Positions 1-58,384 of a stretch of 58,384 nucleotides of DNA are shown piece by piece. Both the position numbers and the translations under genes were made by a program. Within the stretch, counting starts at the first letter, position 1. Each line of letters begins with the position of its first letter. The stretch is from a virus, in the IMG/VR virus record IMGVR_UViG_3300046455_000736, positions 1 through 58,384 of that record; one strand, written 5' to 3'. The notes beneath the pieces are model-generated. The model worked only from the letters and a program-made list of their open reading frames with translations, did no database searches and was not told the DNA's origin.

Positions 1-441
1 TGGCGTGCCAGCATCAACAATGGTCTGGCCAACCAAACCTACGCGACCCTTGAGGGAGGAGTGACCGAAGACTGGATTCGCGAACGGATGCGCCTGCTCA
101 ACGTGATCGCCTCGCTGGTGACCGTGGTCAACAACGACGAGGGCGTCAAACTGGTCGCCGAGGGCAAGGCCGATGCCTTTTTCTCAGAACGCATGCTGCT
201 GCGCAACGAAATCACAAAGGAGGGCGCGGCCAGGAACCTGATGGTCCTTGACCGCATTTTCGAGTACTCGCCGGTGGCGATGATGGTGGATCGCAACGAC
301 GAAGACTTCCGCTTGCTGGTTGATACAGCCCTGAGCGAAGCCTATTCCTCCGGCGCCATAGAAAAGGGATACGACCAGTACCTGGGCGGTACCGACGATA
401 CCGTGAAAAAACTGTTCAGGATTTATGCATTGCCCAAGTGA
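1..441 (+). CDS. Amino-acid ABC transporter substrate-binding protein (3' part)
   Basis: The frame is open from the first base, so the gene starts outside the window; the last 146 residues are present. The sequence resembles the C-terminal lobe of periplasmic solute-binding proteins of the polar amino-acid (glutamate/aspartate) type: a segment reading VKLVAEGKADAFFSER, then a second-lobe stretch FEYSPVAMMVDRNDEDFRLL and a helical C-terminus ending IYALPK. Such proteins bind the substrate in the periplasm and deliver it to the inner-membrane permease. A strong terminator follows at once. This is ordinary host chromosome and marks the left flank of the phage region. Confidence 0.85.
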   Translation, partial: WRASINNGLANQTYATLEGGVTEDWIRERMRLLNVIASLVTVVNNDEGVKLVAEGKADAFFSERMLLRNEITKEGAARNLMVLDRIFEYSPVAMMVDRNDEDFRLLVDTALSEAYSSGAIEKGYDQYLGGTDDTVKKLFRIYALPK

Positions 442-454
442 CCTCGTCAGCAAT

Positions 455-479
455 AGGCCGCCTGCGGGCGGCCTTTTTC
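455..479 (+). terminator. Intrinsic terminator of the ABC transporter gene
   Basis: A GC-rich hairpin (AGGCCGCC, short loop, GGGCGGCCT) is followed by five T residues and lies 14 bases after the stop codon. Confidence 0.85.
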
Positions 480-550
480 ATATGGCTCTCATCCAGACAC
501 CACGAACTTCGACTGCAATCACCATGAATCGCGTCTGCCTGGAGATAACC

Positions 551-787
551 ATGAGCACATTTGCAGTTTTCGGAATGAATGAACACTTCGGTGTCGCCCA
601 ACTCAGCAGCATGTTCGACGCCCTCCAGTACGCGGCTGATTACGCGGACCGCATCCGTAAGCTTGGGCGGTGTCGCGATGTCATCATCAGGGCGAAGATC
701 AAGCTGCCGCTAAACGACTTGAGGCGCAAGTCGCCCACCAAACTTTCGTGGCTGGACTACTCGCCGGAATCGACAGCCGCCGCTTGA
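551..787 (+). CDS. Small phage-remnant protein, unknown
   Basis: A 78-aa basic protein of unknown function. The start at 551 is chosen because GGAGATAACC lies directly before it; the longer frame from 425 begins inside the host terminator region. It contains FDALQYAADYADRIRKLGRCRDVIIRAKIKL with no recognised domain. Its stop codon lies inside a 22-bp sequence (785-806) that recurs after the methyltransferase gene at 50086-50107, so it belongs to a relic related to the right arm of the resident phage. Confidence 0.55.
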   Translation: MSTFAVFGMNEHFGVAQLSSMFDALQYAADYADRIRKLGRCRDVIIRAKIKLPLNDLRRKSPTKLSWLDYSPESTAAA

Positions 788-806
788 CCCACCCTCACCT
801 ATTGCG
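785..806. repeat. 22-bp boundary repeat, copy 1
   Basis: TGACCCACCCTCACCTATTG followed by CG. It is identical at 50086-50107. In both places it contains the stop codon of a plus-strand gene and is followed by the 3' end of a minus-strand cargo gene. Confidence 0.85.
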
Positions 807-819
807 TTGAGTACTGTTT

Positions 820-1074
820 TCAAGCCGAAAGATCAGGCCCAAGAGTCAAATCGATGTCTAGCCTCGCCAATGCTTTACCGCGAGCTAACGCCTCATTGAA
901 GCTGTTGTACTTGGCATTTTCACGGATTGCTTCAACCCGGCTTTCTTTGTTCTCTACAGCGATTCTAAGTCCTGTTGGCACAGAATCACTGTCGCTATCC
1001 CATTCGAAATCAATCTTCGCTTTAACGCCTCGATGCTCATAGACAACTGGGTACGGCCTATCCACTAACACCAT
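820..1074 (-). CDS. Remnant cargo protein, unknown (84 aa)
   Basis: The start at 1074 is supported by AAGGAG six bases upstream; an upstream ATG at 1113 has no such site. The protein is small and mixed in charge, with an acidic DSDSDS stretch near residue 27. It reads KAKIDFEWDSDSDSVPTGLR, then a helical part rich in Glu and Ala. No family was recognised. It lies between the same two boundary repeats (785-806 and 1134-1154) that enclose a different minus-strand gene at 50112-50402, so it occupies an equivalent cargo slot in an older phage relic. Confidence 0.6.
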   Translation of the reverse strand: MVLVDRPYPVVYEHRGVKAKIDFEWDSDSDSVPTGLRIAVENKESRVEAIRENAKYNSFNEALARGKALARLDIDLTLGPDLSA

Positions 1075-1133
1075 TTCGATCTCCTTGATCCGGCTCCATG
1101 CCGGGCCGAACACAAATACCCCACTTCAACGAA

Positions 1134-1154
1134 TCACGCCAGCCGGCGAGGATC
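1134..1154. repeat. 21-bp boundary repeat / gene leader, copy 1
   Basis: TCACGCCAGCCGGCGAGGAT followed by C. It is identical at 50466-50486. Both copies lie four bases before the ATG of a cytosine methyltransferase gene and supply its ribosome-binding site (GCGAGGA). Confidence 0.85.
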
Positions 1155-1158
1155 ACTT

Positions 1159-1308
1159 ATGTTCACAGTAATCGATTTATTTTCCGGCTTTGGCGAATGG
1201 ACCCGAGGCGGAGTTGATTCCGGCCTGCAAGTACTCTGGGCAGCCAACCATTGGCCAGCAGCCGTCGAGTGGCACACGAAGAACAACCCGGACAAAAACC
1301 ACACAGAA
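1159..1308 (+). pseudogene. Truncated C5-cytosine DNA methyltransferase
   Basis: The frame begins VIDLFSGFGEWTRGGVDSGL, which is motif I of C5-cytosine methyltransferases (S-adenosylmethionine binding), followed by AANHWPAAVEWHTKNNPD. After about residue 50 the similarity stops. The frame then runs into the tRNA-Leu terminator and tRNA fragment before ending at 1404. No catalytic PC motif or later motifs remain, so the gene is a non-functional 5' stub. It was most likely cut by a deletion or by recombination at the attachment site. Confidence 0.75.
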
Positions 1309-1311
1309 ACG

Positions 1312-1342
1312 AAAAAGGCCTACGCCGTTAAGCGTAAGCCCT
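1312..1342 (-). terminator. Terminator of the tRNA-Leu copy
   Basis: Read on the minus strand: GGCTTACGC, a short loop, GCGTAGGCC, then TTTTTC. It lies just after the 3' end of the tRNA fragment and probably came with it. Confidence 0.75.
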
Positions 1343-1351
1343 TGATATTCA

Positions 1352-1409
1352 TGGTGCCGAAGCCGGAATCGAACCGGCACGCCCTTACGAGCGGGGGATT
1401 TTAAGTCCC
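1352..1409 (-). tRNA. 3' fragment of tRNA-Leu(TAA), probable attL
   Basis: Read on the minus strand, the fragment holds the anticodon arm (loop CTTAAAA, anticodon TAA), the long variable arm, the T arm (GCCGG TTCGAAT CCGGC) and the acceptor 3' strand with encoded CCA. The 5' half (acceptor 5' strand and D arm) is missing; unrelated sequence follows from 1410. This is what an integrase that recombines in the 3' half of a tRNA leaves on the side away from its own gene. The integrase is at the far right end, so the intact tRNA is expected just beyond 58384. Confidence 0.8.
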
Positions 1410-1442
1410 AAGGGAAAATCAATCAGGCTGCGCCTTTCAATA

Positions 1443-1530
1443 GGTTTTCCGGTCCGCAATCAGGCTCGGGAGGATGCCATGTAGCCCAATGTTCCCGCAT
1501 ACCCTTCGAAGATTGCGGCCCGGAAAAACC
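1443..1530. repeat. Long imperfect inverted repeat in the attP arm region
   Basis: Arms 1443-1461 and 1511-1530 match as an imperfect inverted repeat (GGTTTTCCGG-TCCGCAATC against the complement of GATTGCGGCCCGGAAAAACC), separated by 49 bases. The region 1410-1838 has no convincing gene. Besides this repeat it holds three copies of TCACGCA and one 28-bp repeat. Confidence 0.6.
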
Positions 1531-1728
1531 TCTGATTTGGATTCATAAATAAGCGATCAGCGCGAGGTGAGAGAAGCCAAAGGTATGCCGTTTCTGCATA
1601 TCTCTACACGCGCAAGCGGTTGCACTAGACCCCTAGCACCCCATGCACGCAGTACCCCTGTAAGACCTTGTGAAATGGCCGTTTTTACTGGCGCTCGCTG
1701 CAATCAAATGCCCACAAGTGCTTGCACG

Positions 1729-1758
1729 TGCGTGAGAGAGTCACGCAAAAGTCACGCA
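1729..1758. promoter_or_regulatory. Candidate integrase arm-binding sites
   Basis: TCACGCA occurs at 1741-1747 and 1752-1758 as direct copies 11 bases apart, and once inverted (TGCGTGA) at 1729-1735. Closely spaced short repeats about 350 bases from the crossover are typical of arm-type sites of tyrosine recombinases. No binding consensus for this integrase is known to me. Confidence 0.35.
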
Positions 1759-1766
1759 CCCTCCCC

Positions 1767-1794
1767 CGGCGTCCTGCCGACCGAACACCAATCC
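1767..1794. repeat. 28-bp direct repeat, copy 1
   Basis: CGGCGTCCTGCCGACCGAAC plus ACCAATCC; identical at 2443-2470. Each copy lies upstream of a plus-strand gene (1839 and 2557), and the two enclose a plus-strand and a minus-strand gene. Confidence 0.85.
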
Positions 1795-1838
1795 TTTTTT
1801 GACTGCTACGCTTTTCCCAACCACACAGAGGAATCGCC

Positions 1839-2048
1839 TTGCCAAATTCAGACCTGCTCCCCTCCCTACTGTTCAAGATCAACGAAAACCAACTCGCCCT
1901 GGAAGCCGCCATCCTGGAGCTTTCCAATTGGGTCGAGGCCCGCGGCTCGGCTGACGTCGCCGATAACGTCCGCGGCGCCCTGGACACCATCGACAAGAAC
2001 GAGGAGTTCATCAAAATGACGCTCGCGGTGCTGATGACTCCGGAGTGA
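1839..2048 (+). CDS. Small helical protein, paralogue of the 41073 gene
   Basis: A 69-aa protein of unknown function. A shared core (NQLALEAA, then DN(V/I)RG, then a hydrophobic helix) is found in a second protein encoded at 41073-41291, so the phage carries two divergent copies. AGAGGA lies upstream (about 1827-1832). The gene is opposite to the late operon and close to attL, which is a common place for lysogen-expressed cargo. No membrane segment or known domain is seen. Confidence 0.7.
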   Translation: MPNSDLLPSLLFKINENQLALEAAILELSNWVEARGSADVADNVRGALDTIDKNEEFIKMTLAVLMTPE

Positions 2049-2077
2049 TGGCTATCGCAAAAAAGCGGATGATCGCC

Positions 2078-2311
2078 TCAAGAGGTAAAGCCATAAGTAT
2101 CGTCAGATGGCTCAGGTCGTTTTGGCCGCCTGTATTTTCGAATGACTTCTTCAAGTGGAACGCCACTGTCAATCAACTCTTCAGCTTTTTCACGGTCACC
2201 GTTTGGGAGATGAGGCAGCTTCTTCCTGAGTTGCTCTTTGGCCCTCTCTTTGGGGTCGTACGAAGCCTCGGGATTATCGAGTGTGGGTTCGGGTTCTTTT
2301 TCGTTAGTCAT
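2078..2311 (-). CDS. Small charged protein, unknown (77 aa)
   Basis: Starts at 2311 with GGAG seven bases upstream. It is highly charged and proline-rich (KEPEPTLDNPEASYDPKERA), with a helical middle and a basic tract RKYRRPKRPEPSD near the end. It is probably partly disordered. No family was recognised. It lies between the two copies of the 28-bp repeat and may be an exchangeable cassette. Confidence 0.6.
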   Translation of the reverse strand: MTNEKEPEPTLDNPEASYDPKERAKEQLRKKLPHLPNGDREKAEELIDSGVPLEEVIRKYRRPKRPEPSDDTYGFTS

Positions 2312-2442
2312 GCAAAGGCTCCATCAAGTGATTGAGCAGGCTACATATTTTTCCTTACGCATAGCAAGAGGCGCATTCCCCTGATTGCACCACGAGAGCG
2401 CTTGCGTTTTGGGGAGGAATTCCCCGCAGAGAATCCCACCTA

Positions 2443-2470
2443 CGGCGTCCTGCCGACCGAACACCAATCC
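2443..2470. repeat. 28-bp direct repeat, copy 2
   Basis: Identical to 1767-1794. It lies 53 bases before the LexA box of the gene at 2557. Confidence 0.85.
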
Positions 2471-2519
2471 AAAAATCTACTGATCGTCGCTTCATTCTCG
2501 CCCGATTGTTGCGCATCGA

Positions 2520-2548
2520 TTACTGTATATCCGAACAGTATCTATAAG
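2520..2548 (+). promoter_or_regulatory. SOS promoter with LexA box
   Basis: CTGTATATCCGAACAG at 2523-2538 fits the LexA consensus CTGT-N8-ACAG and extends as a palindrome to TACTGT...ACAGTA. It fills the space between a -35-like TTACTG (2520-2525) and a -10-like TATAAG (2543-2548), 17 bases apart. LexA binding there would block transcription of the gene at 2557. Confidence 0.8.
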
Positions 2549-2556
2549 GCACGACC

Positions 2557-2901
2557 GTGGACCCCCTCGACATCGAAGACACCAGCGACTGGCTTGGATG
2601 CCCGACCGAACGGGAAACCATCACCCATTACAAACTGATGCTGGAAAACGAAGTCCAGGAATTGAATCTGCAACTGCGCAGCGCTCGGGAGAACATCTTC
2701 GGCCTGGTGCAAATGTACGACGAAGCCTCGGCGCAACGTGACATAGCAATGAGCAATCTTCGTGAACGGTCCGGTCAGCTCGCAAAAGTCCGCAAGGAAC
2801 TGTACGACCTCGACATAGCGGCGAGAGGCTACAAGCGGGAAGCTGACCGGCTTCGCGGGATACTCGACGGCATCACTCCCAAGCCGAAAACCATCATTTA
2901 A
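2557..2901 (+). CDS. SOS-controlled coiled-coil protein (114 aa)
   Basis: Starts at GTG 2557, eight bases after an AAGG. From about residue 20 onward it is one long charged helix (YKLMLENEVQELNLQLRSAR, later DIAARGYKREADRLRGIL), so a coiled coil is predicted. No catalytic motif is seen. A LexA box overlaps its promoter, so it should be made during DNA damage, at the time of prophage induction. It lies opposite to the late operon, beside attL. A structural or inhibitory role is possible, but the sequence does not show which. Confidence 0.7.
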   Translation: MDPLDIEDTSDWLGCPTERETITHYKLMLENEVQELNLQLRSARENIFGLVQMYDEASAQRDIAMSNLRERSGQLAKVRKELYDLDIAARGYKREADRLRGILDGITPKPKTII

Positions 2902-2904
2902 ATG

Positions 2905-3165
2905 TTACTTGTCTCGCTGAACCCTGCAGTTCACATAGGCATCGCTTCCCGGCTTCGCTCCGTATGATTGGCAAATTGCGTCATCTGTTGCCGTTTTCTC
3001 ATCTCTAGCGACCGAAAGGTTCTTCAGGCTTTGCTGGCGAACTTCATAGCCCTTTGTTCCAGGTAGGCAGTCATCCCATGCAATAAGTCCAATCGCACAG
3101 TCGAGTGGATGGTTTGCGCAACCCGCCAGCACCAGTATGGCCGCAGTTAAAAGCAGAGTTTTCAT
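2905..3165 (-). CDS. Putative lipoprotein (86 aa)
   Basis: A short signal peptide ends in the lipobox LAGC (Cys15), so the mature protein would be anchored in a membrane through a lipidated cysteine. The C-terminal part, CQSYGAKPGSDAYVNCRVQ, has two cysteines and resembles a motif common in small Pseudomonas lipoproteins. It is the last minus-strand gene of the late region, after the endolysin. Its place would suit a lysis accessory protein or a lysogenic conversion factor, but neither is shown. Confidence 0.75.
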   Translation of the reverse strand: MKTLLLTAAILVLAGCANHPLDCAIGLIAWDDCLPGTKGYEVRQQSLKNLSVARDEKTATDDAICQSYGAKPGSDAYVNCRVQRDK

Positions 3166-3232
3166 ATTGATGGCCCTCCCCGGCCATACGGGAGTTTGCC
3201 ACCATCTCGATGAGCAGCGTAAGGCTCACGCC

Positions 3233-3358
3233 CTAATGCAAGATCTCCCGCACGTAGGCCTGACATGCGGCCCGCGCGATCAGTCCTTGGCCGCCGGCGT
3301 CAGTGACTCCGATAATTCGTTGAGCAGTATCAGCAGTAGGACGCCGATCAACCTCCAT
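3233..3358 (-). CDS. Possible 41-aa protein after the endolysin
   Basis: A short frame beginning 10 bases after the endolysin stop codon. It reads MEVDRRPTADTAQRIIGVTD and ends at TAG 3233. There is no good ribosome-binding site, so it would depend on coupling to the endolysin gene. It is alanine- and arginine-rich without a membrane segment. The rest of 3166-3368 shows nothing else that is clearly coding. Confidence 0.3.
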   Translation of the reverse strand: MEVDRRPTADTAQRIIGVTDAGGQGLIARAACQAYVREILH

Positions 3359-3368
3359 GGAACCGGTA

Positions 3369-3794
3369 TCACGGCACATCCTTGAAGAAGACGTGGTGCC
3401 CGAGCTTCAGCGTCTGCTTGGCCTTCGCTGCCCAGGCAGGCGGACTGAGCATGGTGGTCGCGTAGTAGTGCGTTGCACCGCCAGTCGGATCAGGCACCTT
3501 TCCGGCCATCACCTGGTCAGCGGCGATCTGCGCTTGGACCAGCTCGCGGAACGGGATCGTCTTCGCGCCGCTCAGGTAGGCGAAGTTCGGATCGTTCTTG
3601 TTCCAGCAGCTGAACTGGTACGGCTTCTGGCACACACCGGCATAGCCCTCCCCCCACCATGACCGATCCTTGCCGTCGTTCACACGGTTGCGGATCGTCC
3701 AGGCCACGGCGATCTGGCCGGCCAACCCTTCGCCGCGAGCTTCGCCCCACAGTGTGCGTGCGAGAATGTCGTGGTCTTTATCAGTAACGGTCAT
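3369..3794 (-). CDS. Endolysin, SleB-type cell-wall hydrolase
   Basis: A 141-aa protein of the Hydrolase_2/SleB family (lytic transglycosylase-like). Near the N-terminus is ARTLWGEARGEG with the likely catalytic Glu18, followed by QIAVAWTIRNRVN, PYQFSCW and GGATHYY, all typical of the family. The start at 3794 is chosen from GGAGA just upstream; the open frame extends further but without such a site. There is no signal peptide, so release should depend on a holin. It lies at the end of the late operon, about 28 kb from the holin and spanin genes, which is an unusual split of the lysis functions. Confidence 0.85.
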   Translation of the reverse strand: MTVTDKDHDILARTLWGEARGEGLAGQIAVAWTIRNRVNDGKDRSWWGEGYAGVCQKPYQFSCWNKNDPNFAYLSGAKTIPFRELVQAQIAADQVMAGKVPDPTGGATHYYATTMLSPPAWAAKAKQTLKLGHHVFFKDVP

Positions 3795-3809
3795 CACTTT
3801 TCTCCAGGC

Positions 3810-3833
3810 AAAAAAATCCCGCTCGATGGCGGG
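3810..3833 (-). terminator. Intrinsic terminator between tail and endolysin genes
   Basis: On the minus strand: CCCGC, loop, GCGGG, then ATTTTTTT. Late transcripts must pass it to reach the endolysin, which fits antitermination of the late operon. Confidence 0.75.
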
Positions 3834-3856
3834 TTGCGTTGTGCTGCGGTGGCGGG

Positions 3857-4222
3857 TCAGATCAGGTCGGCGGCCACAGTTTGGGGGGCTGCCACGATTA
3901 CCGGCACCACTGGCTCGACTGGCCAAACCGGCGCGGCGTACCAAGTCGGCTGCACAGTGACTTTGCCCAGCGCGAACTTGTAGGTTTTCCACGCTTTGAG
4001 ATTGATCAGCAGCGCGGCCTGTTCTGCCTCATCTTCCTCGGTCGCTTCACCTACTTCGATGCCAAACCCGATCGTGTCTATGCGCTCCTGAATACGAGCA
4101 ATCTGCGCGAGCGCTTTTATGTTCCTGGCTGACAACTCAGCTTTGGCTGCAACCAGTTGAGCTGCTTGGGCAGCAGCGTCCTTCATGTCTTTGGTGATGA
4201 GTTGGGACCAGTCGATATTCAT
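3857..4222 (-). CDS. Tail fibre assembly-like protein
   Basis: A 121-aa protein beginning MNIDWSQLITKDMKDAA, with a long helical middle (residues about 10-80) and a proline-rich end containing WPVEPVVPVI. This layout is found in proteins after the tail fibre gene in Pseudomonas prophages and pyocins, usually annotated as fibre assembly chaperones. It overlaps the upstream gene by ATGA, so the two are probably translated in a coupled way. The match is from memory of the family style and not from a search. Confidence 0.65.
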   Translation of the reverse strand: MNIDWSQLITKDMKDAAAQAAQLVAAKAELSARNIKALAQIARIQERIDTIGFGIEVGEATEEDEAEQAALLINLKAWKTYKFALGKVTVQPTWYAAPVWPVEPVVPVIVAAPQTVAADLI

Positions 4223-4554
4223 TCTTGCTCCTCACTATTTGGCTCGACTGATACTTCTGGGAGCGGCTGCGGAAATTGGACTAGACCATTTGGAACATCA
4301 ACCAGGTCGACGGGGTAAGCCTGCTCAGGGCTGTAGTGAGCCGGCAGTGGCAGCATGAGAGTCAATGCAAGCTCTCCTTCCACTTTCGACACGTCGCCTG
4401 CGAACCACTCGGAGGCAATGGCTTCGCGCGGCAAGGTGTCGCCGTTCGACATCAAAGAGAAGTCAAATGCTTCTCCATTAATTGTCAGAACATCCCCGGC
4501 TTTCGTAACGGAAAGCACATTGTCACAACGCACAGGTGAAAGTTTAATAAGCAT
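4219..4554 (-). CDS. Tail fibre accessory protein, unknown
   Basis: A 111-aa protein. The start at 4554 has GGGAGG upstream and overlaps the stop codon of the fibre gene by one base. Residues 1-70 look like a small beta domain (INGEAFDFSLMSNGDTLP); the rest is proline-rich and acidic. Its place between fibre and assembly gene suggests a fibre-associated role. No named family was recognised with certainty. Confidence 0.6.
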   Translation of the reverse strand: MLIKLSPVRCDNVLSVTKAGDVLTINGEAFDFSLMSNGDTLPREAIASEWFAGDVSKVEGELALTLMLPLPAHYSPEQAYPVDLVDVPNGLVQFPQPLPEVSVEPNSEEQE

Positions 4555-5675
4555 TAGAACCACCTCCCAACAGCGACATATCGGCCGAGCACAATCCACT
4601 GGGCGGAGGCCCCGTTTTTGTACATTTTATTGAAAAAAGTTGTGGCTTTTGCGTTGGGCGCAATAAAACCATAGGTATCGTAAGAAGTGGACGGCGTCCC
4701 GTCCGCGATAACTACGTAAGAGGTATCAATGAAAGCAGATGGGAAGGTGGCTGTTGGGCACGCAGTTATACTATTAGCAGCCATGAGAAAGTCTGCTACT
4801 GCGCCTTCACAGATGAGCAGTCCCGATGCAAACTTGGTGTATTTTCCATTGGTATTGCTCCCTGTCTCGACAACCTTACCTGTAGGAACGCCGGACGTTT
4901 GTGAAACTGTACCGACTGCCCCCGCCCCCATTGAGGTAGCGCCTGTACCACCAACGTTAACCGGAACTATACCATCCGCGCCTGACATTGCAACGCGACC
5001 CCATGCACCCCAAGTAGAAGCACCTTGCCGTTTACGGAAGAACACAGCAATGGCAGTGCTTCCTTCCTGAAAGGCCAGTTGCGACACTTCATTGTCGTAA
5101 ATCATTGTCGAAATGGAGTAAGCATTTGCTGTTGGGCAGTTGGTGAATGGCGAAGTTACACGATATACCGCACCACTACTGGTGCAGTTGTTTGCGTCAG
5201 TTGCATTTACAGGTATACCCAGCCCCCATGCACCGGTTTTCAACACACGGTTATTTGTTGTGTCAATTAGAGATGATTGCGGAATCAAGTCCAGCGCCGT
5301 TTGTGCGGCCGCCTGTGTGGTACCTCCAGTACCTCCCTTGTTAACTGGCAGAATGTCATAGTTGCCGGTCGTGCCCAGAGCGGCGAGTTTCGTGCCGTAT
5401 GTGTTGACCAGCGCCCGCAATGCGTCCGCCGAATCCTTGACATAACCCTGCATGGGCGCCAGTGCGTAGACGCCTGCTGCATTGGTCATGCCCTGATAGT
5501 TCGGCGAGATCGACAACGCGGTATCGCTGGCGATGTTCGTCACCTCGTACCAACCGCCGTCCGGGCCACGAAAGGCATCGCCGACCCGGCTGTTGGCAAT
5601 GAATGCGGTACCCGTACCGATCACAGCATTGGAATTTTGGGTGACAGAGACCGTTCCTGATTTGTACCAGGGCAT
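4554..5675 (-). CDS. Tail fibre protein
   Basis: A 373-aa receptor-binding fibre. The N-terminal 60 residues (WYKSGTVSVTQNSNAVIGTG) match the virion-attachment domain common to phage fibres. The middle has two glycine-threonine motifs (PVNKGGTGGTT and PVNVGGTGATS), a known repeat in fibre shafts. The segment NCPTANAYSISTMIYD...GASTWGAWGRV resembles the 'pyocin knob' fold. The C-terminal domain (residues about 270-373) probably binds the receptor. GGAGA lies upstream of the start. Confidence 0.85.
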   Translation of the reverse strand: MPWYKSGTVSVTQNSNAVIGTGTAFIANSRVGDAFRGPDGGWYEVTNIASDTALSISPNYQGMTNAAGVYALAPMQGYVKDSADALRALVNTYGTKLAALGTTGNYDILPVNKGGTGGTTQAAAQTALDLIPQSSLIDTTNNRVLKTGAWGLGIPVNATDANNCTSSGAVYRVTSPFTNCPTANAYSISTMIYDNEVSQLAFQEGSTAIAVFFRKRQGASTWGAWGRVAMSGADGIVPVNVGGTGATSMGAGAVGTVSQTSGVPTGKVVETGSNTNGKYTKFASGLLICEGAVADFLMAANSITACPTATFPSAFIDTSYVVIADGTPSTSYDTYGFIAPNAKATTFFNKMYKNGASAQWIVLGRYVAVGRWF

Positions 5676-5714
5676 TGAGTATCTCCAGTAAGAATGTGTG
5701 CGACGCGGAAGAAG

Positions 5715-6374
5715 TTAGGCCAGTAATTTGGCGCAGAGGAATGGACGGTGACCTTGGTCAGTCCAGGCAGTTGTGGCGAGGCTGTACATCATGATCCTGC
5801 CGTTGGCGTAATCGACGCCAAGTGCGCAACCGCCACCCGACGCATTGTTGTGGCAGTTCATGGCGAAAGGGTTCAGGGACACGTACTCGCCTGAGCCGAG
5901 CATCTTGTTAATCCCCCAGATATACCGGTGGCCCACGGTCAGTTGCTCGTCTCCGAGGTACGTCCAGTTGCCTGCGGCGAAGGTCACGACAACCGCCGGC
6001 GCGCCACTGTCGTAAACAAGCGCCGCGTTCTGATCCCACAACCGCAGCCCATATGCTGCCGTACCCATGGACGCCCAGGCTGCCGCGAAATACTGGCCGC
6101 TTAAAGTTGCGTTGACGTTGGATGCCTTCATGGTGAACCCGGTCCAGTTTCCCGGCCCACCGGTGAACCATACCGATATCGGAACCTGGATCGCGCCCTG
6201 ATCCGGGCGAATGAACACTAGCGGCGGGTCCTGGCTTGTGATTGCCCTGGCAAACACCCCCGACGCATTGGTAGTCCCCGAATACACCCCTTTGGTGAGC
6301 ATGCAAAGTCTGGGGGCTTCCGCGTCAATCTGAACAAATGCATTGTCGTTGATGCTCTGAAATCCAAAACTCAT
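5715..6374 (-). CDS. Tail tip/fibre-associated structural protein
   Basis: A 219-aa protein beginning MSFGFQSINDNAFVQID. It is rich in Gly, Ala, Thr and aromatic residues, as beta-structured virion proteins are. It overlaps the preceding gene by ATGA and lies between gpJ and the fibre. Its start resembles that of its neighbour at 6371 (MASFGLRVFDENG), which suggests related N-terminal domains. It is probably a baseplate or fibre-connecting protein. Confidence 0.65.
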   Translation of the reverse strand: MSFGFQSINDNAFVQIDAEAPRLCMLTKGVYSGTTNASGVFARAITSQDPPLVFIRPDQGAIQVPISVWFTGGPGNWTGFTMKASNVNATLSGQYFAAAWASMGTAAYGLRLWDQNAALVYDSGAPAVVVTFAAGNWTYLGDEQLTVGHRYIWGINKMLGSGEYVSLNPFAMNCHNNASGGGCALGVDYANGRIMMYSLATTAWTDQGHRPFLCAKLLA

Positions 6375-6727
6375 GTTGCGAACCTCACCGCGTAGGCCTT
6401 GGCGACAATCCTTGTTTGAAGTGTTGACGCGCTGGCCGAGGGGTTTTTAGGCAGAACGACCACCTGCCCTGCCGAGGTAGTGACGTACGGATAGGATTTG
6501 GTGTTCCCGCTACCGTCAGTTTCGGATGACTGCACATCCTGTGCCCTGGTCGGAATGATCATGAACACGCAGTTGGCTGGGTTGAAGCCCGGGATGCTCA
6601 GCGTGTAGCTGGGCGTGGCTCCACTGAAGTCGATCACGCCCTGCCAGATCACCTGGTAGGTGAAGCTGTTGGTGTCCATGGATGGGCCACCGTTTTCATC
6701 AAAAACACGCAGGCCAAATGAAGCCAT
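6371..6727 (-). CDS. Tail tip-associated structural protein (118 aa)
   Basis: A beta-rich 118-aa protein (FTYQVIWQGVIDFSGATPSY) directly after gpJ, three bases apart from it. It lacks signal or membrane segments. Small proteins of this kind follow gpJ in many lambda-like Pseudomonas phages. An exact role is not shown. Confidence 0.6.
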   Translation of the reverse strand: MASFGLRVFDENGGPSMDTNSFTYQVIWQGVIDFSGATPSYTLSIPGFNPANCVFMIIPTRAQDVQSSETDGSGNTKSYPYVTTSAGQVVVLPKNPSASASTLQTRIVAKAYAVRFAT

Positions 6728-6730
6728 AGT

Positions 6731-9700
6731 TCACCCCAGATAACCGAGCCGGACACGCAACACGTTGTTCGCGTCGTAGACCGAGACGTTCAGCGAGTTG
6801 ATCACCAGCCGCCCCTGACCGGGGACGATGCCGTTGATTTCCAGCGTTCCGTCTTTATTGAGAATCCAGCCTTGCTGGCCGGCGATGTAGTTGGTCGAGC
6901 TGATGTAGCTGCCGATCTTGGCGTTGGTGATGGTGCCATCTGCGATAAACGCCGAGTTCATGAACACTTGACCACCCTGCACAGCAAACGGAACCGACAG
7001 GTTGCCGTTGATGCCGTTCACCACCGCAAAGCGATCCGCGCTGACCAGGAACTGGCTTTGCAGGCCCGCCCCCGTATTCTCGATACCAAGCCCGACACCC
7101 GCAGCAACGTACTGCCCCTGCGCGTTGACCTGCATCTTCACCGACCACATGGTGGTCAGCTTGCCGGCGGTGTCAGCGTAGGCGGTCGACGTCTGCTGAA
7201 TCGCGGCGGTGTTTTGTCCCACCGAAACATTCAGCTGATCGATCTTCGTAGCCGTTGCGGATTCGTTTGTAGCCACCACCTGTTCCAATTCGGTGATGTT
7301 CGCCGCGTTCTCGCCGATGGCGACGTCGAAGGTAGTGATCCGCTGCGCCATCGCTTCGTTTTCAGAGGTGCGAACCTTTGATTCCGAAGCGATTGCGGCG
7401 GTGCTGGTCCAGCCCTTCAGGGCATCCGCCAGATCCCCTTCGCCATTGTCGTCGCGGGAGGACGCCCGCAACGCTTGGAAGGCCGTCGCCTGGGCAGTGA
7501 CCACGCCGTCGAGCTCGGTGATCTCGGCAGTGTTGGTCGCGACCTGTTGCGCCAGGCCATTGGCTGTCTCGACGGTCTGGCCAACATCCAGCCAGTAGTT
7601 CTCATTCGGTGGCGGGGTATTGAGCGGCACAGCGCCGGTAGCCTGATAAATCCGCTTGCCGACCACAACCAGATCGTATTCAACATAGGGGACTTGTGGG
7701 TCGTAACCCTTGAGGCCGTCCAGCGCGTCGATCTGCTCTTGAAGACCGGGAATCTTCTCGATCTCGTCCAGCAGGTCCTGTCCTAGTTCCGTCTCGGAGA
7801 TCTTGCCGGCGAGCATATCGAGGATATCGGAGGCGTCGGAACTCGACTGGCCCATGACACCGATCCCGAGTGGATACCAAGGGCCGATGTTACCGATCCG
7901 ATCCACCAGGCGCGCCCAAAAGAAGAACGTCACGCCAGCGGCCAGACCCTGCATCGAGAAATCGCTTTGCGGGTACGACAGATCTGTCAGCTTGGTGGCG
8001 ACGTCCAGGCTGGTCGTCGGGCCGTACCAGAGTTCAGTCCGCTGCGTGTCCTCTGCGCCAGCCGGGAAACCCCACTTCAGGTAAATACCGAACAACAGCG
8101 GCGTGGCCGTCAGGAACGACACCGCCGGCGGCAAACCTTCCTTCCCCTTCAGATTGGTCAGGATCGAGTTGCGCCAGATCGACGAGATGTCAAAGGCGCT
8201 CACCGCGCGGACACGAGCCACATAAGCACCGGCGTAAATGCCCACCACGTCGACACTGATCATCCCGGTGCGCTGCAGCTTGATCCAGTTGCCGCTGTCC
8301 TTGCGCCACTCAACGTCGTAGCCGACTGCCCCAGCCACCGCAGGCCAGGTGATGGTCATCGTTGCCACGGCGATGCCCTGGGACACGACCGAGTTCGACG
8401 TAACGGTAACGCTGGCTGGGGCCGGAACGACGGTGATCGGAATCACGCTGATCGGCCGCTCTTCCAGGCGGGCGCCGGTGTCGATGAATGCAAACTTGCT
8501 TGGGTCGTACTGCAGGGCACTGATCTCGAAGTCACCTTCCGCAGTGCGCTTGGTGCGCAACACGCGGTACAGCGGGATCGCCAGATCATCGGCGTCCAAT
8601 GCCCATTGCAGCTGTGGCAATGGTGCTTCGCTGTAGTTGGTGGTCACCGTCAAGGTGCGGCCGTTCACGCTTTGCACGGTGCGACCTTCGGCCCGACCAC
8701 CTGGTAGGTTGATGATCAAACGATCGCCAGCCTTGGCTTGGGTGTCACGGTCCAAGGTAATGTTGCGCCCCAGCACTGCCGAGATACGCCCACCCACCTC
8801 GCGTCCAGACAGCAGCGAATCGGCCACAGGGATGATGTGGCCCGGGAGCGGGATCACCCCCTCCATGCCAGTCTTGAACGAAATGGTACGGTCTTGATTG
8901 TTACTGAGGATCGCCCACTTGCCGCGGCGCTGGGCTTCCGACGCGCGGGTGCAGCCAATGGCACTCAGCTCGGTAGGCTTGTCGCCCATGCGGCGCTGAA
9001 GGTCCAGGTCCGCGAATGGAATGACGTCGGTGTCATAGTTGTTCGCCGGGTTGTCGTAGCTGACCAGGGCCCGGGTGTACCGAGTTTTGGCGGAAGCGCT
9101 ACCGTAGGAAAACTTGCCGTCGATGACGTTGGCGCGGGTGAAGACATAGTCGAAGTCCTGCGCGCGCGGCATGTCCGCTTGCATCACCAGCTGGCCCTGA
9201 GCCCAGTAGGTCATGCCACGGTAAATGCCAGCGATGTCGCGCAGCAGCGACCAAGCATCGGCCTTACCCTGCAGGTTCATGTCGCAGAGGAAGCGAGGCT
9301 CTACGCCGCCGAGGCCATTCGGCACCAGTTGATCGGCATATTGCGCAATCCGATAGAGCTCCCACTTGTCGACCATGAACGACTTGATGCGCTTGCCCAG
9401 GCCGAAGCGGTCCTCAGTGCAGATGCCGTACGTGATCCAGGCCGGGTTATTGGTCCAGGCCTGCTTCATGGAGCCGTCCCATGTGCCAGTATAGGTCCGG
9501 GCGATCGGGTCGTAGTTGCTCGGTACCTGCCACCTGCGCGCGCGGCACTTCACGGTGACAGCTGGAATGTTGGTGAATTGCTCGGCGTCGAATTCGATGT
9601 AGAGCAGCGCGGTATTTGGGTAGCGCAGCTTTGCGTCAATGACTTCGGTGTAGCCGGCGATCAGCATCGTGTCGGCGATCTTGTTGCTGTTCTGGTTTGG

Positions 9701-10291
9701 TGTCAGGCGGCGGACGCGGATCTGCCAGCCGGTGGTAGCCTCCGGCAGGTTGATCCGTGGCGAACGCTCGTAACGCGTGGTGGTCTTGCCATCCACAGCG
9801 TCGACCAGCACTTGCTGATAGGCGCCGCCGTCGGTGGCCACATCAATGGCGTACTCGATTCGATACCCGCCGACGTTGCCTTCATCGTCTTGCTGCTGAA
9901 GCGCCGGCCAGGCCAGGCGCACGCGCACGGCAGACAGCTGGATGTTGCTGATTGAGCGCACCCAGGGTGCATCGCTGCGCAGCTCGACGTTCAGCGAGGT
10001 TTCGTTCTCGACCGACGGAATACCAGGGATATAGGTCTGATCGACAGAACCCGAGCGCCAGTCCCATTTCACATTGGGGAAGTTGTAGTTGCCGCTCGCA
10101 TCCCGGATCGGGGTGTTGTCCAGATAGATGTCGTAATCGGTTGGGACTTCGTCGAACTCGCCCTCGCCCACGGCGATCAGCAGCTTGGCTAGGTTGGTCG
10201 AGCGCAGGCTATCGCTGGTCTCGGTCGGTGATTTTGGTTTGCTCTCCCCACCCTTCGAGCCGTGGATGTCGATCTTCTGTGCTGCGCCCAT
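6731..10291 (-). CDS. Tail tip host-specificity protein J
   Basis: A protein of 1186 aa, similar in length to lambda gpJ. The N-terminal part (residues about 1-600) contains the baseplate-hub core, including the family-typical strings WDWRSGSVDQTYIPGI and AWSLLRDIAGIYRGMTYW. Fibronectin type III-like domains follow near 640-830 (VTITWPAVAGAVGYDVEW). Then comes a long helical linker (residues about 880-1080) and a C-terminal DUF1983-type domain with an intramembrane-tip-like end. It forms the central tail tip and contacts the host receptor. GGAGGAAAGC precedes the start. Confidence 0.92.
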   Translation of the reverse strand: MGAAQKIDIHGSKGGESKPKSPTETSDSLRSTNLAKLLIAVGEGEFDEVPTDYDIYLDNTPIRDASGNYNFPNVKWDWRSGSVDQTYIPGIPSVENETSLNVELRSDAPWVRSISNIQLSAVRVRLAWPALQQQDDEGNVGGYRIEYAIDVATDGGAYQQVLVDAVDGKTTTRYERSPRINLPEATTGWQIRVRRLTPNQNSNKIADTMLIAGYTEVIDAKLRYPNTALLYIEFDAEQFTNIPAVTVKCRARRWQVPSNYDPIARTYTGTWDGSMKQAWTNNPAWITYGICTEDRFGLGKRIKSFMVDKWELYRIAQYADQLVPNGLGGVEPRFLCDMNLQGKADAWSLLRDIAGIYRGMTYWAQGQLVMQADMPRAQDFDYVFTRANVIDGKFSYGSASAKTRYTRALVSYDNPANNYDTDVIPFADLDLQRRMGDKPTELSAIGCTRASEAQRRGKWAILSNNQDRTISFKTGMEGVIPLPGHIIPVADSLLSGREVGGRISAVLGRNITLDRDTQAKAGDRLIINLPGGRAEGRTVQSVNGRTLTVTTNYSEAPLPQLQWALDADDLAIPLYRVLRTKRTAEGDFEISALQYDPSKFAFIDTGARLEERPISVIPITVVPAPASVTVTSNSVVSQGIAVATMTITWPAVAGAVGYDVEWRKDSGNWIKLQRTGMISVDVVGIYAGAYVARVRAVSAFDISSIWRNSILTNLKGKEGLPPAVSFLTATPLLFGIYLKWGFPAGAEDTQRTELWYGPTTSLDVATKLTDLSYPQSDFSMQGLAAGVTFFFWARLVDRIGNIGPWYPLGIGVMGQSSSDASDILDMLAGKISETELGQDLLDEIEKIPGLQEQIDALDGLKGYDPQVPYVEYDLVVVGKRIYQATGAVPLNTPPPNENYWLDVGQTVETANGLAQQVATNTAEITELDGVVTAQATAFQALRASSRDDNGEGDLADALKGWTSTAAIASESKVRTSENEAMAQRITTFDVAIGENAANITELEQVVATNESATATKIDQLNVSVGQNTAAIQQTSTAYADTAGKLTTMWSVKMQVNAQGQYVAAGVGLGIENTGAGLQSQFLVSADRFAVVNGINGNLSVPFAVQGGQVFMNSAFIADGTITNAKIGSYISSTNYIAGQQGWILNKDGTLEINGIVPGQGRLVINSLNVSVYDANNVLRVRLGYLG

Positions 10292-10306
10292 GCTTTCCTC
10301 CAGGCG

Positions 10307-10330
10307 AAAAAAAACCGCCTCATGGGCGGC
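10307..10330 (-). terminator. Terminator upstream of gpJ
   Basis: On the minus strand: GCCGCC, loop, GGCGG, then TTTTTTTT. It lies between the cargo gene at 10350 and gpJ. Confidence 0.75.
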
Positions 10331-10349
10331 TTAGTGCGATTTGATATAT

Positions 10350-10961
10350 CTACAGTCGTGGAGGTTCTGCGTAACTAACCTCCATTGCAATCTCAAGCTC
10401 TCGTTCGAGTATTTCTTTAATAATGGCTTTCTGATCATTCTGAACGTTCATATGAAAGTTCATCTGCTTTGACCCGCGCTGGCGTAAAGGGACACCAAGC
10501 AAGTTGCCGCTACAGGAATAATTCAGGAGAGCAAAGCCTTTCTCAAGTAACTGTTCAAAGTCAGTCCATTGCTCAAGCGCTCGCAGATCATCATCCTTCG
10601 GAGCATGAAGGTAATTTCCGAGTCGTTCCCCTACAGCCCTTAATTCCGGTGTCACTGGTGTATATTTACACAACATCATCGGAAAGCCGCCCGAAAAGAG
10701 CTTAATATTCACCTCCTGCACACAACCTGCAAACGCTTGCTCCACTTCTCTATCTAGAACGGCAATTTGCCAACCTTGTTTTTTCTTTTCAGTTACATGC
10801 TTCTGATTTTCCAAGTACTCTCGATATCGAGATTCGATTCCGAATCGTAACTCGAGCGCACTATAGAAGTAATATTCAGCGTCTTCTTTGCCGCGAGCGA
10901 AAAGTTTTTCACCTCTAGCTAGATGGTTTGCAGCCCCTCTGAAATATTTGATTGCTTCCAT
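10350..10961 (-). CDS. Cargo protein, unknown, helical (203 aa)
   Basis: The gene is placed between gpI and gpJ, which are normally adjacent, and is visibly richer in A+T than both. The start at 10961 has GAGCGA six bases upstream. The N-terminal helix pair (GEKLFARGKEDAEYYFYSAL, then ELRFGIESRYREYLE) recalls HEPN-like or TPR-like helical folds, but no Rx4-6H motif is clear, so I do not assign it. There are no membrane segments. It is probably a lysogeny-expressed or late accessory gene; possible roles include superinfection exclusion. Confidence 0.6.
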   Translation of the reverse strand: MEAIKYFRGAANHLARGEKLFARGKEDAEYYFYSALELRFGIESRYREYLENQKHVTEKKKQGWQIAVLDREVEQAFAGCVQEVNIKLFSGGFPMMLCKYTPVTPELRAVGERLGNYLHAPKDDDLRALEQWTDFEQLLEKGFALLNYSCSGNLLGVPLRQRGSKQMNFHMNVQNDQKAIIKEILERELEIAMEVSYAEPPRL

Positions 10962-10986
10962 GATCATTCGCTCAAAAAAAGCGAAA

Positions 10987-11589
10987 TCATACCTTGTCTT
11001 CGGCGTAGATCGAGGCCGAAATGATCATACCGCCCCACCGGCGTTCGCCGATGCAGATAGGTACCGGGTTGCCGCTGGCCGTGGTGTTCTTGGCGCTGCC
11101 GAATGCATAGGACGGGGCGTTTTCGGGGGATGCGCTCTGCTTCAGGCCCGATGCTTGAGGGCTGAGCATTTGAATGACGCCGCCGGCCACCAACCCAATA
11201 CCGGCACCGATCAGCGGCGCCCCGAATGGAGTGGTAGAAAGAAACGTACCGGCAACGATCAAAACCGCGCCGACAATGGTCTGAATCAACCCCGCTTTCT
11301 TGCTTCCATGGATGACCGGCACGATCCGAATGTCGGTTGCTCCGCCCAAGCCAAATGCCGCCTCGCCAACGTTCTTTCTATTGCGAAACACAGCGAAGCG
11401 CATGCCAAGCCGATCAAGACGTTGAATTTCCTCCTTGAATCCTTCAAGCGTCGCCTTCAGCGCTCTGAATGCCTCCCACGCCTGGCCTGAATCCAAAACG
11501 CGTCGATGGACCCTGCCGAATTTGGCCGCAAGTGACCCCGACAGCTTGATCGTGGTCATAGGCTGATAGTGAGCGACGGTTGAATGCAT
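10987..11589 (-). CDS. Tail assembly protein I
   Basis: A 200-aa protein matching lambda gpI. The N-terminal 100 residues contain KLSGSLAAKFGRVHRRVLDS and the ubiquitin-like region typical of gpI. Next is a hydrophobic glycine-rich segment (AGLIQTIVGAVLIVAGTFLS...LIGAGIGLVAGG), then SPENAPSYAFGSAKNT and a C-terminal VPICIGERRWGG. It acts with gpK in tail-tip assembly and is absent from the virion. GGAGAAAGGC precedes the start. Confidence 0.88.
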   Translation of the reverse strand: MHSTVAHYQPMTTIKLSGSLAAKFGRVHRRVLDSGQAWEAFRALKATLEGFKEEIQRLDRLGMRFAVFRNRKNVGEAAFGLGGATDIRIVPVIHGSKKAGLIQTIVGAVLIVAGTFLSTTPFGAPLIGAGIGLVAGGVIQMLSPQASGLKQSASPENAPSYAFGSAKNTTASGNPVPICIGERRWGGMIISASIYAEDKV

Positions 11590-11605
11590 GCCTTTCTCCG
11601 GACAT

Positions 11606-11628
11606 AAAAAAACCGCCCGAAGGCGGCT
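11606..11628 (-). terminator. Terminator upstream of gpI
   Basis: On the minus strand: GCCGCC, short loop, GGGCGG, then TTTTTTT. It separates the two lipoprotein genes from gpI. Confidence 0.75.
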
Positions 11629-11641
11629 GTTTGAATTTCAA

Positions 11642-12064
11642 TTACTGATAATCGACATACGGCCCAATGAAGAAGCCGCTCATGTCTCCGCTGATTCGGT
11701 ACAGGCTTTCCTTGCCGCTTTGCACATTGGCAGAGATCGTACGAATGGCTGCCCCGCCACACAGCCCAGAGCCAGCGAGACCCGCTCCGAGACTTGGATT
11801 GCCCGGCGGCAGGTAAAAGGAGGCGCGCTGTCCGGTGCCGATTTTCGCGGCCTTCCGGCCATCGACATACACGACTATGTCACAGCCAGATCCCACCATT
11901 CCCGAGTCCCGGACGACCGTGACCTTGCCGCTTTCGCCGGCCGGCTTGGTTTGAAACGCGTACAGCTCATCACGCGGCACCGGATCAGCCTGGCTAACCG
12001 GAATGGCGGAAGATGCACACCCCGCTAACATCGCTACCGCCAACGCTCCTACGATAAATTTCAT
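11642..12064 (-). CDS. Lipoprotein, DUF2846-like (140 aa)
   Basis: From ATG 12064 the protein starts MKFIVGALAVAMLAGCAS, a lipoprotein signal with lipobox LAGC. The mature part has GKVTVVRDSGMVGSGCDIVVYVDG and ASFYLPPGNPSLGAG, features of small DUF2846-like outer-membrane lipoproteins common in Pseudomonas. A coupled GTG at 12085 overlaps the upstream stop codon and is an alternative start, but it would lengthen the signal peptide. It is inserted in the tail operon between gpK and gpI, so it is probably cargo that alters the lysogen surface. Confidence 0.75.
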   Translation of the reverse strand: MKFIVGALAVAMLAGCASSAIPVSQADPVPRDELYAFQTKPAGESGKVTVVRDSGMVGSGCDIVVYVDGRKAAKIGTGQRASFYLPPGNPSLGAGLAGSGLCGGAAIRTISANVQSGKESLYRISGDMSGFFIGPYVDYQ

Positions 12065-12081
12065 GCAGGTCACTCGATTGA

Positions 12082-12669
12082 TCACTGGAGCATTCCATAT
12101 ACATATCGGTTATTTGAAGGAACAGTTTTAATGTATGCATCTTGCCAATCCTTTGCATAAGACGGAAGGTTCGAGACCTTAGATATCCCCCATCCGTTGG
12201 AGCTATCCTTGCGTTCAAGCGTATATCTGTAACGCTCCCCTGCCTCCTTCAACCTACGGTCACTCTCGCCCAGAGTGGAGCCAGACTCGGGCGGAGTAAT
12301 ATTCTTTATCAGCGCGTACACCGTGGCCCGGGTCTCAGACTCGACTTCGACCGTCGCTATTTGTCGATCAAACAATAGTGGCTCCGCACGACATTTACGG
12401 CCTTCGGAAACATTGCTCGACGCGAGCTGGCTTAGCTTCTCTATTGCCGGACGTTGAAGATTTGCATATTCGAAACAGAGTTCTAGATCAAGTCGCATTT
12501 CGGCGTCTTTTGCTGCCCACCAAGACTTAACCGTTGCATCGGGCGAATTGGTTGCCAGCGGAAGGTCTTCTATTTGCTTTGTCGCATTAACGAGCCCTTC
12601 AGACCGTTTACCCTCGGCAAGGCACCCCGCCAACAGCATCACCGCCACCGCCCCTATCAAAATCCGCAT
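12082..12669 (-). CDS. Lipoprotein, unknown (195 aa)
   Basis: Signal peptide MRILIGAVAVMLLAGC with lipobox LAGC at residues 13-16. The mature part is a mixed alpha/beta domain of about 175 residues with two further cysteines (ELCFEYANLQ, GRKCRAEPLL). It contains ATVEVESETRATVYALIKNI and ends YVYGMLQ. No family was recognised. The gene is A+T-rich and overlaps the next lipoprotein gene, so the two probably act together in the envelope of lysogens or of infected cells. Confidence 0.7.
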   Translation of the reverse strand: MRILIGAVAVMLLAGCLAEGKRSEGLVNATKQIEDLPLATNSPDATVKSWWAAKDAEMRLDLELCFEYANLQRPAIEKLSQLASSNVSEGRKCRAEPLLFDRQIATVEVESETRATVYALIKNITPPESGSTLGESDRRLKEAGERYRYTLERKDSSNGWGISKVSNLPSYAKDWQDAYIKTVPSNNRYVYGMLQ

Positions 12670-12819
12670 GATTCGTCCTCATCCTGAAAGGGGTGACTGT
12701 AGCCTGATGCTGTCCGAGCATCCAGCATGGATGGATGAACAGTTGCACTGTGCCATGTATCGGCAATAGGTTCGCTCTGCGTAATTTGCGCAATTTCCAT
12801 AAACCGCGAGACATAGAAA

Positions 12820-13092
12820 ATGCCACCAGATGCAGATGAGCTTCGCCGCCGCACAGAAGAAGGCAAGAAAAACATGGAATTCAAGGATCTCATGGACTCG
12901 ATCAACTACGACATCGTAGAGCAAACCAGGTTTGGTTTGTCTTCGACTGTCTATCCGCTGGGCGAGAATAAAGCTGAGTTTGCAGATGCTGTATTAGAAA
13001 ACTTTGCCGAGTCGGATGTAAACATTGCTTACGATGAAGCGACCCACAAGCTCCACATTAGCTGGCAGTCGCCAGAGTCAGAAGAGCAATAA
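12820..13092 (+). CDS. Cargo protein, unknown (90 aa)
   Basis: A small acidic protein opposite to the tail operon. Residues from about 25 read DSINYDIVEQTRFGLSSTVY and later NIAYDEATHKLHISW, which suggests a small alpha/beta fold. The start is uncertain: 12820 has GAGA upstream, 12874 has AAGG at longer distance. The 150 bases before it (12670-12819) hold no gene and are likely to carry its promoter, which I could not place. A hairpin (13113-13146, CCAGTCCT...AGGACTGG) follows. Confidence 0.55.
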   Translation: MPPDADELRRRTEEGKKNMEFKDLMDSINYDIVEQTRFGLSSTVYPLGENKAEFADAVLENFAESDVNIAYDEATHKLHISWQSPESEEQ

Positions 13093-13112
13093 CCAACAAA
13101 GTTAAAAGGACA

Positions 13113-13146
13113 GCCCCAGTCCTTTGCCTGCAAGCCCGAGGACTGG
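13113..13146. terminator. Hairpin after the 12820 gene
   Basis: CCCCAGTCCT and AGGACTGGG form a nine-base stem with a 15-base loop. No T tract follows, so it could be a weak terminator or an RNA-stabilising hairpin. Confidence 0.4.
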
Positions 13147-13187
13147 GATTGCGCCAATTTCGGCGCGTTAATGACCCGGAGGTCGAT

Positions 13188-13775
13188 TTGAGTAGCGATG
13201 ACTTCAAACCCAGAGAGCCTTTTTCTATCGATTGGCCACGCCAGTACAACGTTGGTCCATCAGATGAACACCTTCACGCTATGGGGCAATTCATCGTCAA
13301 TTACTCTGCAGTCGAATGGCAGCTTTCCGAGCTCTTTGCGTTCTTTCTCAGAATGCCGGTTTCGGAAGCCCAAAGGCTCTCAGTTGAAGCGAACATCTCG
13401 ATGGCCGGGATGATCAGGTACGTTCAAGGACAGATAGCCGACTCCGAAATCAGCGATCAACAAGCGACAGAGGATCTTCTGCACACACTGAAAGCATTCG
13501 ATGCTGTGAGCTCCTTGAGACACAAAATTGTTCATTGGCAATGGGGATTGGATGAAGGTCCAACGGCATCGTTGACTGACCTGATCAAGCCGAAAAATCC
13601 ACAAAAGTCTAATGCAAAGCTCAGCATTAGTGAGTTGAGAGACCAGTGCCTCAAGCTTATGAGAATTTTGCAGGCGATTTCTCTGAACGGCGAAATTATC
13701 AGGGGCGTTAAAACTCGCGCTCAGATTCTAGAAATCCGCACAGATACATCTCCTGAAAAGCTCTTTCGACCGTAG
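13188..13775 (+). CDS. HEPN-like protein, candidate RNase cargo
   Basis: GGAGG at 13178-13182 points to a TTG start at 13188, giving 195 aa. The protein is all-helical: a conserved-looking helix QFIVNYSAVEWQLSELFAFF (residues 35-54) and then SSLRHKIVHW (109-117). The latter contains R-x4-H (Arg111, His116), the signature of HEPN ribonucleases. HEPN proteins are the toxic part of many toxin-antitoxin and abortive infection systems. The gene is A+T-rich, opposite to the tail operon, and its 3' end overlaps a small minus-strand gene. That it cleaves RNA is an inference. Confidence 0.6.
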   Translation: MSSDDFKPREPFSIDWPRQYNVGPSDEHLHAMGQFIVNYSAVEWQLSELFAFFLRMPVSEAQRLSVEANISMAGMIRYVQGQIADSEISDQQATEDLLHTLKAFDAVSSLRHKIVHWQWGLDEGPTASLTDLIKPKNPQKSNAKLSISELRDQCLKLMRILQAISLNGEIIRGVKTRAQILEIRTDTSPEKLFRP

Positions 13776-13902
13776 ATCTCGATAACGGCCACTCTTCAGT
13801 CTCTTCCAGCACAGCCAAACCGGCTTCAACCATCGCTCTAGAGACTGGAATGTCTTCAGCACTAACCGCTTTCTGATAAGCACTCAACGAATTGACATCC
13901 AT
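13708..13902 (-). CDS. Small protein overlapping the HEPN-like gene
   Basis: A 64-aa acidic helical protein with GGGAGG before the start at 13902. Its last 68 bases overlap, on the opposite strand, the 3' end of the HEPN-like gene, so mRNAs of the two could pair. It reads SAYQKAVSAEDIPVSRAMVE and has no known domain. It could be a late-operon gene or a partner of the HEPN-like protein. Confidence 0.55.
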   Translation of the reverse strand: MDVNSLSAYQKAVSAEDIPVSRAMVEAGLAVLEETEEWPLSRSTVERAFQEMYLCGFLESEREF

Positions 13903-13926
13903 AGCACCTCCCTACCTCCTGCTGCA

Positions 13927-14691
13927 TCATGTGGTTGATTCTGCATCTTTGTGCCTGAGGATCAGGCGTGTTCGATCCAGCCAAGGCCCGCCGAAAACGA
14001 TAACCTCCGATGGCCTGCCGTACAGGTGGTGCAGCAGGAACGGGCCAGGGCCGAAGGTTGCTGCGTCCTCGCCGGGCAGTGCCGGATCGGTGCCGAGAAA
14101 GATCCCGGCGTGGTTCGGGTAAACCGTCCGCCCCACTTCCATCACGATCATGTCACCGCGCTGCGGCTGGTCAACGCAGTAGAAGCCGGCGGCCTCGTAG
14201 TTCGACTCGTACAGGCTGGTGTTGTCCTTGCTCTCCCACCAACCATCAGCGCGCTTGAAGGCTTCGAACTCCAGCCCCCACTCGCGCTTGTACCAATCGG
14301 CACAAACCTGCCAGCAGTCCCAGGCGCCATGCACGAATGGCCGCTTCAGCAGCGGCACTTCACCGGTAGGCATGACCGTGCGCAGATCGCCCTCGGGCCA
14401 ACTTAGGATGTGCCAAGGCAAGGCCGTGGCCTCGCACATGGCCAAGTCTCGCGGCGACGGCCTGCTGGTGGCGTCCGGGTGCGAATGAACAATACCAATC
14501 ACCTCGCCCATGTCTTCCGCCGCAGCGTATTCCTCCGGATCGATCCGAAACTCTTCGTTCGGCTCGGTCGAGATATTCCGGCAAGGGTAATACTGTTGTT
14601 TGCGCCCAATGCCCAGTAGCAGGCCGCAGCACTCTTTCGGGTACTCGGCAGCCGCGTGTGCCTGGATCGCGTTCAAGATGTGCTTGCGCAT
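13927..14691 (-). CDS. Tail assembly protein K (JAMM + NlpC/P60)
   Basis: A 254-aa two-domain protein. Residues 1-110 are a JAB/MPN domain with the JAMM signature HSHP at 69-72 followed by SPRDLA (zinc peptidase residues). Residues 120-245 are an NlpC/P60 domain with the probable catalytic Cys126 (AWDCWQVC) and a later NHAGIFLG histidine. In lambda, gpK acts in tail-tip assembly and may help genome entry through the cell wall. It is followed at once by gpL upstream, three bases away. Confidence 0.9.
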   Translation of the reverse strand: MRKHILNAIQAHAAAEYPKECCGLLLGIGRKQQYYPCRNISTEPNEEFRIDPEEYAAAEDMGEVIGIVHSHPDATSRPSPRDLAMCEATALPWHILSWPEGDLRTVMPTGEVPLLKRPFVHGAWDCWQVCADWYKREWGLEFEAFKRADGWWESKDNTSLYESNYEAAGFYCVDQPQRGDMIVMEVGRTVYPNHAGIFLGTDPALPGEDAATFGPGPFLLHHLYGRPSEVIVFGGPWLDRTRLILRHKDAESTT

Positions 14692-14693
14692 GA

Positions 14694-15443
14694 TCAGCTC
14701 CGGGCGATTAGGGAGACGGCAGGGAATCCACCAAACGGCAACGGGTTGCCCTCACCGAAGCGGGGGATGCAGCCCCGGCCCAGCGTTGCATCGCACTCGT
14801 CCAATTCCGGGTTATCAGTGACAACCCCGTCTTTCGTAACGTACGCCCCGGTGTAACCGCAGCTCGGCCCTCGGTAGCCGCCGGTGAGGCACCAGTGACA
14901 CAGGGTCGTCGCCTGCCGCCCAATGGATTCACCTCCAACGTCGCCCGGGCTGGCCAACTCCCAACTAACCGTCTCTCCGTCCTCGTTCGTTTTCTGGTCG
15001 ATGTACCAGACCTCTATCGTCTCTTGGGTTGGGTCTGCCGTCGGGTTGCCCGCCGGGAAATTGACCGCATCGAGGTACGTGCCCAAGGTGTGGCGCATGG
15101 TCAGCTTGAACTCGAGCAGATCGTCGAATGCCAGACACAACGCAGTGATGCGTCCGTTGACGTTGCCGACTGACAGCGAAGGCCGTACCGCTGTGCCGTC
15201 GCCGTTGGCCTCGATGCCGTCGATCTGCATCGGCCAAGCCCCGTACTCGTTGCCCTGCCACCAAATGGCCTTGGCCGGCAACAGCTCCGCATCGCCACCG
15301 GCGGCAATGATCTCGGCCGGTGTATGCGGAACAGCATGCCCGTGAAAGCGCAGCACGTCCGCCCCATAGTCCGAGCCGTCCAATTCAAAGAGCAGCACTT
15401 CGCTGCCAGGCTCTAGAACCTGGATGTCACTGATCAGCGGCAT
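14694..15443 (-). CDS. Minor tail protein L
   Basis: A 249-aa protein of the lambda gpL family. The N-terminal two thirds carry ALCLAFDDLLEFKLTMRHTL and TIEVWYIDQKTNEDGE. The C-terminal part has the cysteine set CHWCLTGGYRGPSCGYTG and CDATLGRGC, which in gpL binds an iron-sulfur cluster. It caps the tail tip between gpM and gpK. Confidence 0.9.
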   Translation of the reverse strand: MPLISDIQVLEPGSEVLLFELDGSDYGADVLRFHGHAVPHTPAEIIAAGGDAELLPAKAIWWQGNEYGAWPMQIDGIEANGDGTAVRPSLSVGNVNGRITALCLAFDDLLEFKLTMRHTLGTYLDAVNFPAGNPTADPTQETIEVWYIDQKTNEDGETVSWELASPGDVGGESIGRQATTLCHWCLTGGYRGPSCGYTGAYVTKDGVVTDNPELDECDATLGRGCIPRFGEGNPLPFGGFPAVSLIARS

Positions 15444-15452
15444 GGGTGTTCC

Positions 15453-15791
15453 TTATGGCTGGAAAGCTCGGTTAAAGGTGGCCGTGAGTTTGAATACACC
15501 GCCGCCCACCGGAGTGGGGACGGGATTTTTGCAAGTGAACAGTCCGAGCTGGCCGAGCGGCGTTGTCCAGGCGAAAGCCTTGGCCCCGGCGTGCCGATCG
15601 AGGAACGCCATTATTTCCGTTACGCGCGCTTGTGAGCCGCTGTAGGTAACCGGGTAAGCGTCAACCTTGTTGTTCGGCCCGTCGCCGGACTCCTGTTTGT
15701 AGCCGTCACCAAACTGCGCGGTGCGCACCCGATAGGTAATCTCGGGTGAGTCGCCGTGCTGCGTTGGCCAAGTGAACGTCTCGATCGCCAT
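15453..15791 (-). CDS. Minor tail protein M
   Basis: A 112-aa protein of the lambda gpM family: TYRVRTAQFGDGYKQESGDG near the N-terminus is the family hallmark, followed by RVTEIMAFLDRHAGAKAFAW and a C-terminal KLTATFNRAF. It is a tail-tip component. Its start overlaps the stop codon of the tape measure gene by one base. Confidence 0.9.
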   Translation of the reverse strand: MAIETFTWPTQHGDSPEITYRVRTAQFGDGYKQESGDGPNNKVDAYPVTYSGSQARVTEIMAFLDRHAGAKAFAWTTPLGQLGLFTCKNPVPTPVGGGVFKLTATFNRAFQP

Positions 15792-18700
15792 CAGGCCCTC
15801 CCGTTAACGTTGCGGAAACTGACACCGCCAGCGCGCCAGGAGTCGGCAACAGCTCTCTCTGCCGCTGCCTTCATCTGCGTCTGGAGGTTTTGCGACAGTG
15901 TTTGCTGGTCGATCTGCATCCCTTCAGAACTGCGGTCCGGAATTGCCACGGTGACCGGTGCGTTGATGCTGATGTTCGATCCATTGCTGCCACCGCTCAG
16001 TGCTCGCACGCCGAGTTGACCGCCGGCAGTCCGGGTCAGCGGCATGATCGCTTCTGGCCCGGCCTCGCCCATCAGTCCTGCACCCTTGGCAAACGGGAAG
16101 ATGGTCGGGGAACTGACCACACTGTTCGAGTAGGCGCTCAGGCCGGGAGTGTCGAAGACATTACCTTTGGCACTGGCCACCGGTGTAAAGCCTGAAAGGT
16201 CGCCGCTGTAGCCTGCCTGAGTAGATCCCGCCGAAGCGGCGGTACCGCTGCCAGTGAAATAGCTGGTGGCGGCCCCGACCAAGCTACCCAGCAGCGCCGA
16301 ACTGGCCTGCCGAGTAGCTATGCGCGCCATGTCTGCAATGATCGACTTTGCGAAATCACCGAACGAGGCCTTCCCAGTCATGGCGAAGTTGACGATCGCG
16401 TCTTCCATCGAGCTGAAGGCGTTGCTGAACAGGCTTTTGGTCTGCCCGGCCACATCCCGCGCCGACTCCAGGTAGTTCTGCCAAGCCGACGATGCGCCGG
16501 CGCTCCAGTCACCCTGGGGGGCGGTAATCTCGTCATAGTTGGACTGGACGGTGTCGTGCAGATCCTGTTGGGTGGTTTTCAGTGCGGCCAGCTTCTGGGT
16601 GTACTCGTCGAGGCTCATGCCGCGCGAGCCGTCGCCGTACTGGTTGGCCAGCTCAAGGCTCTGCTGATTGAAGCGGTCATCGATACCGTTCTGCTGATCC
16701 GTCAGCCCGCGCTGGCGGTCACCCTGACCAAGGCCGGAAGCCGCGCGCAGCCCTTGCTGCCGAAGTGTCTCGACCTGTTGCTGCAGTGCGCTGGTGTACG
16801 TGCTGACCGCCAGAGTCTGCTTGCGCAGGCGCCCTTCTTCGTTGGTGGCGATGATCGACAGTTCGCTGTCGCTATCCTGCTGTGCCTTGACCATGGCGCT
16901 GCGGGCATCGGAAATCTTCTGATCGATCTGGATGACTTGAGCCGCGGTTGTGCCCTTTTTGGCCTTGGCCGCTTCGAGTGCATCGATTTCCGACTGGTAA
17001 CTCTGGGCAACCTCTTCCGACTGTTGCTTCAGCAGGCTGACGCGCTGCTCGGTGTAACTGGCCTGAGAGATCACTCCAGCCCGCTGCGATGCTTCGAGCT
17101 CCTTGTCCGCGTTTTTGTAGTAGGCCAGGGTTTCGGCCAATACATTCTTCGCGTTGTTGAAACTGGTCAGGTCAGAACTGCCTGCGGCAGCCTTTGGGTC
17201 CTTGAATTTGTCGTTGAGGTTCGCCATGTTCTTGGCGACTGCTGCCGGATCAAGCCGAGAGTCTTTCGGGTCTACCTTCCGGATATCATCAAGGCTTTTC
17301 TTGTAATCCTTGATCGCCTCGGCGCGCTTCTGCTCGTTGGTCAGCGAAGACTTGGTGATCGCGTCCACTTTGGACATCGCCACGACTGCGCTTTGCTGTG
17401 CCTTCGCCTGCTCGCCGTCGTACTTGGCAATGTCAGCTTCAGCGGCCTTCTGGTCCTCCAGCATATTCAGCCGGTTGCGGTAGAGGTCGATCATTTCTTG
17501 CTTGTTTTGAAACAGGCCAACATCCCCAGACTCTGCCCGGGTCAGATCACGTTGAGCCTGCTCAATATCGGAGCTGATGTTGCTGCGACCGATGTTTTTC
17601 AGGTTGTCCGCCGCACGCGCGACAGCGTTGTAACTCTTCTCCCAGAAGCTTAGGTTTTCGAGGATTCTCGGCGTCCGCTCGTTGATGGCGTCCGCATATT
17701 GCTCGGTCGCCAGCTTCACAGCACCTGCGTGGTCGCCCTGCTCTTCCAGTGCGGCGATCTGCGAGTAAACCGAGGCGGTCAGGTAGTGGTACTGCTCGTT
17801 CAGTGCGGCAGATGCCTTCACCGGATCGTCGGCAAGCTTCGAGAACTCGGCGACGGTTTCGCTGACAGCCTTGCCGGTCGCTTCCTGCATGGAAACGGCG
17901 GCCTGGGTGATGCCAGTGAAACTCTCGCCCGCGATCTTGCCATTCCCAGCCAGCAATGCGAGAACAGCCGCGGCTTGACCAGTGGTGCCCACGGTCGCAC
18001 TAACCTGCCTGGCCATTTCGCCCAGTTGACCAGCGCTAACACCGGCGAAACTACCGGTCATCACCAGCGACTTGTTGTAGGAATCCTGCTCTTCGCTGCC
18101 CTTGTAATAGGCGACAGCCAGAGCGCCGACGGCGGCAGTGCCCAACGCGATCGGGGCAAGGATGGCAAGCAGGCCGGCAGCAGAAGCGCCAGCCCCTGCA
18201 CCCAGCTGAGCGACGGCACGAACACCGCTACCCCAGTCCCCGGACGACAACGCATTGCCGAGTTGTACGACGTTTTCCTGCGCCTGTCGGGTGCCGAGCT
18301 TTAGCCGGTCGAAGCCGCTAGCGGTTTTCTCCAGCGCCGCATAGTTGCCGTCGAACTTACCCAGGGCCGCGTTGTACTGGTCCTGGCTGATCCGGCCTGC
18401 GTCGAGGTGCTTGCCCAACTGCTCGACTTGGGTGTCGAGCTTGCCCATGGCCGCGCGAGCAGGGTCAATTGCGCCGAGCAGGCTGTTCAAAGCCTTCTGC
18501 TCGTCCAGTGTCGACTTGGCCAGGGCCACCTGCTGCTTATCGAGCTGCGCGGTGATCTTGGTGAACTCAGCCTCGCCATAAGCGCCGGTCTTGGTGAGTT
18601 TCGCCAGACTCTCGCGCTGCTTGGCCAGTTCCTGCGTGGTGGTCGCGCCTTTCGACAACGACTTCTCCAACGCTTCCATCTCTTTCATCAGGCTGACGGC

Positions 18701-18805
18701 GGATTGCTCTGCACGCTCGCCGGACTTGGTCAGCTTGTCGAGATCGGTCGCAGCCTGAGCAGCATCAGCGGAGTCGACCTTGATGCCGAGTTCTGCAATG
18801 TTCAT
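15791..18805 (-). CDS. Tail tape measure protein
   Basis: A 1004-aa protein. The N-terminal 170 residues are coiled coil (DKLTKSGERAEQSAVSLMKE). A hydrophobic segment lies near 205-240 (GLLAILAPIALGTAAVGALA), and long helical stretches follow. The C-terminal part has SSMEDAIVNFAMTGKASFGD, the conserved end of lambda gpH-like tape measures. It sets the tail length and moves into the host envelope during DNA entry. AAGGTGAG precedes the start. Confidence 0.93.
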   Translation of the reverse strand: MNIAELGIKVDSADAAQAATDLDKLTKSGERAEQSAVSLMKEMEALEKSLSKGATTTQELAKQRESLAKLTKTGAYGEAEFTKITAQLDKQQVALAKSTLDEQKALNSLLGAIDPARAAMGKLDTQVEQLGKHLDAGRISQDQYNAALGKFDGNYAALEKTASGFDRLKLGTRQAQENVVQLGNALSSGDWGSGVRAVAQLGAGAGASAAGLLAILAPIALGTAAVGALAVAYYKGSEEQDSYNKSLVMTGSFAGVSAGQLGEMARQVSATVGTTGQAAAVLALLAGNGKIAGESFTGITQAAVSMQEATGKAVSETVAEFSKLADDPVKASAALNEQYHYLTASVYSQIAALEEQGDHAGAVKLATEQYADAINERTPRILENLSFWEKSYNAVARAADNLKNIGRSNISSDIEQAQRDLTRAESGDVGLFQNKQEMIDLYRNRLNMLEDQKAAEADIAKYDGEQAKAQQSAVVAMSKVDAITKSSLTNEQKRAEAIKDYKKSLDDIRKVDPKDSRLDPAAVAKNMANLNDKFKDPKAAAGSSDLTSFNNAKNVLAETLAYYKNADKELEASQRAGVISQASYTEQRVSLLKQQSEEVAQSYQSEIDALEAAKAKKGTTAAQVIQIDQKISDARSAMVKAQQDSDSELSIIATNEEGRLRKQTLAVSTYTSALQQQVETLRQQGLRAASGLGQGDRQRGLTDQQNGIDDRFNQQSLELANQYGDGSRGMSLDEYTQKLAALKTTQQDLHDTVQSNYDEITAPQGDWSAGASSAWQNYLESARDVAGQTKSLFSNAFSSMEDAIVNFAMTGKASFGDFAKSIIADMARIATRQASSALLGSLVGAATSYFTGSGTAASAGSTQAGYSGDLSGFTPVASAKGNVFDTPGLSAYSNSVVSSPTIFPFAKGAGLMGEAGPEAIMPLTRTAGGQLGVRALSGGSNGSNISINAPVTVAIPDRSSEGMQIDQQTLSQNLQTQMKAAAERAVADSWRAGGVSFRNVNGRA

Positions 18806-18832
18806 CGACTCACCTTGAATAAGTGCCCGTTT

Positions 18833-19536
18833 TCACGGGCTGTTGTCGCGGGCTTGGGCCATGACCGCGATGGCTTCCGATTCCATTACGCGGATGTCCT
18901 GGAACACTCGGGGGCGATCCTTCGCAGGGACGCCGACGAGCTTCATCACATCGGGTAATACGCTGTAATCGAGTCCGGTTGCGCCGCATGCACCCGTACG
19001 CCACTGGGTCCCCATCGAATCCATGACGAGGAAGGCCTTCCAGTTGTCTGGCCAGACTTCGAAGGTTTCGTCGTAATCCTCTGGCGAGAAGCCGAACATC
19101 GCCATCTGTTCAGCGGAACCGTCAGACTCATAGAGCGCTCGGGCAGCGGCGGTCAGTTTCCCAGACGGGCCTTGCCGAAGGCTTCGCTGTAGGCCTTCAC
19201 CACGGCATCTGAAACACCTACGCAGCTCTTCACTAGGGCGGTGATCGACTCGTCGTTGAGCTTATCGCCAAAGCCCCACGACACGACCAGGTCCTTGATC
19301 TGATCGACACCCTGCTCGACCTCGGCGGCGGTCACGTCTACGAGGGTCGGCTCCGTGCCCTTGAAGCGTTCGCCAATGGCTTCCGCTTTTTCCTTCCAGG
19401 AATCGAACAGTTCAGCAAGTGCGGTGCGGTCTCGGTACTTGAACGTGAACGGCACCATTGCCGGCCTGTCGCCAACCTGCGGGATGGCCACATCGACGGT
19501 GAACGTCGGCTTTGGCGCAATCGAAAACTTTGCCAT
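18833..19536 (-). CDS. Tail assembly chaperone GT (via -1 frameshift)
   Basis: Programmed -1 slippage at 19156-19162 joins the G frame (19153-19536) to the T frame (to 18833), giving about 234 aa. The shifted frame is open with no stop: after LGN/K it reads LTAAARALYESDGSAEQMAM and continues into FGFSPEDYDETFEVWPDNW, a DUF1799-like domain. A separate start at 19105 is possible but has no clear ribosome-binding site. As in lambda gpGT, the fusion would bind tape measure and tail tube subunits during assembly. Confidence 0.75.
19153..19536 (-). CDS. Tail assembly chaperone G
   Basis: A 127-aa acidic protein (MAKFSIAPKPTFTVDVAIPQ...TALAELFDSWKEKAEAIGE). It lies in the gpG position between tail tube and tape measure. 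It ends FGKARLGN directly at a slippery site, as lambda G does. It coats the tape measure before tail tube polymerisation and is not in the virion. Confidence 0.85.
   Translation of the reverse strand: MAKFSIAPKPTFTVDVAIPQVGDRPAMVPFTFKYRDRTALAELFDSWKEKAEAIGERFKGTEPTLVDVTAAEVEQGVDQIKDLVVSWGFGDKLNDESITALVKSCVGVSDAVVKAYSEAFGKARLGN
19156..19162 (-). other. -1 ribosomal frameshift site GGGAAAC
   Basis: On the minus strand the last sense codons of G are GGA AAC TGA, preceded by G, which gives the heptamer G GGA AAC (pattern X XXY YYZ). Lambda uses GGGAAAG at the same place. The stop codon of G follows directly. Confidence 0.8.
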
Positions 19537-19545
19537 GGGAACCCC

Positions 19546-20193
19546 TTAGGCGTTGTAGCGAGTTGGGCGGGAGGCGAACGACAGAGTGATGGTCCGCGTC
19601 ATGATGTTGTTGCGACTCAGCGTCGGGGTCGCAGTGATCGACACGTACGCGTAGTAGTAAATGGTTGCGCCGCCCGGGAGGTTCGCACGCACCAGGCGCG
19701 GTTCTTTGTCTTCGTCCGCAGCCTCGACAATCGCGACGTACGCTTGAGCCGGATCATCAGCAACCGGCAGCGTCATGCTGCTGGCCGACTTGGTGGTGGG
19801 CAGCTGACGGTCATCTTCGTCTTCGAGGAAGCCGTACGTGAGGAACTGCTGTTCGCCGCCGTTGGCAGCTGGCTCAGTGATCTGCGCGAGCTGCGTCCAG
19901 CCAGAAGCGGCACGGACAGTGCCCGCACCAGAGCCGGCCGGGTAGTTCTTCACGCTGGTGGTATCCACGCCTTCAGCCGCGAACTCGCCGATTTCGGAGT
20001 CGATGACGCGAGCCGGTCGACCGTTCAGCTTCGCCCAGGCGGAATCAATTACGATCACGTCGCCATCGGCCAGGCCGTGGGCGGCAGCGGTCAGCACCGC
20101 CGGTTTGGCGTTACTGATGGCAGTGAACGCTTTGGCAGTGCTCAGGATGGCCGCGATCTCGAACGTAGTGCCGTTGGGAATCTTGACGCTCAT
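19546..20193 (-). CDS. Major tail (tube) protein
   Basis: A 215-aa protein. The start at 20193 has AGAGGA upstream. It begins MSVKIPNGTTFEIAAILSTA, and its pattern (AAHGLADGDVIVIDSAWAKL...GTVRAASGWTQLAQITEPAA) is that of lambda gpV-like tube proteins, with a beta-sandwich of about 150 residues. It forms the stacked hexamer rings of the tail tube. Confidence 0.85.
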   Translation of the reverse strand: MSVKIPNGTTFEIAAILSTAKAFTAISNAKPAVLTAAAHGLADGDVIVIDSAWAKLNGRPARVIDSEIGEFAAEGVDTTSVKNYPAGSGAGTVRAASGWTQLAQITEPAANGGEQQFLTYGFLEDEDDRQLPTTKSASSMTLPVADDPAQAYVAIVEAADEDKEPRLVRANLPGGATIYYYAYVSITATPTLSRNNIMTRTITLSFASRPTRYNA

Positions 20194-20218
20194 GGGTTTT
20201 CCTCTTTGCAGAAATGAC

Positions 20219-20240
20219 AAAACCCGCTCAATGGCGGGTT
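20219..20240. terminator. Hairpin terminator before the tail tube gene
   Basis: AAAACCCGC, loop, GCGGGTT. On the minus strand the hairpin is followed by TTTTG, so late transcripts meet it before the tail tube gene. Confidence 0.6.
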
Positions 20241-20262
20241 CTGGTTTTGCCCAATGGGCGGA

Positions 20263-20682
20263 TTAGATTGTGGTGTCGGCTCGGTACAAGAACGAAACCG
20301 GCACCGTATAGGTGGTGTCGTCTGGAATACCGGGGCCGGGATCGACCGGCGTCATCGTCACGACGGTCAGCGCGCCCTTCGTGTTCTGCTCGTACAGCGG
20401 GAACAGCGCGGCGACCTGATCGGCCAGCGCGCCGGCCGCACTACGATATTTGCCCGATGGCGTCACGATGCTGACCTGAAACACACCGGTGTACAGCTTG
20501 TGGTCGCCGCCGAGCGTGTTGCTCGCTGTATCAGCCGGCAGCGTGAACGCCTTCAGGTAGGTCGCGCCGTTCGCAGGCGTATACGCTTCATTCTCGACGA
20601 CGACCTTCAGCGGCACCGGCAATGCTTTCGCCCAGTTGATCAGCTTGGCCTCGTAGATCGAGGCAATGATGTTGTGGCTCAT
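20263..20682 (-). CDS. Tail terminator-like protein (DUF4128)
   Basis: A 139-aa protein: IASIYEAKLINWAKALPVPL near the start and LYTGVFQVSIVTPSGKYRSA in the middle fit DUF4128, the gpU-like tail terminator group. It would stop tail growth and form the joining ring. It is translationally coupled to the gene before it (4-base overlap at 20679-20682). Confidence 0.75.
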   Translation of the reverse strand: MSHNIIASIYEAKLINWAKALPVPLKVVVENEAYTPANGATYLKAFTLPADTASNTLGGDHKLYTGVFQVSIVTPSGKYRSAAGALADQVAALFPLYEQNTKGALTVVTMTPVDPGPGIPDDTTYTVPVSFLYRADTTI

Positions 20683-21275
20683 ACCTGATTGTTCCTGATG
20701 GCCTCCTGCACGATCTGCTGGAAGCGGGCCACGGTTATGCGGACCATGCCACCCGGTGCTTGGGTCGAATGTCCGAACTCGAGCGGGATGGCATACGGCA
20801 GGTTGTTGATGAGGTAGGCAGTCTGTCCGGCGGTGAAGTCGCTGACCGCCGAAACCAAAGCAGCGATTGTTGCTTGCCCGCCTGGATCAACCTCGTCAAA
20901 GGTCACGTTCTCCACTACATCGATCGAGAGGTGCCAATTCGCTCGGAACCGCCCGCCGACGTAGCCTTCAGGGGCAATGATATCCATGCCGTCGTTCAGC
21001 TTGCGCCCAGGCTTAAGTCGACCAGCCTTCGTCAGGTTGGCCGGATCGCTGCGCAAATCGCTGTTGTGATCGTCCACGGCCTTGTTGTATTGGCTGGCCA
21101 CGGCGTTCTGTGCCCAGATCTCGGGATTTCCCACCGGCGACATGCGGATAACGCTACTGCCGACCTCGATGATGATCTCGCGCAAACTGGCGTCGATGGC
21201 CTCTGTGGCTTGGGCCGCAAACTCGGCAAGGCTCAATGCAAAGCTGCCGGACTGGCCGGCGCCAGCGCGACTCAC
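20679..21275 (-). CDS. Head-tail joining / neck protein
   Basis: Start GTG 21275 overlaps the previous stop (GTGA), giving 198 aa. The open frame extends upstream but within the previous gene. The sequence FRANWHLSIDVVENVTFDEV and NNLPYAIPLEFGHSTQAPGG is typical of HK97 gp10 / lambda gpZ-like tail completion proteins. It would join tail to head. Confidence 0.75.
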   Translation of the reverse strand: MSRAGAGQSGSFALSLAEFAAQATEAIDASLREIIIEVGSSVIRMSPVGNPEIWAQNAVASQYNKAVDDHNSDLRSDPANLTKAGRLKPGRKLNDGMDIIAPEGYVGGRFRANWHLSIDVVENVTFDEVDPGGQATIAALVSAVSDFTAGQTAYLINNLPYAIPLEFGHSTQAPGGMVRITVARFQQIVQEAIRNNQV

Positions 21276-21640
21276 GAGCGCACCTGCAGTTCGTACAAAA
21301 TCGGTGTGCCGGCCGGGTTGATTTCTTTCAGCGGCGGAACGATCGACCACGTGCGACCCTGGACGATCACCTTGTTCAGCAAATCAGGAGCCAACGCCAG
21401 CCCCTGCGCAGCGATCTTGAGCTTCTTGTCTCCCTGCTTGATGAGGCTGTTGTTCTGGAATTCTTGGCCGGTGAAGTCGAGCAGGATGCCTTGGGCGGTC
21501 TGCTCGGTGATGGTGTCAGGCGGTGCGCTACCGGTTTCCGGATCGTACTCACCGACTGTGATTGCCCGGATGATCACGGGCTGGCCGAACTCTGTGATCA
21601 TCTCCAGAGCCATCACGGCCATTTCGTCATAGAAGGCCAT
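21272..21640 (-). CDS. Head-tail adaptor protein (122 aa)
   Basis: A small beta-rich protein (ITEFGQPVIIRAITVGEYDP...QTAQGILLDFTGQEFQNNSL), in the place of head completion or stopper proteins between connector and neck genes. GGAGCCACC precedes the start. Confidence 0.7.
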   Translation of the reverse strand: MAFYDEMAVMALEMITEFGQPVIIRAITVGEYDPETGSAPPDTITEQTAQGILLDFTGQEFQNNSLIKQGDKKLKIAAQGLALAPDLLNKVIVQGRTWSIVPPLKEINPAGTPILYELQVRS

Positions 21641-21666
21641 GGTGGCTCCAGCTTTAAATTAGAGGG

Positions 21667-21978
21667 TCAGCGTGCAGTTTTTCGGTCCCCACTTGAGCGC
21701 AAGTACACGATTCCCAATGCGGGAATGAACAAGCCGGGGAACAGGGTCAGCAGGTCGATCTGTCGATCATCATGCGAGAAGTACAAGAGCAACATCGAAG
21801 TGGCGGCAACCACTGCAATGAGTGATAGAGAGATGAACGGTCCGAACGTCAGCTTGGCTATTTTTAGCGTTCGTTGCCTGCCAAATGCGCAGAGAACCCA
21901 CAAGTAGAACCACTCAAAAATGGCCACCATAAAGATCGCCAAAGCTAATAAGGTCGAAAGCATCCCTGAACTAACCAT
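21667..21978 (-). CDS. Membrane cargo protein (103 aa)
   Basis: The start at 21978 has GGAAGG seven bases upstream. Three hydrophobic segments are seen: LLALAIFMVAIFEWFYLWVL, ISLSLIAVVAATSMLLLYF and LTLFPGLFIPALGIVYL, so it should sit in the inner membrane. It interrupts the head-tail joining genes and is richer in A+T. No family was recognised; membrane cargo of this type often acts in superinfection exclusion. Confidence 0.65.
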   Translation of the reverse strand: MVSSGMLSTLLALAIFMVAIFEWFYLWVLCAFGRQRTLKIAKLTFGPFISLSLIAVVAATSMLLLYFSHDDRQIDLLTLFPGLFIPALGIVYLRSSGDRKTAR

Positions 21979-22033
21979 GTACAAGCCTTCCTTTGCCAAT
22001 CTGATGAACTATTTTTTGGCTAGGATAGTTGTC

Positions 22034-22537
22034 CTACGCGCGGACAGCAAACAGCCCTCGCCGCTGCAAGTAGTCAGCAAACTGAGTCGCGCTCGGCCGA
22101 TCAGGCGCCGCGGGCAGCAGTCGGCCGCTGGTGTTGGAAATCGTCGCGTACTCGCGGGTTACCGCGCCTTCGACACGCTCCAGCGTCACGGCGCCTTTTC
22201 GCTTCTCCACAGGGTCGATGTCGTCTTGATGAATCTCGGCGGCCAAGGCCATCTGTCCATACTGGATGCGCGCAGGCAGGTAGTTGTCGGGCTTGATCTG
22301 GCAGTCCAGTTCAACACCCCGGCGCGGCCAGGCCAGAGCCTGATCGCTATCCGTCTTGCGCCCCTTCCATGTCATGCCATCCATCGCCAAGGCGGACCGG
22401 CGAAGCAGTGCTTCTTGCGCTGGCTCGTCCGCAGGGATGGTCACGCCGAACTTGCCGGCGTACATGACCAAGTCCGCGGCGCTCGCGTAGCTTTCGGCGT
22501 CTGGCTTGCCGGTGCCGTCCTCGATGATGAGTGTCAT
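22034..22537 (-). CDS. Head-tail connector, 'DnaT-like' family
   Basis: A 167-aa protein beginning MTLIIEDGTGKPDAESYASA. The N-terminal helices (ALLRRSALAMDGMTWKGRKT) and WPRRGVELDCQ match the phage head completion adaptors that databases often name 'DnaT-like ssDNA-binding protein'. It should form the ring under the portal; the DnaT name is misleading. Confidence 0.75.
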   Translation of the reverse strand: MTLIIEDGTGKPDAESYASAADLVMYAGKFGVTIPADEPAQEALLRRSALAMDGMTWKGRKTDSDQALAWPRRGVELDCQIKPDNYLPARIQYGQMALAAEIHQDDIDPVEKRKGAVTLERVEGAVTREYATISNTSGRLLPAAPDRPSATQFADYLQRRGLFAVRA

Positions 22538-22598
22538 GGATCAACTCGCTGGATTGAGTTTTGAATGTTTGGCCACCGGATTGCCGGTAGCCGCAGTA

Positions 22599-23171
22599 TC
22601 ACGCCTGGAGCAGGTCGGCGACGAGCTTTTCCAAGGATTCTTTCGACGCATTCGCGCGGTAAGTCACACCAGCAGCGTCGAGTTTAGCCTTCAGGGCTTC
22701 AACCTCCACGCCTTCACCCGCCTTCAGTTCAGCGAGCTCGTTGCGCAGCGTCTCGTTTTCCACTGCGAGATCATCGCGTGCACCAGCCAGCTCAGCCATC
22801 TGAAGACGGATAGCGTCGAGCGAATGAAATAGGCGGATTGCGAGCTCGCCGGCTCCCGGCTTTTCAATCTCTCCAGCCTCAAGCCCATCAATGACAGCGC
22901 GGACCGTATCGCTTTCGGCGCGCAGCTTGCCGATCAGTTCTTCCAGTTCAGCCTGGTTACTACCAGCACCCGCAACCAGCACAAGGCGTTGTTCGACTTT
23001 CTTCAGCGTCACTTCGACGCCGACATTCTCGTAGGCATCAACCACGTTTGGCCAGTCGCCAACCACAACAACACCGGTCACGCCTGCTTCTGGGCGGTCG
23101 AAGTGCTCTGGGTTGCGATAGCGCTTATCTGGGTCAAAGCCGGAGCTTTGAGTGGAATAGATGAGTTCCAT
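22599..23171 (-). CDS. Head-region coiled-coil protein with SAP/HeH-like end
   Basis: A 190-aa protein. The N-terminal 50 residues read MELIYSTQSSGFDPDKRYRN. From about residue 80 to 165 it is a charged coiled coil (QMAELAGARDDLAVENETLR). The C-terminus LKAKLDAAGVTYRANASKES resembles the helix-extended-helix (HeH/SAP-like) motif seen in phage head genes. It lies between capsid and connector genes. A virion or assembly role is inferred from place. Confidence 0.6.
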   Translation of the reverse strand: MELIYSTQSSGFDPDKRYRNPEHFDRPEAGVTGVVVVGDWPNVVDAYENVGVEVTLKKVEQRLVLVAGAGSNQAELEELIGKLRAESDTVRAVIDGLEAGEIEKPGAGELAIRLFHSLDAIRLQMAELAGARDDLAVENETLRNELAELKAGEGVEVEALKAKLDAAGVTYRANASKESLEKLVADLLQA

Positions 23172-23217
23172 GGAAAATCTCCGTAGCGGCCATCGCTGGC
23201 CGCTTTCATGGGGAGCC

Positions 23218-24168
23218 TTAAGGCGTGGTCGTCAGAGTGATCATCACACCGGCGGTGACCTTGTCGCTGTCGGAGTGCTTGACCCAGTTGGCTGCCGAAC
23301 CAACGGCCGCCAAAGTTGGGTTCGCGCCGCCGACGGCGTCCTTCCAGCTGTAACCCAGCACGTCGATGTTGACAGTGCCCTCGGCGCGGTAACCGATACC
23401 AAGGTTTTCCTCGTCGTCCACGTTGTACGATCGGAAACCTGGGGCCTGGGATTCGGTGATCACCACGGCGTTCGGCAGCAGACCGAAAATAACGTCTGCC
23501 GGAGCGGTATCAGTCACCAGTACCGGCTTGCCGAGGGTGCCCGGCAGGCCGCCGTAGATCACGACACCAGCTTCCTCGTAGACCTTGTTGGCAATGGCCT
23601 CGTCGACAATGTCGAAGTAAGCGCTGGAGTGCATGACCCACAGAGCAATGCGACCGAACTTGTCGCCGAACTTGCGCATGCCGCGGGTCAGAGTCTTCTT
23701 GCCATCGGTTTCGATGTTGGCGGTGACCACCATGCCGGCGTTGGAACTGATCGCAGCACGCAGCGCAGCAGTGGCGTATTGGATGAAGCCTTCCAGGGTA
23801 GCGTCGGCAACGTCGGCGCCGATGATCTGGGAGAACTCATCAACCGGACGGCCGCGGCGCTTGAATGCCTCCTCGGTAGTCTGGTATGGGCCGTACTTCC
23901 ACGGTGCTTTGACGCCAACCGCTTCGCCGGCGCCGATCTTCTTGGCGGTTACCTTACCGACGGAGTTGACGTCGCGGTGTTCCAGCGAGCCGCCGATCTT
24001 GTAGAAAGAGCGTTTGCGGAAGTCACCTTCGATCAGTTCGTTGTCGAGAACGATCGCCCCATTGGACGAAGCGTTGAACACATCGAGGTTATCCTGGACA
24101 CGCTCCAGGTATGCGGTTTGCGCCTCATCGTTGTAGATGATCAGGTCGCTGTTAACGGTTGTAGCCAT
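23218..24168 (-). CDS. Major capsid protein
   Basis: A 316-aa protein directly after the scaffold gene. It contains SNGAIVLDNELIEGDFRKRS, IALWVMHSSAYFDIVDEAI and YGGLPGTLGKPVLVTDTAPA, patterns of a widespread coat protein family with the HK97 fold. It forms the icosahedral shell. Confidence 0.88.
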   Translation of the reverse strand: MATTVNSDLIIYNDEAQTAYLERVQDNLDVFNASSNGAIVLDNELIEGDFRKRSFYKIGGSLEHRDVNSVGKVTAKKIGAGEAVGVKAPWKYGPYQTTEEAFKRRGRPVDEFSQIIGADVADATLEGFIQYATAALRAAISSNAGMVVTANIETDGKKTLTRGMRKFGDKFGRIALWVMHSSAYFDIVDEAIANKVYEEAGVVIYGGLPGTLGKPVLVTDTAPADVIFGLLPNAVVITESQAPGFRSYNVDDEENLGIGYRAEGTVNIDVLGYSWKDAVGGANPTLAAVGSAANWVKHSDSDKVTAGVMITLTTTP

Positions 24169-24180
24169 GGATGAATCCCC

Positions 24181-24909
24181 TTACTTGGGCAATTGCAAGA
24201 ATGCGGTTTGGCCGTGCTTGCGCTGGTAATCGCGCTTTTGCTCGGAGGTCATTTCGGAGCGTTTCGGCGTGGCCTGACCATTCACCCGCTCCAGGGCATT
24301 TGTTCCTGTAGCCCTGGGCCACAAGTGAGGCGCGCTTTCGCGCAGTGATTCCGCCCATTCGAGCGGGGTCAGAGGGGTCTTGCCGTCTTTGCCGAGGATG
24401 GTCTGGCCAGACTCATCAACGGCCACCGCTTCGCCCTCTTCATTCAGTGAAAACACGCCCTTGGCGCGCAGGATGATGTCGTCGGTTGCTTCCGGCAGAG
24501 CGCCGGCTTTCAGTGCTGCGCCGCGTACCGAGTCGCCCAGGACTTTGCCCTGGAACTTGGCAGCGAAGGCTTCAGCCTTTTCGGCGCGCGTGGTGATTGC
24601 CTTCAGTTGCTTGTCGGTATCAGCGCGCAGGCGCTCGGTACGGCGGTTAAAGACCTCATCCACCTTGCCCTCTGTCAGCAGCTTGGTTTCTTCGTCCTGG
24701 CCCGCCCGGCTCAGCAGCCCTTTGACGGCGTCGATGTCGATGCCTTCAAACTGGGTTTCGAACTGGGTCAGCTTGCCGGTGGTGTCCTTCAGCTTGCCCA
24801 GCAGCTCCGTGTTCTTGGTTTTCAGCCCGGAAACGGATGCTTCAACGGCAGTCGCGATAGCGGCCTTGATTGCCGGGTTTTCCAGGTCGATTTCGTTTTC
24901 TTCTGCCAC
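24181..24909 (-). CDS. Capsid scaffolding protein
   Basis: A 242-aa acidic protein with a long N-terminal coiled coil (LKTKNTELLGKLKDTTGKLT) and a charged middle, then a short C-terminal domain. This form and the position before the capsid gene mark it as a Gp20/DUF4355-type scaffold. It guides shell assembly and then leaves. Confidence 0.82.
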   Translation of the reverse strand: MAEENEIDLENPAIKAAIATAVEASVSGLKTKNTELLGKLKDTTGKLTQFETQFEGIDIDAVKGLLSRAGQDEETKLLTEGKVDEVFNRRTERLRADTDKQLKAITTRAEKAEAFAAKFQGKVLGDSVRGAALKAGALPEATDDIILRAKGVFSLNEEGEAVAVDESGQTILGKDGKTPLTPLEWAESLRESAPHLWPRATGTNALERVNGQATPKRSEMTSEQKRDYQRKHGQTAFLQLPK

Positions 24910-24951
24910 GTTGATGCACCCCTTGGGTTTGGTTTACCTGCTTTACAGGCA

Positions 24952-24974
24952 TAAAAAAACCCGCTATGTGCGGG
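24952..24974 (-). terminator. Terminator before the scaffold gene
   Basis: On the minus strand: CCCGC, loop, GCGGG, then TTTTTTT. It lies between the cargo gene at 25039 and the scaffold gene. Confidence 0.75.
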
Positions 24975-25038
24975 CGTATTTAATTAGAATCTCGTTTTCA
25001 CTTTCGCTTAACAAAGTGAGTTGTCGGATAGGAATCCA

Positions 25039-25536
25039 ATGAGCGAAGCAGTCAACACCAGTAAATTCAGCATCATATTTCCCGTCGCGTGCACGCTGAT
25101 TGGAGTCTTCGCCACAAGCACCTTCACTTGGCTAACTAGCTATCAAACGGCATCCCTAAGTCAGAAGAGCGCGTGCATTCAGCGAATAGACACACAGGAG
25201 AAACTTCTCCGAGAGAAAGGTGAGAGCTTTCTCGCTGCAATGGGCGATATGCTCAATTATTCGATTTTTCCAAAAACCTCTACCGCTCGAGAACTGGCGG
25301 AGAATGCAGGTCCTCTCATCAAAGCTGGAGTTGTGATGTCTGCATATGCCCCGCCGGAGCTTGGGCTCAGGTCAATGATGATTTCCAACTCAATTCGAGC
25401 TGGATCTCTTGCGTCTATGCACAAGCTCGACGAGGACGTCGCAATGGGAACAATCGACGAGTCCTTTGGAAAGTGGCACTCAGCCTATTACGATGCGTTG
25501 AACACGCTGGATAAGCAGCGTCAAAAGTGTGAATGA
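25039..25536 (+). CDS. Membrane-anchored cargo protein (165 aa)
   Basis: Opposite to the head operon, between scaffold and minor head genes. Start at 25039 with AGGA upstream. One transmembrane segment near residues 9-30 (FSIIFPVACTLIGVFATSTF) is followed by a helical domain of about 130 residues (QKSACIQRIDTQEKLLREKG...GKWHSAYYDALNTLDKQRQK). It is A+T-rich compared with the neighbours. Two other cargo genes (48352 and 52963) have the same plan of N-terminal membrane anchor plus helical cytosolic part. Function unknown. Confidence 0.65.
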   Translation: MSEAVNTSKFSIIFPVACTLIGVFATSTFTWLTSYQTASLSQKSACIQRIDTQEKLLREKGESFLAAMGDMLNYSIFPKTSTARELAENAGPLIKAGVVMSAYAPPELGLRSMMISNSIRAGSLASMHKLDEDVAMGTIDESFGKWHSAYYDALNTLDKQRQKCE

Positions 25537-25537
25537 T

Positions 25538-26623
25538 TCAGATCCCTGCGCGCTCGAACGCTAATGGCTCCAGCCCCTTCATTTGCACCAGAGTCAACGG
25601 CGCAAAGTTGCGATCCAACTGCAGCTCAGCAAAGCGCTGCACGCTCAACCCTCCTTCACGGAACAGCTTTGCCCGAACGGGGCCGATAGCCACATCCTGA
25701 AACGACGCGGGCTGCTGCTGAAGCCAGTGGTAATAGTCGAGGCTCGCACTGACCTGGCCTGCACCATCCGCCCCTACTGAGGCCCGCGTAGCACCCTTGG
25801 CGAACATCTCGCTGAGTTTGGTCAGCAGAATGAACGTGGTTCGGCAGTTCGGGTGAAACGGTGGCCGGGGGCCGGAGTCGACCGGGAAACGTCGCTTATC
25901 CATCGAGCGACATTGCTGGCTGGTCTTGCTGTCTAGCGTGGCGACCATTTCAACTTCGGAAACGATATCAGTGTTGGCCTTGGCCACCTCCATACGCGCC
26001 TGGGAGGCCACATGTTGAATCGCGGTGTGCACGACCGTGCTGGCGTTGCGATTGGTCGTTACCAGGACGCCGTCCTTGTACCCCGCCGCCTTGGTGCCGC
26101 GAATGTTGCGGACGACTTGGAAGTTCGTTTGTCCTTCGAAGAAGCCCTGTCGGATTGTGCCGGTGATGCGCTCCCGTTCGGCGGTGGTCCAGCCTTTGAT
26201 GAACGACTTCAGAAGCTTCCCGCCACCGGTGCCGCGCACGCTGAGCGGATTCGTCAGCACCGCCGCCCTGATGGCCGCCGCCGTCGGCGCCGCCACGTCC
26301 AGCGACACACCGACCGGCGCAGACCTGGCCAAGCTCGTCGCCTCGAACTCGGCTTCATAGTTGGCAATGTCGATCAGATCGAGGTTCAGTTGCACGCTGT
26401 AGCGGTCGAAGATGCCCAGCAGCAGGCTGTCGACTTCCTTCAACAGCGCCTCAAGCCGTTTGACGTTGTACTCGGTCAGATCTGACTGGGTGAGTCGGTC
26501 GCGGATTGAGCGGTCGATCTCCTTGAGGAAAGGTGCAAACTTGCCGACCTCCCCCGCCTTCAGCTTTTCGAGGAAGACCGCATGCCGGATCGTGGCATCA
26601 AGGATTGCTTGGTTTGCCGCCAT
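25538..26623 (-). CDS. Minor head protein (Mu F / SPP1 gp7-like)
   Basis: A 361-aa head morphogenesis protein. The C-terminal half has DSKTSQQCRSMDKRRFPVDS and PPFHPNCRTTFILL, the Cys-His pattern of the Mu gpF family. The N-terminal half is helical and would bind the portal. It overlaps the portal gene by 26 bases. Confidence 0.88.
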   Translation of the reverse strand: MAANQAILDATIRHAVFLEKLKAGEVGKFAPFLKEIDRSIRDRLTQSDLTEYNVKRLEALLKEVDSLLLGIFDRYSVQLNLDLIDIANYEAEFEATSLARSAPVGVSLDVAAPTAAAIRAAVLTNPLSVRGTGGGKLLKSFIKGWTTAERERITGTIRQGFFEGQTNFQVVRNIRGTKAAGYKDGVLVTTNRNASTVVHTAIQHVASQARMEVAKANTDIVSEVEMVATLDSKTSQQCRSMDKRRFPVDSGPRPPFHPNCRTTFILLTKLSEMFAKGATRASVGADGAGQVSASLDYYHWLQQQPASFQDVAIGPVRAKLFREGGLSVQRFAELQLDRNFAPLTLVQMKGLEPLAFERAGI

Positions 26624-28013
26624 TTGGTATCACCTCGTCGTCCAGGCCCAGCCCATCGCTCTGCTCTTGAAGCTCGCCATCGATCTGCAGGTCCGTGCGT
26701 TCAGGGGCAATCAAGCCCAACTTGCGCAAATAGGATCGAAGGTCAGCCTTCGCGAATCCGCCGTTCTGCCACAAGCCAACCAAGGCCGTGATCATTTGCG
26801 GATCGGCCGTCAGCTCGACGAACTCCTGATTGACTTGGTAGGCGACATTGTCACTGACGCCCATGTACTGGCCGCACCACATGATCGCCCGGGTGTAGGC
26901 CTCGCTTACGTTCGCCACGCAACCGGCCAGAACCGATGTCGATGCTGACTGATCACCACGGGACTCGGTAGCCGTTTTGGCCGCCAGTGAAGCGACGACC
27001 ATGCGAGCGCCCAGCTCGATCATCATCTGGTTCTTGTCGGCCATTGCCTCTTTGACCAGGGTGTTCGGCGATGGCTGTGCGTAACCAAAGGCGCCACCTG
27101 CGGGGAGCAGCATTGGCGCCCGGGAACCGACGTAAACGCCGTTTTTCTCCATATGGTCGCGCCACTGCTCATCCAGGCCGGAGATCCATGGCTGAGCCTG
27201 ACCGCACCAGAAGACGCTGTCTTCGTAGTCAGCGCTGTTGCGGTAATGCCCCAGGTTGATCATTGCGATGTCGTAAAGCGGTGACTCGTCGATTGTTGGA
27301 TCGTTGTTCTGTGCACCGACGAATGTGAACGGGATTTCTTTGAGGCGCCCGGTAATGCCCTCCGGAATAAATGTGTCCGTGACCTCAAGTGGGCCACCAC
27401 CTCTCGGACCAGAGCGACGCCAAACTCGGCAGACAAAACCTTCAGGCTCCAGCGCAAGCTCACGAAACTGCTCGACCACCTTGAATCCGAAGCCGTCCTC
27501 AACCTCCGGCATCTCACGCAGCACGACCAACGTCAGCACGTTGTGGCCGTTCACCATGCCGGTGCGCCAGTTGATGATGTCCTCAGCGCAGTACGACAGG
27601 ATCACTGAGTGACCACCAGCACCGTCATCTTGGTGGTAATCGACGTACAGACCATGACGCCCAGCCTCAAGCACCTTCTCAAGCGTGCCTTGCGAGTGCT
27701 GATAGATGCTCACCCCGGATCCGTTGGCGTTGTCCTGCAAGTACTCCAGCTTCTTCGGCGCGGTCAGCGTCGGGTCTTTGTGGAAGGCCAGGCCCAGCAA
27801 GCCGTTGCGTGTGTGGCCGGTAGCATTTTTGAACACCGCCCGCTCACGGTAGGACTTGTTGCGGTCGACGTTCTCCGACGACTTGTCGTGCGCATTGATG
27901 TACGGCAGCCGAGAAACAACCCGGTGCTGGCCGGCGCAAACATCGCGCACGGTTGCCCAGCGCTCCAGCGCTTCGATGTAGTCCGCCCGCTTGAAGGAGA
28001 CGTCGTTGCTCAT
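26598..28013 (-). CDS. Portal protein (DUF4055)
   Basis: A 471-aa protein: YIEALERWATVRDVCAGQHR, then FKNATGHTRNGLLGLAFHKD and YQHSQGTLEKVLEAGRHGLY are hallmarks of DUF4055 portals. It forms the ring at one vertex through which DNA passes. It overlaps the terminase gene by ATGA. Confidence 0.88.
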   Translation of the reverse strand: MSNDVSFKRADYIEALERWATVRDVCAGQHRVVSRLPYINAHDKSSENVDRNKSYRERAVFKNATGHTRNGLLGLAFHKDPTLTAPKKLEYLQDNANGSGVSIYQHSQGTLEKVLEAGRHGLYVDYHQDDGAGGHSVILSYCAEDIINWRTGMVNGHNVLTLVVLREMPEVEDGFGFKVVEQFRELALEPEGFVCRVWRRSGPRGGGPLEVTDTFIPEGITGRLKEIPFTFVGAQNNDPTIDESPLYDIAMINLGHYRNSADYEDSVFWCGQAQPWISGLDEQWRDHMEKNGVYVGSRAPMLLPAGGAFGYAQPSPNTLVKEAMADKNQMMIELGARMVVASLAAKTATESRGDQSASTSVLAGCVANVSEAYTRAIMWCGQYMGVSDNVAYQVNQEFVELTADPQMITALVGLWQNGGFAKADLRSYLRKLGLIAPERTDLQIDGELQEQSDGLGLDDEVIPNGGKPSNP

Positions 28014-29311
28014 CGGGCGAATCCCATTTTGATTGCGGTGACCGGCTTGATAATCGGGTACTCGCGGTGAATGAAGTAACCGCCGCCGTCGTTGGCGTGG
28101 TCGTTGCCCTGGCTCTTGTCCGGCTCGCCGTTGGGCGCCCAGATCTGCTGCTCAAGGCCGTCGGCGTATGTCGGGCAGGTGAACGGATTGACCAGGTAAC
28201 GCCGTTCGCCCTGGGCGTTGCAGAACATCGCGTTCATGGCGTTGATCCGATCCTTGACTGGCGGGTTGGCTGCCGGCGCGATGACCGTGAAGCCCGCCTG
28301 CTTGAGCATGGCGATATCGGTGACGCTGGCGTTGACTGACTTGCGCGAATCGCCAGAGGCGTCCGGGTAGATCCGAATCTCGCAGGTCTTCTTGTAGTCG
28401 TTGCCGGTGTGCTCCCAGTAGCGTTCCTTGATGCGACGGATCATGTCCGGCGTGTCGTAGCCATCCATCAGCTCATCTACCGCCCGAGGAAGACCCTGCT
28501 CCCGTTTGACGTGAGTGATCGCCGCCATCTTGCCGACGTTGAAGTCCATGCCTATGAACAGAGGCTCACCCGGCTGGACGGTGTCGAAGCACTGATTCAG
28601 CTTGCGGTCGTATGTGTGGTAGATCGAGCCGGACGTCAGGTTGACGAACTGTCCGTTCAGGTAAGCGAGGATCAGCTGCGGCGGATACGACTCCATCAAC
28701 GATTCGATGTAGTCGCCTGGCAGATTCAGTTCGTTGTCGAACGTGCTCGCCTGCACCAGGCCGTACATCTCATTCAGCTTCGGTTTGTCGCGGAGCTGCT
28801 TCACGAACTGGAGGAAGACGAACTTGAAGCCTTCCGGCGTCGTGGTCACGTCAACGCCGTTCTTCAGCCCCGACAGGTTGTAACGCATCCGGGCAATGAT
28901 CTTGCGCCAAGCTTGCTGCGCCTTGATTGACGTCAGCACGTCCAGCTCATCCACCAGTGCATGACCGATCTTGAAGCCGACGATGGTCTGCGGCTTCTCC
29001 ATCGACCGGCAAATCACAGTGCCGCGATACTGCCGGCCGCTGTAAATGTGAACCTCATGGTTCGCCTGGTTGATTTTGGTCTTCAGCCCCCAGTCATAGG
29101 CCACCTCTTCCACTGTCGGATAGAAGATGTCCCGGATCTGCGGGTAGGTCGGTGCGAAGTAGCCAGCGTTGACGCCGGGCCACTCCATGAAGTGCTTGCA
29201 CAGCGCCGAGCATCCCACCCAGGTCTTACCTGAGCCGAACCCTGCAACGAATGCGCGGAATTTGTGAGGCAGCGTGAGGAAGTGAGCCTGCGGAACATTA
29301 AGGCTCGGCAT
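28010..29311 (-). CDS. Terminase large subunit
   Basis: A 433-aa protein. The start at 29311 has AGGA seven bases upstream. Walker A GFGSGKT is at residues 24-30, and the Walker B-like HALVDELD near 125. The nuclease part contains FIGMDFNVGKM and IYPDASGDSRKS with acidic metal ligands. It is the packaging motor and nuclease that cuts concatemers. Confidence 0.92.
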   Translation of the reverse strand: MPSLNVPQAHFLTLPHKFRAFVAGFGSGKTWVGCSALCKHFMEWPGVNAGYFAPTYPQIRDIFYPTVEEVAYDWGLKTKINQANHEVHIYSGRQYRGTVICRSMEKPQTIVGFKIGHALVDELDVLTSIKAQQAWRKIIARMRYNLSGLKNGVDVTTTPEGFKFVFLQFVKQLRDKPKLNEMYGLVQASTFDNELNLPGDYIESLMESYPPQLILAYLNGQFVNLTSGSIYHTYDRKLNQCFDTVQPGEPLFIGMDFNVGKMAAITHVKREQGLPRAVDELMDGYDTPDMIRRIKERYWEHTGNDYKKTCEIRIYPDASGDSRKSVNASVTDIAMLKQAGFTVIAPAANPPVKDRINAMNAMFCNAQGERRYLVNPFTCPTYADGLEQQIWAPNGEPDKSQGNDHANDGGGYFIHREYPIIKPVTAIKMGFAR

Positions 29312-29759
29312 TCGGCTTCCTCGCATCCACTACGTCGACCTGGATACGAGTCGGAATTGCCGGCTCGTCATCAGGCTCGTCCTTCCGATTGCGGTTGACG
29401 TACATGTCGCCGGTTTCTTTCGCGGCCTGTTCCAGAATCTGCATGGCCAAGCCGATGTTCTTCATCGTCTCGGCCTTCTCCACGAAGCGGTTCATGGCCC
29501 GCAGGCGGAACGCACGATTGGCGATCGGGATCTCAGCTGTCTCTTCGCGGAATCGCTTGCGGGTGTCGTGGAACAGCGTCACCCACTTCTTTGCCAAATC
29601 TCTCCCGGCACGTTTGGTCGGGTCTTGGGCTTCACACTGCTGGCGGGTAACCTCAATGCCGAACTCTTCTCGGACAGCCGCTGCAACCTGCGAAGGAGTG
29701 TCGAAACACGCCAAGGCCTGAACCATGAAGCCTTTCACCTCATTGTTCAGGGCTGCCAT
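29298..29759 (-). CDS. Terminase small subunit (DUF2280)
   Basis: A 153-aa protein. VKGFMVQALACFDTPSQVAA is an N-terminal helix-turn-helix-like part, and REEFGIEVTRQQCEAQDPTK is the DUF2280 hallmark. It recognises phage DNA and hands it to the large subunit, whose gene it overlaps by 14 bases. Confidence 0.88.
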   Translation of the reverse strand: MAALNNEVKGFMVQALACFDTPSQVAAAVREEFGIEVTRQQCEAQDPTKRAGRDLAKKWVTLFHDTRKRFREETAEIPIANRAFRLRAMNRFVEKAETMKNIGLAMQILEQAAKETGDMYVNRNRKDEPDDEPAIPTRIQVDVVDARKPNAEP

Positions 29760-29790
29760 AGGGTAAATTCCGTCTTAGGTCTGTCAGGGG

Positions 29791-30414
29791 TCAGGCCGAT
29801 CTGAGCAGACAGGTTCCGCAGGCCCTCGATATGTTCAATTTCCCTACCTCAGCAGGTTTGTTTGCAGCGTCGACCAGCTCTTGCACATCAGGGCTCGCAC
29901 CATAGCGGCGGACCACGCCGACGAACTCTTCGACGTCGTGGCCGCGCATCTCAAGCTTCGGCGCCCCTTCCTTCGTAAAGGCTGGCTGACCGTACTTATC
30001 GCTGGCGTGAGCAATGTGGTAGAGCTCGTGCTCAATCAGTGCGCAGAAGTCAGCATCGGAACACTGAGAGCAGTAATCGGCAGCCAAGGTGATGATGAAA
30101 GCCGGCACATCACCGAACCAATCACGCATCTGTTGTTCCATCCGAGCCTTCTGCCAACCACCCGCACGAAAGGCGACCTGCTCGGCCTGGCCAAGAACTG
30201 TCCGGCCCTGCTTCTCGAAGTGTGAGGACGCCCACATGATGCGGATGTCTGCATCCAGTAGATGGGCATGGTCTTCATTGTGAATGCTGCCGGTGTCGGC
30301 AAGGATCTCGGATTGGAGCCAGTCCCATACCTCAGGTGCTGGTGTCAGGCGGATGCCGAAGTCGGATAGCTCTGACAGCTCAAGAAGTGACACCGGTGGC
30401 ACTGGCCTATCCAT
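29791..30414 (-). CDS. Putative phage metallopeptidase
   Basis: A 207-aa protein with zinc-binding HELYH at residues 129-133 inside CALIEHELYHIAHASDKYGQ, and a later acidic region MRGHDVEEFVGVVRRYG. This matches the putative phage metallopeptidase family usually found next to terminase genes. Its substrate is unknown; capsid maturation and host targets are both possible. Confidence 0.82.
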   Translation of the reverse strand: MDRPVPPVSLLELSELSDFGIRLTPAPEVWDWLQSEILADTGSIHNEDHAHLLDADIRIMWASSHFEKQGRTVLGQAEQVAFRAGGWQKARMEQQMRDWFGDVPAFIITLAADYCSQCSDADFCALIEHELYHIAHASDKYGQPAFTKEGAPKLEMRGHDVEEFVGVVRRYGASPDVQELVDAANKPAEVGKLNISRACGTCLLRSA

Positions 30415-30496
30415 AGATCACCTTGGGCTTGAAATAGTGGCGCATTGCCGGTAATAAGTCCGCGTGAATGGCGCCATAGAATTCAAGGTGTAGGAA

Positions 30497-30898
30497 ATGG
30501 ATAACCTTACAAAGCTGCGCATGGGACTGACAATCGGAGCTATTGTCGGATTTTTACCAATTACCCTCCTCTTCGCAGGCGGCATTGTTGGTTTCTTTAT
30601 CCCCCTTGTATTTGTCGCCCCAAATACACCGTTCGTAGTGCTAGTGCTTATAGGTGCCTGCATCATCTCGACTTTCGGGATATGGTCAATATGGAAAATC
30701 TATGCGCTTGCAATGGCAGCTTCGCCTGATGTTCGCAACGCTCTTCTACTTGCATCCGGAGCTGTGAGTGCCATGATTTGGGGATTGCTCCTCGCTTACT
30801 TCACACGCGAGATTTCCGAAGTTACATGCATATTTCTGATGCCTGGGATCACCTCGACAGTCATGCTCGCAATCACATTGAAAAGAGTGCGAGCCTGA
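30497..30898 (+). CDS. Four-helix membrane cargo protein (133 aa)
   Basis: Opposite to the late operon. Hydrophobic segments: LTIGAIVGFLPITLLFAGGI, FVVLVLIGACIISTFGIWSI, ALLLASGAVSAMIWGLLLAY and IFLMPGITSTVMLAITL, so it is an integral membrane protein with little outside the bilayer. It is A+T-rich. AAGGTG lies before ATG 30497. No family was recognised; such cargo next to packaging genes may protect the lysogen. Confidence 0.65.
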   Translation: MDNLTKLRMGLTIGAIVGFLPITLLFAGGIVGFFIPLVFVAPNTPFVVLVLIGACIISTFGIWSIWKIYALAMAASPDVRNALLLASGAVSAMIWGLLLAYFTREISEVTCIFLMPGITSTVMLAITLKRVRA

Positions 30899-30924
30899 CG
30901 CGCTCGAAGTATCGGATCAGTTTT

Positions 30925-31179
30925 TTACCCGTCTGAGCTGTCGAGCAGCACACCAATCAGCTTCTGCTCACCCAGGCGAAACAGTGCAAGCAACTGCATG
31001 TCGTCGGCCATCGGGCCAAATCCGAACACATCGATACGACCGCTGTCAGTGCGCATGCCAATCACACCGACCGAGCAGGCTTCACGCTCACCCGACTCGA
31101 GGTCATCGGCGATCTTGCGCAGTGAGCGAACGGTGTCTCGCCATCCTTCGCGCTTGAACGCCAGAACCTTGACGGTCAT
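30925..31179 (-). CDS. Conserved-type small phage protein (84 aa)
   Basis: Reads KREGWRDTVRSLRKIADDLE, then SVGVIGMRTDSGRIDVFGFG and ends LIGVLLDSSDG; a small alpha/beta fold is likely. It is coupled to the gene before it (start ATG 31179 touches the TGA of 31180). Function unknown. Confidence 0.65.
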   Translation of the reverse strand: MTVKVLAFKREGWRDTVRSLRKIADDLESGEREACSVGVIGMRTDSGRIDVFGFGPMADDMQLLALFRLGEQKLIGVLLDSSDG

Positions 31180-31368
31180 TCAGTTCACCATGATGTTGGT
31201 CTGCACCTGGGCGTGCCCGTGCAAGAGTGATACGACCAACCCTTGAGGAAGGCCGGCGCCCTTGGCAGCGTCAATCGCTTTGGCAATGGCGCTATCCAGT
31301 TCAGTGATCGCCTGGTTTATGGCGGGACTCAGCGGCAATGCGTGATGCAAGCGGGTGACGTTGGTCAT
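31180..31368 (-). CDS. Small helical protein (62 aa)
   Basis: Start at 31368 with GGAG upstream. It is a single amphipathic helix (INQAITELDSAIAKAIDAAK) with a C-terminal VVSLLHGHAQVQTNIMVN. A CGCGACAC-N20-GTGTCGCG site (31384-31419) lies directly upstream, so its expression, and that of everything after it, may be controlled there. Confidence 0.6.
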   Translation of the reverse strand: MTNVTRLHHALPLSPAINQAITELDSAIAKAIDAAKGAGLPQGLVVSLLHGHAQVQTNIMVN

Positions 31369-31383
31369 GCCCTTCTCCAATGT

Positions 31384-31419
31384 CGCGACACAATTTGCTG
31401 ATTCGCGAAACGTGTCGCG
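31384..31419. promoter_or_regulatory. CGCGACAC-N20-GTGTCGCG palindrome, copy 2
   Basis: Arms of 8 bases, exact spacing 20, total 36 bases, as at 36955-36990. It sits in the 53-base gap between the Rz/Rz1 genes and the 62-aa gene. Probably a protein-binding operator. Confidence 0.6.
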
Positions 31420-31421
31420 GA

Positions 31422-31919
31422 CTACCTGTTCTTCTGTGCAGCCGAATAAGCCGCCTCACACGCAAAGCCAGCTATTCGGCTTCGGTCAAGCGCTGCTGCC
31501 AGGCTTCCCGCTGTCTCGTCAGCCATTCGACGCAGGTCGGCGAGCAGAACGGTAAGGTCGGCTCTTGCCTTGCTTCCGCTGGCAACCTCGGCAGCACAGG
31601 ACTTTCGGGTGGCGAGGAGGTTGGTGATTTGTTGCTGCAAGCTGCGAGCGCGGCCATCAGCAATAGCAACAGCAGCCGTAACGTGCTCAGTCTTGGCTTT
31701 CGCATCGTCGGAGACTCGGTTGATGTCATCAGTGATTTGCCGTTGCAGGCGCAGCGTGTTGCCGAGGGAAGTCACCCGGGTGTTGGCCGTGTCGCGCTCG
31801 GCCGCTACGAGTGCGCGGTCAGCCTTCACGCTATCCAGCCGCCACGAGAGGTAGCTGATGGATGCCAGCGCCGCGAGGACGACCCACAACCACGTCGGGA
31901 CCATCCGAAGAAGAGTCAC
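31422..31919 (-). CDS. Rz-type inner-membrane spanin
   Basis: Start GTG 31919 overlaps the stop of the holin-like gene (GTGA), giving 165 aa. One N-terminal membrane anchor (MVPTWLWVVLAALASISYLS) and a long periplasmic coiled coil (DRALVAAERDTANTRVTSLG...) match DUF2514/Rz i-spanins. It reaches from the inner membrane to the Rz1 lipoprotein and fuses inner and outer membranes in the last step of lysis. Confidence 0.85.
   Translation of the reverse strand: MTLLRMVPTWLWVVLAALASISYLSWRLDSVKADRALVAAERDTANTRVTSLGNTLRLQRQITDDINRVSDDAKAKTEHVTAAVAIADGRARSLQQQITNLLATRKSCAAEVASGSKARADLTVLLADLRRMADETAGSLAAALDRSRIAGFACEAAYSAAQKNR
31472..31705 (-). CDS. Rz1-type outer-membrane spanin (nested)
   Basis: A 77-aa frame wholly inside the Rz gene in another register. 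It begins MRKPRLSTLRLLLLLLMAAL, has the lipobox LAAC and a proline-rich mature part (SPTSSPPESPVLPRLPAEAR), the classic o-spanin plan. The lipidated protein sits in the outer membrane and binds Rz. Nesting is the same as in lambda. Confidence 0.82.
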   Translation of the reverse strand: MRKPRLSTLRLLLLLLMAALAACSNKSPTSSPPESPVLPRLPAEARQEPTLPFCSPTCVEWLTRQREAWQQRLTEAE

Positions 31920-32260
31920 GGGGTCTTTCTCTCTGCTGCCTTGCCGACCTTGTCGCAGGTCATGCAGTGCTCGCAGTTCAGCGTGCGGCAGAGCCAGGCT
32001 TTCACCGACTGCCAGTACGTGACCATGAAGATGTGGCGGGCGCCGGCCAGAGCCAGAGACACATGCAGCGTCAGCCCTGCTGTGGTCGGGCCGAAGAAAA
32101 TGTTCTGACTGCGAACCATCACCACGAACCCGCTTATGGCGATCGTCGAGTAGATCAGCTTCCCAAGGATGCCGTCCCTCACCTTCCCGCTTAGTACGCA
32201 CCAGGTGGCCCACAGCGAAATCAGACCTACCGCAATAGAATTGATCAGTTCGTAGTTCAT
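31916..32260 (-). CDS. Holin-like membrane protein (114 aa)
   Basis: Membrane segments near residues 5-24 (LINSIAVGLISLWATWCVLS), 36-50 (LIYSTIAISGFVVMV) and about 60-80. A cysteine-rich C-terminus (CRTLNCEHCMTCDKVG) would be cytoplasmic or bind metal. It overlaps the next holin-like gene by ATGA and the Rz gene by GTGA, so it belongs to the lysis cassette, as holin or antiholin. Confidence 0.65.
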   Translation of the reverse strand: MNYELINSIAVGLISLWATWCVLSGKVRDGILGKLIYSTIAISGFVVMVRSQNIFFGPTTAGLTLHVSLALAGARHIFMVTYWQSVKAWLCRTLNCEHCMTCDKVGKAAERKTP

Positions 32261-32595
32261 GGTGGATTGCCTCCCCCGAACCGCTGGCGGATAAGCGCCC
32301 AGAGGTCAGCGGCTTTAATGGCTCGGTTGATGGCCGCCAGGAGCGAACCACCGAAGGTGCCGAGCAGGAAGCCGATGCCAGCGACAATTCTCGGCTCGGT
32401 CACACCCAGGTAGGTGCTGACCATGCTCGTCAGGTACCACGAGCAGGCGACACCGGTAATCAAAAAGATCGCCCAGGCGCGCCAATCCGTCAGGTCGTCC
32501 TTGTGCCACCAGCTGGCAATGACGGCGCCAGTGAAGCCAGCGATCAACAATCCAAACCTGTCGAGATTGTCGAGCAGGCGCTGCAAATACTCCAT
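32257..32595 (-). CDS. Putative holin (112 aa)
   Basis: Three probable membrane segments: FGLLIAGFTGAVIASWW, AWAIFLITGVACSWYLTSM and IVAGIGFLLGTFGGSLLAAI. This size and plan, and the place at the start of the lysis cassette, fit a pore-forming holin that lets the endolysin reach the cell wall. The endolysin gene itself is at 3369. Confidence 0.7.
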   Translation of the reverse strand: MEYLQRLLDNLDRFGLLIAGFTGAVIASWWHKDDLTDWRAWAIFLITGVACSWYLTSMVSTYLGVTEPRIVAGIGFLLGTFGGSLLAAINRAIKAADLWALIRQRFGGGNPP

Positions 32596-32676
32596 GCGCT
32601 CGACTCCGTTGGCATGACTTGATTTGAATCAGCTCCAGCAGCACTCCCAGCCATAGCGATGGGTGTGGTGGAGCCG

Positions 32677-32709
32677 AAAACGAAAAGGCCTCGATCAATG
32701 TCGAGGCCC
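32677..32709 (-). terminator. Terminator before the lysis genes (tR'-like)
   Basis: An 8-bp perfect stem GGCCTCGA / TCGAGGCC with a 6-base loop, followed on the minus strand by TTTTCGTTTT. It lies upstream of the holin gene, where lambda has tR', so late expression probably needs antitermination here. Confidence 0.7.
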
Positions 32710-32797
32710 TGAATGGGTGTGCTTTAAATACTCTCGATTGCCAAACTTGGGTTTGGAACTACGCTCGTTGAGCGCTAACCAACCTAAGGAAACCGAT

Positions 32798-33034
32798 ATG
32801 GCAATTGATCACTCACTAAACTTGAAATTGCTAGATGCGCTGGAAAAAGAATTTCCTGACACCATTGATATCAGCAAGCTAAATGCTTTGGGCGAGCCGC
32901 AGGAGGTAAAGAGATCACTCTATTACCTTTCGGAGCAGGGCTATGTGGACATCAATGAATCCAAACACATGCGTGGTTCAGATTTGATGTCAGCAAAAAT
33001 AACCGCCTCCGGCATCGACAAGATTGGCGATTAG
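32798..33034 (+). CDS. Small winged-helix-like protein (78 aa)
   Basis: Opposite to the late operon; AAGGA seven bases before ATG 32798. The sequence LKLLDALEKEFPDTIDISKL...VKRSLYYLSEQGYVDINES... AKITASGIDKIGD has the helix-turn-helix plus wing pattern of small regulators (like the C-terminal part of PadR/MarR folds). It is A+T-rich. It may control its own or late genes, but no target is visible. Confidence 0.6.
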   Translation: MAIDHSLNLKLLDALEKEFPDTIDISKLNALGEPQEVKRSLYYLSEQGYVDINESKHMRGSDLMSAKITASGIDKIGD

Positions 33035-33037
33035 AAA

Positions 33038-33064
33038 CAAAAAACCCGGCTCGCAGGCCGGGTT
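33038..33064 (-). terminator. Terminator after the secreted-protein gene
   Basis: On the minus strand: AACCCGGC, loop, GCCGGGTT, then TTTTGTTTC. It ends the 33093 gene and lies tail to tail with the 32798 gene. Confidence 0.75.
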
Positions 33065-33092
33065 GATATACAGAACCTGTAACAGCTGACTC

Positions 33093-33350
33093 TTACTTCC
33101 AAACCAAAGGATTGGCGTCGCTGCCATTCTTCCGTCCGCAAAGCAGAGGCTTGACCAAGCCCTCTTCTACAATCTGCGCCCCTTCGGAGTACGGAATGCC
33201 TTTGTAATAACAAGCAATCATGGGATCCATGACTACAGCAGGCTGGGCACCAGCCTGAGTGCTATAGACATCTTCAGGAGCGCTCTGAGCCACAGCTTGA
33301 GCTGCAAAAAACGCGAAAGATGCAACAACAACGAAACGAATTGCAGTCAT
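33093..33350 (-). CDS. Secreted protein, DUF1496-like (85 aa)
   Basis: Signal peptide with probable cleavage after FFAAQAVA. The mature part CYYKGIPYSEGAQIVEEGLV...LLCG fits DUF1496, a small periplasmic domain with two cysteines. It lies between the late regulator candidate and the lysis genes, flanked by terminators on both sides, so it is likely an independent cargo unit. Confidence 0.65.
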   Translation of the reverse strand: MTAIRFVVVASFAFFAAQAVAQSAPEDVYSTQAGAQPAVVMDPMIACYYKGIPYSEGAQIVEEGLVKPLLCGRKNGSDANPLVWK

Positions 33351-33442
33351 AACAAGCCCTAGTAAGTGAGTGCCATCACACTATAGTGGCGATTGTATGG
33401 CGATACAATGGCGTCAAAACACTATCATTTTGATTTCAGTCA

Positions 33443-33469
33443 TAAAAAACCCGGCGCGATGGCCGGGTT
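33443..33469 (-). terminator. Terminator after the late regulator candidate
   Basis: On the minus strand: AACCCGGCC, loop, GGCGCCGGG-like arm, then TTTTTTATG. The rest of 33351-33545 has two short palindromes (CACACTATAGTG-type near 33376 and TTGTATGGCGATACAA near 33394) that may be operator sites for the 33350 gene. Confidence 0.6.
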
Positions 33470-33545
33470 CAGGTATTCGTGTGCGTGTTGCGTGAATTGC
33501 GCACTATGGGAAAAGTACGCGCAATTCCCCGTCATGTCAATATGT

Positions 33546-34223
33546 TTATGCCGCCTCTTCTTCTTTTTCCGAGTGAATAACCTGCCATACCGGTTGTTGA
33601 GCCTGAATATCCACCTCCTTGATCACTTCTTTCAGGGATTCCCACAGTTCGAGCCAGTCGCGCGTCCAGTTCTTCGGATCGATCGTCACCCCGAAGAAGG
33701 TTTTCATCTCCGCGGCAACCCTTGCCGGCCCCCACTCTGCTGCCCCGACGACCTCGCCCTTGTACGATTGCAACGCCAGAGTCACCAGGTACTGCGCCTT
33801 CACGCGCTTGGCCGATGTCAGGTCTGGCAACTTGGCGTGGGCGGTGATCAGCAGCACGGCGTTCATGACGTGGCGCATGGTCATCGCCGGGTGGTAGAGG
33901 TAGTGCCCGAACTGCTGCACCTGGAACGGCAGTGTGTCGATGGCGCGCAAGACCTTACCGATGGTTGCCAGGTGCGCGGCGCGGGCAGTAGATCGGCCAA
34001 TCGGCGCGCGGCGCGTCTCGCTGATGCTGATCTTCTGCCGAACGATCTGAATGCGTTCTTCCTTATCATCGCCCAGGGCGGCAAACACGGCCTCATGGCG
34101 GCGCATTCGATTGCCGGCCTTCACCGGTGCCGATTCAGCCTTGTCGATTGCCACAGCGCTGATCGACGCGTTCGATTCGTGCTGCGACTCAGTCCATACC
34201 TGTCTTGCGTTGATCAGCTTCAT
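33546..34223 (-). CDS. Candidate late-gene regulator (Q position)
   Basis: A 225-aa basic protein (MKLINARQVWTESQHESNAS; later HYLYHPAMTMRHVMNAVLLI and FGVTIDPKNWTRDWLELWES). It has no recognised DNA-binding motif. It is the last gene of the leftward early operon after NinG, exactly where lambda-like phages put Q, and many terminators lie downstream in the late operon. Late antitermination is therefore the best guess. It overlaps NinG by ATGA. Confidence 0.5.
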   Translation of the reverse strand: MKLINARQVWTESQHESNASISAVAIDKAESAPVKAGNRMRRHEAVFAALGDDKEERIQIVRQKISISETRRAPIGRSTARAAHLATIGKVLRAIDTLPFQVQQFGHYLYHPAMTMRHVMNAVLLITAHAKLPDLTSAKRVKAQYLVTLALQSYKGEVVGAAEWGPARVAAEMKTFFGVTIDPKNWTRDWLELWESLKEVIKEVDIQAQQPVWQVIHSEKEEEAA

Positions 34224-34795
34224 GCGGCTTCCTTTTTCAGTTCTTTGGTCTTCGCCAGGTAATCGGCCTTGATGTTTTTCAGGTCTTCAATGGTGTAGCG
34301 CTTCGGGTCGTGCGGTCCTTCGAGCCAATCCACCCTGTCGGCGCCGATGCGCTTCACCAGCTCGATGCGGTAATTCACGATGTCGCCGGACTTGTGCGTG
34401 TTGCATGGCGAGCATTGCCGGTGGCAGTTCAGCGGTTCGAATCGCAGCGCCGGATTACTCCCGACAGTCCGGTAATGCCCGGCGTCGTACTTGCCCTGGT
34501 GGTGTCGGCCGCAGCTAATGCACGGCAATGCCACATCACGCTCGCGAACCCAGGCGTTGAAAGCCGTCTGAGCCTCTTTCATGTACTGCCCTTTCGGCTT
34601 GATCCGCTCTTTGGCTGCGCGGATCTCCTTGCGGCCAATATCGGCCAACGATTTGCGCGCTTTTTCTTCGTTTACGTGTTTGATGGCCAGGCCACACTTA
34701 GGGCTGCAAACGGCTTGCCCGAGGCGCTGCGGCGGGAAGCTGATGCCGCACGCGGGGTTCTTGCACTTCTTTGGTCGTGGTTGCTTGGCGATCAT
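34220..34795 (-). CDS. ninG: NinG-type recombination protein
   Basis: A 191-aa protein with two zinc-binding regions: CKNPACGISFPPQRLGQAVC near the N-terminus and CISCGRHHQGKYDAGHYRTV with a following NCHRQCSPCN, the HNH-like core of lambda NinG (Rap, a Holliday-junction/D-loop endonuclease). It lies with NinB after the replication genes, and overlaps NinB by ATGA. Confidence 0.88.
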   Translation of the reverse strand: MIAKQPRPKKCKNPACGISFPPQRLGQAVCSPKCGLAIKHVNEEKARKSLADIGRKEIRAAKERIKPKGQYMKEAQTAFNAWVRERDVALPCISCGRHHQGKYDAGHYRTVGSNPALRFEPLNCHRQCSPCNTHKSGDIVNYRIELVKRIGADRVDWLEGPHDPKRYTIEDLKNIKADYLAKTKELKKEAA

Positions 34796-35262
34796 GCAGC
34801 CTCCTTGCTGAGCAGATCAGTGAACACCACGCCCTGTCCGGTGAAAAAAGCGGCGATGCGGTCGGTGTACGCCACGCCCTGGGCGCGGTTGAACAGACTG
34901 GTAACGGGGAAGCCATCCGGACCGAACAGCTTGCACTCGCCCATCATGGACAGCTTCTCCTCGTAGGGCAGATGGCGCATGACCCGGTACCACGCAGCCT
35001 GGAATCCCGAGTCCTCGTTCAGCAGGATCTGCACGCCGAAGTGCAGCTTGCAGTAGCGCCGAGCGTCGGCCGCATCGCCGATCTGAGTCATCTCGGCGAT
35101 GCGCTTGTACATCCCGAACCACAGCGAGTTCTGGTCGAGCGTGCGGTCCTTGCCAGGGCGCAGGGACACCACGACGAACTTCTTGTCGCGGTACATGGTG
35201 GTAAGACTGGTAATCGCCTCGGAAAGCTTGGCCTGGCTGTTGACGCTGATCTTGTCGGACAT
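34792..35262 (-). CDS. ninB: NinB-type recombination protein
   Basis: A 156-aa protein; start 35262. RDKKFVVVSLRPGKDRTLDQ followed by NSLWFGMYKRIAEM is the NinB/Orf hallmark (lambda has RSLDQNRKLW). Orf binds single-stranded DNA and helps RecF-type recombination. The C-terminal half differs from lambda NinB, so the family call is moderate. Confidence 0.7.
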   Translation of the reverse strand: MSDKISVNSQAKLSEAITSLTTMYRDKKFVVVSLRPGKDRTLDQNSLWFGMYKRIAEMTQIGDAADARRYCKLHFGVQILLNEDSGFQAAWYRVMRHLPYEEKLSMMGECKLFGPDGFPVTSLFNRAQGVAYTDRIAAFFTGQGVVFTDLLSKEAA

Positions 35263-35264
35263 GA

Positions 35265-36071
35265 TCAAAACCCCTCCTTGCCGCGCTGAGATTCCCATTC
35301 GAACGGAATGACGATCACCCCGCCCTCCCGCAGACGATCCGCACACCGCTCGCCGATCGCGGCCGGCAATGCCTTGGCATCCAGATTGGAAACGATCACC
35401 GTCGGGCGCTGCTCCTCGTACCGGCCGTTGATGATTGCGAAGAGCGTGGTCAGCTCGAAGTCGCTGGGCTTTTCCTTGCTGACGCCGATCTCGTCGAGGA
35501 TCAGCAGCGAAGGACTGACGAGGCTCGACAGGATCTGGCTTTCGCTCTGCTCACTGGTCCGGTCGTAGGTGGCTCGGATTGCTTGCAAGACCGAGCCGAC
35601 AGTGCGGTACACGGCGGTAGCGCTCGACCGGGCCATGATCTCGTTCGCGATCGCCACGGACAGGTGCGTTTTGCCAGTGCCCGGCTTGCCCAGTAGCAAC
35701 AGACAACGGCCCGACTCGGCGATCTGCGAGAACTCGGCGGCGTACCGGCGGCAGGTGTTCAGCGCTTTCTGCTGCTCAGCTGTGGTGGCCGCGTAGCCTT
35801 CGAAGGTTTTGCCGGCGAAGCGCTTCGGGATCAGCGCCGAGCCAAGCTTGCGCTCCATGGCCATGCGGAGCATCAGCGCCTTACTCTGGCGCTCGGACTC
35901 ATCCGTCGCTTCCTGGGCAATGCGGGAACACTCGGGGCAACCGGTCTTTAGCTCGCGGCCGATGACCGAGAAAATCTTCTGCTCGAACTCACCGTGGATT
36001 TCGCAATTGGCGGGCTGGATGCGAGTTCCTGGCGGAAGCTCGGGGGTCGGTTGTACTGGTTCAGAACGCAT
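35265..36071 (-). CDS. DnaC-like helicase loader
   Basis: A 268-aa AAA+ protein. A short N-terminal zinc finger (NCEIHGEFEQ...GCPECSR), Walker A LGKPGTGKTHL near residue 130 and Walker B LLILDEIG near 188. It loads the replicative helicase at the phage origin with the O-like protein, whose gene it overlaps by 11 bases. Confidence 0.88.
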   Translation of the reverse strand: MRSEPVQPTPELPPGTRIQPANCEIHGEFEQKIFSVIGRELKTGCPECSRIAQEATDESERQSKALMLRMAMERKLGSALIPKRFAGKTFEGYAATTAEQQKALNTCRRYAAEFSQIAESGRCLLLLGKPGTGKTHLSVAIANEIMARSSATAVYRTVGSVLQAIRATYDRTSEQSESQILSSLVSPSLLILDEIGVSKEKPSDFELTTLFAIINGRYEEQRPTVIVSNLDAKALPAAIGERCADRLREGGVIVIPFEWESQRGKEGF

Positions 36072-36924
36072 AGCTGCCGTCCTCCCGCTGGATTAGTCCG
36101 TCGGTGTAGTTACGGTCAGCGAAGCCGGTGTGACGGGACTGAGCGACCGGTGCCGGGGCCGACTCGGCCATACGCTTGATCACCCAGGACGCCTTGAATC
36201 CCTGCCACCCAGAAGTCAGCGCCTCAGTGATCGCATCGGCGGCGGTTATTCCGGCTTCGACGCACTTCGCCAGCTCAGCGTTGACGGTTGACCAAACGGT
36301 GGCGGTGACGGCGGCGCGCTTGGCCTTGCGCTGCGTTAGCCAGTCGGCCAGAAGTTGCTCAGGGACGTTGTGCGGGTTGTCCGCCAGCAGCTGGGTCATG
36401 CCGAACGGAGCCTTGCGATCAGGCTTCGGTTGTTCCGGCTGCTCTTGGGGCGGATTAATCTCTTCCGAAGGAAGAGTTAATAGGGGTTCTTTCTTTGTAT
36501 AAAGAAGGCAAGTTGCCGTTTTGGTCTCACTCGCATTAGGTCTCAGTGAGACGATTTGGGCTGAGTGAGACGTTTTGGTCTCAGTGAGATTGGCAGGTTT
36601 TTCCTCATAGAAGGACCACTCGCGAATAGGGGAAATCCCGATATCACCTCGGCTTCCCCCTACACGGAAAATGATTCGACGCTCAAGGAGATGACTGATC
36701 GCTTTCGACGTGACGTCTCGGCGCATATTGGTCTGCTTGCCGATATCGTCGGCGGTCAGGCGCTTGGTTTCGAGTTGATAGCCGATGGTCTGCCGTGCAA
36801 TGGCCATGAGAACGCGCAGTTCGCGCGCTGGCAGGTCAACCGTAGCCAAAGCCTCCATCAGGCTGTTGTCCATACGGGTGAATCCCCTGCTGCTGTTCAG
36901 CTGGATGATGTTGTCGGGGGTCAT
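36061..36924 (-). CDS. Replication initiator O-like protein
   Basis: A 287-aa protein. The N-terminal 100 residues (GFTRMDNSLMEALATVDLPA RELRVLMAIARQTIGYQL in two parts) are the winged-helix domain of phage replication protein O. The middle is low-complexity and is encoded by iteron repeats (36517-36589). The C-terminal part (LLADWLTQRKAKRAAVTATV...) would contact the helicase loader. It binds the origin inside its own gene, as lambda O does. Confidence 0.85.
   Translation of the reverse strand: MTPDNIIQLNSSRGFTRMDNSLMEALATVDLPARELRVLMAIARQTIGYQLETKRLTADDIGKQTNMRRDVTSKAISHLLERRIIFRVGGSRGDIGISPIREWSFYEEKPANLTETKTSHSAQIVSLRPNASETKTATCLLYTKKEPLLTLPSEEINPPQEQPEQPKPDRKAPFGMTQLLADNPHNVPEQLLADWLTQRKAKRAAVTATVWSTVNAELAKCVEAGITAADAITEALTSGWQGFKASWVIKRMAESAPAPVAQSRHTGFADRNYTDGLIQREDGSYAF
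36517..36589 (-). other. Replication origin iterons inside the O gene
   Basis: Three tandem 19-bp units (36571-36589, 36552-36570, 36533-36551) and a partial fourth (36517-36532) with core TCTCACTGAGACC / TCTCACTCAGCCC, each containing a near-palindrome GTCTCAGTGAGAC. An A+T-rich stretch (about 36462-36508, with TTCTTT...AAAGAA) lies next to them and would be the unwinding element. The layout copies lambda ori. Confidence 0.8.
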
Positions 36925-36954
36925 TGCTTGACTCCCTGAGAACGAGATTTGAGG

Positions 36955-36990
36955 CGCGACACGTTTTCGGAATTAACAAAACGTGTCGCG
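36955..36990. promoter_or_regulatory. CGCGACAC-N20-GTGTCGCG palindrome, copy 1
   Basis: Here the symmetry extends to 13-base perfect arms (CGCGACACGTTTT and AAAACGTGTCGCG) around a 10-base centre. It lies just upstream of the O gene. The same arms with the same spacing recur at 31384-31419. Confidence 0.65.
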
Positions 36991-37005
36991 ATATTGTTCG
37001 GGGTA

Positions 37006-37084
37006 TTGCTTGAATTGTGTTGGCTCTGCATAATCGGCGCTCTCTAGTTTTGCGAATCAGCCGACCTTCTCCGTCGGCTTTTTT
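37006..37084 (+). ncRNA. Candidate OOP-like small RNA
   Basis: TTGCTT (37006-37011) and CATAAT (37029-37034), 17 bases apart, form a plus-strand promoter. A strong terminator (AGCCGAC, loop, GTCGGCT, TTTTTT; 37059-37084) ends it after about 45 nt. It sits between the CII-like and O genes and runs against them, where lambda has OOP RNA. The transcript ends 12 bases before the CII-like stop codon, so only read-through would be antisense to it. Confidence 0.5.
37059..37084 (+). terminator. Plus-strand terminator between O and CII-like genes
   Basis: Seven-base stem AGCCGAC/GTCGGCT followed by six T residues. Confidence 0.8.
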
Positions 37085-37095
37085 GTGTCTGAAAT

Positions 37096-37518
37096 TCAGG
37101 CAGCCTTCAGCGACTCGCGCAGAACGTGCAGCGCGTCAATGGCTTCCTGGATGGCTTTGTCGCCCTGGGCTTTTTCGTGCTGGCTGATGTGTTTGTCAGA
37201 AGCGGCGTCGAAGATCAGCCGACCCACGTCTCCGCACTCGGCGGTCAGGTGGCACAGCGCGACCATCAGCGGCTTCGGTGCCGGGCGCTCACGCTCCAAC
37301 AAATCAAAGCCGAACTCGTTGGCCAAGGCCGCCAGCGGGCCTTTGTCGCCGGTGTGCAACAAGATCCCGTACAGATGTTCAATGGTTAGGTGGTGAGCGT
37401 CGTTGTCCGGGTTTGCGCGCTGGAGCAGGCTCACATGCGGAACACCCATCTTGGCGCTCAGCGATTTAGCTTCGTTGTCCTTGACCGCGTCGTGGCAGGC
37501 CCGCAGGAACTTGTCCAT
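37096..37518 (-). CDS. CII-like regulatory protein
   Basis: A 140-aa protein: MDKFLRACHDAVKDNEAKSL, then PHVSLLQRANPDNDAHHLTI (helix-turn-helix-like) and LYGILLHTGDKGPLAALANE. These match the phage regulatory protein CII (CP76) family. It would decide between lysis and lysogeny by activating repressor and integrase promoters. It is the second gene of the leftward operon after Cro. Confidence 0.78.
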   Translation of the reverse strand: MDKFLRACHDAVKDNEAKSLSAKMGVPHVSLLQRANPDNDAHHLTIEHLYGILLHTGDKGPLAALANEFGFDLLERERPAPKPLMVALCHLTAECGDVGRLIFDAASDKHISQHEKAQGDKAIQEAIDALHVLRESLKAA

Positions 37519-37601
37519 TCGTAAAACCTCGTTTCTGTTTCCGTGGTGGCGTTACGCCAACAAAGCGATGATGTGTTCATCAACTGATCAGGGACGCATC
37601 C

Positions 37602-37814
37602 ATGACCTCTAATTCCGAATTGCAAGGCGAGATATCCGCCCTTTGTTGCTTGATGGTCGCCCTTGCTTCCACCCTCCCCCTGTCTTCTCAGCTCAGGCTT
37701 TGGCCTGCGTTTGAGCGAGTTGCCAGCCCTCTTAGAAGGCGGCTTGACCGTGAAGAGTTGCGCGGCTTTGAGCGGGTTACTGCCTCGATCAGCTCGCAGC
37801 GAGTTGTTGGTTAG
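37602..37814 (+). CDS. Small protein between cro and cII (70 aa)
   Basis: Opposite to cro and cII; its end overlaps the end of cro by four bases. MTSNSELQGEISALCCLMVA is followed by LPLSSQLRLWPAFERVASPL, an amphipathic helical protein. The pattern recalls small genes I associate with Pseudomonas phage immunity regions, but I cannot name a function. No clear ribosome-binding site. Confidence 0.5.
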   Translation: MTSNSELQGEISALCCLMVALASTLPLSSQLRLWPAFERVASPLRRRLDREELRGFERVTASISSQRVVG

Positions 37815-38011
37815 CTCGCAAGGCGCTGGACTTGCCCGGGAAATGGCTTGATCTCTTCAGCCTTGAAAGATCCGTCTTCGAGCTCGATCACGTAGACGAC
37901 CCGATCTGCACGAATTGCTTTGCTGATTCCGCCTTGGGTAAGCCCAAGAGCGGCGGCAGCCTTGATCTGCCCGACCTTTGTCACGAACTCTTTAAGTGGT
38001 GTGCGTTGCAT
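37811..38011 (-). CDS. Cro-like repressor
   Basis: A 66-aa protein with the helix-turn-helix FVTKVGQIKAAAALGLTQGGISKAI (given in parts: FVTKVGQIKAAAALG, LTQGGISKAI), and an end FPGQVQRLAS. It is divergent from CI across the operator region. It would bind the same sites and turn down the repressor during lytic growth. Confidence 0.85.
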   Translation of the reverse strand: MQRTPLKEFVTKVGQIKAAAALGLTQGGISKAIRADRVVYVIELEDGSFKAEEIKPFPGQVQRLAS

Positions 38012-38041
38012 ACGGGATTCTCCTGCGCGATGCCCGCCAAC

Positions 38042-38107
38042 GTATTACTTGCGGTCTTTATTATGTCAATATCGGCGGTCTTGGAATGTTAATACCCGAA
38101 GTAATAC
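38042..38107. promoter_or_regulatory. OR region with PR and PRM
   Basis: Operator-like elements TATTACTTGCGGT (38043-38055) and, inverted, TATTACTTCGGGT (38094-38106), with a partial middle site around 38070-38081 (CGGCGGTCTTG). PR, minus strand: TTGACA (38064-38069) and TAATAC (38042-38047), spacing 16, a strong promoter for cro. PRM, plus strand: TAATAC (38102-38107) with only a poor -35 (TTGGAA, spacing 15), so it probably needs activation. Its start point lies almost at the cI ATG, so the mRNA may be nearly leaderless. Confidence 0.75.
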
Positions 38108-38116
38108 AGTTGGCCG

Positions 38117-38851
38117 ATGAAAATTCCTGAAAAAAAGCCAGCCAAAAAACGCCCGCTATCTGAGATAGAGGCGGCTGAGTGCTCCGCGCTGAATGCCATT
38201 TACAAGGCAAAAAAGAAGGCTCTTGGGATCAGCCAAGAGAAGATTGCGATCGAGGGCTTGAAGGCGAACAGCCAGAGCGCTGCAAGCCATTACTTGACCG
38301 GGCGAAACGCCCTAAATATTGAAGCCGCCGCAGTGTTCGCTCGCTACCTCCAAGTACCGGTTTCCGATTTCAGCGAGCGCCTGGCCAAAGAGATCAAAGG
38401 GATTTCTGGCTCTTCAGAATCCAACGTCGGCGAATCTCGCCAGCCTGTTGAGTCCTACCGCTACCCGGTGATCAGTTGGGTAGCTGCCGGCGCATGGGCT
38501 GAGGCAGTGGAGCCCTACCCGGCTGGTTTCTCGGATCGCTATGAGTTTTCCGAGTACGACTCGAAGGGTGCGGCGTTTTGGCTGGAGGTCAAAGGCGACT
38601 CGATGACATCCCCAGCCGGGCAAAGCATCACCGAAGGCACGCTGATCCTGGTGGACACAGAAGCAGAGGCAGCGCCTGGAAAACTTGTGATCGCCAAACT
38701 GCCAGAGAGCAATGAGGCAACGTTCAAGAAGCTCGTCAGCGATGGTGGAAGGCTGTTCTTAAAGCCGCTGAACCCTGGGTACCCGATTGAACCGTTTGAC
38801 GAACGCTGCCGGATCGTGGGCGTCGTCGTGCGGGCGCTGCAGAAGTTCTGA
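38117..38851 (+). CDS. CI-type repressor with S24 peptidase domain
   Basis: A 244-aa protein. The N-terminal helix-turn-helix domain lies at residues about 20-85 (KALGISQEKIAIEGLKANSQ, then SAASHYLTGRNALN). The C-terminal LexA/S24 domain has the cleavage bond Ala124-Gly125 (VAAGAW), the serine in KGDSMTSP (Ser162) and the lysine in ATFKKL (Lys204). RecA-stimulated self-cleavage after DNA damage would release the prophage. There is no ribosome-binding site before ATG 38117, as in lambda cI. Confidence 0.92.
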   Translation: MKIPEKKPAKKRPLSEIEAAECSALNAIYKAKKKALGISQEKIAIEGLKANSQSAASHYLTGRNALNIEAAAVFARYLQVPVSDFSERLAKEIKGISGSSESNVGESRQPVESYRYPVISWVAAGAWAEAVEPYPAGFSDRYEFSEYDSKGAAFWLEVKGDSMTSPAGQSITEGTLILVDTEAEAAPGKLVIAKLPESNEATFKKLVSDGGRLFLKPLNPGYPIEPFDERCRIVGVVVRALQKF

Positions 38852-38853
38852 AA

Positions 38854-39051
38854 ATGCCAAAGAAACGGCCGATAGAACCCACTACAGCAAACGCTGCAGA
38901 CATTGAAAAATCTATCCAGGCGCTGAACAAAATGGCTGAGCGCCTTTGGGGAGATGGTCGAGAGACCGAGGCGAAAACCCTCCTTGATGCCTTAGATACA
39001 TTAAACAGGGCGCTCGATCGGATCAGGTTGGCGAAAGCCGCAGGTTTGTGA
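38854..39051 (+). CDS. Small helical protein after cI (65 aa)
   Basis: Starts two bases after the cI stop, so it is probably made in the lysogen with the repressor. It reads ADIEKSIQALNKMAERLWGD and LLDALDTLNRALDRIRLAKA, two amphipathic helices. Function unknown. Confidence 0.6.
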   Translation: MPKKRPIEPTTANAADIEKSIQALNKMAERLWGDGRETEAKTLLDALDTLNRALDRIRLAKAAGL

Positions 39052-39102
39052 CTCTCCATTGATTTCGAGAGCGGATTTTTAATTGCCTCAAAGGGAGTTG
39101 AG

Positions 39103-39441
39103 ATGACATCAGTTACATTTCTGGATGGCGAGGAAGATATTCCCGAAATTGTTCATGCTCTAAAGTCTTGTGGAGTAGCAGTTATCGGATGCATGCGCAC
39201 TCGCGCACCGGAGCTCCGAGCGCTGGTCAGCAAAGCTTTGGGGGCAGACAAGAAAGACGGATACGGGGTTCTCAACCTGCTGTTGCCGCTAACTCACGAG
39301 GGGGACATTTGGGATACCACCGTGTTTTTTTATGATGCCAAACACAGCTACCGACCGGGCAAGTCCGTTGCTTTGGTGAATCGGGCGTTGAACGCATGGA
39401 TTGCTGAAGGCCAGAAAGATTACTACCTCTACAGTGAGTAG
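39103..39441 (+). CDS. Unknown protein in the repressor operon (112 aa)
   Basis: AAAGGGAG precedes ATG 39103. An alpha/beta protein: FLDGEEDIPEIVHALKSCGV, VIGCMRTRAPELRALVSKAL, and a C-terminal ALVNRALNAWIAEGQKDYYL. No domain recognised. It lies in the same direction as cI and may be a lysogen-expressed accessory gene. Confidence 0.6.
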   Translation: MTSVTFLDGEEDIPEIVHALKSCGVAVIGCMRTRAPELRALVSKALGADKKDGYGVLNLLLPLTHEGDIWDTTVFFYDAKHSYRPGKSVALVNRALNAWIAEGQKDYYLYSE

Positions 39442-39511
39442 AAATAGTTTTGGGTACTATTGGTCCAGCTGCTCCCTCAGTCGCGATCAGAAGCATATGA
39501 ATAGGACAAGG

Positions 39512-39685
39512 ATGAACCAGATGGGGTTGCTCGAATTTTTATCCGACCTTCTCGGTGGTCTCGCTAATCTCCAGCCTTACGAAAAGCCTCGCAGGGTCTT
39601 CACGCGCGGCTTTGTTGCATTCTGCGTGCTGGTGGCTGTTTTTGAGCTGATAGCGCTAAACCAGCTCTATGGCGCGCGCGGCTGA
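39512..39685 (+). CDS. Single-pass membrane protein (57 aa)
   Basis: AGGA five bases before ATG 39512; ATG 39521 is an alternative. Reads MGLLEFLSDLLGGLANLQPY, then a membrane segment GFVAFCVLVAVFELIALNQL near the end. Probably lysogeny cargo. Function unknown. Confidence 0.5.
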   Translation: MNQMGLLEFLSDLLGGLANLQPYEKPRRVFTRGFVAFCVLVAVFELIALNQLYGARG

Positions 39686-39729
39686 ATTCTAGCTACCCGA
39701 TCGCCAATACATAAATTGCAATGGAATTT

Positions 39730-40209
39730 ATGAAAAAGCTACTTCTCTCGCTCTTTATGGGCTTGCTTCTTTCAGGTTGCGCCACCGCCCCAAGCTACCA
39801 GGTGCCCGATGGGCTTTGGTACGCTGAAAAAGAAGATCCTGATCACTATCGATATCACGTTTATGTTTACTTTAAGGATGATAGTCACTTCATCTGGTGG
39901 CGGACCAAGGAAACTCAGGACGTTGTCATGAAGCGATGGGCGTACTACACCCACGATCATCCTGGGGTAGACAATCCGACCATTTACACGCGCCAGGGGG
40001 ACCAATTAAAGGGCGAGCGGCGCATTGTCGATAGAAGCAGTGAGGGCATTCTTCAAGCCACGACCACTCAGACCTTTAACGGGCGCTTTAACGGCGACGA
40101 GCTGGTCATGGAGTTCATTGACGCCTCGGTTTGGGCCTCTGGTAACGATGCTGGCAGGGATGTAGTGCGATGGTCGATGAAGCGGCTCAGGTCTCAATCT
40201 GCCAAATGA
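39730..40209 (+). CDS. Lipoprotein, unknown (159 aa)
   Basis: MKKLLLSLFMGLLLSGCATA: signal peptide with lipobox LSGC. The mature part is beta-rich with many aromatic residues (YRYHVYVYFKDDSHFIWWRT; RFNGDELVMEFIDASVW), like a lipocalin or META-type barrel. It is in the lysogen-expressed stretch after cI, so it may change the cell surface or exclude other phages. Confidence 0.7.
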   Translation: MKKLLLSLFMGLLLSGCATAPSYQVPDGLWYAEKEDPDHYRYHVYVYFKDDSHFIWWRTKETQDVVMKRWAYYTHDHPGVDNPTIYTRQGDQLKGERRIVDRSSEGILQATTTQTFNGRFNGDELVMEFIDASVWASGNDAGRDVVRWSMKRLRSQSAK

Positions 40210-40338
40210 ACAATGACCCCTGATGATTAATAGATGCCGTTGACTGAGACTTGGCAACAGGACGTCTGTCTCAGAGGCCAGATTGCCTACAAAAATTGCT
40301 GCGAATGCACGCGAAACGAATAAATACAGGGAATTTAA

Positions 40339-40662
40339 ATGCGCTTCACCCCAATCCTATTAGCGCTTGCCTTGGCAGGTTGCGCCAGCACGCCTCCACA
40401 GCTGTCCCCGTTTGCTCAGACCAGCCTGGATGCTCCTATGCCTACATCTGAAAGTCAGCGCGTCTGGGAGTGCGCGGGGACGACTGACGTAGTCGAAGGC
40501 CAAAAGTTCGTTCTCAAACTACAGGGTAGGCCAGTAGATTCGGGAGGCGAAATCTGGTCGACCCTAGAAAGGGCCAAGCGTTTGGGCTGCACTCAGGCGG
40601 AGATGGACGCGCGAGATATGGGGCGCTGGTCAAGCCCGCCAGTCTCGCCACGTCCGCTCTGA
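40339..40662 (+). CDS. Lipoprotein, unknown (107 aa)
   Basis: Short signal MRFTPILLALALAGCAS with lipobox LAGC. The mature part has two cysteines (VWECAGTTDVVEGQKFVLKL and LGCTQAEMDARDM) and a proline-rich tail. It follows the other lipoprotein gene in the same direction. Confidence 0.65.
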   Translation: MRFTPILLALALAGCASTPPQLSPFAQTSLDAPMPTSESQRVWECAGTTDVVEGQKFVLKLQGRPVDSGGEIWSTLERAKRLGCTQAEMDARDMGRWSSPPVSPRPL

Positions 40663-40778
40663 TTATCGAGAAGCGCGGCTGGCGAGTTATGCCGACGAGA
40701 TTAAAGCCGGCGCAACAACCAGGACGGTCGAATAGATGGCAGATCTAATACAAGGGCTCGATGCCCCAGAACATATCC

Positions 40779-40803
40779 GCCCGGCCCAGCGCCGGGCTTT
40801 TCG
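40779..40803 (+). terminator. Terminator 1 of a tandem set
   Basis: GCCCGGC, loop, GCCGGGC, TTTT. It starts a series of similar hairpins at about 108-base spacing. The stretch 40663-41072 has no convincing gene, only these hairpins. Confidence 0.75.
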
Positions 40804-40885
40804 TATCTGTCCTGCCCTGTCATGCCTTCGTCACACCTACCAAGCACACTGCAGTCAGCCAAAGGGATTTGGCCACGTGCATAAA

Positions 40886-40911
40886 GAGCCCGGCCTAGCG
40901 CCGGGCTTTTT
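40886..40911 (+). terminator. Terminator 2 of a tandem set
   Basis: GCCCGGC, loop CTAGC, GCCGGGC, TTTTT. Nearly identical to terminator 1, including the TCGTATCTGT that follows. Confidence 0.75.
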
Positions 40912-40994
40912 CGTATCTGTGACATGCTTTTCACGAAGTGCTCACAGAACGCAGCGCAGATTGAGCAGACAAAAGGATTTGACCCCATACAGAG

Positions 40995-41017
40995 AGCCCG
41001 CAATACGCGGGCTTTTT
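40995..41017 (+). terminator. Terminator 3 of a tandem set
   Basis: AGCCCGC, loop AATAC, GCGGGCT, TTTTT. Confidence 0.75.
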
Positions 41018-41072
41018 GTTGTCAGCCATTGCCACAGCTACGCTCTCCATTCCCTCGAATGGAGTCGAAGCT

Positions 41073-41291
41073 ATGCCCTCCCCCGAATACTCTCTCCCTG
41101 ATGTTCTTGAACGCCTGCATCACAATCAGCTCGCCCTTGAGGCTGCGCTGATGGAGCCGACCTTATTGATTGAGAGCCAAGGCCATGCCCAGACTGGCGA
41201 CAACATTCGCGGCGGCCTTCATACGATCGGCGAGAACACAGGGCACATCAAACAAGGCCTGGTCAGGCTAAAGACTCAAGGGCCGAATTGA
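41073..41291 (+). CDS. Small helical protein, paralogue of the 1839 gene
   Basis: A 72-aa protein sharing NQLALEAA, DNIRGGLHTI and the general length with the protein at 1839-2048. The two copies lie at distant places of the phage (beside attL, and before OL). This one has a GGAG about 12 bases upstream. Function unknown. Confidence 0.6.
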   Translation: MPSPEYSLPDVLERLHHNQLALEAALMEPTLLIESQGHAQTGDNIRGGLHTIGENTGHIKQGLVRLKTQGPN

Positions 41292-41328
41292 TCGCAGCAC
41301 CCTCCTCCAGATATGCGCAACAAAATAG

Positions 41329-41350
41329 AGCCCGCCACGCGGGCTTTTTT
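41329..41350 (+). terminator. Terminator after the 41073 gene
   Basis: AGCCCGC, CAC loop, GCGGGCT, TTTTTT. Confidence 0.8.
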
Positions 41351-41408
41351 GTGCCCGGAGAAAGGTGCTTGCAAGCCCCTGCTACCGAAACAGATAGGTC
41401 AATGTCTC

Positions 41409-41449
41409 TTGCCAAAATATGGCAGGAACAATACTGTATATATATACAG
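41409..41449 (+). promoter_or_regulatory. SOS promoter with ideal LexA box
   Basis: CTGTATATATATACAG (41434-41449) is the exact LexA consensus. TTGCCA (41409-41414) and TACTGT (41432-41437), 17 bases apart, form the promoter, so the box covers the -10 region. It controls the DUF1654 gene at 41469. Confidence 0.9.
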
Positions 41450-41468
41450 CTACAGCAAGGAGCTTTCC

Positions 41469-41720
41469 ATGTCAAAAAACGCGTCACCCGTTTCGCAAGC
41501 CAGAGACTCATATGAATTGGTTGGTCGGCGCATCCAGCGTCTGATAGCTGCGCCAGGCGTTCAGAAGGTCCAGGTCGTCACCGTCGCCCGCAACGACGAT
41601 GAAAGCCCAGAGGCTTGGCGGCAGGTAATCCAGGAAATCGAAGAAACGAGCGGCGTGCGCATTGAGCACCTGGACGGCGGCGCCGTCAGGATCGGATGGC
41701 GACAGTACTACGAAGCGTGA
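41469..41720 (+). CDS. DUF1654 protein under LexA control
   Basis: An 83-aa protein of the DUF1654 family common in Pseudomonas and its phages: YELVGRRIQRLIAAPGVQKV followed by PEAWRQVIQEIEETSGVRIE and a basic end. AAGGAG lies six bases before the start. The perfect LexA box means strong induction by DNA damage. It has its own terminator. The biochemical role is not known to me. Confidence 0.85.
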   Translation: MSKNASPVSQARDSYELVGRRIQRLIAAPGVQKVQVVTVARNDDESPEAWRQVIQEIEETSGVRIEHLDGGAVRIGWRQYYEA

Positions 41721-41724
41721 AAAG

Positions 41725-41748
41725 AGCCCGCCCTGAAGCGGGCTTTTT
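41725..41748 (+). terminator. Terminator of the DUF1654 gene
   Basis: AGCCCGC, loop, GCGGGCT, TTTTT. It overlaps the first OL element by one base. Confidence 0.8.
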
Positions 41749-41809
41749 ATTACCTGCGGATATTTTTATTACCTGCGGTCTTGACGAATAATATTATCGC
41801 TAGTAATGT
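41748..41809 (+). promoter_or_regulatory. OL region and PL promoter
   Basis: Two direct copies of TATTACCTGCGG (41748-41759 and 41767-41778), the same element as in OR, and an inverted half (ATTACTAGCG, complement of about 41798-41807). PL: TTGACG (41781-41786) and TAATGT (41804-41809), spacing 17. It should drive the rightward recombination operon under CI control. 41810-42143 holds no gene but has one conserved-loop hairpin. Confidence 0.75.
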
Positions 41810-42047
41810 TTGTTCCAGGCCAACGCAACACCGGCCCAGCAGCGAAAGCCGCGCAGCTCTTTAGCTCCACCGCTTCACCTTGCCGGATCACCACCGGCCC
41901 AGATTCAAAGGCAGCGATGAACCGGCCTCAACGGTTCAGAGGGTTGGCAACTGACCCGGGCGTGCAGCGTAAAACGCCGAAAGCAGTTATCCAGCGGGAG
42001 AACAAGCCGAAAGGCCCGCGGCTGGAAGAACAATTTTGGATAGGCCA

Positions 42048-42072
42048 GTGACCGACGCCAGTAGCGGGTCAC
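42048..42072 (+). ncRNA. Conserved-loop hairpin, copy 1
   Basis: Stem GTGACC/GGTCAC around the loop GACGCCAGTAGCG, in the leader between PL and the first gene. The same loop is held by a different stem at 43191-43219. Confidence 0.55.
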
Positions 42073-42143
42073 GGCGGAAAGTTTCACTGATGCACCTGGT
42101 GACGGGTGCATTGGGAAAACAACCGACAAGCACGGAGCACCAA

Positions 42144-42899
42144 ATGAGCGAGCAAACACTTCAGCAGCTTCTGGCTGAGCGAGTAACCGCCTTCGCGGAC
42201 AGTGATCAGCCAAAAGAGATCATCGACGAGCATGTGAAGATCATGTTCACCAAGGTGATCGATAACTGCTTTGGTCGTTACGGCGACATGGGTAAACAGG
42301 TTGAGGAGGCGATCAAGGCAGCGTTGCCTGCCAACTTGACCACGGTCTTCGAGCTGACCCGCTACAACGACATGATCGCCAAGGCACTGAAGGAAAAATG
42401 GGAGGCCAGCGGCGTAGAGGCCGACATGGTCCGTCGCGCTCAGGAAGCCATCGACGAAGTTCTCACCAAGGACCAGATGCCCGAAGTGGTCAGCCTGCAA
42501 GACCTTCTCGAAGCCTTCATCGACAACCACAAGGAAAGCGCCGCAGAGGAGCGCTGGGAGCGTCCAGATATTCGCTTTCAAGAGTCCGAATACGGCGGCC
42601 TGCACATCTACTTCGACAAGAAACCAAAAGAAGAATCGACCTATAGCAGCCGCGAACGCAGCGAGTACAACCTGGATAACGCGATCCACATCTCGTTCGA
42701 TAAGCGCGGAAATGACCGGGACGATAAAGGTCGTCAGATCGGCAGCCTCTACGCCGCCCGCATCGACAACGAGAAGATCGGTCAAACCCTGCGCTTCAGA
42801 TCGAAGTTCGAGAAGTTGCTCGCCGCTCTCTACTTCGGTGCCTCCAAGATCTTGGTGGATTGCGAAGAAGACGATTTCAGCTACGGAATTTACGACTGA
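42144..42899 (+). CDS. First gene of the PL operon, unknown (251 aa)
   Basis: Start at 42144 with GGAG seven bases upstream. The N-terminal half is helical (EHVKIMFTKVIDNCFGRYGD...EEAIKAALPANLTTVFELTR), the C-terminal half is an acidic mixed domain (YGGLHIYFDKKPKEESTYSS...). No known domain was recognised. As the first gene of the left operon it could be an early regulator or host-takeover factor. Confidence 0.65.
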   Translation: MSEQTLQQLLAERVTAFADSDQPKEIIDEHVKIMFTKVIDNCFGRYGDMGKQVEEAIKAALPANLTTVFELTRYNDMIAKALKEKWEASGVEADMVRRAQEAIDEVLTKDQMPEVVSLQDLLEAFIDNHKESAAEERWERPDIRFQESEYGGLHIYFDKKPKEESTYSSRERSEYNLDNAIHISFDKRGNDRDDKGRQIGSLYAARIDNEKIGQTLRFRSKFEKLLAALYFGASKILVDCEEDDFSYGIYD

Positions 42900-43032
42900 C
42901 AGCATCACCTCTGTCCATTCGCTGAGTGGGCAGACGGATGCGGACGACACTGCGGCCTATAACCGCCCACCTGCATCGCAACCAACTACCGAGGAATGCT
43001 CGGCAGTTGCCCTTCGTTACGGAGGTTTTGCC

Positions 43033-43041
43033 ATGAAGTAG
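43033..43041 (+). other. Two-codon minigene ATG-AAG-TAG with strong ribosome-binding site
   Basis: GGAGG at 43021-43025, seven bases of spacing, then ATG AAG TAG. It may be the leftover start of a deleted gene, or an active minigene like those of lambda bar. The 430-base stretch 42900-43333 has no longer gene; apart from this it holds a chain of hairpins. Confidence 0.35.
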
Positions 43042-43190
43042 CTGAACGATTCACCCGCGTGGCACAGCAAGCCTGAAGGCTGCGCCCAACACTCATACAG
43101 GCAGCGGACAGTAGGCCGTCGATGCTACCGCGCATCGGCCGGTTTTCCGGTAGGCCACCCCAGCGCACGAAGACAACTTGTTGCTGCAAA

Positions 43191-43219
43191 CCCAGGCCGT
43201 CGCCAGTAGCGGGCCTGGG
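43191..43219 (+). ncRNA. Conserved-loop hairpin, copy 2
   Basis: Perfect 8-bp stem CCCAGGCC/GGCCTGGG around loop GTCGCCAGTAGCG. The loop matches copy 1 at 12 of 13 positions while the stem is different but paired. A third hairpin at 43257-43283 (CACGGC/GCCGTG) has a related loop containing CCGGTAGC. Confidence 0.6.
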
Positions 43220-43333
43220 CACCCTTTCCGCCCGATAAATCCCGCATGCGACTTCCCACGGCGCCCTCCGGTAGCTGGCCGTGCTGCGAGGTCGCAGCCG
43301 AGTTTTGTTGGATCAACCACAGAGGTATTTGCG

Positions 43334-43585
43334 ATGCGCCCAGTTATGACTCGAATCGGCAATTCCCGCTCCGGCTTCAAGAGCGCTGGTAACGCGCTGT
43401 TCCATCACTGGGGTGTAGACACGATTGAAGCTGATACCGGCTTCGGAAACTACACCGTGGCGGTCGTCGAGTACCCAGACGGCCGTGTCGACATTTTTCC
43501 CCCGGCGAACATTTTGTTCCTCGATGTTCAGGACCAGGGTCAGGCGGTAATCGCCACCTTCACCGGCGAAGCGAAAGTCGCATAA
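43334..43585 (+). CDS. Small PL-operon protein (83 aa)
   Basis: AGAGG lies upstream of ATG 43334. A beta-rich small protein: FHHWGVDTIEADTGFGNYTV, VVEYPDGRVDIFPPANILFL. Function unknown; conserved-looking early gene. Confidence 0.6.
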   Translation: MRPVMTRIGNSRSGFKSAGNALFHHWGVDTIEADTGFGNYTVAVVEYPDGRVDIFPPANILFLDVQDQGQAVIATFTGEAKVA

Positions 43586-43606
43586 CCCGCCACCCTGGAG
43601 GCGACC

Positions 43607-43855
43607 ATGGCAACCAGTTATGCAGACGGTGCGCAAGCCCGAGAGTGGGATAGGCAATACGACGCTTGGGGACGCGAGAAGAAAGCGAAACCCAACGAGT
43701 TCCACGACTACGAGGCTGCCGAGCAGATGCGCACTCAGGCGCTGGCTGATCGTGCTGCCCGCGCAATCGAAGAGCGCAAAAGCCTGAAGCGGCGCATTGG
43801 CCTGGCCATGGCGCAAATGGAAGAGGTCTGTTCGCCAAGAGGAGGCGCAGCGTGA
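43607..43855 (+). CDS. Small charged helical protein (82 aa)
   Basis: GGAGG before ATG 43607. YADGAQAREWDRQYDAWGRE and a long helix RTQALADRAARAIEERKSLK. It ends in a GTGA overlap with the next gene, so the small genes 43607-44389 are translated as a coupled series. Confidence 0.6.
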   Translation: MATSYADGAQAREWDRQYDAWGREKKAKPNEFHDYEAAEQMRTQALADRAARAIEERKSLKRRIGLAMAQMEEVCSPRGGAA

Positions 43856-44085
43856 GCATTGAACAACGCGACCACCAGACGGCAGTTACCTGGATCGAAG
43901 GCGAGATCGACAACATGATCCGCGATTTGGGCCAGCCAAACGCCAGCTCGGCGGCGACATCGGCTATCACTTTGGCCTACCTGCTGCGCGTCATCGACGA
44001 CGGCGAGCAGCGTCACTACAGGGCGCGCATCGACCAGATCTACGCCACCTATAACGAATCGATCCGGCAAGGAGCTGCAGCATGA
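43852..44085 (+). CDS. Small helical protein (77 aa)
   Basis: GTG start overlapping the previous stop. QRDHQTAVTWIEGEIDNMIR, then AATSAITLAYLLRVIDDGEQ. Helical; unknown. Confidence 0.6.
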   Translation: MSIEQRDHQTAVTWIEGEIDNMIRDLGQPNASSAATSAITLAYLLRVIDDGEQRHYRARIDQIYATYNESIRQGAAA

Positions 44086-44276
44086 CGACCGCACCAGTTA
44101 AATCACTAATCGACGAGCAGCTCGACGAGATCGAATCGAAGCTGATCCTGCTGGGTTTCGGCCTACCGTTCAACGAGGTGATTGGCAAGTCTCGCGAAGC
44201 TTTGGTCGCCAGCCTACCGCGCCATCTGGCGGCAACCATGAAAGGCGGCCGGATCGCGGTAAGGGTTCGGCCATGA
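44082..44276 (+). CDS. Small protein (64 aa)
   Basis: ATGA overlap with the gene before. IDEQLDEIESKLILLGFGLP and a basic C-terminus. Function unknown. Confidence 0.55.
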   Translation: MTTAPVKSLIDEQLDEIESKLILLGFGLPFNEVIGKSREALVASLPRHLAATMKGGRIAVRVRP

Positions 44277-44389
44277 CTTCCTATCAGCGCGCAAAGCGCT
44301 TTTGGTTCTGGCGCGGCCCAGCCATCGCCCTGCTCTTCTTCACCGCCTAGATGCTGGCAAGCGCCTACTCCGGCCAGCTCACTCAATAA
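44273..44389 (+). pseudogene. Tiny membrane protein with in-frame amber codon
   Basis: ATG 44273 overlaps the previous stop (ATGA). The frame reads MTSYQRAKRFWFWRGPAIAL, LFFTA, then TAG (44348-44350), then MLASAYSGQLTQ and TAA. Without the TAG it would be a 38-residue single-pass membrane protein. Either the tryptophan (or other) codon was lost, or the product is the 25-aa form. See the similar case at 54774. Confidence 0.45.
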
Positions 44390-44431
44390 CCCACACCTTC
44401 AAAGCTGCGCACCGCGCCGCAAGGAACTGTC

Positions 44432-45553
44432 ATGTCCGCAAATACTAAACAAGTACAAGAATCGCTCGAAATGAGCGAAACCGACGACGTACAAAAATCT
44501 GTAGTTCCTGCGGTTGCCGTCACCGACATCGCCGAATATCGGCCGCACGAGGAACAGATAGTTCGTCTGGAGACCACTTACGCGAAGCTGGTCGTTGACT
44601 GCTCGACCAGCGAAGGTTTGGCGAATGCGAAGGAAGTTCGCGTTGATATCCGCGACGTGCGCTATGCCTTGGCGAACACCACCAAAACGGCACTCGTTCC
44701 CTATCAACAGAAAGTCAAAGATGCCCAGGCTCGCGTCAACCAGGTTAAGGAATTCGGCGAGGCCCTGAAGGATCGAGTCTTGGCAATCGAGGCGCCTGTT
44801 GACGAAGCAATCAAGGCCGAAGAAAAACGTGTAGCTGACGCCAAGGCCGAGCGCGAGCGTGTCGAGGCTGAACGTGTCGAAGCCATCCGGACGAAGATTA
44901 CCCGCTTCAGTTCTGTCGCTGCTGCATATGCAAGCCGCAGCGCTGCTGATGTCGCAAGCGTCCTGCAAAACGTCAAGGAGTCGGTGATTCTGCTCGAAGA
45001 ATATGCCGAGTTCGAAGCTGAAGGCACCATCGCTCGCGACAACGCTATTGAACAGCTGGAAACGCTGCACAAGTCTGCCGTTGAGCGAGAAGAGGCTGCC
45101 GCCAAGCTGCTGGCCCAGCAGAAGGAACTCGACGAACTGCGCGAGAAGCAGCGCATCGCCGACGAGAACGCGGAGAAGGAACGCCAACGGATCGCAGCAG
45201 AGGATCGCCAGCGCATTGCAGATCAGCAAGCAGAATTGAACCGGCAGCGCGAGCAGCTGCAACGCGATCAAGGCGCTCAGCGCCTAAAGGACGAGCAGAA
45301 TCAACGCGACCAGGAAGAACTGGCTCGTCTGCGCGCACAAGCTGCCGCACCGGCACCACTAACTGCCGTGACTCCTGCTCTGGTTGCAGGGAAGGTTGAA
45401 ATCGCCCCCATCAGCACACATGCGGTCGCCGCTGAATCGAACGATGTGACCACGACCGCGCCATCGGTTGACGACATTGTCGAGGTGGTAGCCCTGGGCT
45501 TCGACGTGGACCTCGACACTGCTCGCGCTTGGCTTCAAGCCATCCGTTTCTAA
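44432..45553 (+). CDS. Coiled-coil protein, DUF1351-like (373 aa)
   Basis: The N-terminal part (LETTYAKLVVDCSTSEGLAN, then DIRDVRYALANTTKTALVPY) matches the DUF1351-like proteins that precede RecT/exonuclease genes. From about residue 110 to 310 it is a long charged coiled coil (ERERVEAERVEAIRTKITRF; REKQRIADENAEKERQRIAA). An Ala/Pro linker and a small C-terminal helical domain (DLDTARAWLQAIRF) follow. Probably an accessory of the recombination genes next to it. Confidence 0.7.
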   Translation: MSANTKQVQESLEMSETDDVQKSVVPAVAVTDIAEYRPHEEQIVRLETTYAKLVVDCSTSEGLANAKEVRVDIRDVRYALANTTKTALVPYQQKVKDAQARVNQVKEFGEALKDRVLAIEAPVDEAIKAEEKRVADAKAERERVEAERVEAIRTKITRFSSVAAAYASRSAADVASVLQNVKESVILLEEYAEFEAEGTIARDNAIEQLETLHKSAVEREEAAAKLLAQQKELDELREKQRIADENAEKERQRIAAEDRQRIADQQAELNRQREQLQRDQGAQRLKDEQNQRDQEELARLRAQAAAPAPLTAVTPALVAGKVEIAPISTHAVAAESNDVTTTAPSVDDIVEVVALGFDVDLDTARAWLQAIRF

Positions 45554-45606
45554 CCACCCTTTCCATCTAAAGGTCGACTCACTCCTTGTCGGCCACGGAG
45601 AGCGCA

Positions 45607-46596
45607 ATGAACGATTCAGACACCCAAGCACCAACCGGCCTCGCCACGTACCACGATCCATCGCACAACGCGGCAGCGCTCATTCTCGATCCAGGCACCA
45701 TGAAGTCGATGAGCGACCTCGCGCTGATGATGTCGAAGGGCGTGACAACAGTCCCCAAGCATCTGAAGGGCAATCAAGCTGACTGCATGGCGGTAGTGCT
45801 ACAAGCGATGCAGTGGCAGATGAACCCTTTCGCTGTTGCGCAGAAGACATTCATCGTCAACGGCGGCGCATTGAGCTATGAGGCACAGCTCGTCAACGCA
45901 GTGATCACCGCCAAGGCCCCCGTCAAGGGTCGCTTGAACTTCGAGTGGTTCGGTGCCTGGGAAAACGTCATCGGTAAGATGCGCGAAGTCACCAGCAAGA
46001 CCAAGAAGGACGAGGACACTGGCGAGTTCAAAAAATACCGTGTTCCCGGCTGGAGCTTTGACGATGAGAAGGGTCTCGGGATTAAAGTTTGGGCAACCTT
46101 CAAAGGCGAAGACGAGCCACGCGTTCTGGAGCTTCTGCTCACCCAGGTCCGCACGCGAAACTCTACGCTTTGGGCGGAAGATCCCAAGCAGCAGATTGCC
46201 TACCTGGTGACTAAAAAATGGGCGCGGCTCTTCTGCCCTGACGTCATCCTCGGCGTTTATACGCCCGATGAATTCGAAGACTCGTACGGCGGCGAAATCG
46301 ATATCACCCCTGCGAAGCAGGCTTCAAACACCGCCGCGGCTGCCGGTGTGTCGTTCGGCCCGAAATCCCCGTCGCCGGAAATCGACGGAGTATTCGCAGA
46401 CCTTTTGGTCGTCGCGAAGCGACAGGACATCGAAGCCTATGCGACAGCCTGGGCAGGTCTCAAACCTAAGCAGCGCGCAGCGATCGGCCTGGAGTGCCAC
46501 GAAGCGCTAAAAAACATGGCGGCAACCGTTGATGGCGACTTTACCGATATGACTGGTAACAACGACGGCCTGTCTCAGGTCGGGGAAGCGGCGTAG
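45607..46596 (+). CDS. RecT-family single-strand annealing protein
   Basis: A 329-aa protein; start at 45607 with GGAG six bases upstream. LMMSKGVTTVPKHLKGNQAD, CMAVVLQAMQWQMNPFAVAQ and KTFIVNGGALSYEAQLVNAV are RecT hallmarks. It anneals complementary DNA strands after resection by the exonuclease encoded next, the pair forming the phage recombination system. Confidence 0.9.
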   Translation: MNDSDTQAPTGLATYHDPSHNAAALILDPGTMKSMSDLALMMSKGVTTVPKHLKGNQADCMAVVLQAMQWQMNPFAVAQKTFIVNGGALSYEAQLVNAVITAKAPVKGRLNFEWFGAWENVIGKMREVTSKTKKDEDTGEFKKYRVPGWSFDDEKGLGIKVWATFKGEDEPRVLELLLTQVRTRNSTLWAEDPKQQIAYLVTKKWARLFCPDVILGVYTPDEFEDSYGGEIDITPAKQASNTAAAAGVSFGPKSPSPEIDGVFADLLVVAKRQDIEAYATAWAGLKPKQRAAIGLECHEALKNMAATVDGDFTDMTGNNDGLSQVGEAA

Positions 46597-47258
46597 TGAG
46601 AACGGAACTTCAGGGCACTGAAAAGTGGAACGCAGACCGATCTGGCCGAGTGACAGCCAGCCGGTTTAAAGATGTGCTTGCCTGGGGGAAGCCTGACAAA
46701 AATGGGAAGCGCGAGCCTATGGGTGCGCGCACCTCATACATGCGCGAACTGTGCTTCGAGCGACTGGCAAAGAAGTCCAAGCACAACGTCAGCAGTGCTT
46801 CCATGAAGTGGGGCCACACCGAAGAGCAGAAGGCGCAGGACGCCTACGAGATGTTGACCGGCAACATCGTCGTACCGTCCGCGTTCATTGTCCACCCGAA
46901 GTACGACTGGCTCGGCTGCTCTCCAGACGGCCTCATCAACGATGACGGGGGCACCGAGTCGAAGTGTCCCTTCAACGAGGCGATACACGTCAGGACTTGG
47001 CTCGAAGGTATGCCGGAGGAACACATGCCGCAGGTCCAAGGCTGCATGTTCGTTACGGGCCGGAAATGGTGGGACTTTCTGTCGTTCGATTCTCGCCAAG
47101 ATGAAGAGTGCCAGCTCTACATCGAGACGATTCACCGCGACGAAGACTACATCGCCAACCTGCACATAGAGCTGGTCCAGTTCAACCTGGAACTGAATCG
47201 CATGGTTGATGAAGTCGCGGACAAAGCCAGGGCGCAAGCCCATCGTTTAGGAGCGTGA
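46596..47258 (+). CDS. YqaJ/lambda-exonuclease-type nuclease
   Basis: A 220-aa protein with GTG start overlapping the RecT stop. WNADRSGRVTASRFKDVLAW at the N-terminus, LGCSPDGLIND (catalytic Asp) and TESKCP (Glu and Lys) are the motifs of YqaJ nucleases, then MPQVQGCMFVTGRKWWDFLS. It resects DNA ends for RecT. Confidence 0.9.
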   Translation: MRTELQGTEKWNADRSGRVTASRFKDVLAWGKPDKNGKREPMGARTSYMRELCFERLAKKSKHNVSSASMKWGHTEEQKAQDAYEMLTGNIVVPSAFIVHPKYDWLGCSPDGLINDDGGTESKCPFNEAIHVRTWLEGMPEEHMPQVQGCMFVTGRKWWDFLSFDSRQDEECQLYIETIHRDEDYIANLHIELVQFNLELNRMVDEVADKARAQAHRLGA

Positions 47259-47503
47259 TCATGATCAGCAACCACCTCAACCTAGTCGAGCAGCAGCGGC
47301 AAAACGCGGAATCAATTTCCAGTCGGACCGCAGAATTTCTGGCTGCCGGCGGGCAAATCGCCCAACTGAAAAGCCCGCCGCGCAACCCACTGCCGCCTAC
47401 CCGCTCACAGAAAATCGACCCCGGCACGGTCCTCAAGAGAAAGCCCAAGGCGTTGACCCCCGCTGATCGAAAGGCTCTCCGGTTAATGGCGGACTCGCTA
47501 TGA
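47255..47503 (+). CDS. Small PL-operon protein (82 aa)
   Basis: GTG 47255 overlaps the nuclease stop; ATG 47261 is an alternative. SRTAEFLAAGGQIAQLKSPP with a basic Pro-rich middle and an end DRKALRLMADSL. Unknown. Confidence 0.55.
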   Translation: MIMISNHLNLVEQQRQNAESISSRTAEFLAAGGQIAQLKSPPRNPLPPTRSQKIDPGTVLKRKPKALTPADRKALRLMADSL

Positions 47504-47961
47504 GCAAGCGCAAACCGCACAACCTCAAGGCCCGCATCGACCGATCGTGCCGGGCACTGCTCAGCACCAACCACGTCGCAGTGGTGAACATCGATCCCAG
47601 CGGCCACCAGGGCATGATCAATTACAAGTCGCTGAAGAGCATCGCGCCCGGGAAGATTGGCCTGGCCGTGTGCGGTATTCCCCATCGCTGGACGATCTAC
47701 CTCAGCGCTCTCTGTATTGATGCTCGCGGTGACCGCTACAGCAAGTCGATTGAGGTGGCTCCGGACGGCGTCTATCTCTCCGACCACCTCGAAGAGGTAA
47801 TCGAACATTGCTACAAGAAGCTGCGCGACTCGGCCAATCAAAGCCAGATGGTGGCTTCTGGCTGGATTGCCATTCCTGAAGCGATATCGCTCGACGAGGC
47901 TCATGCAGCGCGGGTTTTTGAAGCGGTCGGGGCCTGGAATCAGGTCAAGGTTGCAGCGTGA
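47500..47961 (+). CDS. Unknown PL-operon protein (153 aa)
   Basis: ATGA overlap with the gene before. SCRALLSTNHVAVVNIDPSG, GKIGLAVCGIPHRWTIYLSA and a helical C-terminal DEAHAARVFEAVGAWNQVKV. It is probably a compact alpha/beta protein; no family recognised. Confidence 0.6.
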   Translation: MSKRKPHNLKARIDRSCRALLSTNHVAVVNIDPSGHQGMINYKSLKSIAPGKIGLAVCGIPHRWTIYLSALCIDARGDRYSKSIEVAPDGVYLSDHLEEVIEHCYKKLRDSANQSQMVASGWIAIPEAISLDEAHAARVFEAVGAWNQVKVAA

Positions 47962-48036
47962 GACGCTTCCGCGTTCAGCAACGAAAACGACAAACCTGGC
48001 TGGCATTGCCTGCCAGCGGTGTAGAAGAGGTTGGCC

Positions 48037-48372
48037 ATGGCCAAGAGTGGACAAGAACGATCGGCCAAAGCAGCCGAGAAACGAATCCAGTACGACGAGA
48101 AGGAATTACGGCACCGAGTGAGGCTCGGCATCCGGCAGAAGCTTGATGAGTTGATGTCCTGGAACGACATCACCGAAATCAACGAGGCGGTGCAGAACCT
48201 GATTCTGAACGCTCATGCGCTCGGGCCGACCCTCTCATACCAAGCGATGGAAAGTCCGCGCCACAAAGTGCAGATAAGCGAAAACGTGGCGCGGATGTTT
48301 CGGGAGCAGAGTTTGGCTGAATTGAGGCGCGATCCGGGTGACGACAAAACTTCACCACCAGGGACTGCCTAA
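48037..48372 (+). CDS. Small DNA-binding-like protein (111 aa)
   Basis: AGAGG seven bases before ATG 48037. The basic helical sequence RIQYDEKELRHRVRLGIRQK followed by ITEINEAVQNLILNAHALGP is like ribbon-helix-helix or Arc-type phage proteins. A hairpin (48003-48018) lies in its leader. It overlaps, tail to tail, the minus-strand cargo gene by 21 bases. Confidence 0.6.
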   Translation: MAKSGQERSAKAAEKRIQYDEKELRHRVRLGIRQKLDELMSWNDITEINEAVQNLILNAHALGPTLSYQAMESPRHKVQISENVARMFREQSLAELRRDPGDDKTSPPGTA

Positions 48373-48924
48373 CCAGTAGTCATGCAAGATCAAGGCTACG
48401 AACCCCAGCAATATGGTGATAAAAATATACATCAGAGCCCGCGAGGCTTTCTTGAGCATTACTACAGATGGCTCACCTCTCTTCACTCGCTCCCACTCAG
48501 TTTTCAAAATTTTCTGAGTCTCCCTAGCAACATGCTCCATTTCCATTTCCAAGTCCTCATCAGATAGCTTTTCTTGGTTCGACTTGCTCAGCAGTTTTAT
48601 CAGCTCCCGGTGCTCATCCGCATTAAGTCGAAGCCTGATTCGCGACAAGAGCATAGAAATTTCCAACCACTCTTTCTGTTTAGAAAGCAGATATTCATCA
48701 ATCTCAGCTTTTGGCTTCGATTTCACAATCTTAGATAAGGGCAATGCTACGTGATGGTGCGCTAAGAGTTGAGAAACGTCATCGCGCAGACCATCAATCC
48801 AAGCCTGTCTGAATTCGGAGGTTTTTTGATCTTTGGCGAGTATTGAAACCACTAGCGACACAATCGCTGCAATGACGCCTACGATTAGGGTGGCGACGGC
48901 AGGCACCAGCAATAGCTCTTTCAT
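48352..48924 (-). CDS. Membrane cargo protein with two anchors (190 aa)
   Basis: Opposite to the PL operon and clearly A+T-rich. N-terminal membrane segment VPAVATLIVGVIAAIVSLVV, then QKTSEFRQAWIDGLRDDVSQ, a motif that I know from membrane proteins in accessory regions. A long cytosolic helical part comes next, and a second membrane segment near the end (ALMYIFITILLGFVALIL). Start 48924 is chosen for the anchor; a start at 48987 is possible. Function unknown; a defence or exclusion role is a guess from place. Confidence 0.65.
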   Translation of the reverse strand: MKELLLVPAVATLIVGVIAAIVSLVVSILAKDQKTSEFRQAWIDGLRDDVSQLLAHHHVALPLSKIVKSKPKAEIDEYLLSKQKEWLEISMLLSRIRLRLNADEHRELIKLLSKSNQEKLSDEDLEMEMEHVARETQKILKTEWERVKRGEPSVVMLKKASRALMYIFITILLGFVALILHDYWLGSPWW

Positions 48925-49023
48925 GAAGGTCTCGGTTTTTTCAATAAGCCGAACATCAAACACCAACCCAAACCAAATTGCCACCACCGGTCACGGAGGG
49001 CGGCGCCTGACTGGAAATCACTT

Positions 49024-50088
49024 ATGACCCCTTCCCACCAGATACTGGTCGGAGATTGCATCGACATGATGCAAACTTTGCCAGACCAGTCAGTGCAGTG
49101 CTGCGTGACCAGCCCGCCTTATTTCGGGTTGCGGGATTACGGCGTCGACGGGCAGATCGGACTGGAGGAAACACCGGCCGAATTCATCGCCCGCCTGGTC
49201 GACGTGTTCCGAGAGGTGCGCCGAGTACTCCGCGCCGACGGTACGGCCTGGGTGAACATGGGTGACAGCTACGCAGCGCGCTCCACCGGCAATCTTTCGT
49301 TTCGCCGCGATAGAGCTGCCATCTCGCCAGATCGCGCACCGCTAACGGACGGGATCAAGGTCAAGGACATGATGGGCATGCCCTGGCGTTTGGCTTTCGC
49401 CCTTCAGGACGATGGCTGGTATTTGCGTCAAGACATCATCTGGCACAAGCCGAACCCGATGCCGGAGAGCGTGCGCGACCGCTGCACCAAATCCCACGAA
49501 TACATCTTCCTGCTGAGCAAGTCGCAGAAGTACTACTTCGACCAAGGCGCGATCCTTGAACCCTGTTCCCCGAACACCCACAACCGACTGTCGCAGGATG
49601 TTCTCGCGCAGATCGGTAGCGAGCGTGCAAATGGGGGAGCCAAAACCAACGGCAACATGAAAGCAGTGGCCAGGAAGTCGAACGGCGTTGGCTGGGGGCA
49701 TGGTACAGACGACAAAGAACGTTGCAGGGGCAGGATCAAAGACAACGAGTCGATGGACTCGGCACTGGCAGTAATGCCCAGCGAGCGGAACAAGCGCAGT
49801 GTCTGGACAGTGGCCACCCACAGCTTCAAGGGCGCCCATTTTGCGACCTTCCCGCCCGACCTGATAAGACCATGCGTTTTGGCCGGGGCACCGCGCGGCG
49901 GCATTGTGCTGGACCCTTTCGGCGGTGCCGGTACCACGGCGGTGGTCGCCATGCAGGAAGGCCGGAAGTCAGTCCTCTGCGAACTAAACCCGCACTATGC
50001 CGCCATGGCCGAACGCCGAATTGCAGCGGCCTGGCTCGACGGCGCGGCACAGATGGACGTTTTTCACGACTCTGCGCCAGCCGCCTGA
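49024..50088 (+). CDS. DNA methyltransferase (N4-cytosine/N6-adenine type)
   Basis: A 354-aa beta-class amino-methyltransferase. Catalytic motif IV TSPPYFGLRDYG (residues 29-40) comes first, and the cofactor motif LDPFGGAGTTAVVAMQEGRK near the C-terminus. The middle (about 95-280) would recognise the target. SPPY favours N4-cytosine, but N6-adenine cannot be excluded. No restriction enzyme gene is near, so it probably protects phage DNA from host restriction. Confidence 0.88.
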   Translation: MTPSHQILVGDCIDMMQTLPDQSVQCCVTSPPYFGLRDYGVDGQIGLEETPAEFIARLVDVFREVRRVLRADGTAWVNMGDSYAARSTGNLSFRRDRAAISPDRAPLTDGIKVKDMMGMPWRLAFALQDDGWYLRQDIIWHKPNPMPESVRDRCTKSHEYIFLLSKSQKYYFDQGAILEPCSPNTHNRLSQDVLAQIGSERANGGAKTNGNMKAVARKSNGVGWGHGTDDKERCRGRIKDNESMDSALAVMPSERNKRSVWTVATHSFKGAHFATFPPDLIRPCVLAGAPRGGIVLDPFGGAGTTAVVAMQEGRKSVLCELNPHYAAMAERRIAAAWLDGAAQMDVFHDSAPAA

Positions 50089-50107
50089 CCCACCCTCACC
50101 TATTGCG
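50086..50107. repeat. 22-bp boundary repeat, copy 2
   Basis: Identical to 785-806; includes the stop codon of the methyltransferase gene and precedes the 3' end of the minus-strand cargo gene. Confidence 0.85.
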
Positions 50108-50111
50108 CTGA

Positions 50112-50402
50112 TTACTCGTTCTCTAGCTTTCCAAGCTTGTACTCACAGTAAGAGCAATTCCCACCATTGTCGTATGCGTCGTAGACCTCTGACCAGGGAA
50201 TCGGGCTGCTGCACGTCTCGCAGTTTTCGCGATGATATTCAGCCATTACGTCACGATCAAAAACAAAACGCTGTTTCGGCGACAACGACTCTAAACCTTC
50301 ACTAACAACCTTCTGAGCTATTCCCTTTGAAGCGCCCTCCAGGTGATCTCCGTCGATTACCTGCTGAACGAAGTCTTCAAATCCGCTTTCTTCAATATCC
50401 AT
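50112..50402 (-). CDS. Zinc-ribbon cargo protein (96 aa)
   Basis: Helical acidic N-terminal 60 residues (FEDFVQQVIDGDHLEGASKG), then a zinc ribbon: CETCSSPIPWSEVYDAYDNG...CSYC, i.e. two CxxC pairs about 20 residues apart. It could bind nucleic acid or protein. It fills the cargo slot between the two boundary repeats (50086-50107 and 50466-50486), which in the left remnant holds another gene. Confidence 0.68.
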   Translation of the reverse strand: MDIEESGFEDFVQQVIDGDHLEGASKGIAQKVVSEGLESLSPKQRFVFDRDVMAEYHRENCETCSSPIPWSEVYDAYDNGGNCSYCEYKLGKLENE

Positions 50403-50465
50403 CTGATAACGCTCCTGATTTGTGAACGCAGAAGCTATCCCAAATTGTCACTTTCATCTAGCCCT

Positions 50466-50486
50466 TCACGCCAGCCGGCGAGGATC
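50466..50486. repeat. 21-bp boundary repeat / gene leader, copy 2
   Basis: Identical to 1134-1154; supplies GCGAGGA as ribosome-binding site for the methyltransferase at 50491. Confidence 0.85.
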
Positions 50487-50490
50487 CCCT

Positions 50491-52656
50491 ATGTCCGCAC
50501 AACAGAAGAAACATCCCTTCGATTTCAAAACCCAATACGGACTTGGCTTCAGCTCTCAGGACGATGAGATCGTGGTCGACTTCTTCTGTGGTGGTGGCGG
50601 CGCCGGTACCGGACTGGAAATGGGTCTGGGCCGTGCGGTGAATGTCGCGAAGAATCACAGCCCTCAAGCGATCAGTATGCACACCGTGAATCACCCGGGC
50701 GCCGTGCACTACACCACCGACGTGTTCGACGGTGATCCGGATACGGAGTGTGGCGGCAAGGCCGTTGGCTGGTTCCACATGTCCCCGGACTGCACGCACC
50801 ATAGCCAGGCCGCCGGTGGCCAGCCGCGCAAACGTGAGATTCGCAACCTGTCGTGGATCGGTCTGAAGTGGGCCGGCAAGAAAAAGCCCCGCGTCATCAG
50901 CCTGGAGAACGTGAAACAGATCCTCCAGTGGGGGCCGCTGATCGCCAAGCGCTGCAAGGCAACTGGTCGAGTAATGAAACTGGGCGGCGCCATTGCCGAG
51001 CCGGGCGAAGTCGTCCCGGTCCACCAGCAGTTCCTGGTGCCTGACCCGAAGCGGCGCGGCCAGACCTGGGCAACCTTTGTCGCCGAATTGCAGCACCTGG
51101 GCTACGTCATCGAGTGGCGAGTGTTGAAGGCCTGCGATTTCGGTGCACCAACCAGCCGGGAGCGACTGTTTATGATTGCCCGCTGCGACGGCGAGCCGAT
51201 TGTCTGGCCGGCGCCAACGCACGCCAAGCACCCGGTAAAAGGTCAGCAGAAATGGCGCACGGCCGCCGAGTGCATCGACTGGACGATCCCGAGCAAAAGC
51301 ATCTTCGACCGGCCCAAGCCGTTGGCACCCGCCACCCTGCGCCGAATCGCCAAAGGCATGAAGAAGTTCGTCATTGATGCCGCCGACCCTTTTATCGTGC
51401 CGATCGCAAACTGGTCCGCGGAAAGCGTGCAGTCAGCGCACGACCCGCTACGCACCGTGACCTCTTGGCCGCGCGGTGGATCCTTCGCCATGGCCAGCCC
51501 GATCATCGCGCCAGCCACGCACCAGGGCAGCGACCGGATCAACGACCCACACGCCCCGCTGCCGACGGTGACCTGCGCCAACCGCGGAGAACTGACGCTG
51601 ATCAGTCCTGTGATGGTTAACGCCGCACACGGCGAAGGAAAACCCGGCGGCGTTCAGCGGTGGGGAGACGGCAGCAAGTCTGCTGCTGATCCACTCGGGA
51701 CTGTAACCGCCAGCGGCGGTCATTCAGTCGCCACGGCCGTGCTGGTTGGCGCCGGTGGGCCGGAGTACTCGGGCAAACCGGCATCGATTGATCAGCCAGC
51801 GGGAACGCTGATGACCCAGAACCATCGCGCGATCGCCGCTGCGGCACTTGTTCAGCTCGGAAATGGTGACAAGCCGGGGTCTGCACCGCGCAGCGCCGAT
51901 CTTGCCCAGCCATTGGGAACCATCATGGCTTCCGGCGGGAAGTACGGCATTGCGACAGCCTTCATGGCCCAGATGAATGGCGGCTTCAACACCATTGACG
52001 CCAAGAGCGTTGAAGACCCGATGACCACGGTGACCAACACCGGCAGCCAGCAGCAGCTGGTGACCGCAAACCTGGTGCACCTGCGCGGCAACTGCGATGC
52101 GCGGGATGTTGCTGATCCACTTCACACCATCAGTGCCGGCGGAACTCACCACGGGCTGGTCACCGCGTTCATGGAGCGCCAGTTCGGAGCCAGCGTTGGC
52201 CAGGCTGTCGACGAGCCAGCGCCAACCATCACTGCGGGCGGCGGTGGCAAAAGCTCGCTGGTTGAGTTTCAGCTTTCGCCAGAGGTTGAAGCCGGCGCAC
52301 TGCGTGTCGCGGCATTCCTGATCAGCTATTACGGCACCGAGAACGTTAGCGGCGCCGGCGAACCAGCACCGACCATCACCACCAAGGATCGCCTGGGTCT
52401 GGTCACCGTGACGATCAAAGGCACGCCGTACGTAATCGTCGACATCTGCCTACGGATGCTTCAGCCGGCCGAGCTGTACAAGGCTCAGGGCTTCCCTGCC
52501 GACTACATCATCAGTCACGGAGCTGACGGCAAGCCATTCACGAAGACCCAGCAGGTGCACATGTGCGGGAATAGCGTCAGTCCGCCACCGATGGCGGCGC
52601 TGGCTCGAGCGAATGATCCATGGAAAGCGATTATCGATCAGGCGGCTGCGGCATAA
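50491..52656 (+). CDS. C5-cytosine DNA methyltransferase with repeat domain
   Basis: A 721-aa protein, about twice the usual size. Motif I VVDFFCGGGGAG (28-39). Motif IV is SPDCTHHS with catalytic Cys101 in place of PPCQ. ENV motif SLENVKQ. At the end motif IX (RMLQPAELYKAQGFPADY) and X (CGNSVSPPPM). Between them, residues about 310-650 hold about nine imperfect repeats of the type D-x-P-L-x-T-(V/I)-T-x-x-G-x-x-x-L-V-x-A. They probably form a repetitive target-recognition domain. The role is likely anti-restriction. Ribosome-binding site comes from the boundary repeat. Confidence 0.88.
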   Translation: MSAQQKKHPFDFKTQYGLGFSSQDDEIVVDFFCGGGGAGTGLEMGLGRAVNVAKNHSPQAISMHTVNHPGAVHYTTDVFDGDPDTECGGKAVGWFHMSPDCTHHSQAAGGQPRKREIRNLSWIGLKWAGKKKPRVISLENVKQILQWGPLIAKRCKATGRVMKLGGAIAEPGEVVPVHQQFLVPDPKRRGQTWATFVAELQHLGYVIEWRVLKACDFGAPTSRERLFMIARCDGEPIVWPAPTHAKHPVKGQQKWRTAAECIDWTIPSKSIFDRPKPLAPATLRRIAKGMKKFVIDAADPFIVPIANWSAESVQSAHDPLRTVTSWPRGGSFAMASPIIAPATHQGSDRINDPHAPLPTVTCANRGELTLISPVMVNAAHGEGKPGGVQRWGDGSKSAADPLGTVTASGGHSVATAVLVGAGGPEYSGKPASIDQPAGTLMTQNHRAIAAAALVQLGNGDKPGSAPRSADLAQPLGTIMASGGKYGIATAFMAQMNGGFNTIDAKSVEDPMTTVTNTGSQQQLVTANLVHLRGNCDARDVADPLHTISAGGTHHGLVTAFMERQFGASVGQAVDEPAPTITAGGGGKSSLVEFQLSPEVEAGALRVAAFLISYYGTENVSGAGEPAPTITTKDRLGLVTVTIKGTPYVIVDICLRMLQPAELYKAQGFPADYIISHGADGKPFTKTQQVHMCGNSVSPPPMAALARANDPWKAIIDQAAAA

Positions 52657-52674
52657 AACGATATCCCAGAACCG

Positions 52675-52706
52675 CAAAACCCCCTCCATTGCTGGAAGGG
52701 GTTTTG
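52675..52706 (+). terminator. Terminator of the C5-methyltransferase gene
   Basis: CAAAACCCC, TCC...GGA inner stem, GGGGTTTTG. It lies 19 bases after the stop and directly touches the 3' end of the tRNA-like gene, for which it may serve in the other direction. Confidence 0.7.
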
Positions 52707-52793
52707 TGGAGAGGACGGGATTCGAACCCGTGGACCGGTTTCCCAGTCGTCGACTTATCAGGTCGGTGCAATCGGCCACTCTGCCACCTCTGG
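52707..52793 (-). tRNA. tRNA-Ser-like gene with anticodon GAT
   Basis: Read on the minus strand, an 87-nt class II tRNA: D arm GCAGAGTGGCCGATTGC, anticodon loop CTGATAA (anticodon GAT at positions 34-36), long variable arm, T arm ACGGG TTCGAAT CCCGT. The body (AGAGGTGGCAGAGTGG..., long variable arm) is serine-like, but GAT reads the isoleucine codon ATC. The first two acceptor pairs are C-C mismatches and CCA is not encoded. It may be degenerate, or altered for a special purpose. Confidence 0.6.
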
Positions 52794-52819
52794 AAAGCTG
52801 TTGCTTTTCCAGAGGTGGC
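52783..52819. repeat. 14-bp perfect inverted repeat at the tRNA 5' end
   Basis: GCCACCTCTGGAAA and TTTCCAGAGGTGGC around nine bases. The right arm continues CTAAGCGGCAGG, which looks like the acceptor and D-arm start of a second tRNA on the plus strand. So two tRNA 5' ends face away from each other. Confidence 0.75.
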
Positions 52820-52962
52820 TAAGCGGCAGGAAATCTAACCCGCCTGCCGAAAAATATCAATACGCCATCACTGGCAAGGCATCCCCAGCCTACAGCGATT
52901 GATTTGTTCGTCGGTCTCGGTAGATGAAGCATCTGTATACGCTGCTCACCGGTACTTCCTAT

Positions 52963-53613
52963 CTATCGCGCCAGCTTCAGTTTCAGTACACCCTCAAAAT
53001 TACGAACCGCTCGCTCTAGCTCATCTCCATATTCATCGTGATTGCTGAGTCTATTTTTGAACACGATCCGCCGGGAATTTAAGAACTCCAAGTGGTCCTC
53101 GCGCTCATCCTCAGGCTCGGAAGGATCTCTTGACAGCAACAACAAGTTTACGTAATCGCCATACTCATCTATCAGACGCTTAATGTGTGTCGCTCTGGAA
53201 ACGACCTCCTCTCCCCAGAGAGCTTGAGCCTCAAACAACGATGCTGCCATCTGTGCATAAGACTCCTGAAGACTTTCTATTCGACGACTGAAACCCAACT
53301 CCTGCCGGGCGTGTCGATCTTGAGGACTCCCTGAAAACACCGGATCCCCCTCTCGCTTTACCTCATGTGAGTAAATGGCTCTTGCACGATATTTTTTAAA
53401 GTTTTCTATCGTCCGATATAGCTCAACGAGCAATCGACGAGCCAGCTCGTGGTCGTTTTGACCTCTAATTTGCCGCCTCCAAGTTGCAAGGCCAATGAAT
53501 CCTATGATCGCGGCAGCAACGACACCCACACCCGATATCACCGTTCCTATAACCGCAAAAACGTCTTTTGTGACTGCCCAATCTACATCAGAAATCGCCA
53601 AACAGATCGACAT
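52963..53613 (-). CDS. Membrane-anchored cargo protein (216 aa)
   Basis: GGAGG six bases before ATG 53613. A membrane segment near residues 18-40 (VFAVIGTVISGVGVVAAAII), then a charged helical cytosolic part (LARRLLVELYRTIENFKKYR; ESYAQMAASLFEAQALWGEE; and an acidic SRDPSEPEDEREDHLEFL). It is A+T-rich and opposite to the operon. It has the same plan as the proteins at 25039 and 48352. Function unknown. Confidence 0.65.
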   Translation of the reverse strand: MSICLAISDVDWAVTKDVFAVIGTVISGVGVVAAAIIGFIGLATWRRQIRGQNDHELARRLLVELYRTIENFKKYRARAIYSHEVKREGDPVFSGSPQDRHARQELGFSRRIESLQESYAQMAASLFEAQALWGEEVVSRATHIKRLIDEYGDYVNLLLLSRDPSEPEDEREDHLEFLNSRRIVFKNRLSNHDEYGDELERAVRNFEGVLKLKLAR

Positions 53614-53660
53614 CGCAAGCCTCCATTTAATCATGGCGATAGTAGCGCCGAGGTATCCCC

Positions 53661-54230
53661 ATGCCCACAGAAAACAAACCGGCCGATCCTGGCTTCGACC
53701 TGAACGCACCAGATGGCGGACGCGGTTACATCGCCCACCTGTTCAAGACCGCGCTCAAGCGTCACGACTACCACCAGTACATCAATGAGCGGCTGGCCGG
53801 TGACTTCGCATGCACGCTGGCGCAACACTTCGAGGAGATCAAAGCTCGCGAAGAAGCCCTGCAGCTGCGCGTGAACGCAGCGGATCAGCGGATTGATGAC
53901 TTCGCTGGCGGCGATTGCGAGTGGAGCAGAGACGACGATAGCGGCATCTGGAACAGCGCCTGCGGATCGTCCTGGTCATTCCATGATGACGGCCCGGAAG
54001 AAAACGGCATGAACTTCTGCCACTGCTGCGGCAAGAATTTAGTGGTTGAAGTTGCTGAGCCGAAAAAGGATGACGACTGGCGTATGAACCCGTGCCAGCA
54101 AGGCCACCGGGATGTCGGTGCAGCAGGCGGCGTAGCAGCCTGTAACCAATGCGACGAAAGGATCGAAGCGGCCACAACGCAAGAGGCTTTCGAACGCTGG
54201 AACGCAACTCACGCGGCGGCGCAACCATGA
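53661..54230 (+). CDS. Lar-like zinc-ribbon protein, possible restriction alleviation
   Basis: A 189-aa protein. The N-terminal half is helical (YIAHLFKTALKRHDYHQYIN...HFEEIKAREEALQLRVNAAD). The middle has FCHCCGKNLV. The C-terminal part (MNPCQQGHRDVGAAGG, then CNQCDERIEAATTQEAFERW NA) matches the Lar-type zinc ribbon, with CxxxxH and CxxC. Lar proteins stimulate or alter type I modification to spare phage DNA. Leader GCCGAGGTATCCCC before ATG. Confidence 0.68.
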   Translation: MPTENKPADPGFDLNAPDGGRGYIAHLFKTALKRHDYHQYINERLAGDFACTLAQHFEEIKAREEALQLRVNAADQRIDDFAGGDCEWSRDDDSGIWNSACGSSWSFHDDGPEENGMNFCHCCGKNLVVEVAEPKKDDDWRMNPCQQGHRDVGAAGGVAACNQCDERIEAATTQEAFERWNATHAAAQP

Positions 54231-54406
54231 AGCGCTTCATCCGCCGCAAGTTCGAAGCCTGGCTGATTCTGCTGGCAGCGAAGATCCTAATCGACCGCAA
54301 CGTCCAGCGCGCCGCCGTAGTCTCACGCCGCGACAACAACGACATGTGGGGAATGGCCGAGCAGCTCGAAGCCATCGCCAAGCGCATCAGCACCAACTAC
54401 CCGTAA
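54227..54406 (+). CDS. Small protein (59 aa)
   Basis: ATGA overlap with the gene before. Basic start MKRFIRRKFEAWLILLAAKI with a short hydrophobic helix, then DMWGMAEQLEAIAKRISTNY. Perhaps membrane-associated. Unknown. Confidence 0.55.
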   Translation: MKRFIRRKFEAWLILLAAKILIDRNVQRAAVVSRRDNNDMWGMAEQLEAIAKRISTNYP

Positions 54407-54453
54407 CTCCCTCCCCCTTCAAAGTCAGCCGCTATAGCGGCAAAGGAACAGTC

Positions 54454-54777
54454 ATGCCTGAAGAAACTGTTTTGATCCAGCCCGTAGCAGTCGTGCGCGA
54501 TACGGATGGTTGGTGGCATCACCCCGACTTGCCAGTGTTCGAAGAAGAACAAGGCGAAGAATCGCGGGAATGGGTCAAGGCTCAGGGCCTGACCATCGTG
54601 ACCGCTGAAATGGAATACGAGGTCGATACCGACAACGACCCGTACTTTGAGCAGGGCGAAGGTTCCTGCGCACATTGGGAGCCGAGCAAACCTGAGGGCG
54701 ACGGGTGGTTCACGCTCGCCATTTCCGACACGGATAACGGTCCTGCCTGCTGGTGGGCAAGGCGCGTGACGCCATGA
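54454..54777 (+). CDS. Small acidic protein (107 aa)
   Basis: AAAGGAAC before ATG 54454. VVRDTDGWWHHPDLPVFEEE, then EEQGEESREWVKAQGLTIVT and a tryptophan-rich end CWWARRVTP. Similar small proteins are common in Pseudomonas phage early regions. No function known. Confidence 0.6.
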   Translation: MPEETVLIQPVAVVRDTDGWWHHPDLPVFEEEQGEESREWVKAQGLTIVTAEMEYEVDTDNDPYFEQGEGSCAHWEPSKPEGDGWFTLAISDTDNGPACWWARRVTP

Positions 54778-54833
54778 TCCTCCCCGCCCTCGCCTACATG
54801 GCCTGACTCATCTACTCGGGGCCACAGCGATGA
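54774..54833 (+). pseudogene. Tiny hydrophobic ORF with in-frame TGA
   Basis: ATG 54774 overlaps the preceding stop and the final TGA (54831-54833) overlaps the next start codon, both as ATGA. The frame is MILPALAYMA, then TGA (54804-54806), then LIYSGPQR. Coupling at both ends suggests that the whole 20-codon frame was once translated. It parallels the frame at 44273, where a stop also follows a hydrophobic stretch ending in Ala and precedes a piece with YSG. Confidence 0.4.
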
Positions 54834-55075
54834 ACACCTACCGGCACACTTTCTCAGCTATCTGCCCGTCCGACGGCGAGACGATAATCTACCGGCTTGA
54901 GTTGCGGTCTCCTGCCATGATCCACGTCGAGCATATCAAGGCGGCTACAGCGCTGATCAAGAAGGGATGGCATGAACAGATCGCCGACCGCCTGGCTGAA
55001 TCTTTGGGCGGCGATCAAACAATCATTGCGACGCATCAGGGCGTCGAGATCGAAACAATGAGGCTCAGCGGATGA
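54830..55075 (+). CDS. Small protein (81 aa)
   Basis: MNTYRHTFSAICPSDGETII, then HVEHIKAATALIKKGWHEQI ADRLAES. An alpha/beta protein, coupled by ATGA to the next gene. Unknown. Confidence 0.6.
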   Translation: MNTYRHTFSAICPSDGETIIYRLELRSPAMIHVEHIKAATALIKKGWHEQIADRLAESLGGDQTIIATHQGVEIETMRLSG

Positions 55076-55797
55076 TCGCTTATCACGGCACGCCGATCGG
55101 GGGTACCCGGCAGGATGGCGCCAGGTTCCTCGCCGGCCGGCATGCGCTGGTGCCGTTTCCGCGCCAGGACGACATGGGCATCGTCGCCGACGTTTGCCAA
55201 TCGTTCGTCTTCGACAACGGTGCGTTTTCGGTATGGAAGAAAGGCGGCACGCTGGATGTCGACGGGTACACCCGTTGGGTCGAGCAGTGGCACCGGCACC
55301 CGGGCTTCGACTGGGCGCTGATCCCTGACGTGATTGATGGCGATGAGGCAGCGAACGATGCCCTTCTGGAAGCCTGGCCGATTGAATTGCGCGGTGTACC
55401 AGTCTGGCATCTGCACGAAACGCTTGAGCGTCTTGCTCGCCTGGCTGCTGACTGGCCGACAGTGGCCATCGGCAGTTCCGGTCAGTGGGCAAGTCCGGGA
55501 ACACCGGCTTGGTGGAAGCGGATCAGTTCAGCGATGGACGCTATCTGCGACGACCAGGGCCGGCCCGCTTGCCGCCTTCACGGCTTGCGAATGCTCGACC
55601 CGGCGATCTTCCAGCACCTGCCATTCGCCTCAGCCGACTCCACTAACGCCGCAGTCAACGGTGGGAGCATCAGCCGCTTCGGGATGTATGTCCCGCCCAC
55701 CGCCGGCCAGCGCGCCAACGTCATTGCCGACCGCATTGAATCACACAACAGTTCGCCGATCTGGCAGCGAGAAACTCAGGTCGAGTTAGCACTTTAG
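55072..55797 (+). CDS. TGT/DpdA-like TIM-barrel protein, candidate DNA or tRNA base exchange
   Basis: A 241-aa protein. FDNGAFSVW (47-55), DWALIPDVIDGD (80-91), VPVWHLHETLERL (109-121), VAIGSSG (131-137), LHGLRML (169-175) and FASADST (185-191) follow each other like the strands of the tRNA-guanine transglycosylase barrel. The last motif recalls S-x-D-S of phage DpdA enzymes, which insert 7-deazaguanine bases into DNA. No precursor synthesis genes are in the window, so the host would have to supply the base. Recognition is by pattern only. Confidence 0.5.
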   Translation: MIAYHGTPIGGTRQDGARFLAGRHALVPFPRQDDMGIVADVCQSFVFDNGAFSVWKKGGTLDVDGYTRWVEQWHRHPGFDWALIPDVIDGDEAANDALLEAWPIELRGVPVWHLHETLERLARLAADWPTVAIGSSGQWASPGTPAWWKRISSAMDAICDDQGRPACRLHGLRMLDPAIFQHLPFASADSTNAAVNGGSISRFGMYVPPTAGQRANVIADRIESHNSSPIWQRETQVELAL

Positions 55798-55813
55798 CAG
55801 TTGTACTGTTTGG

Positions 55814-56293
55814 CTATTCGCCATTGAATGCAACGCTCGGGGAGTATCCTCCTGGATACCGGCTGTAATCGTAACTGCCATAATAATCAACTGGCACCCG
55901 CGAACCAAAAACTACATTTAGAGACGATTCTGCTTTTGATCCACTGACTTCATGAGCGAAGGCTATCCTATCCAACACGTTGTCAAATTCAGAATAAAGC
56001 CCCTTTGAGTAAACACCACCACGAATCAGAAATGGGGTCTGATCGACATTCCCCGGCTGCAAAACTATGTGAGTGGTGTAGCCGCCAGAGTAATCTTCCG
56101 CCCAGCAAAAACCACGCCTAATAACTAATGACTTTATCTGGTCGGTTCGATGACGAGAGACTAGGTTCTCACGCCTGCCCGGATCGCGATGAGCGTCAAG
56201 TATCTCCTGCGTTAAAATACCGTCGGACTCAAAGTATTCGGCATACCTAACTTTATAGTCATCAGAAATTTCTCTATATCGAATCCCAGGCAT
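55814..56293 (-). CDS. Cargo protein, unknown (159 aa)
   Basis: Opposite strand, A+T-rich. Reads YKVRYAEYFESDGILTQEIL, RGFCWAEDYSGGYTTHIVLQ and ends SYDYSRYPGGYSPSVAFNGE, aromatic-rich with mixed structure. No signal or membrane segment; no family recognised. Confidence 0.6.
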   Translation of the reverse strand: MPGIRYREISDDYKVRYAEYFESDGILTQEILDAHRDPGRRENLVSRHRTDQIKSLVIRRGFCWAEDYSGGYTTHIVLQPGNVDQTPFLIRGGVYSKGLYSEFDNVLDRIAFAHEVSGSKAESSLNVVFGSRVPVDYYGSYDYSRYPGGYSPSVAFNGE

Positions 56294-56361
56294 TCACGTA
56301 CCCCTTCACCCCATTTACTCAAAAGTAACACACCCGATAGCCCAACCCCTCTTCCACCTAC

Positions 56362-56379
56362 CAGCCTGCCGGTGAACGG
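56362..56379. repeat. 18-bp cargo boundary repeat, copy 1
   Basis: CAGCCTGCCGGTGAACGG, identical at 56737-56754. It directly touches the stop codon of the Excalibur gene. Confidence 0.8.
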
Positions 56380-56661
56380 TCAGCGACACCACTGCGACTC
56401 ACACGGTATCCCGTCGTCGTCTCCGTCCATTTCCATTCCCGGGCAATTCTGCAGAAAGTTTTTGGCCTCTACGCATGAGGTCATCTGCGAACAGCGCTTG
56501 CGACCATCACATTTGAATCGAGCCGCAACGGGCTTCTGCGCAGTCATGACTTGGGAGGTTACCTGTTGATTCGATAGCCTCGCCTCAGTCCATGACTGTA
56601 CGTCAGGGGAAAACTTCCAAGCCAACAGACCAACAACAAGCATTAACCAAATCAGTTTCAT
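56380..56661 (-). CDS. Excalibur-domain protein (93 aa)
   Basis: An N-terminal hydrophobic anchor or signal (MKLIWLMLVVGLLAWKF) and a C-terminal Excalibur calcium-binding domain: FKCDGRKRCSQMTSCVEAKN, then DGDDDGIPCESQWC with the D-x-D-x-D-G loop. It would face the periplasm. The start at 56661 is preferred because of GGATGA upstream; 56670 is possible. The gene lies exactly between two copies of an 18-bp repeat, so it looks like an inserted cassette. Confidence 0.75.
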   Translation of the reverse strand: MKLIWLMLVVGLLAWKFSPDVQSWTEARLSNQQVTSQVMTAQKPVAARFKCDGRKRCSQMTSCVEAKNFLQNCPGMEMDGDDDGIPCESQWCR

Positions 56662-56736
56662 TTGATTCATCCGTGATGAGAGATCGTTTGCATTCTCACG
56701 CCGCCTGCTTTCCAGCGTATCTCATTAATCCACATA

Positions 56737-56754
56737 CAGCCTGCCGGTGAACGG
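56737..56754. repeat. 18-bp cargo boundary repeat, copy 2
   Basis: Identical to 56362-56379. With the following bases it forms a leader hairpin (GCCTGCC/GGCGGGC) and supplies GCGAGGA for the gene at 56771. Confidence 0.8.
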
Positions 56755-56770
56755 CGGGCGAGGAATCCCT

Positions 56771-57100
56771 ATGACCAAAGATCAGCTCCAAGCGCTGGCA
56801 GCGGCAGTCGCACGCGCAATTGATGCCGGCAAGGCCGCCGCCAACGCAGCGCCAGATGATAGTGGTAGCGCCAACCTCGACCGCGTTTACATCCGTGTCG
56901 GCCTCCTCCGCGAAGACACCCTGGATAAGGCCGGTATCACGGGCTGGATGCAGGCCGCCACCACCTACCACTCCCGCGCGTTTCATCTCAGCGCCCCATT
57001 CGCTGGCCAAGGCAACCGGCGTTATGCCGGCGTGCAGGCCATGTACAAATCCCTGAAGGCTGAAGGCGTCGAGTGTGGCGTCTGGTACCAGATGGATTAA
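56771..57100 (+). CDS. Unknown PL-operon protein (109 aa)
   Basis: GCGAGGAATCCCT before ATG 56771. MTKDQLQALAAAVARAIDAG and AAATTYHSRAFHLSAPFAGQ, ending GVECGVWYQMD. Helical N-terminus, mixed C-terminus. Unknown. Confidence 0.6.
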   Translation: MTKDQLQALAAAVARAIDAGKAAANAAPDDSGSANLDRVYIRVGLLREDTLDKAGITGWMQAATTYHSRAFHLSAPFAGQGNRRYAGVQAMYKSLKAEGVECGVWYQMD

Positions 57101-57144
57101 CCACCCTTCCCACCTTCTGCCGCCACGCGCGGCATGGACGGCTC

Positions 57145-57351
57145 ATGAGCATTCAATTTTTATCGCATGAAGAGGTTTGCGAACTGACCGGCGCGCGCAC
57201 CAAAGCAGGACAGATCCTGAACCTCAAGAAGAACGGAGTCAGGCACACCATCAAGATGAATGGTTGGCCAAGCGTGACTGTGATGGCCGTAACCGCCGTC
57301 GGCATGTTCGAGCCAGAAAAACCCGCATGGAAATCACGCAAGGCAAGCTGA
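57145..57351 (+). CDS. DUF4224 protein next to integrase
   Basis: A 68-aa protein; MSIQFLSHEEVCELTGARTK followed by IKMNGWPSVTVMAVTAVGMF fits DUF4224, small phage proteins with a winged-helix look that lie just before integrase genes. It could act as excisionase or directionality factor, an inference from place and size. Confidence 0.75.
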   Translation: MSIQFLSHEEVCELTGARTKAGQILNLKKNGVRHTIKMNGWPSVTVMAVTAVGMFEPEKPAWKSRKAS

Positions 57352-57352
57352 A

Positions 57353-58384
57353 ATGGGAAGACGACCAAGTAAACCCGGCTCTATAGCCCGGCTGCGAGAG
57401 CGCAAGAAAGCCAGCGGCCGGGTTTTCTACTACTACGACACTGGCGGAAAGGACCGCAAAGAGATTCCGCTGGGCAGCGACTATGGCTTGGCGATCATGG
57501 AGTACGCAAAGTTTGAGCGTGATCGGACCGCGACCGACTTGGTCGCCAAGGTGATCACCTTCCGTTACGTCGCCGAAAAGTACATGGTCGACATCGTCCC
57601 CACCAAAGGCAAAGCCACCCAGTTAGACAACAAACGGGAAATGAAGAACCTGATTGCGTTCTTTGATGATCCGCCAGCGCCACTGGAAACGATCGAGCCG
57701 CTTCATGTAAGGCAGTACCTCACCTGGCGGAAGGCGGCTCCGGTCAGGGCGAATCGTGAAAAGGCACTGCTCAGCGCAATTTGGAACTACGCCAGGGACA
57801 AGGGCTACACGTCTCTGGCCAACCCCTGCGCTGGAATCAAGGGCAATAAAGAGACTGGGCGGGACACATACGTCGAGGATGAACTGTTCAAGCGCGTACA
57901 CGACAAAGCCGATATCGGTCTTCAAGACGCCATGGACCTTGCCTATTTGACCGGACAGCGAGTGACCGACACTCGACTGATGGACGAACGGGATGTCCGC
58001 GACGGCCAAATTTGGGTGCTTCAGGGAAAAACAAAGGCCAAGCGGCGAATCGAGGTTACCGGTGAACTCAAGGTTTTAATTGATCGAATCATGTCCCGAA
58101 AGTCCGGGCACAAGGTCCGCTCGACACGGCTGATCGTGTCAGAAGATGGCGCACCGATGACGGTGGCGATGTTGCGCAGGCGTTTTGACATGGCCAGGGA
58201 GGCCGCGGGAGTATCCAAGCCGGAGTTCCAATTGCGTGATTTGCGCGCAAAGGCCGGTACGGACAAAGCAGAATCCAGTGGCGACATCATGCAGGCCAAG
58301 GATCAACTTGGGCATACCACCGTTGTTATGACGGAGCAGTACATCCGCAACCGCAAGGGCAAGAAAGTCTCACCAACTAAGTGA
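57353..58384 (+). CDS. Tyrosine recombinase (phage integrase)
   Basis: A 343-aa integrase. The N-terminal arm-binding part has SGRVFYYYDTGGKDRKEIPL, then comes a core-binding domain (about 68-155). The catalytic domain has Arg203 (TGQRVTDTR), a beta-hairpin lysine near 226-230 (GKTKAKRR), R-D-L-R at 295-298 (His of the usual H-x-x-R is replaced by Arg), His321 (LGHTTVVM) and the nucleophile Tyr330. It is expected to recombine in the 3' half of tRNA-Leu(TAA), of which a fragment is at 1352-1409. The stop codon ends the window. Confidence 0.9.
   Translation: MGRRPSKPGSIARLRERKKASGRVFYYYDTGGKDRKEIPLGSDYGLAIMEYAKFERDRTATDLVAKVITFRYVAEKYMVDIVPTKGKATQLDNKREMKNLIAFFDDPPAPLETIEPLHVRQYLTWRKAAPVRANREKALLSAIWNYARDKGYTSLANPCAGIKGNKETGRDTYVEDELFKRVHDKADIGLQDAMDLAYLTGQRVTDTRLMDERDVRDGQIWVLQGKTKAKRRIEVTGELKVLIDRIMSRKSGHKVRSTRLIVSEDGAPMTVAMLRRRFDMAREAAGVSKPEFQLRDLRAKAGTDKAESSGDIMQAKDQLGHTTVVMTEQYIRNRKGKKVSPTK

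Follow-up and report, generated by a model that had tools for sequence, protein, structure and literature searches.

The window analysed here, which is the whole stretch of 58,384 nucleotides of the IMG/VR virus record IMGVR_UViG_3300046455_000736, has a lambda-like layout. Genes for CII-like, Cro and cI repressor proteins are followed by accessory genes, a terminator, a putative early left promoter (PL) and a leader containing the hairpin H1. Downstream are an accessory gene, a further leader that contains the hairpin H2, small genes, recT and the gene of a YqaJ exonuclease. Elsewhere in this phage contig, a tRNA-Ile (gat) gene lies on the - strand (52706-52793). The features discussed below are as follows.

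38117-38851, + strand: cI-like repressor gene (Peptidase S24), upstream of PL and on the same strand
41781-41809, + strand: putative PL promoter TTGACG-17-TAATGT (sequence; relatives)
41856-41863, + strand: boxA-like GCTCTTTA in the PL leader (sequence, family comparison)
41881-42040, + strand: module B, a structured leader (48-leader alignment, consensus fold)
42044-42075, + strand: H1, CAGUA hairpin type 1 (sequence, fold, family model)
42081-42120, + strand: HL, a long hairpin with one bulged A, directly 5' of the ribosome-binding site of the gene at 42144
42144-42899, + strand: accessory gene between H1 and H2 (251 aa, PHROG 2600, function unknown)
43021-43041, + strand: Shine-Dalgarno GGAGG and minigene ATG-AAG-TAG, at the head of module E
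43042-43190, + strand: module E, between the minigene and H2
43191-43219, + strand: H2, CAGUA hairpin type 2 (sequence, fold, family model)
43247-43296, + strand: third hairpin (module F), outer stem TGCGAC/GTCGCA (fold, relatives)
43334-43585, + strand: small gene, the next in the operon (83 aa, PHROG 11000, function unknown)

An intrinsic-terminator-like hairpin (about 41725-41749) stands just before the putative PL. The promoter of the window was not scored by a consensus promoter scan; at the same position, relatives have a good TTGACA..TAAATT-type promoter within operator-like dyads. Assignment of the hairpins to the PL operon, already made in the first-pass annotation, agrees with all 21 lysogeny regions examined, window included: in each of them the hairpin is located 3' of the cI-type repressor gene and on the same strand. 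Pattern scans and the family model described below found no copy in the PR operon of the window, the only two copies being those of the left operon, on the + strand. H1 and H2 are separated by 1145 nt, a distance that includes the accessory gene and further leader sequence. In several relatives having no accessory gene at this place, the two hairpins are 271-323 nt apart.

A hairpin family with an invariant head

RNA folding gives a single fold for each of H1 and H2. It is composed of a lower stem, a 2-nt bulge on the 5' side (GA in H1, GU in H2), an upper stem CGC/GCG and a CAGUA pentaloop, with about 11 base pairs in total. The core of H1 (42048-42072) reads GTGACC-GA-CGC-CAGTA-GCG-GGTCAC, with the bulge at 42054-42055, the upper stem at 42056-42058/42064-42066 and the loop at 42059-42063. 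Its stem is lengthened by GCC (42044-42046) and GGC (42073-42075) around the bulged A42047. H2 reads CCCAGGCC-GT-CGC-CAGTA-GCG-GGCCTGGG. Its lower stem is CCCAGGCC/GGCCTGGG, its bulge is at 43199-43200, its upper stem at 43201-43203/43209-43211 and its loop at 43204-43208. Sequence and fold thus place both hairpins where they had been announced, at 42048 and 43191. The conserved loop G(A/T)CGCCAGTAGCG of the first description is indeed a conserved stretch of 13 nt, but it is not single-stranded: according to folding, it corresponds to the 2-nt bulge, three invariant pairs and the 5-nt loop.

The exact core occurs twice in the window, both times on the + strand, and the core pattern read backwards has no match there; matches to a loosened core pattern arise often by chance. 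Compared with shuffled sequences, the fold of H1 is clearly better (z = -2.9). That of H2 is only modestly better (z = -1.5), so that folding energy alone is no proof of H2. The family model scores the two hairpins at E = 3e-12 and 9e-12, both of them belonging to its training set. No U run follows H1 or H2, and neither therefore has the GC-rich hairpin plus direct U run of an intrinsic terminator.

To find members of the family, viral contigs were scanned with a degenerate 15-mer. A stem check and then a covariance model were added, because the exact 15-mer scan returned many chance matches. After the stem check, about 50 convincing members of two main types were retained. One type has a GA bulge and stems GTGACC, GCGACC or CGCGACC; the other has a GU bulge and stems CCCAGGCC, CCCGGTCC or CCCGGCC. 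The covariance model, built from 43 of these members, matches 86 of 399 Pseudomonas genomes at E <= 0.01. A draw of 294 genomes from the whole order gave three matches, all already found in the search of the genus, and no CAGUA hairpin in other genera. Among the 60 stretches obtained when GTDB contigs were scanned for the exact pattern, 58 are titled Pseudomonas.

Alignment to the model yielded 108 matches, 93 of them distinct. The upper stem CGC/GCG is unchanged in all 93, and in the lower stem six of eight pairs show changes on both sides. The covariance model favours paired stems; pairing was therefore recounted on members picked by their core and flanks, not by their stem. In 81 such distinct members, pairing reaches 87.7% over the first six positions of the stem; when the arms were shuffled 1000 times, it averaged 60.7% and never exceeded 67.1%. 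Related sequences in these family counts are not independent. Covariation of the stem, claimed from just two copies in the window, thus holds across the family. A covariance search had been named as a test able to overturn this claim; it found more than 100 members with compensatory changes. The pentaloop is mostly CAGUA, with CAGCA as chief variant and CAGAA or CAGUU as rare ones. The bulge is a G followed by any base, GA, GU, GC and GG types being counted. An excess of G-U over A-C near-pairs in the stem (28 to 23) was considered as a sign of selection at the RNA level, and it is not decisive between RNA and DNA.

As judged from this comparison, H1 and H2 are selected hairpins of one family, probably of cis-acting RNA, with an invariant head carried by a variable stem. 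At gathering score, Rfam 15 has no match to the hairpins or to their modules in the window, where it detects only the tRNA elsewhere, and none in seven related loci; relaxed limits add only sub-threshold chance matches. No published description of the hairpin was found in the literature searched. The CAGUA hairpin is thus a previously uncatalogued RNA element of phage early leaders, present on the transcribed strand of PL leaders in phages and prophages of Pseudomonas. It is compact, supported by covariation and outside Rfam, and it offers a precise core to mutate.

Leader modules and neighbouring structures

H1 is the 3' hairpin of module B. This module begins with a hairpin GCCGG-N7-CCGGC, followed by stems TGAACC/GGTTCA, GGGT/ACCC, GGCG/CGCC and CCAGC/GCTGG. 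In the consensus fold of 48 leaders, 10 of 35 pairs show changes on both sides. A frame is open from the invariant ATG of module B and is broken in several relatives. A small basic protein was considered and rejected. Because of early stops in relatives (after MNRP, MGRP, MSRP or MNQPE), frame shifts and unconserved ends, module B is read as RNA. In phage PseuP_224 (locus L123, 3010-3135), an overlapping frame that carries the annotation of a hypothetical protein looks non-coding. RNAalifold proposed that the invariant GGCAGCG of module B pairs with the 5' half of the hairpin; this pairing is unsupported, as neither side varies and the bases concerned are already engaged in the local hairpin. 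The hairpin is carried by 66 of 71 module-B leaders, a proportion biased upward since most loci were fetched via the hairpin itself. Module B without the hairpin is present in the P. syringae phages Aurca01, Orimi01 and Medea1, which were identified by similarity of their leaders.

HL is located between the hairpin and the ribosome-binding site of many unrelated genes. Its fold in the window is strong (z = -4.6), and its base and upper stems vary among relatives with pairing kept. In P. aeruginosa phage Flu_PA14_4 (L297, near 4355-4395), HL is found without the CAGUA hairpin. A kissing interaction between the CAGU loop and an ACUG of HL was rejected: CAGUA also stands beside HL of the CACCGA type, and the two do not co-vary. 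In the window, the ribosome-binding site is downstream of H1 and HL and not covered by the hairpin; at the median it lies about 70 nt away in the family. A translational operator placed over the start site was also rejected, the hairpin overlapping neither the ribosome-binding site nor the start codon. In loci L241, L247, L239, L253 (near 1530-1620) and L029, the gene directly 3' of the hairpin and HL encodes a CsrA-like protein, recognised by eye.

H2 closes module E, unlike H1, which closes module B; other copies close still other modules. At the head of module E, the window has the minigene ATG-AAG-TAG (43033-43041). The form ATG-(AAR)-stop is present in 24 of 33 copies of the module; six of the other nine have, at this position, ATG-CAC-CAG-TAA, ATG-CAG-CAT-TAA or ATG-CAC-ATG-TGA. 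The background rate of the shorter minigene form is about 0.005 per 115 nt. A start-stop control of the H2 leader by the minigene is possible.

The third hairpin had been placed at 43257-43283 and given a related loop. The hairpin does fold, over 43247-43296, but the relationship was not borne out, the conserved inner part in relatives being GCGCCCAnCGGCAACCAGC. By this different head, the third hairpin is classed as a separate element, unrelated to the CAGUA hairpin. A further structured module occurs in L069, L121 and L122 (2390-2600), where a long stem comes after CGACAGCCTGTCGTTAACTGCCCGA; this stem varies from phage to phage, being GCATCGGGGTGTGATC/GATCACACCCCGATGC in one case and GCATCGGTCTGCAATCTC/GAGATTGCAGATCGATGC in the other.

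Many of the leaders have a boxA-like sequence close to their start. In the 330 nt located 5' of the hairpins, such sequences number 70 in the sense and 3 in the antisense orientation. They are found upstream of 68 of 171 hairpins within this distance, mostly about 190 nt before the core; they are within 60 nt in three cases, to which L081 is added. In L029, L138, L194 and L081, boxA is tens of nt 5' of the hairpin, a nut-like spacing. A sizeable minority of module-B leaders has no boxA; there, the hairpin is kept and module B begins near the promoter. Conversely, phage Flu_PA14_4 has boxA and HL and no CAGUA hairpin.

Three kinds of sequence come after the hairpin: a start codon preceded by its ribosome-binding site, a further module, and an intrinsic terminator, the last of which is confined to the GU-bulge type. 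Of 65 GU-bulge hairpins, 12 have such a terminator 42-58 nt further on, and in nine of these the distance is exactly 47 nt; among 100 hairpins with a GA, GC or GG bulge there is none. Loci L226, L227, L222, L244, L257, L031, L044, L057, L118 and L152 have a type-2 hairpin and then a terminator 47-52 nt past the core. In the copies read, a hairpin TCACGTAGGGAGGTCTTCGTGA stands between the two, an attenuator-like layout inside the operon.

Possible roles in early gene expression

The CAGUA hairpin probably helps to control early gene expression. We tentatively propose, at somewhat less than even confidence, that it is a factor-binding leader element of early-operon transcription control, nut-like or put-like in role, that would keep RNA polymerase elongating. 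H1 and H2 would form the 3' ends of structured untranslated leader modules in the PL transcript. The invariant bulge, the CGC/GCG stem and the CAGUA loop would make up the contact surface for a factor, which could be a protein or the RNA polymerase; the role of the stem would be merely to present this surface. Binding during transcription would allow the polymerase to elongate through the long, untranslated start of the operon, which carries accessory genes, and would also take it through conditional terminators. Such a role in elongation or antitermination is favoured because of the boxA context and of the fixed-distance terminators. The invariant head with its compensatory stem changes, the constant place downstream of cI on its strand, and the ribosome-binding site left uncovered by the hairpin also speak for this proposal. 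Several observations on the sequences weigh against it. The window has no PR copy, and neither a recognised N-like protein nor a universally shared small protein appears. Some module-B leaders keep the hairpin without boxA, while L297 has boxA and HL without the hairpin. Finally, the hairpin is present in several copies, which often lie at a distance from the promoter.

Concerning a partner, no match to N families was obtained among the window proteins scanned, where a diverged N could escape, and no small protein common to all hairpin-bearing regions was found. A universal partner was therefore not retained among the candidates: just cI-type repressors are shared, and an 82-aa and a 113-aa protein of the left operon are frequent, not universal. 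The 82-aa protein (window 47255-47503) has a weak, below-cutoff match to the SutA RNA-polymerase-binding domain (PF20661, E = 0.002). It is present in 19 of 28 phage regions compared and absent from L297, L298, L299, L122 and L123.

A 5'-UTR role is almost as likely as transcription control. The hairpin, usually with HL, would be the leader of each small gene cassette and would act on translation, on mRNA stability, or as part of a site where the polycistronic PL mRNA is cut, in the manner of the RNase III sites of T7 and of the lambda N leader. This role is favoured because ribosome-binding sites and HL are close by: an ORF of at least 45 aa with a Shine-Dalgarno sequence starts within 150 nt 3' of 116 of 167 hairpins (median 71 nt), compared with 13 in the antisense control, and HL, with its covarying stems and strong fold in the window, precedes the ribosome-binding sites of many unrelated genes. 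Yet after many copies comes a further structured module or a terminator and no gene, the hairpin is short for RNase III, and HL is found without it.

In a broader proposal, which we regard as rather unlikely, interchangeable structured RNA modules that all end in a CAGUA hairpin would make up the PL leaders of Pseudomonas temperate phages. The module before H2 would then be a new kind of attenuator, in which a minigene of one to three codons with a strong ribosome-binding site would set the fold of module E and H2, and so decide operon transcription where a terminator follows at 47 nt. If true, this modular organisation would give a well-sampled phage group a region of RNA-based control of unusual richness.

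The hairpins could also act at the DNA level, as conserved borders for the swapping of accessory cassettes by phage recombination, any RNA effect being secondary. H1 and H2 do flank a variable region, occupied by an inserted gene in the window and reduced to 271-323 nt where no gene is present. The same leader is found ahead of unrelated genes, and recT and a YqaJ exonuclease gene belong to the left operon. Exchange by homology nevertheless needs no stem variation that preserves pairing, the orientation is always that of the operon, and no transposase or integrase is tied to the hairpin. We therefore consider this explanation improbable. Still less probable is that leader modules ending in the hairpin are processed to small RNAs acting in trans on host RNAs or defences. 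The leaders are long, highly conserved, structured and untranslated, and early expression is expected from PL, but no sign of processing, target or host phenotype was found, and a hairpin that closes several unrelated modules better fits a cis element. Chance repeats with ordinary GC-rich folding, an idea that the z score of H2 taken alone and the frequent loose matches could have encouraged, are already refuted by the covariation, the occurrence in 86 of 399 Pseudomonas genomes and the consistent position and strand.

Little is described on early antitermination or leader control in Pseudomonas temperate phages in the literature found. The CAGUA hairpin marks the sites of accessory genes in the left operon and provides a handle for finding an RNA-binding factor, of phage or host.

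Comparison with known systems

A lambda-type nut site is composed of boxA and of a boxB hairpin with a pentaloop, bound by N and Nus factors. The present leaders resemble it by their location in the PL transcript, by the upstream boxA-like sequence and by a small pentaloop hairpin, and a few of them have boxA tens of nt 5' of the hairpin. They differ by the 2-nt bulge, the CAGUA loop, the usually distant boxA and the several copies. Strict membership of the nut class is not supported, as there is no PR copy and no recognisable N gene in the window.

The put RNA of phage HK022 is about 70 nt long, has two stem-loops and binds the zinc-binding domain of the RNA polymerase beta' subunit; it is located downstream of both PL and PR (PMC9378689). 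Here too, the early leader is structured and untranslated, and module B lies near the promoter where boxA is missing. In contrast, the leader is about 200 nt or more with several stems, it belongs to PL only, and the hairpin recurs downstream. Strict membership of the put class is likewise not supported, since size, two-stem-loop form and placement at both PL and PR are not matched.

RNase III sites are cut in T7 early mRNA and in the lambda N leader. The repetition of hairpins ahead of early genes recalls these sites, as does HL, a long bulged hairpin just 5' of a ribosome-binding site. The CAGUA hairpin itself differs from them: it has about 11 pairs, and its head is strictly conserved. DNA hairpins of the REP/RAYT or integron attC kinds were rejected: no transposase or integrase is recurrent nearby, conservation concerns the head and not the base, and the orientation is fixed.

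The bar minigenes of lambda are AUG-AUA-stop. Like them, the minigene of module E has one to three codons and a ribosome-binding site and belongs to a phage early transcript. It differs by its coding content (M, MK, MHQ, MQH or MHM before the stop) and by its constant position at the front of an RNA module.

The coat-protein operators of MS2 and PP7, made of a stem, a bulge, a short upper stem and a conserved loop, are typical protein-binding hairpins. Here, the phages have double-stranded DNA, the ribosome-binding site is outside the hairpin and the partner protein is only putative, but the CAGUA hairpin is built on the same plan of stem, bulge, short stem and conserved loop.

Follow-up and report, generated by a model that had tools for sequence, protein, structure and literature searches.

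The viral DNA analysed here (58,384 nucleotides, IMG/VR record IMGVR_UViG_3300046455_000736; hereafter the window) encodes a compact member of the DpdA family together with an overlapping upstream gene for an 81-aa protein predicted to adopt the tunnelling fold (T-fold). The best explanation of this pair, to which we give a probability of roughly 60%, is a two-gene 7-deazaguanine cassette in which DpdA loads phage DNA with preQ0 taken from the host and the nitrile is then processed by the T-fold protein. The host queuosine pathway would supply preQ0, the compact DpdA would exchange guanine in phage DNA for it, and the T-fold protein, with a Cys12 that would correspond to the nitrile-attacking cysteine of QueF-Like, would act on the 7-cyano group. 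Its substrate would be either the base already inserted into DNA or the free base prior to insertion. The product might be dG+, dADG or dPreQ1, with dG+ being what QueF-Like chemistry would predict. The genes concerned and the two methyltransferase genes in their vicinity are as follows.

49024–50088, + strand: N4/N6 DNA methyltransferase (PF01555, E 4e-49), context and not a constant part
50422–52656, + strand: C5-cytosine DNA methyltransferase (PF00145, E 8e-24), context and not a constant part
54830–55075, + strand: 81-aa T-fold protein resembling QueF-Like (PHROG 37496, function unknown), overlapping the start of dpdA
55072–55797, + strand: compact DpdA of 241 aa (7-deazaguanine DNA transglycosylase family, TGT superfamily), assigned from PHROG 887, AlphaFold2 fold and homology

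The open reading frame at 55072–55797 is a genuine gene on which purifying selection acts, with an ATG start codon that overlaps the stop of the upstream frame (ATGA), a GAGG about 8 nt before it and a median dN/dS of ~0.06 against close relatives (NG86; dS high, median 1.3). The four motifs from which a first-pass annotation had proposed a TGT/DpdA-like enzyme are present (D48-N-G-A-F, IPDVIDG including D86, HGLRM including H170, and S187-A-D189-S-T). Across 289 DpdA homologues, D48, G50, A51, H113, G134, H170, D189 and S190 are invariant or nearly so, as are P-D86, H170-G and S-x-D189-S, the catalytic aspartates being retained in 286/289 (D48) and 288/289 (D189) sequences. This near-invariance, together with a match to PHROG 887 ('queuine tRNA-ribosyltransferase', E 8e-68) and the reach of phmmer from the window protein to the DpdA of phage 9g (~1e-6), indicates that the motifs did not arise by chance. 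The protein is short and matches no family in Pfam (at E up to 1), NCBIfam or PADLOC, as might be expected of a decayed or inactive remnant, but the low dN/dS, the invariant motifs and the normal size of proteins in the compact clade (226–288 aa) make such a remnant extremely improbable.

The AlphaFold2 model of DpdA (81 sequences as input; pLDDT 92.1, pTM 0.90) is an eight-stranded barrel. When VIA-align was run on the 1000 best Foldseek chains, the best 50 matches were all TGT entries or Cap10 (Z 14.1–16.2), led by the archaeal enzyme arcTGT (1iq8; Z 16.2, rmsd 3.2 Å, 220 aligned residues); this resolved the ranking from plain Foldseek, which listed many TIM barrels with arcTGT sixth. Sequence searches of the PDB returned nothing useful for either DpdA or the 81-aa protein. 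The proposed TGT/DpdA family and fold are thus upheld by PHROG 887, by phmmer and by a structure prediction that returned a TIM barrel with TGTs as its closest matches, so that the enzyme withstands the refuting condition named in the first-pass annotation, a fold other than a TIM barrel. Two marks of a canonical tRNA-guanine transglycosylase are lacking: PF01702 is unmatched and the CxCxxC zinc motif is absent, the protein having three cysteines in all. The structural match to arcTGT, membership of the TGT superfamily and the activity of QueF-Like on preQ0-tRNA (PMC5485725) would all suit an enzyme that modifies host or phage tRNA instead of DNA and so alters translation during infection. This is improbable, however, because the closest characterised relatives (MED16 and 9g) modify DNA, the zinc motif and the Pfam TGT match are lacking, the hosts have their own TGT, and the single tRNA predicted in the window is read as tRNA-Ile (GAT), not a usual queuosine tRNA. 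The third-ranked VIA-align match, Cap10 (9ntn; Z 15.3, rmsd 3.6 Å), raises the further idea that DpdA attaches 7-deazaguanine to protein, as in type IV CBASS, but this is very unlikely given how closely the sequence resembles phage DpdA and given that the partner QueC-family (Cap9) gene, PF06508, was found neither in the window nor in 41 related records.

Homologues of the window DpdA were recovered by tblastn (E 0.01) from 231 phage records, the best being Pseudomonas phage Epa33 (79.7%), and include the DpdAs of Pantoea phage MED16 (40% identity, pairwise E 1e-49) and Salmonella phage 7-11 (38% identity). These two share the compact family with the window protein and likewise come from phages in which no precursor genes were found, but no T-fold gene was seen beside their dpdA, whereas in the window the two genes overlap. 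The DpdAs of Enterobacteria phage 9g and of Seuratvirus are homologous and carry the D-[SN]-G-A-F and S/C-x-D-S motifs, but they are longer (~290 aa), show weak identity to the window protein (~25%) and adjoin FolE, QueD and QueC. A quick DpdA tree with long branches placed the canonical proteins (9g, slur01, BcepGomr, RHEph04 and Vibrio 1.207; outgroup) together and apart from the compact clade. One locus in Acidovorax delafieldii (L122:6382-7146) has dpdA split into two open reading frames.

The AlphaFold2 model of the 81-aa protein (pLDDT 96.2) has the β-β-α-α-β-β order of the T-fold, and Foldseek followed by VIA-align placed QueF-Like (5jyx/5k0p) first, with all 81 residues superposed at 1.2 Å rmsd (Z 12.8), against Z up to 11.4 for GTP cyclohydrolase and 9.6 for unimodular QueF. 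GTP cyclohydrolase and QueD were rejected as identities on the basis of this worse fit (Z up to 11.4 and ~8 to 9.6, respectively), and neither of their motifs (CxHH and the histidine metal site) was seen in the sequence. Six residues do not vary among 96 T-fold sequences (C12, in 96/96, P13, Y21, E49, H69 and G71), while position 48 holds either His or Gln and position 15 is Asp in 81 and Asn in 15. QueF proteins carry the motif CPxTGQPD, with a general-acid Asp at Cys+7; judged by sequence, the equivalent position is Ile in 94/96 of the T-fold proteins and Asp in one. PF14489 has no match in the window, and profile–profile comparison (hhalign) of the T-fold family with QueF was weak (probability ~6%, P 0.006; controls P 0.05–0.5). 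Aligning model residues 1–81 with chain residues 10–102 puts Cys12, which follows the first strand, at approximately residue 21, a correspondence drawn from chain ranges and not from a residue-level map. In QueF-Like, a thioimide is formed between Cys21 and either preQ0 or preQ0-tRNA, and in the tRNA case the adduct goes on to react with ammonia (PMC5485725). The window protein thus resembles this archaeosine synthase in its predicted fold and in the approximate placement of a cysteine, but differs in its length of 81 aa, its 20% identity, its lack of an Asp at Cys+7 and its pairing with a phage DpdA. On the strength of the model, it would best be described as QueF-Like-resembling, and not as QueF-Like, because of the missing Asp, the weak profile agreement and a cysteine match taken from chain ranges alone.

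Linkage of the T-fold gene to dpdA is constant wherever the gene was found. It lies on the same strand as dpdA and within ~400 bases of it in all 106 loci that have it, directly upstream in 97, upstream after a short gap in 2 and directly downstream in 7. Searching in reverse from the T-fold protein, a scan that covers mainly close relatives, dpdA adjoined it in 80/80 loci kept. In Rhizobium phage RHph_X2_30, recovered from a phage collection through the small protein, a DUF165 transporter gene is followed by a small ORF, the T-fold gene and a DpdA-like gene. Another 185 dpdA loci are without a T-fold gene, and inspection by eye revealed none beside the dpdA of MED16, 7-11, SPN3UB, SfI, AB3P2 and others. 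The lack of a recognisable T-fold neighbour in MED16 and 7-11 suggests that the dpdA of the compact clade can work without one.

Members of Vut_1 (DUF165), the queuosine-precursor transporter family to which the preQ0 transporter YhhQ belongs, are encoded near dpdA in 16 distinct loci (L211 and L212 perhaps being one phage), although the window itself has none. In 16/16 of these the gene abuts dpdA or lies ≤600 bases from it, upstream or downstream and on the same strand, and no Vut_1 gene occurs elsewhere in the fetched dpdA flanks. Three of the five seed proteins (L086, Pam5 and AB3P2) score above the Pfam cut-off for Vut_1, the two from LHE71 and Phleasolo matching weakly. In two virus contigs whose DpdA is 83% identical to that of the window (L086 and L087), Vut_1 fills the slot that the T-fold gene occupies in most close relatives. 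On the DpdA tree, gain or loss of the T-fold gene is needed at least 15 times and that of Vut_1 at least 11 times, always beside dpdA, indicating that both genes joined or left dpdA repeatedly. YhhQ homologues were noted in some phages by Hutinet et al., with no correlation with phage group (PMC6884629).

Other genes were also observed in this position. On one viral contig a QueD-like (PTPS) ORF, another precursor-pathway gene, overlaps the dpdA start (L191:2117-2446), and in a Cupriavidus genome the overlapping ORF is PP-loop and PAPS-reductase-like (L116:7015-8004). Pam5 (L005:5678-5938) and RHph_X2_30 (L297:3748-3993) have in common a second small conserved ORF (ERADGxPIDPSRRY...LDFSGADP), which follows or precedes the dpdA part of the cluster on the side of the Vut_1 gene, in the space between the two.

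These patterns also bear on a second possibility, in which a 7-deazaguanine from the host is still inserted into DNA by DpdA but the T-fold protein assists without catalysing a step, for instance as a carrier of preQ0 or as a subunit that brings DpdA to the DNA. Consistent with such a role, the QueF-type Asp is not kept at Cys+7, the T-fold gene is missing from 185 dpdA loci, and the transporter gene takes the same slot in L086 and L087, as if both served substrate supply. The invariance of Cys12, Glu49 and His69 in 96 sequences, however, goes beyond the needs of a scaffold, and we regard a helper role as rather unlikely, though worth keeping in mind. Processing of the nitrile by the T-fold protein remains our preferred reading.

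The first-pass annotation had described a possible base-exchange enzyme without a precursor pathway, which would draw on the host pool or act on tRNA. Models of QueC, QueD, QueF and FolE (GTP cyclohydrolase I) had no match in the window (QueE being outside the search), which bears out the lack of preQ0 genes for these four, and the QueC and QueD models had none in the other 41 compact-DpdA records; as a positive control, 6/6 canonical DpdA phages were matched by both the QueC and the QueD searches. The enzyme is not quite alone, however, being accompanied by the overlapping QueF-Like-resembling T-fold gene. Related host genomes encode QueC (18/18), TGT (18/18) and QueF (8/8), and the gene content of the window together with QueC and TGT in all 18 supports the host pool as precursor source. 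An integrase gene is located at 57353–58384, and the window probably derives from a temperate Pseudomonas phage, the host being suggested by the nearest loci in host genomes, 14 with ≥81% identity, all of which are in Pseudomonas.

DpdA in phages without precursor genes is an already-known class, corresponding to group 3 of Hutinet 2019 (PMC6884629), which was the largest in that survey with 76 phages and whose modification was called difficult to predict (PMC6884629). Among phages with dpdA only, MED16 contains dADG at ~0.13% of G, the restriction enzymes tested being little affected (PMC8306585), and 7-11 contains a trace of dADG, the protein responsible having been left open (PMC6884629), whereas Mycobacterium phage Orion, whose host makes no preQ0, has no modification (PMC6884629). 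The modified DNA of MED16 and 7-11 was counted in favour of the cassette; counted against it were the unmodified DNA of Orion, the Ile at Cys+7, the weak hhalign result, the T-fold-free loci of MED16 and 7-11 and the quick, long-branched tree.

More tentatively, and with slightly less than even confidence, we suggest that the 81-aa protein represents a novel, minimal T-fold enzyme for processing the preQ0 nitrile in or for DNA, that a complete host-fed two-gene hypermodification cassette is present in many 'DpdA-only' phages, and that Vut_1–dpdA pairs are a salvage variant of it. Phages thought to hold the swapping enzyme alone may then carry a two-gene cassette that uses host precursor, and the QueF-Like-fold partner, with the transporter in other lineages, leads to testable expectations, namely a host or imported source of preQ0 and a dedicated second step in some lineages. 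Should the 81-aa protein be active, it would represent a very small pathway enzyme and a simple tool for placing 7-deazaguanines in DNA. No earlier description of the T-fold partner or of strict dpdA–Vut_1 adjacency was found in the literature covered, which did not include Cui et al. 2023, and their novelty is provisional. That paper (NAR), which reportedly describes four further 7-deazaguanine derivatives, may be relevant here.

The two methyltransferases (METHYLTRANSFERASES) are real, as shown by their matches to PF00145 and PF01555, but the suggestion that they form a layered DNA-protection set with DpdA fares poorly. Relatives of the C5 enzyme occur in the fetched flanks of 31/95 close dpdA loci and those of the N4/N6 enzyme in 7/95, some of them shortened, and the low dADG level and little-affected restriction of MED16 (PMC8306585) also weigh against it. 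A fixed methyltransferase–DpdA module was rejected on the same counts, and the two genes are best regarded as neighbours. A C5-cytosine methyltransferase gene directly adjoins dpdA in Epa33 (L001:12740-14830) and lies directly upstream of it in a Pseudomonas capeferrum genome (L111). In the window, ARAGORN places the tRNA-Ile (GAT) at 52706–52793 on the − strand, a short way beyond the end of the C5 methyltransferase gene; at 88 nt it is unusually long for tRNA-Ile.
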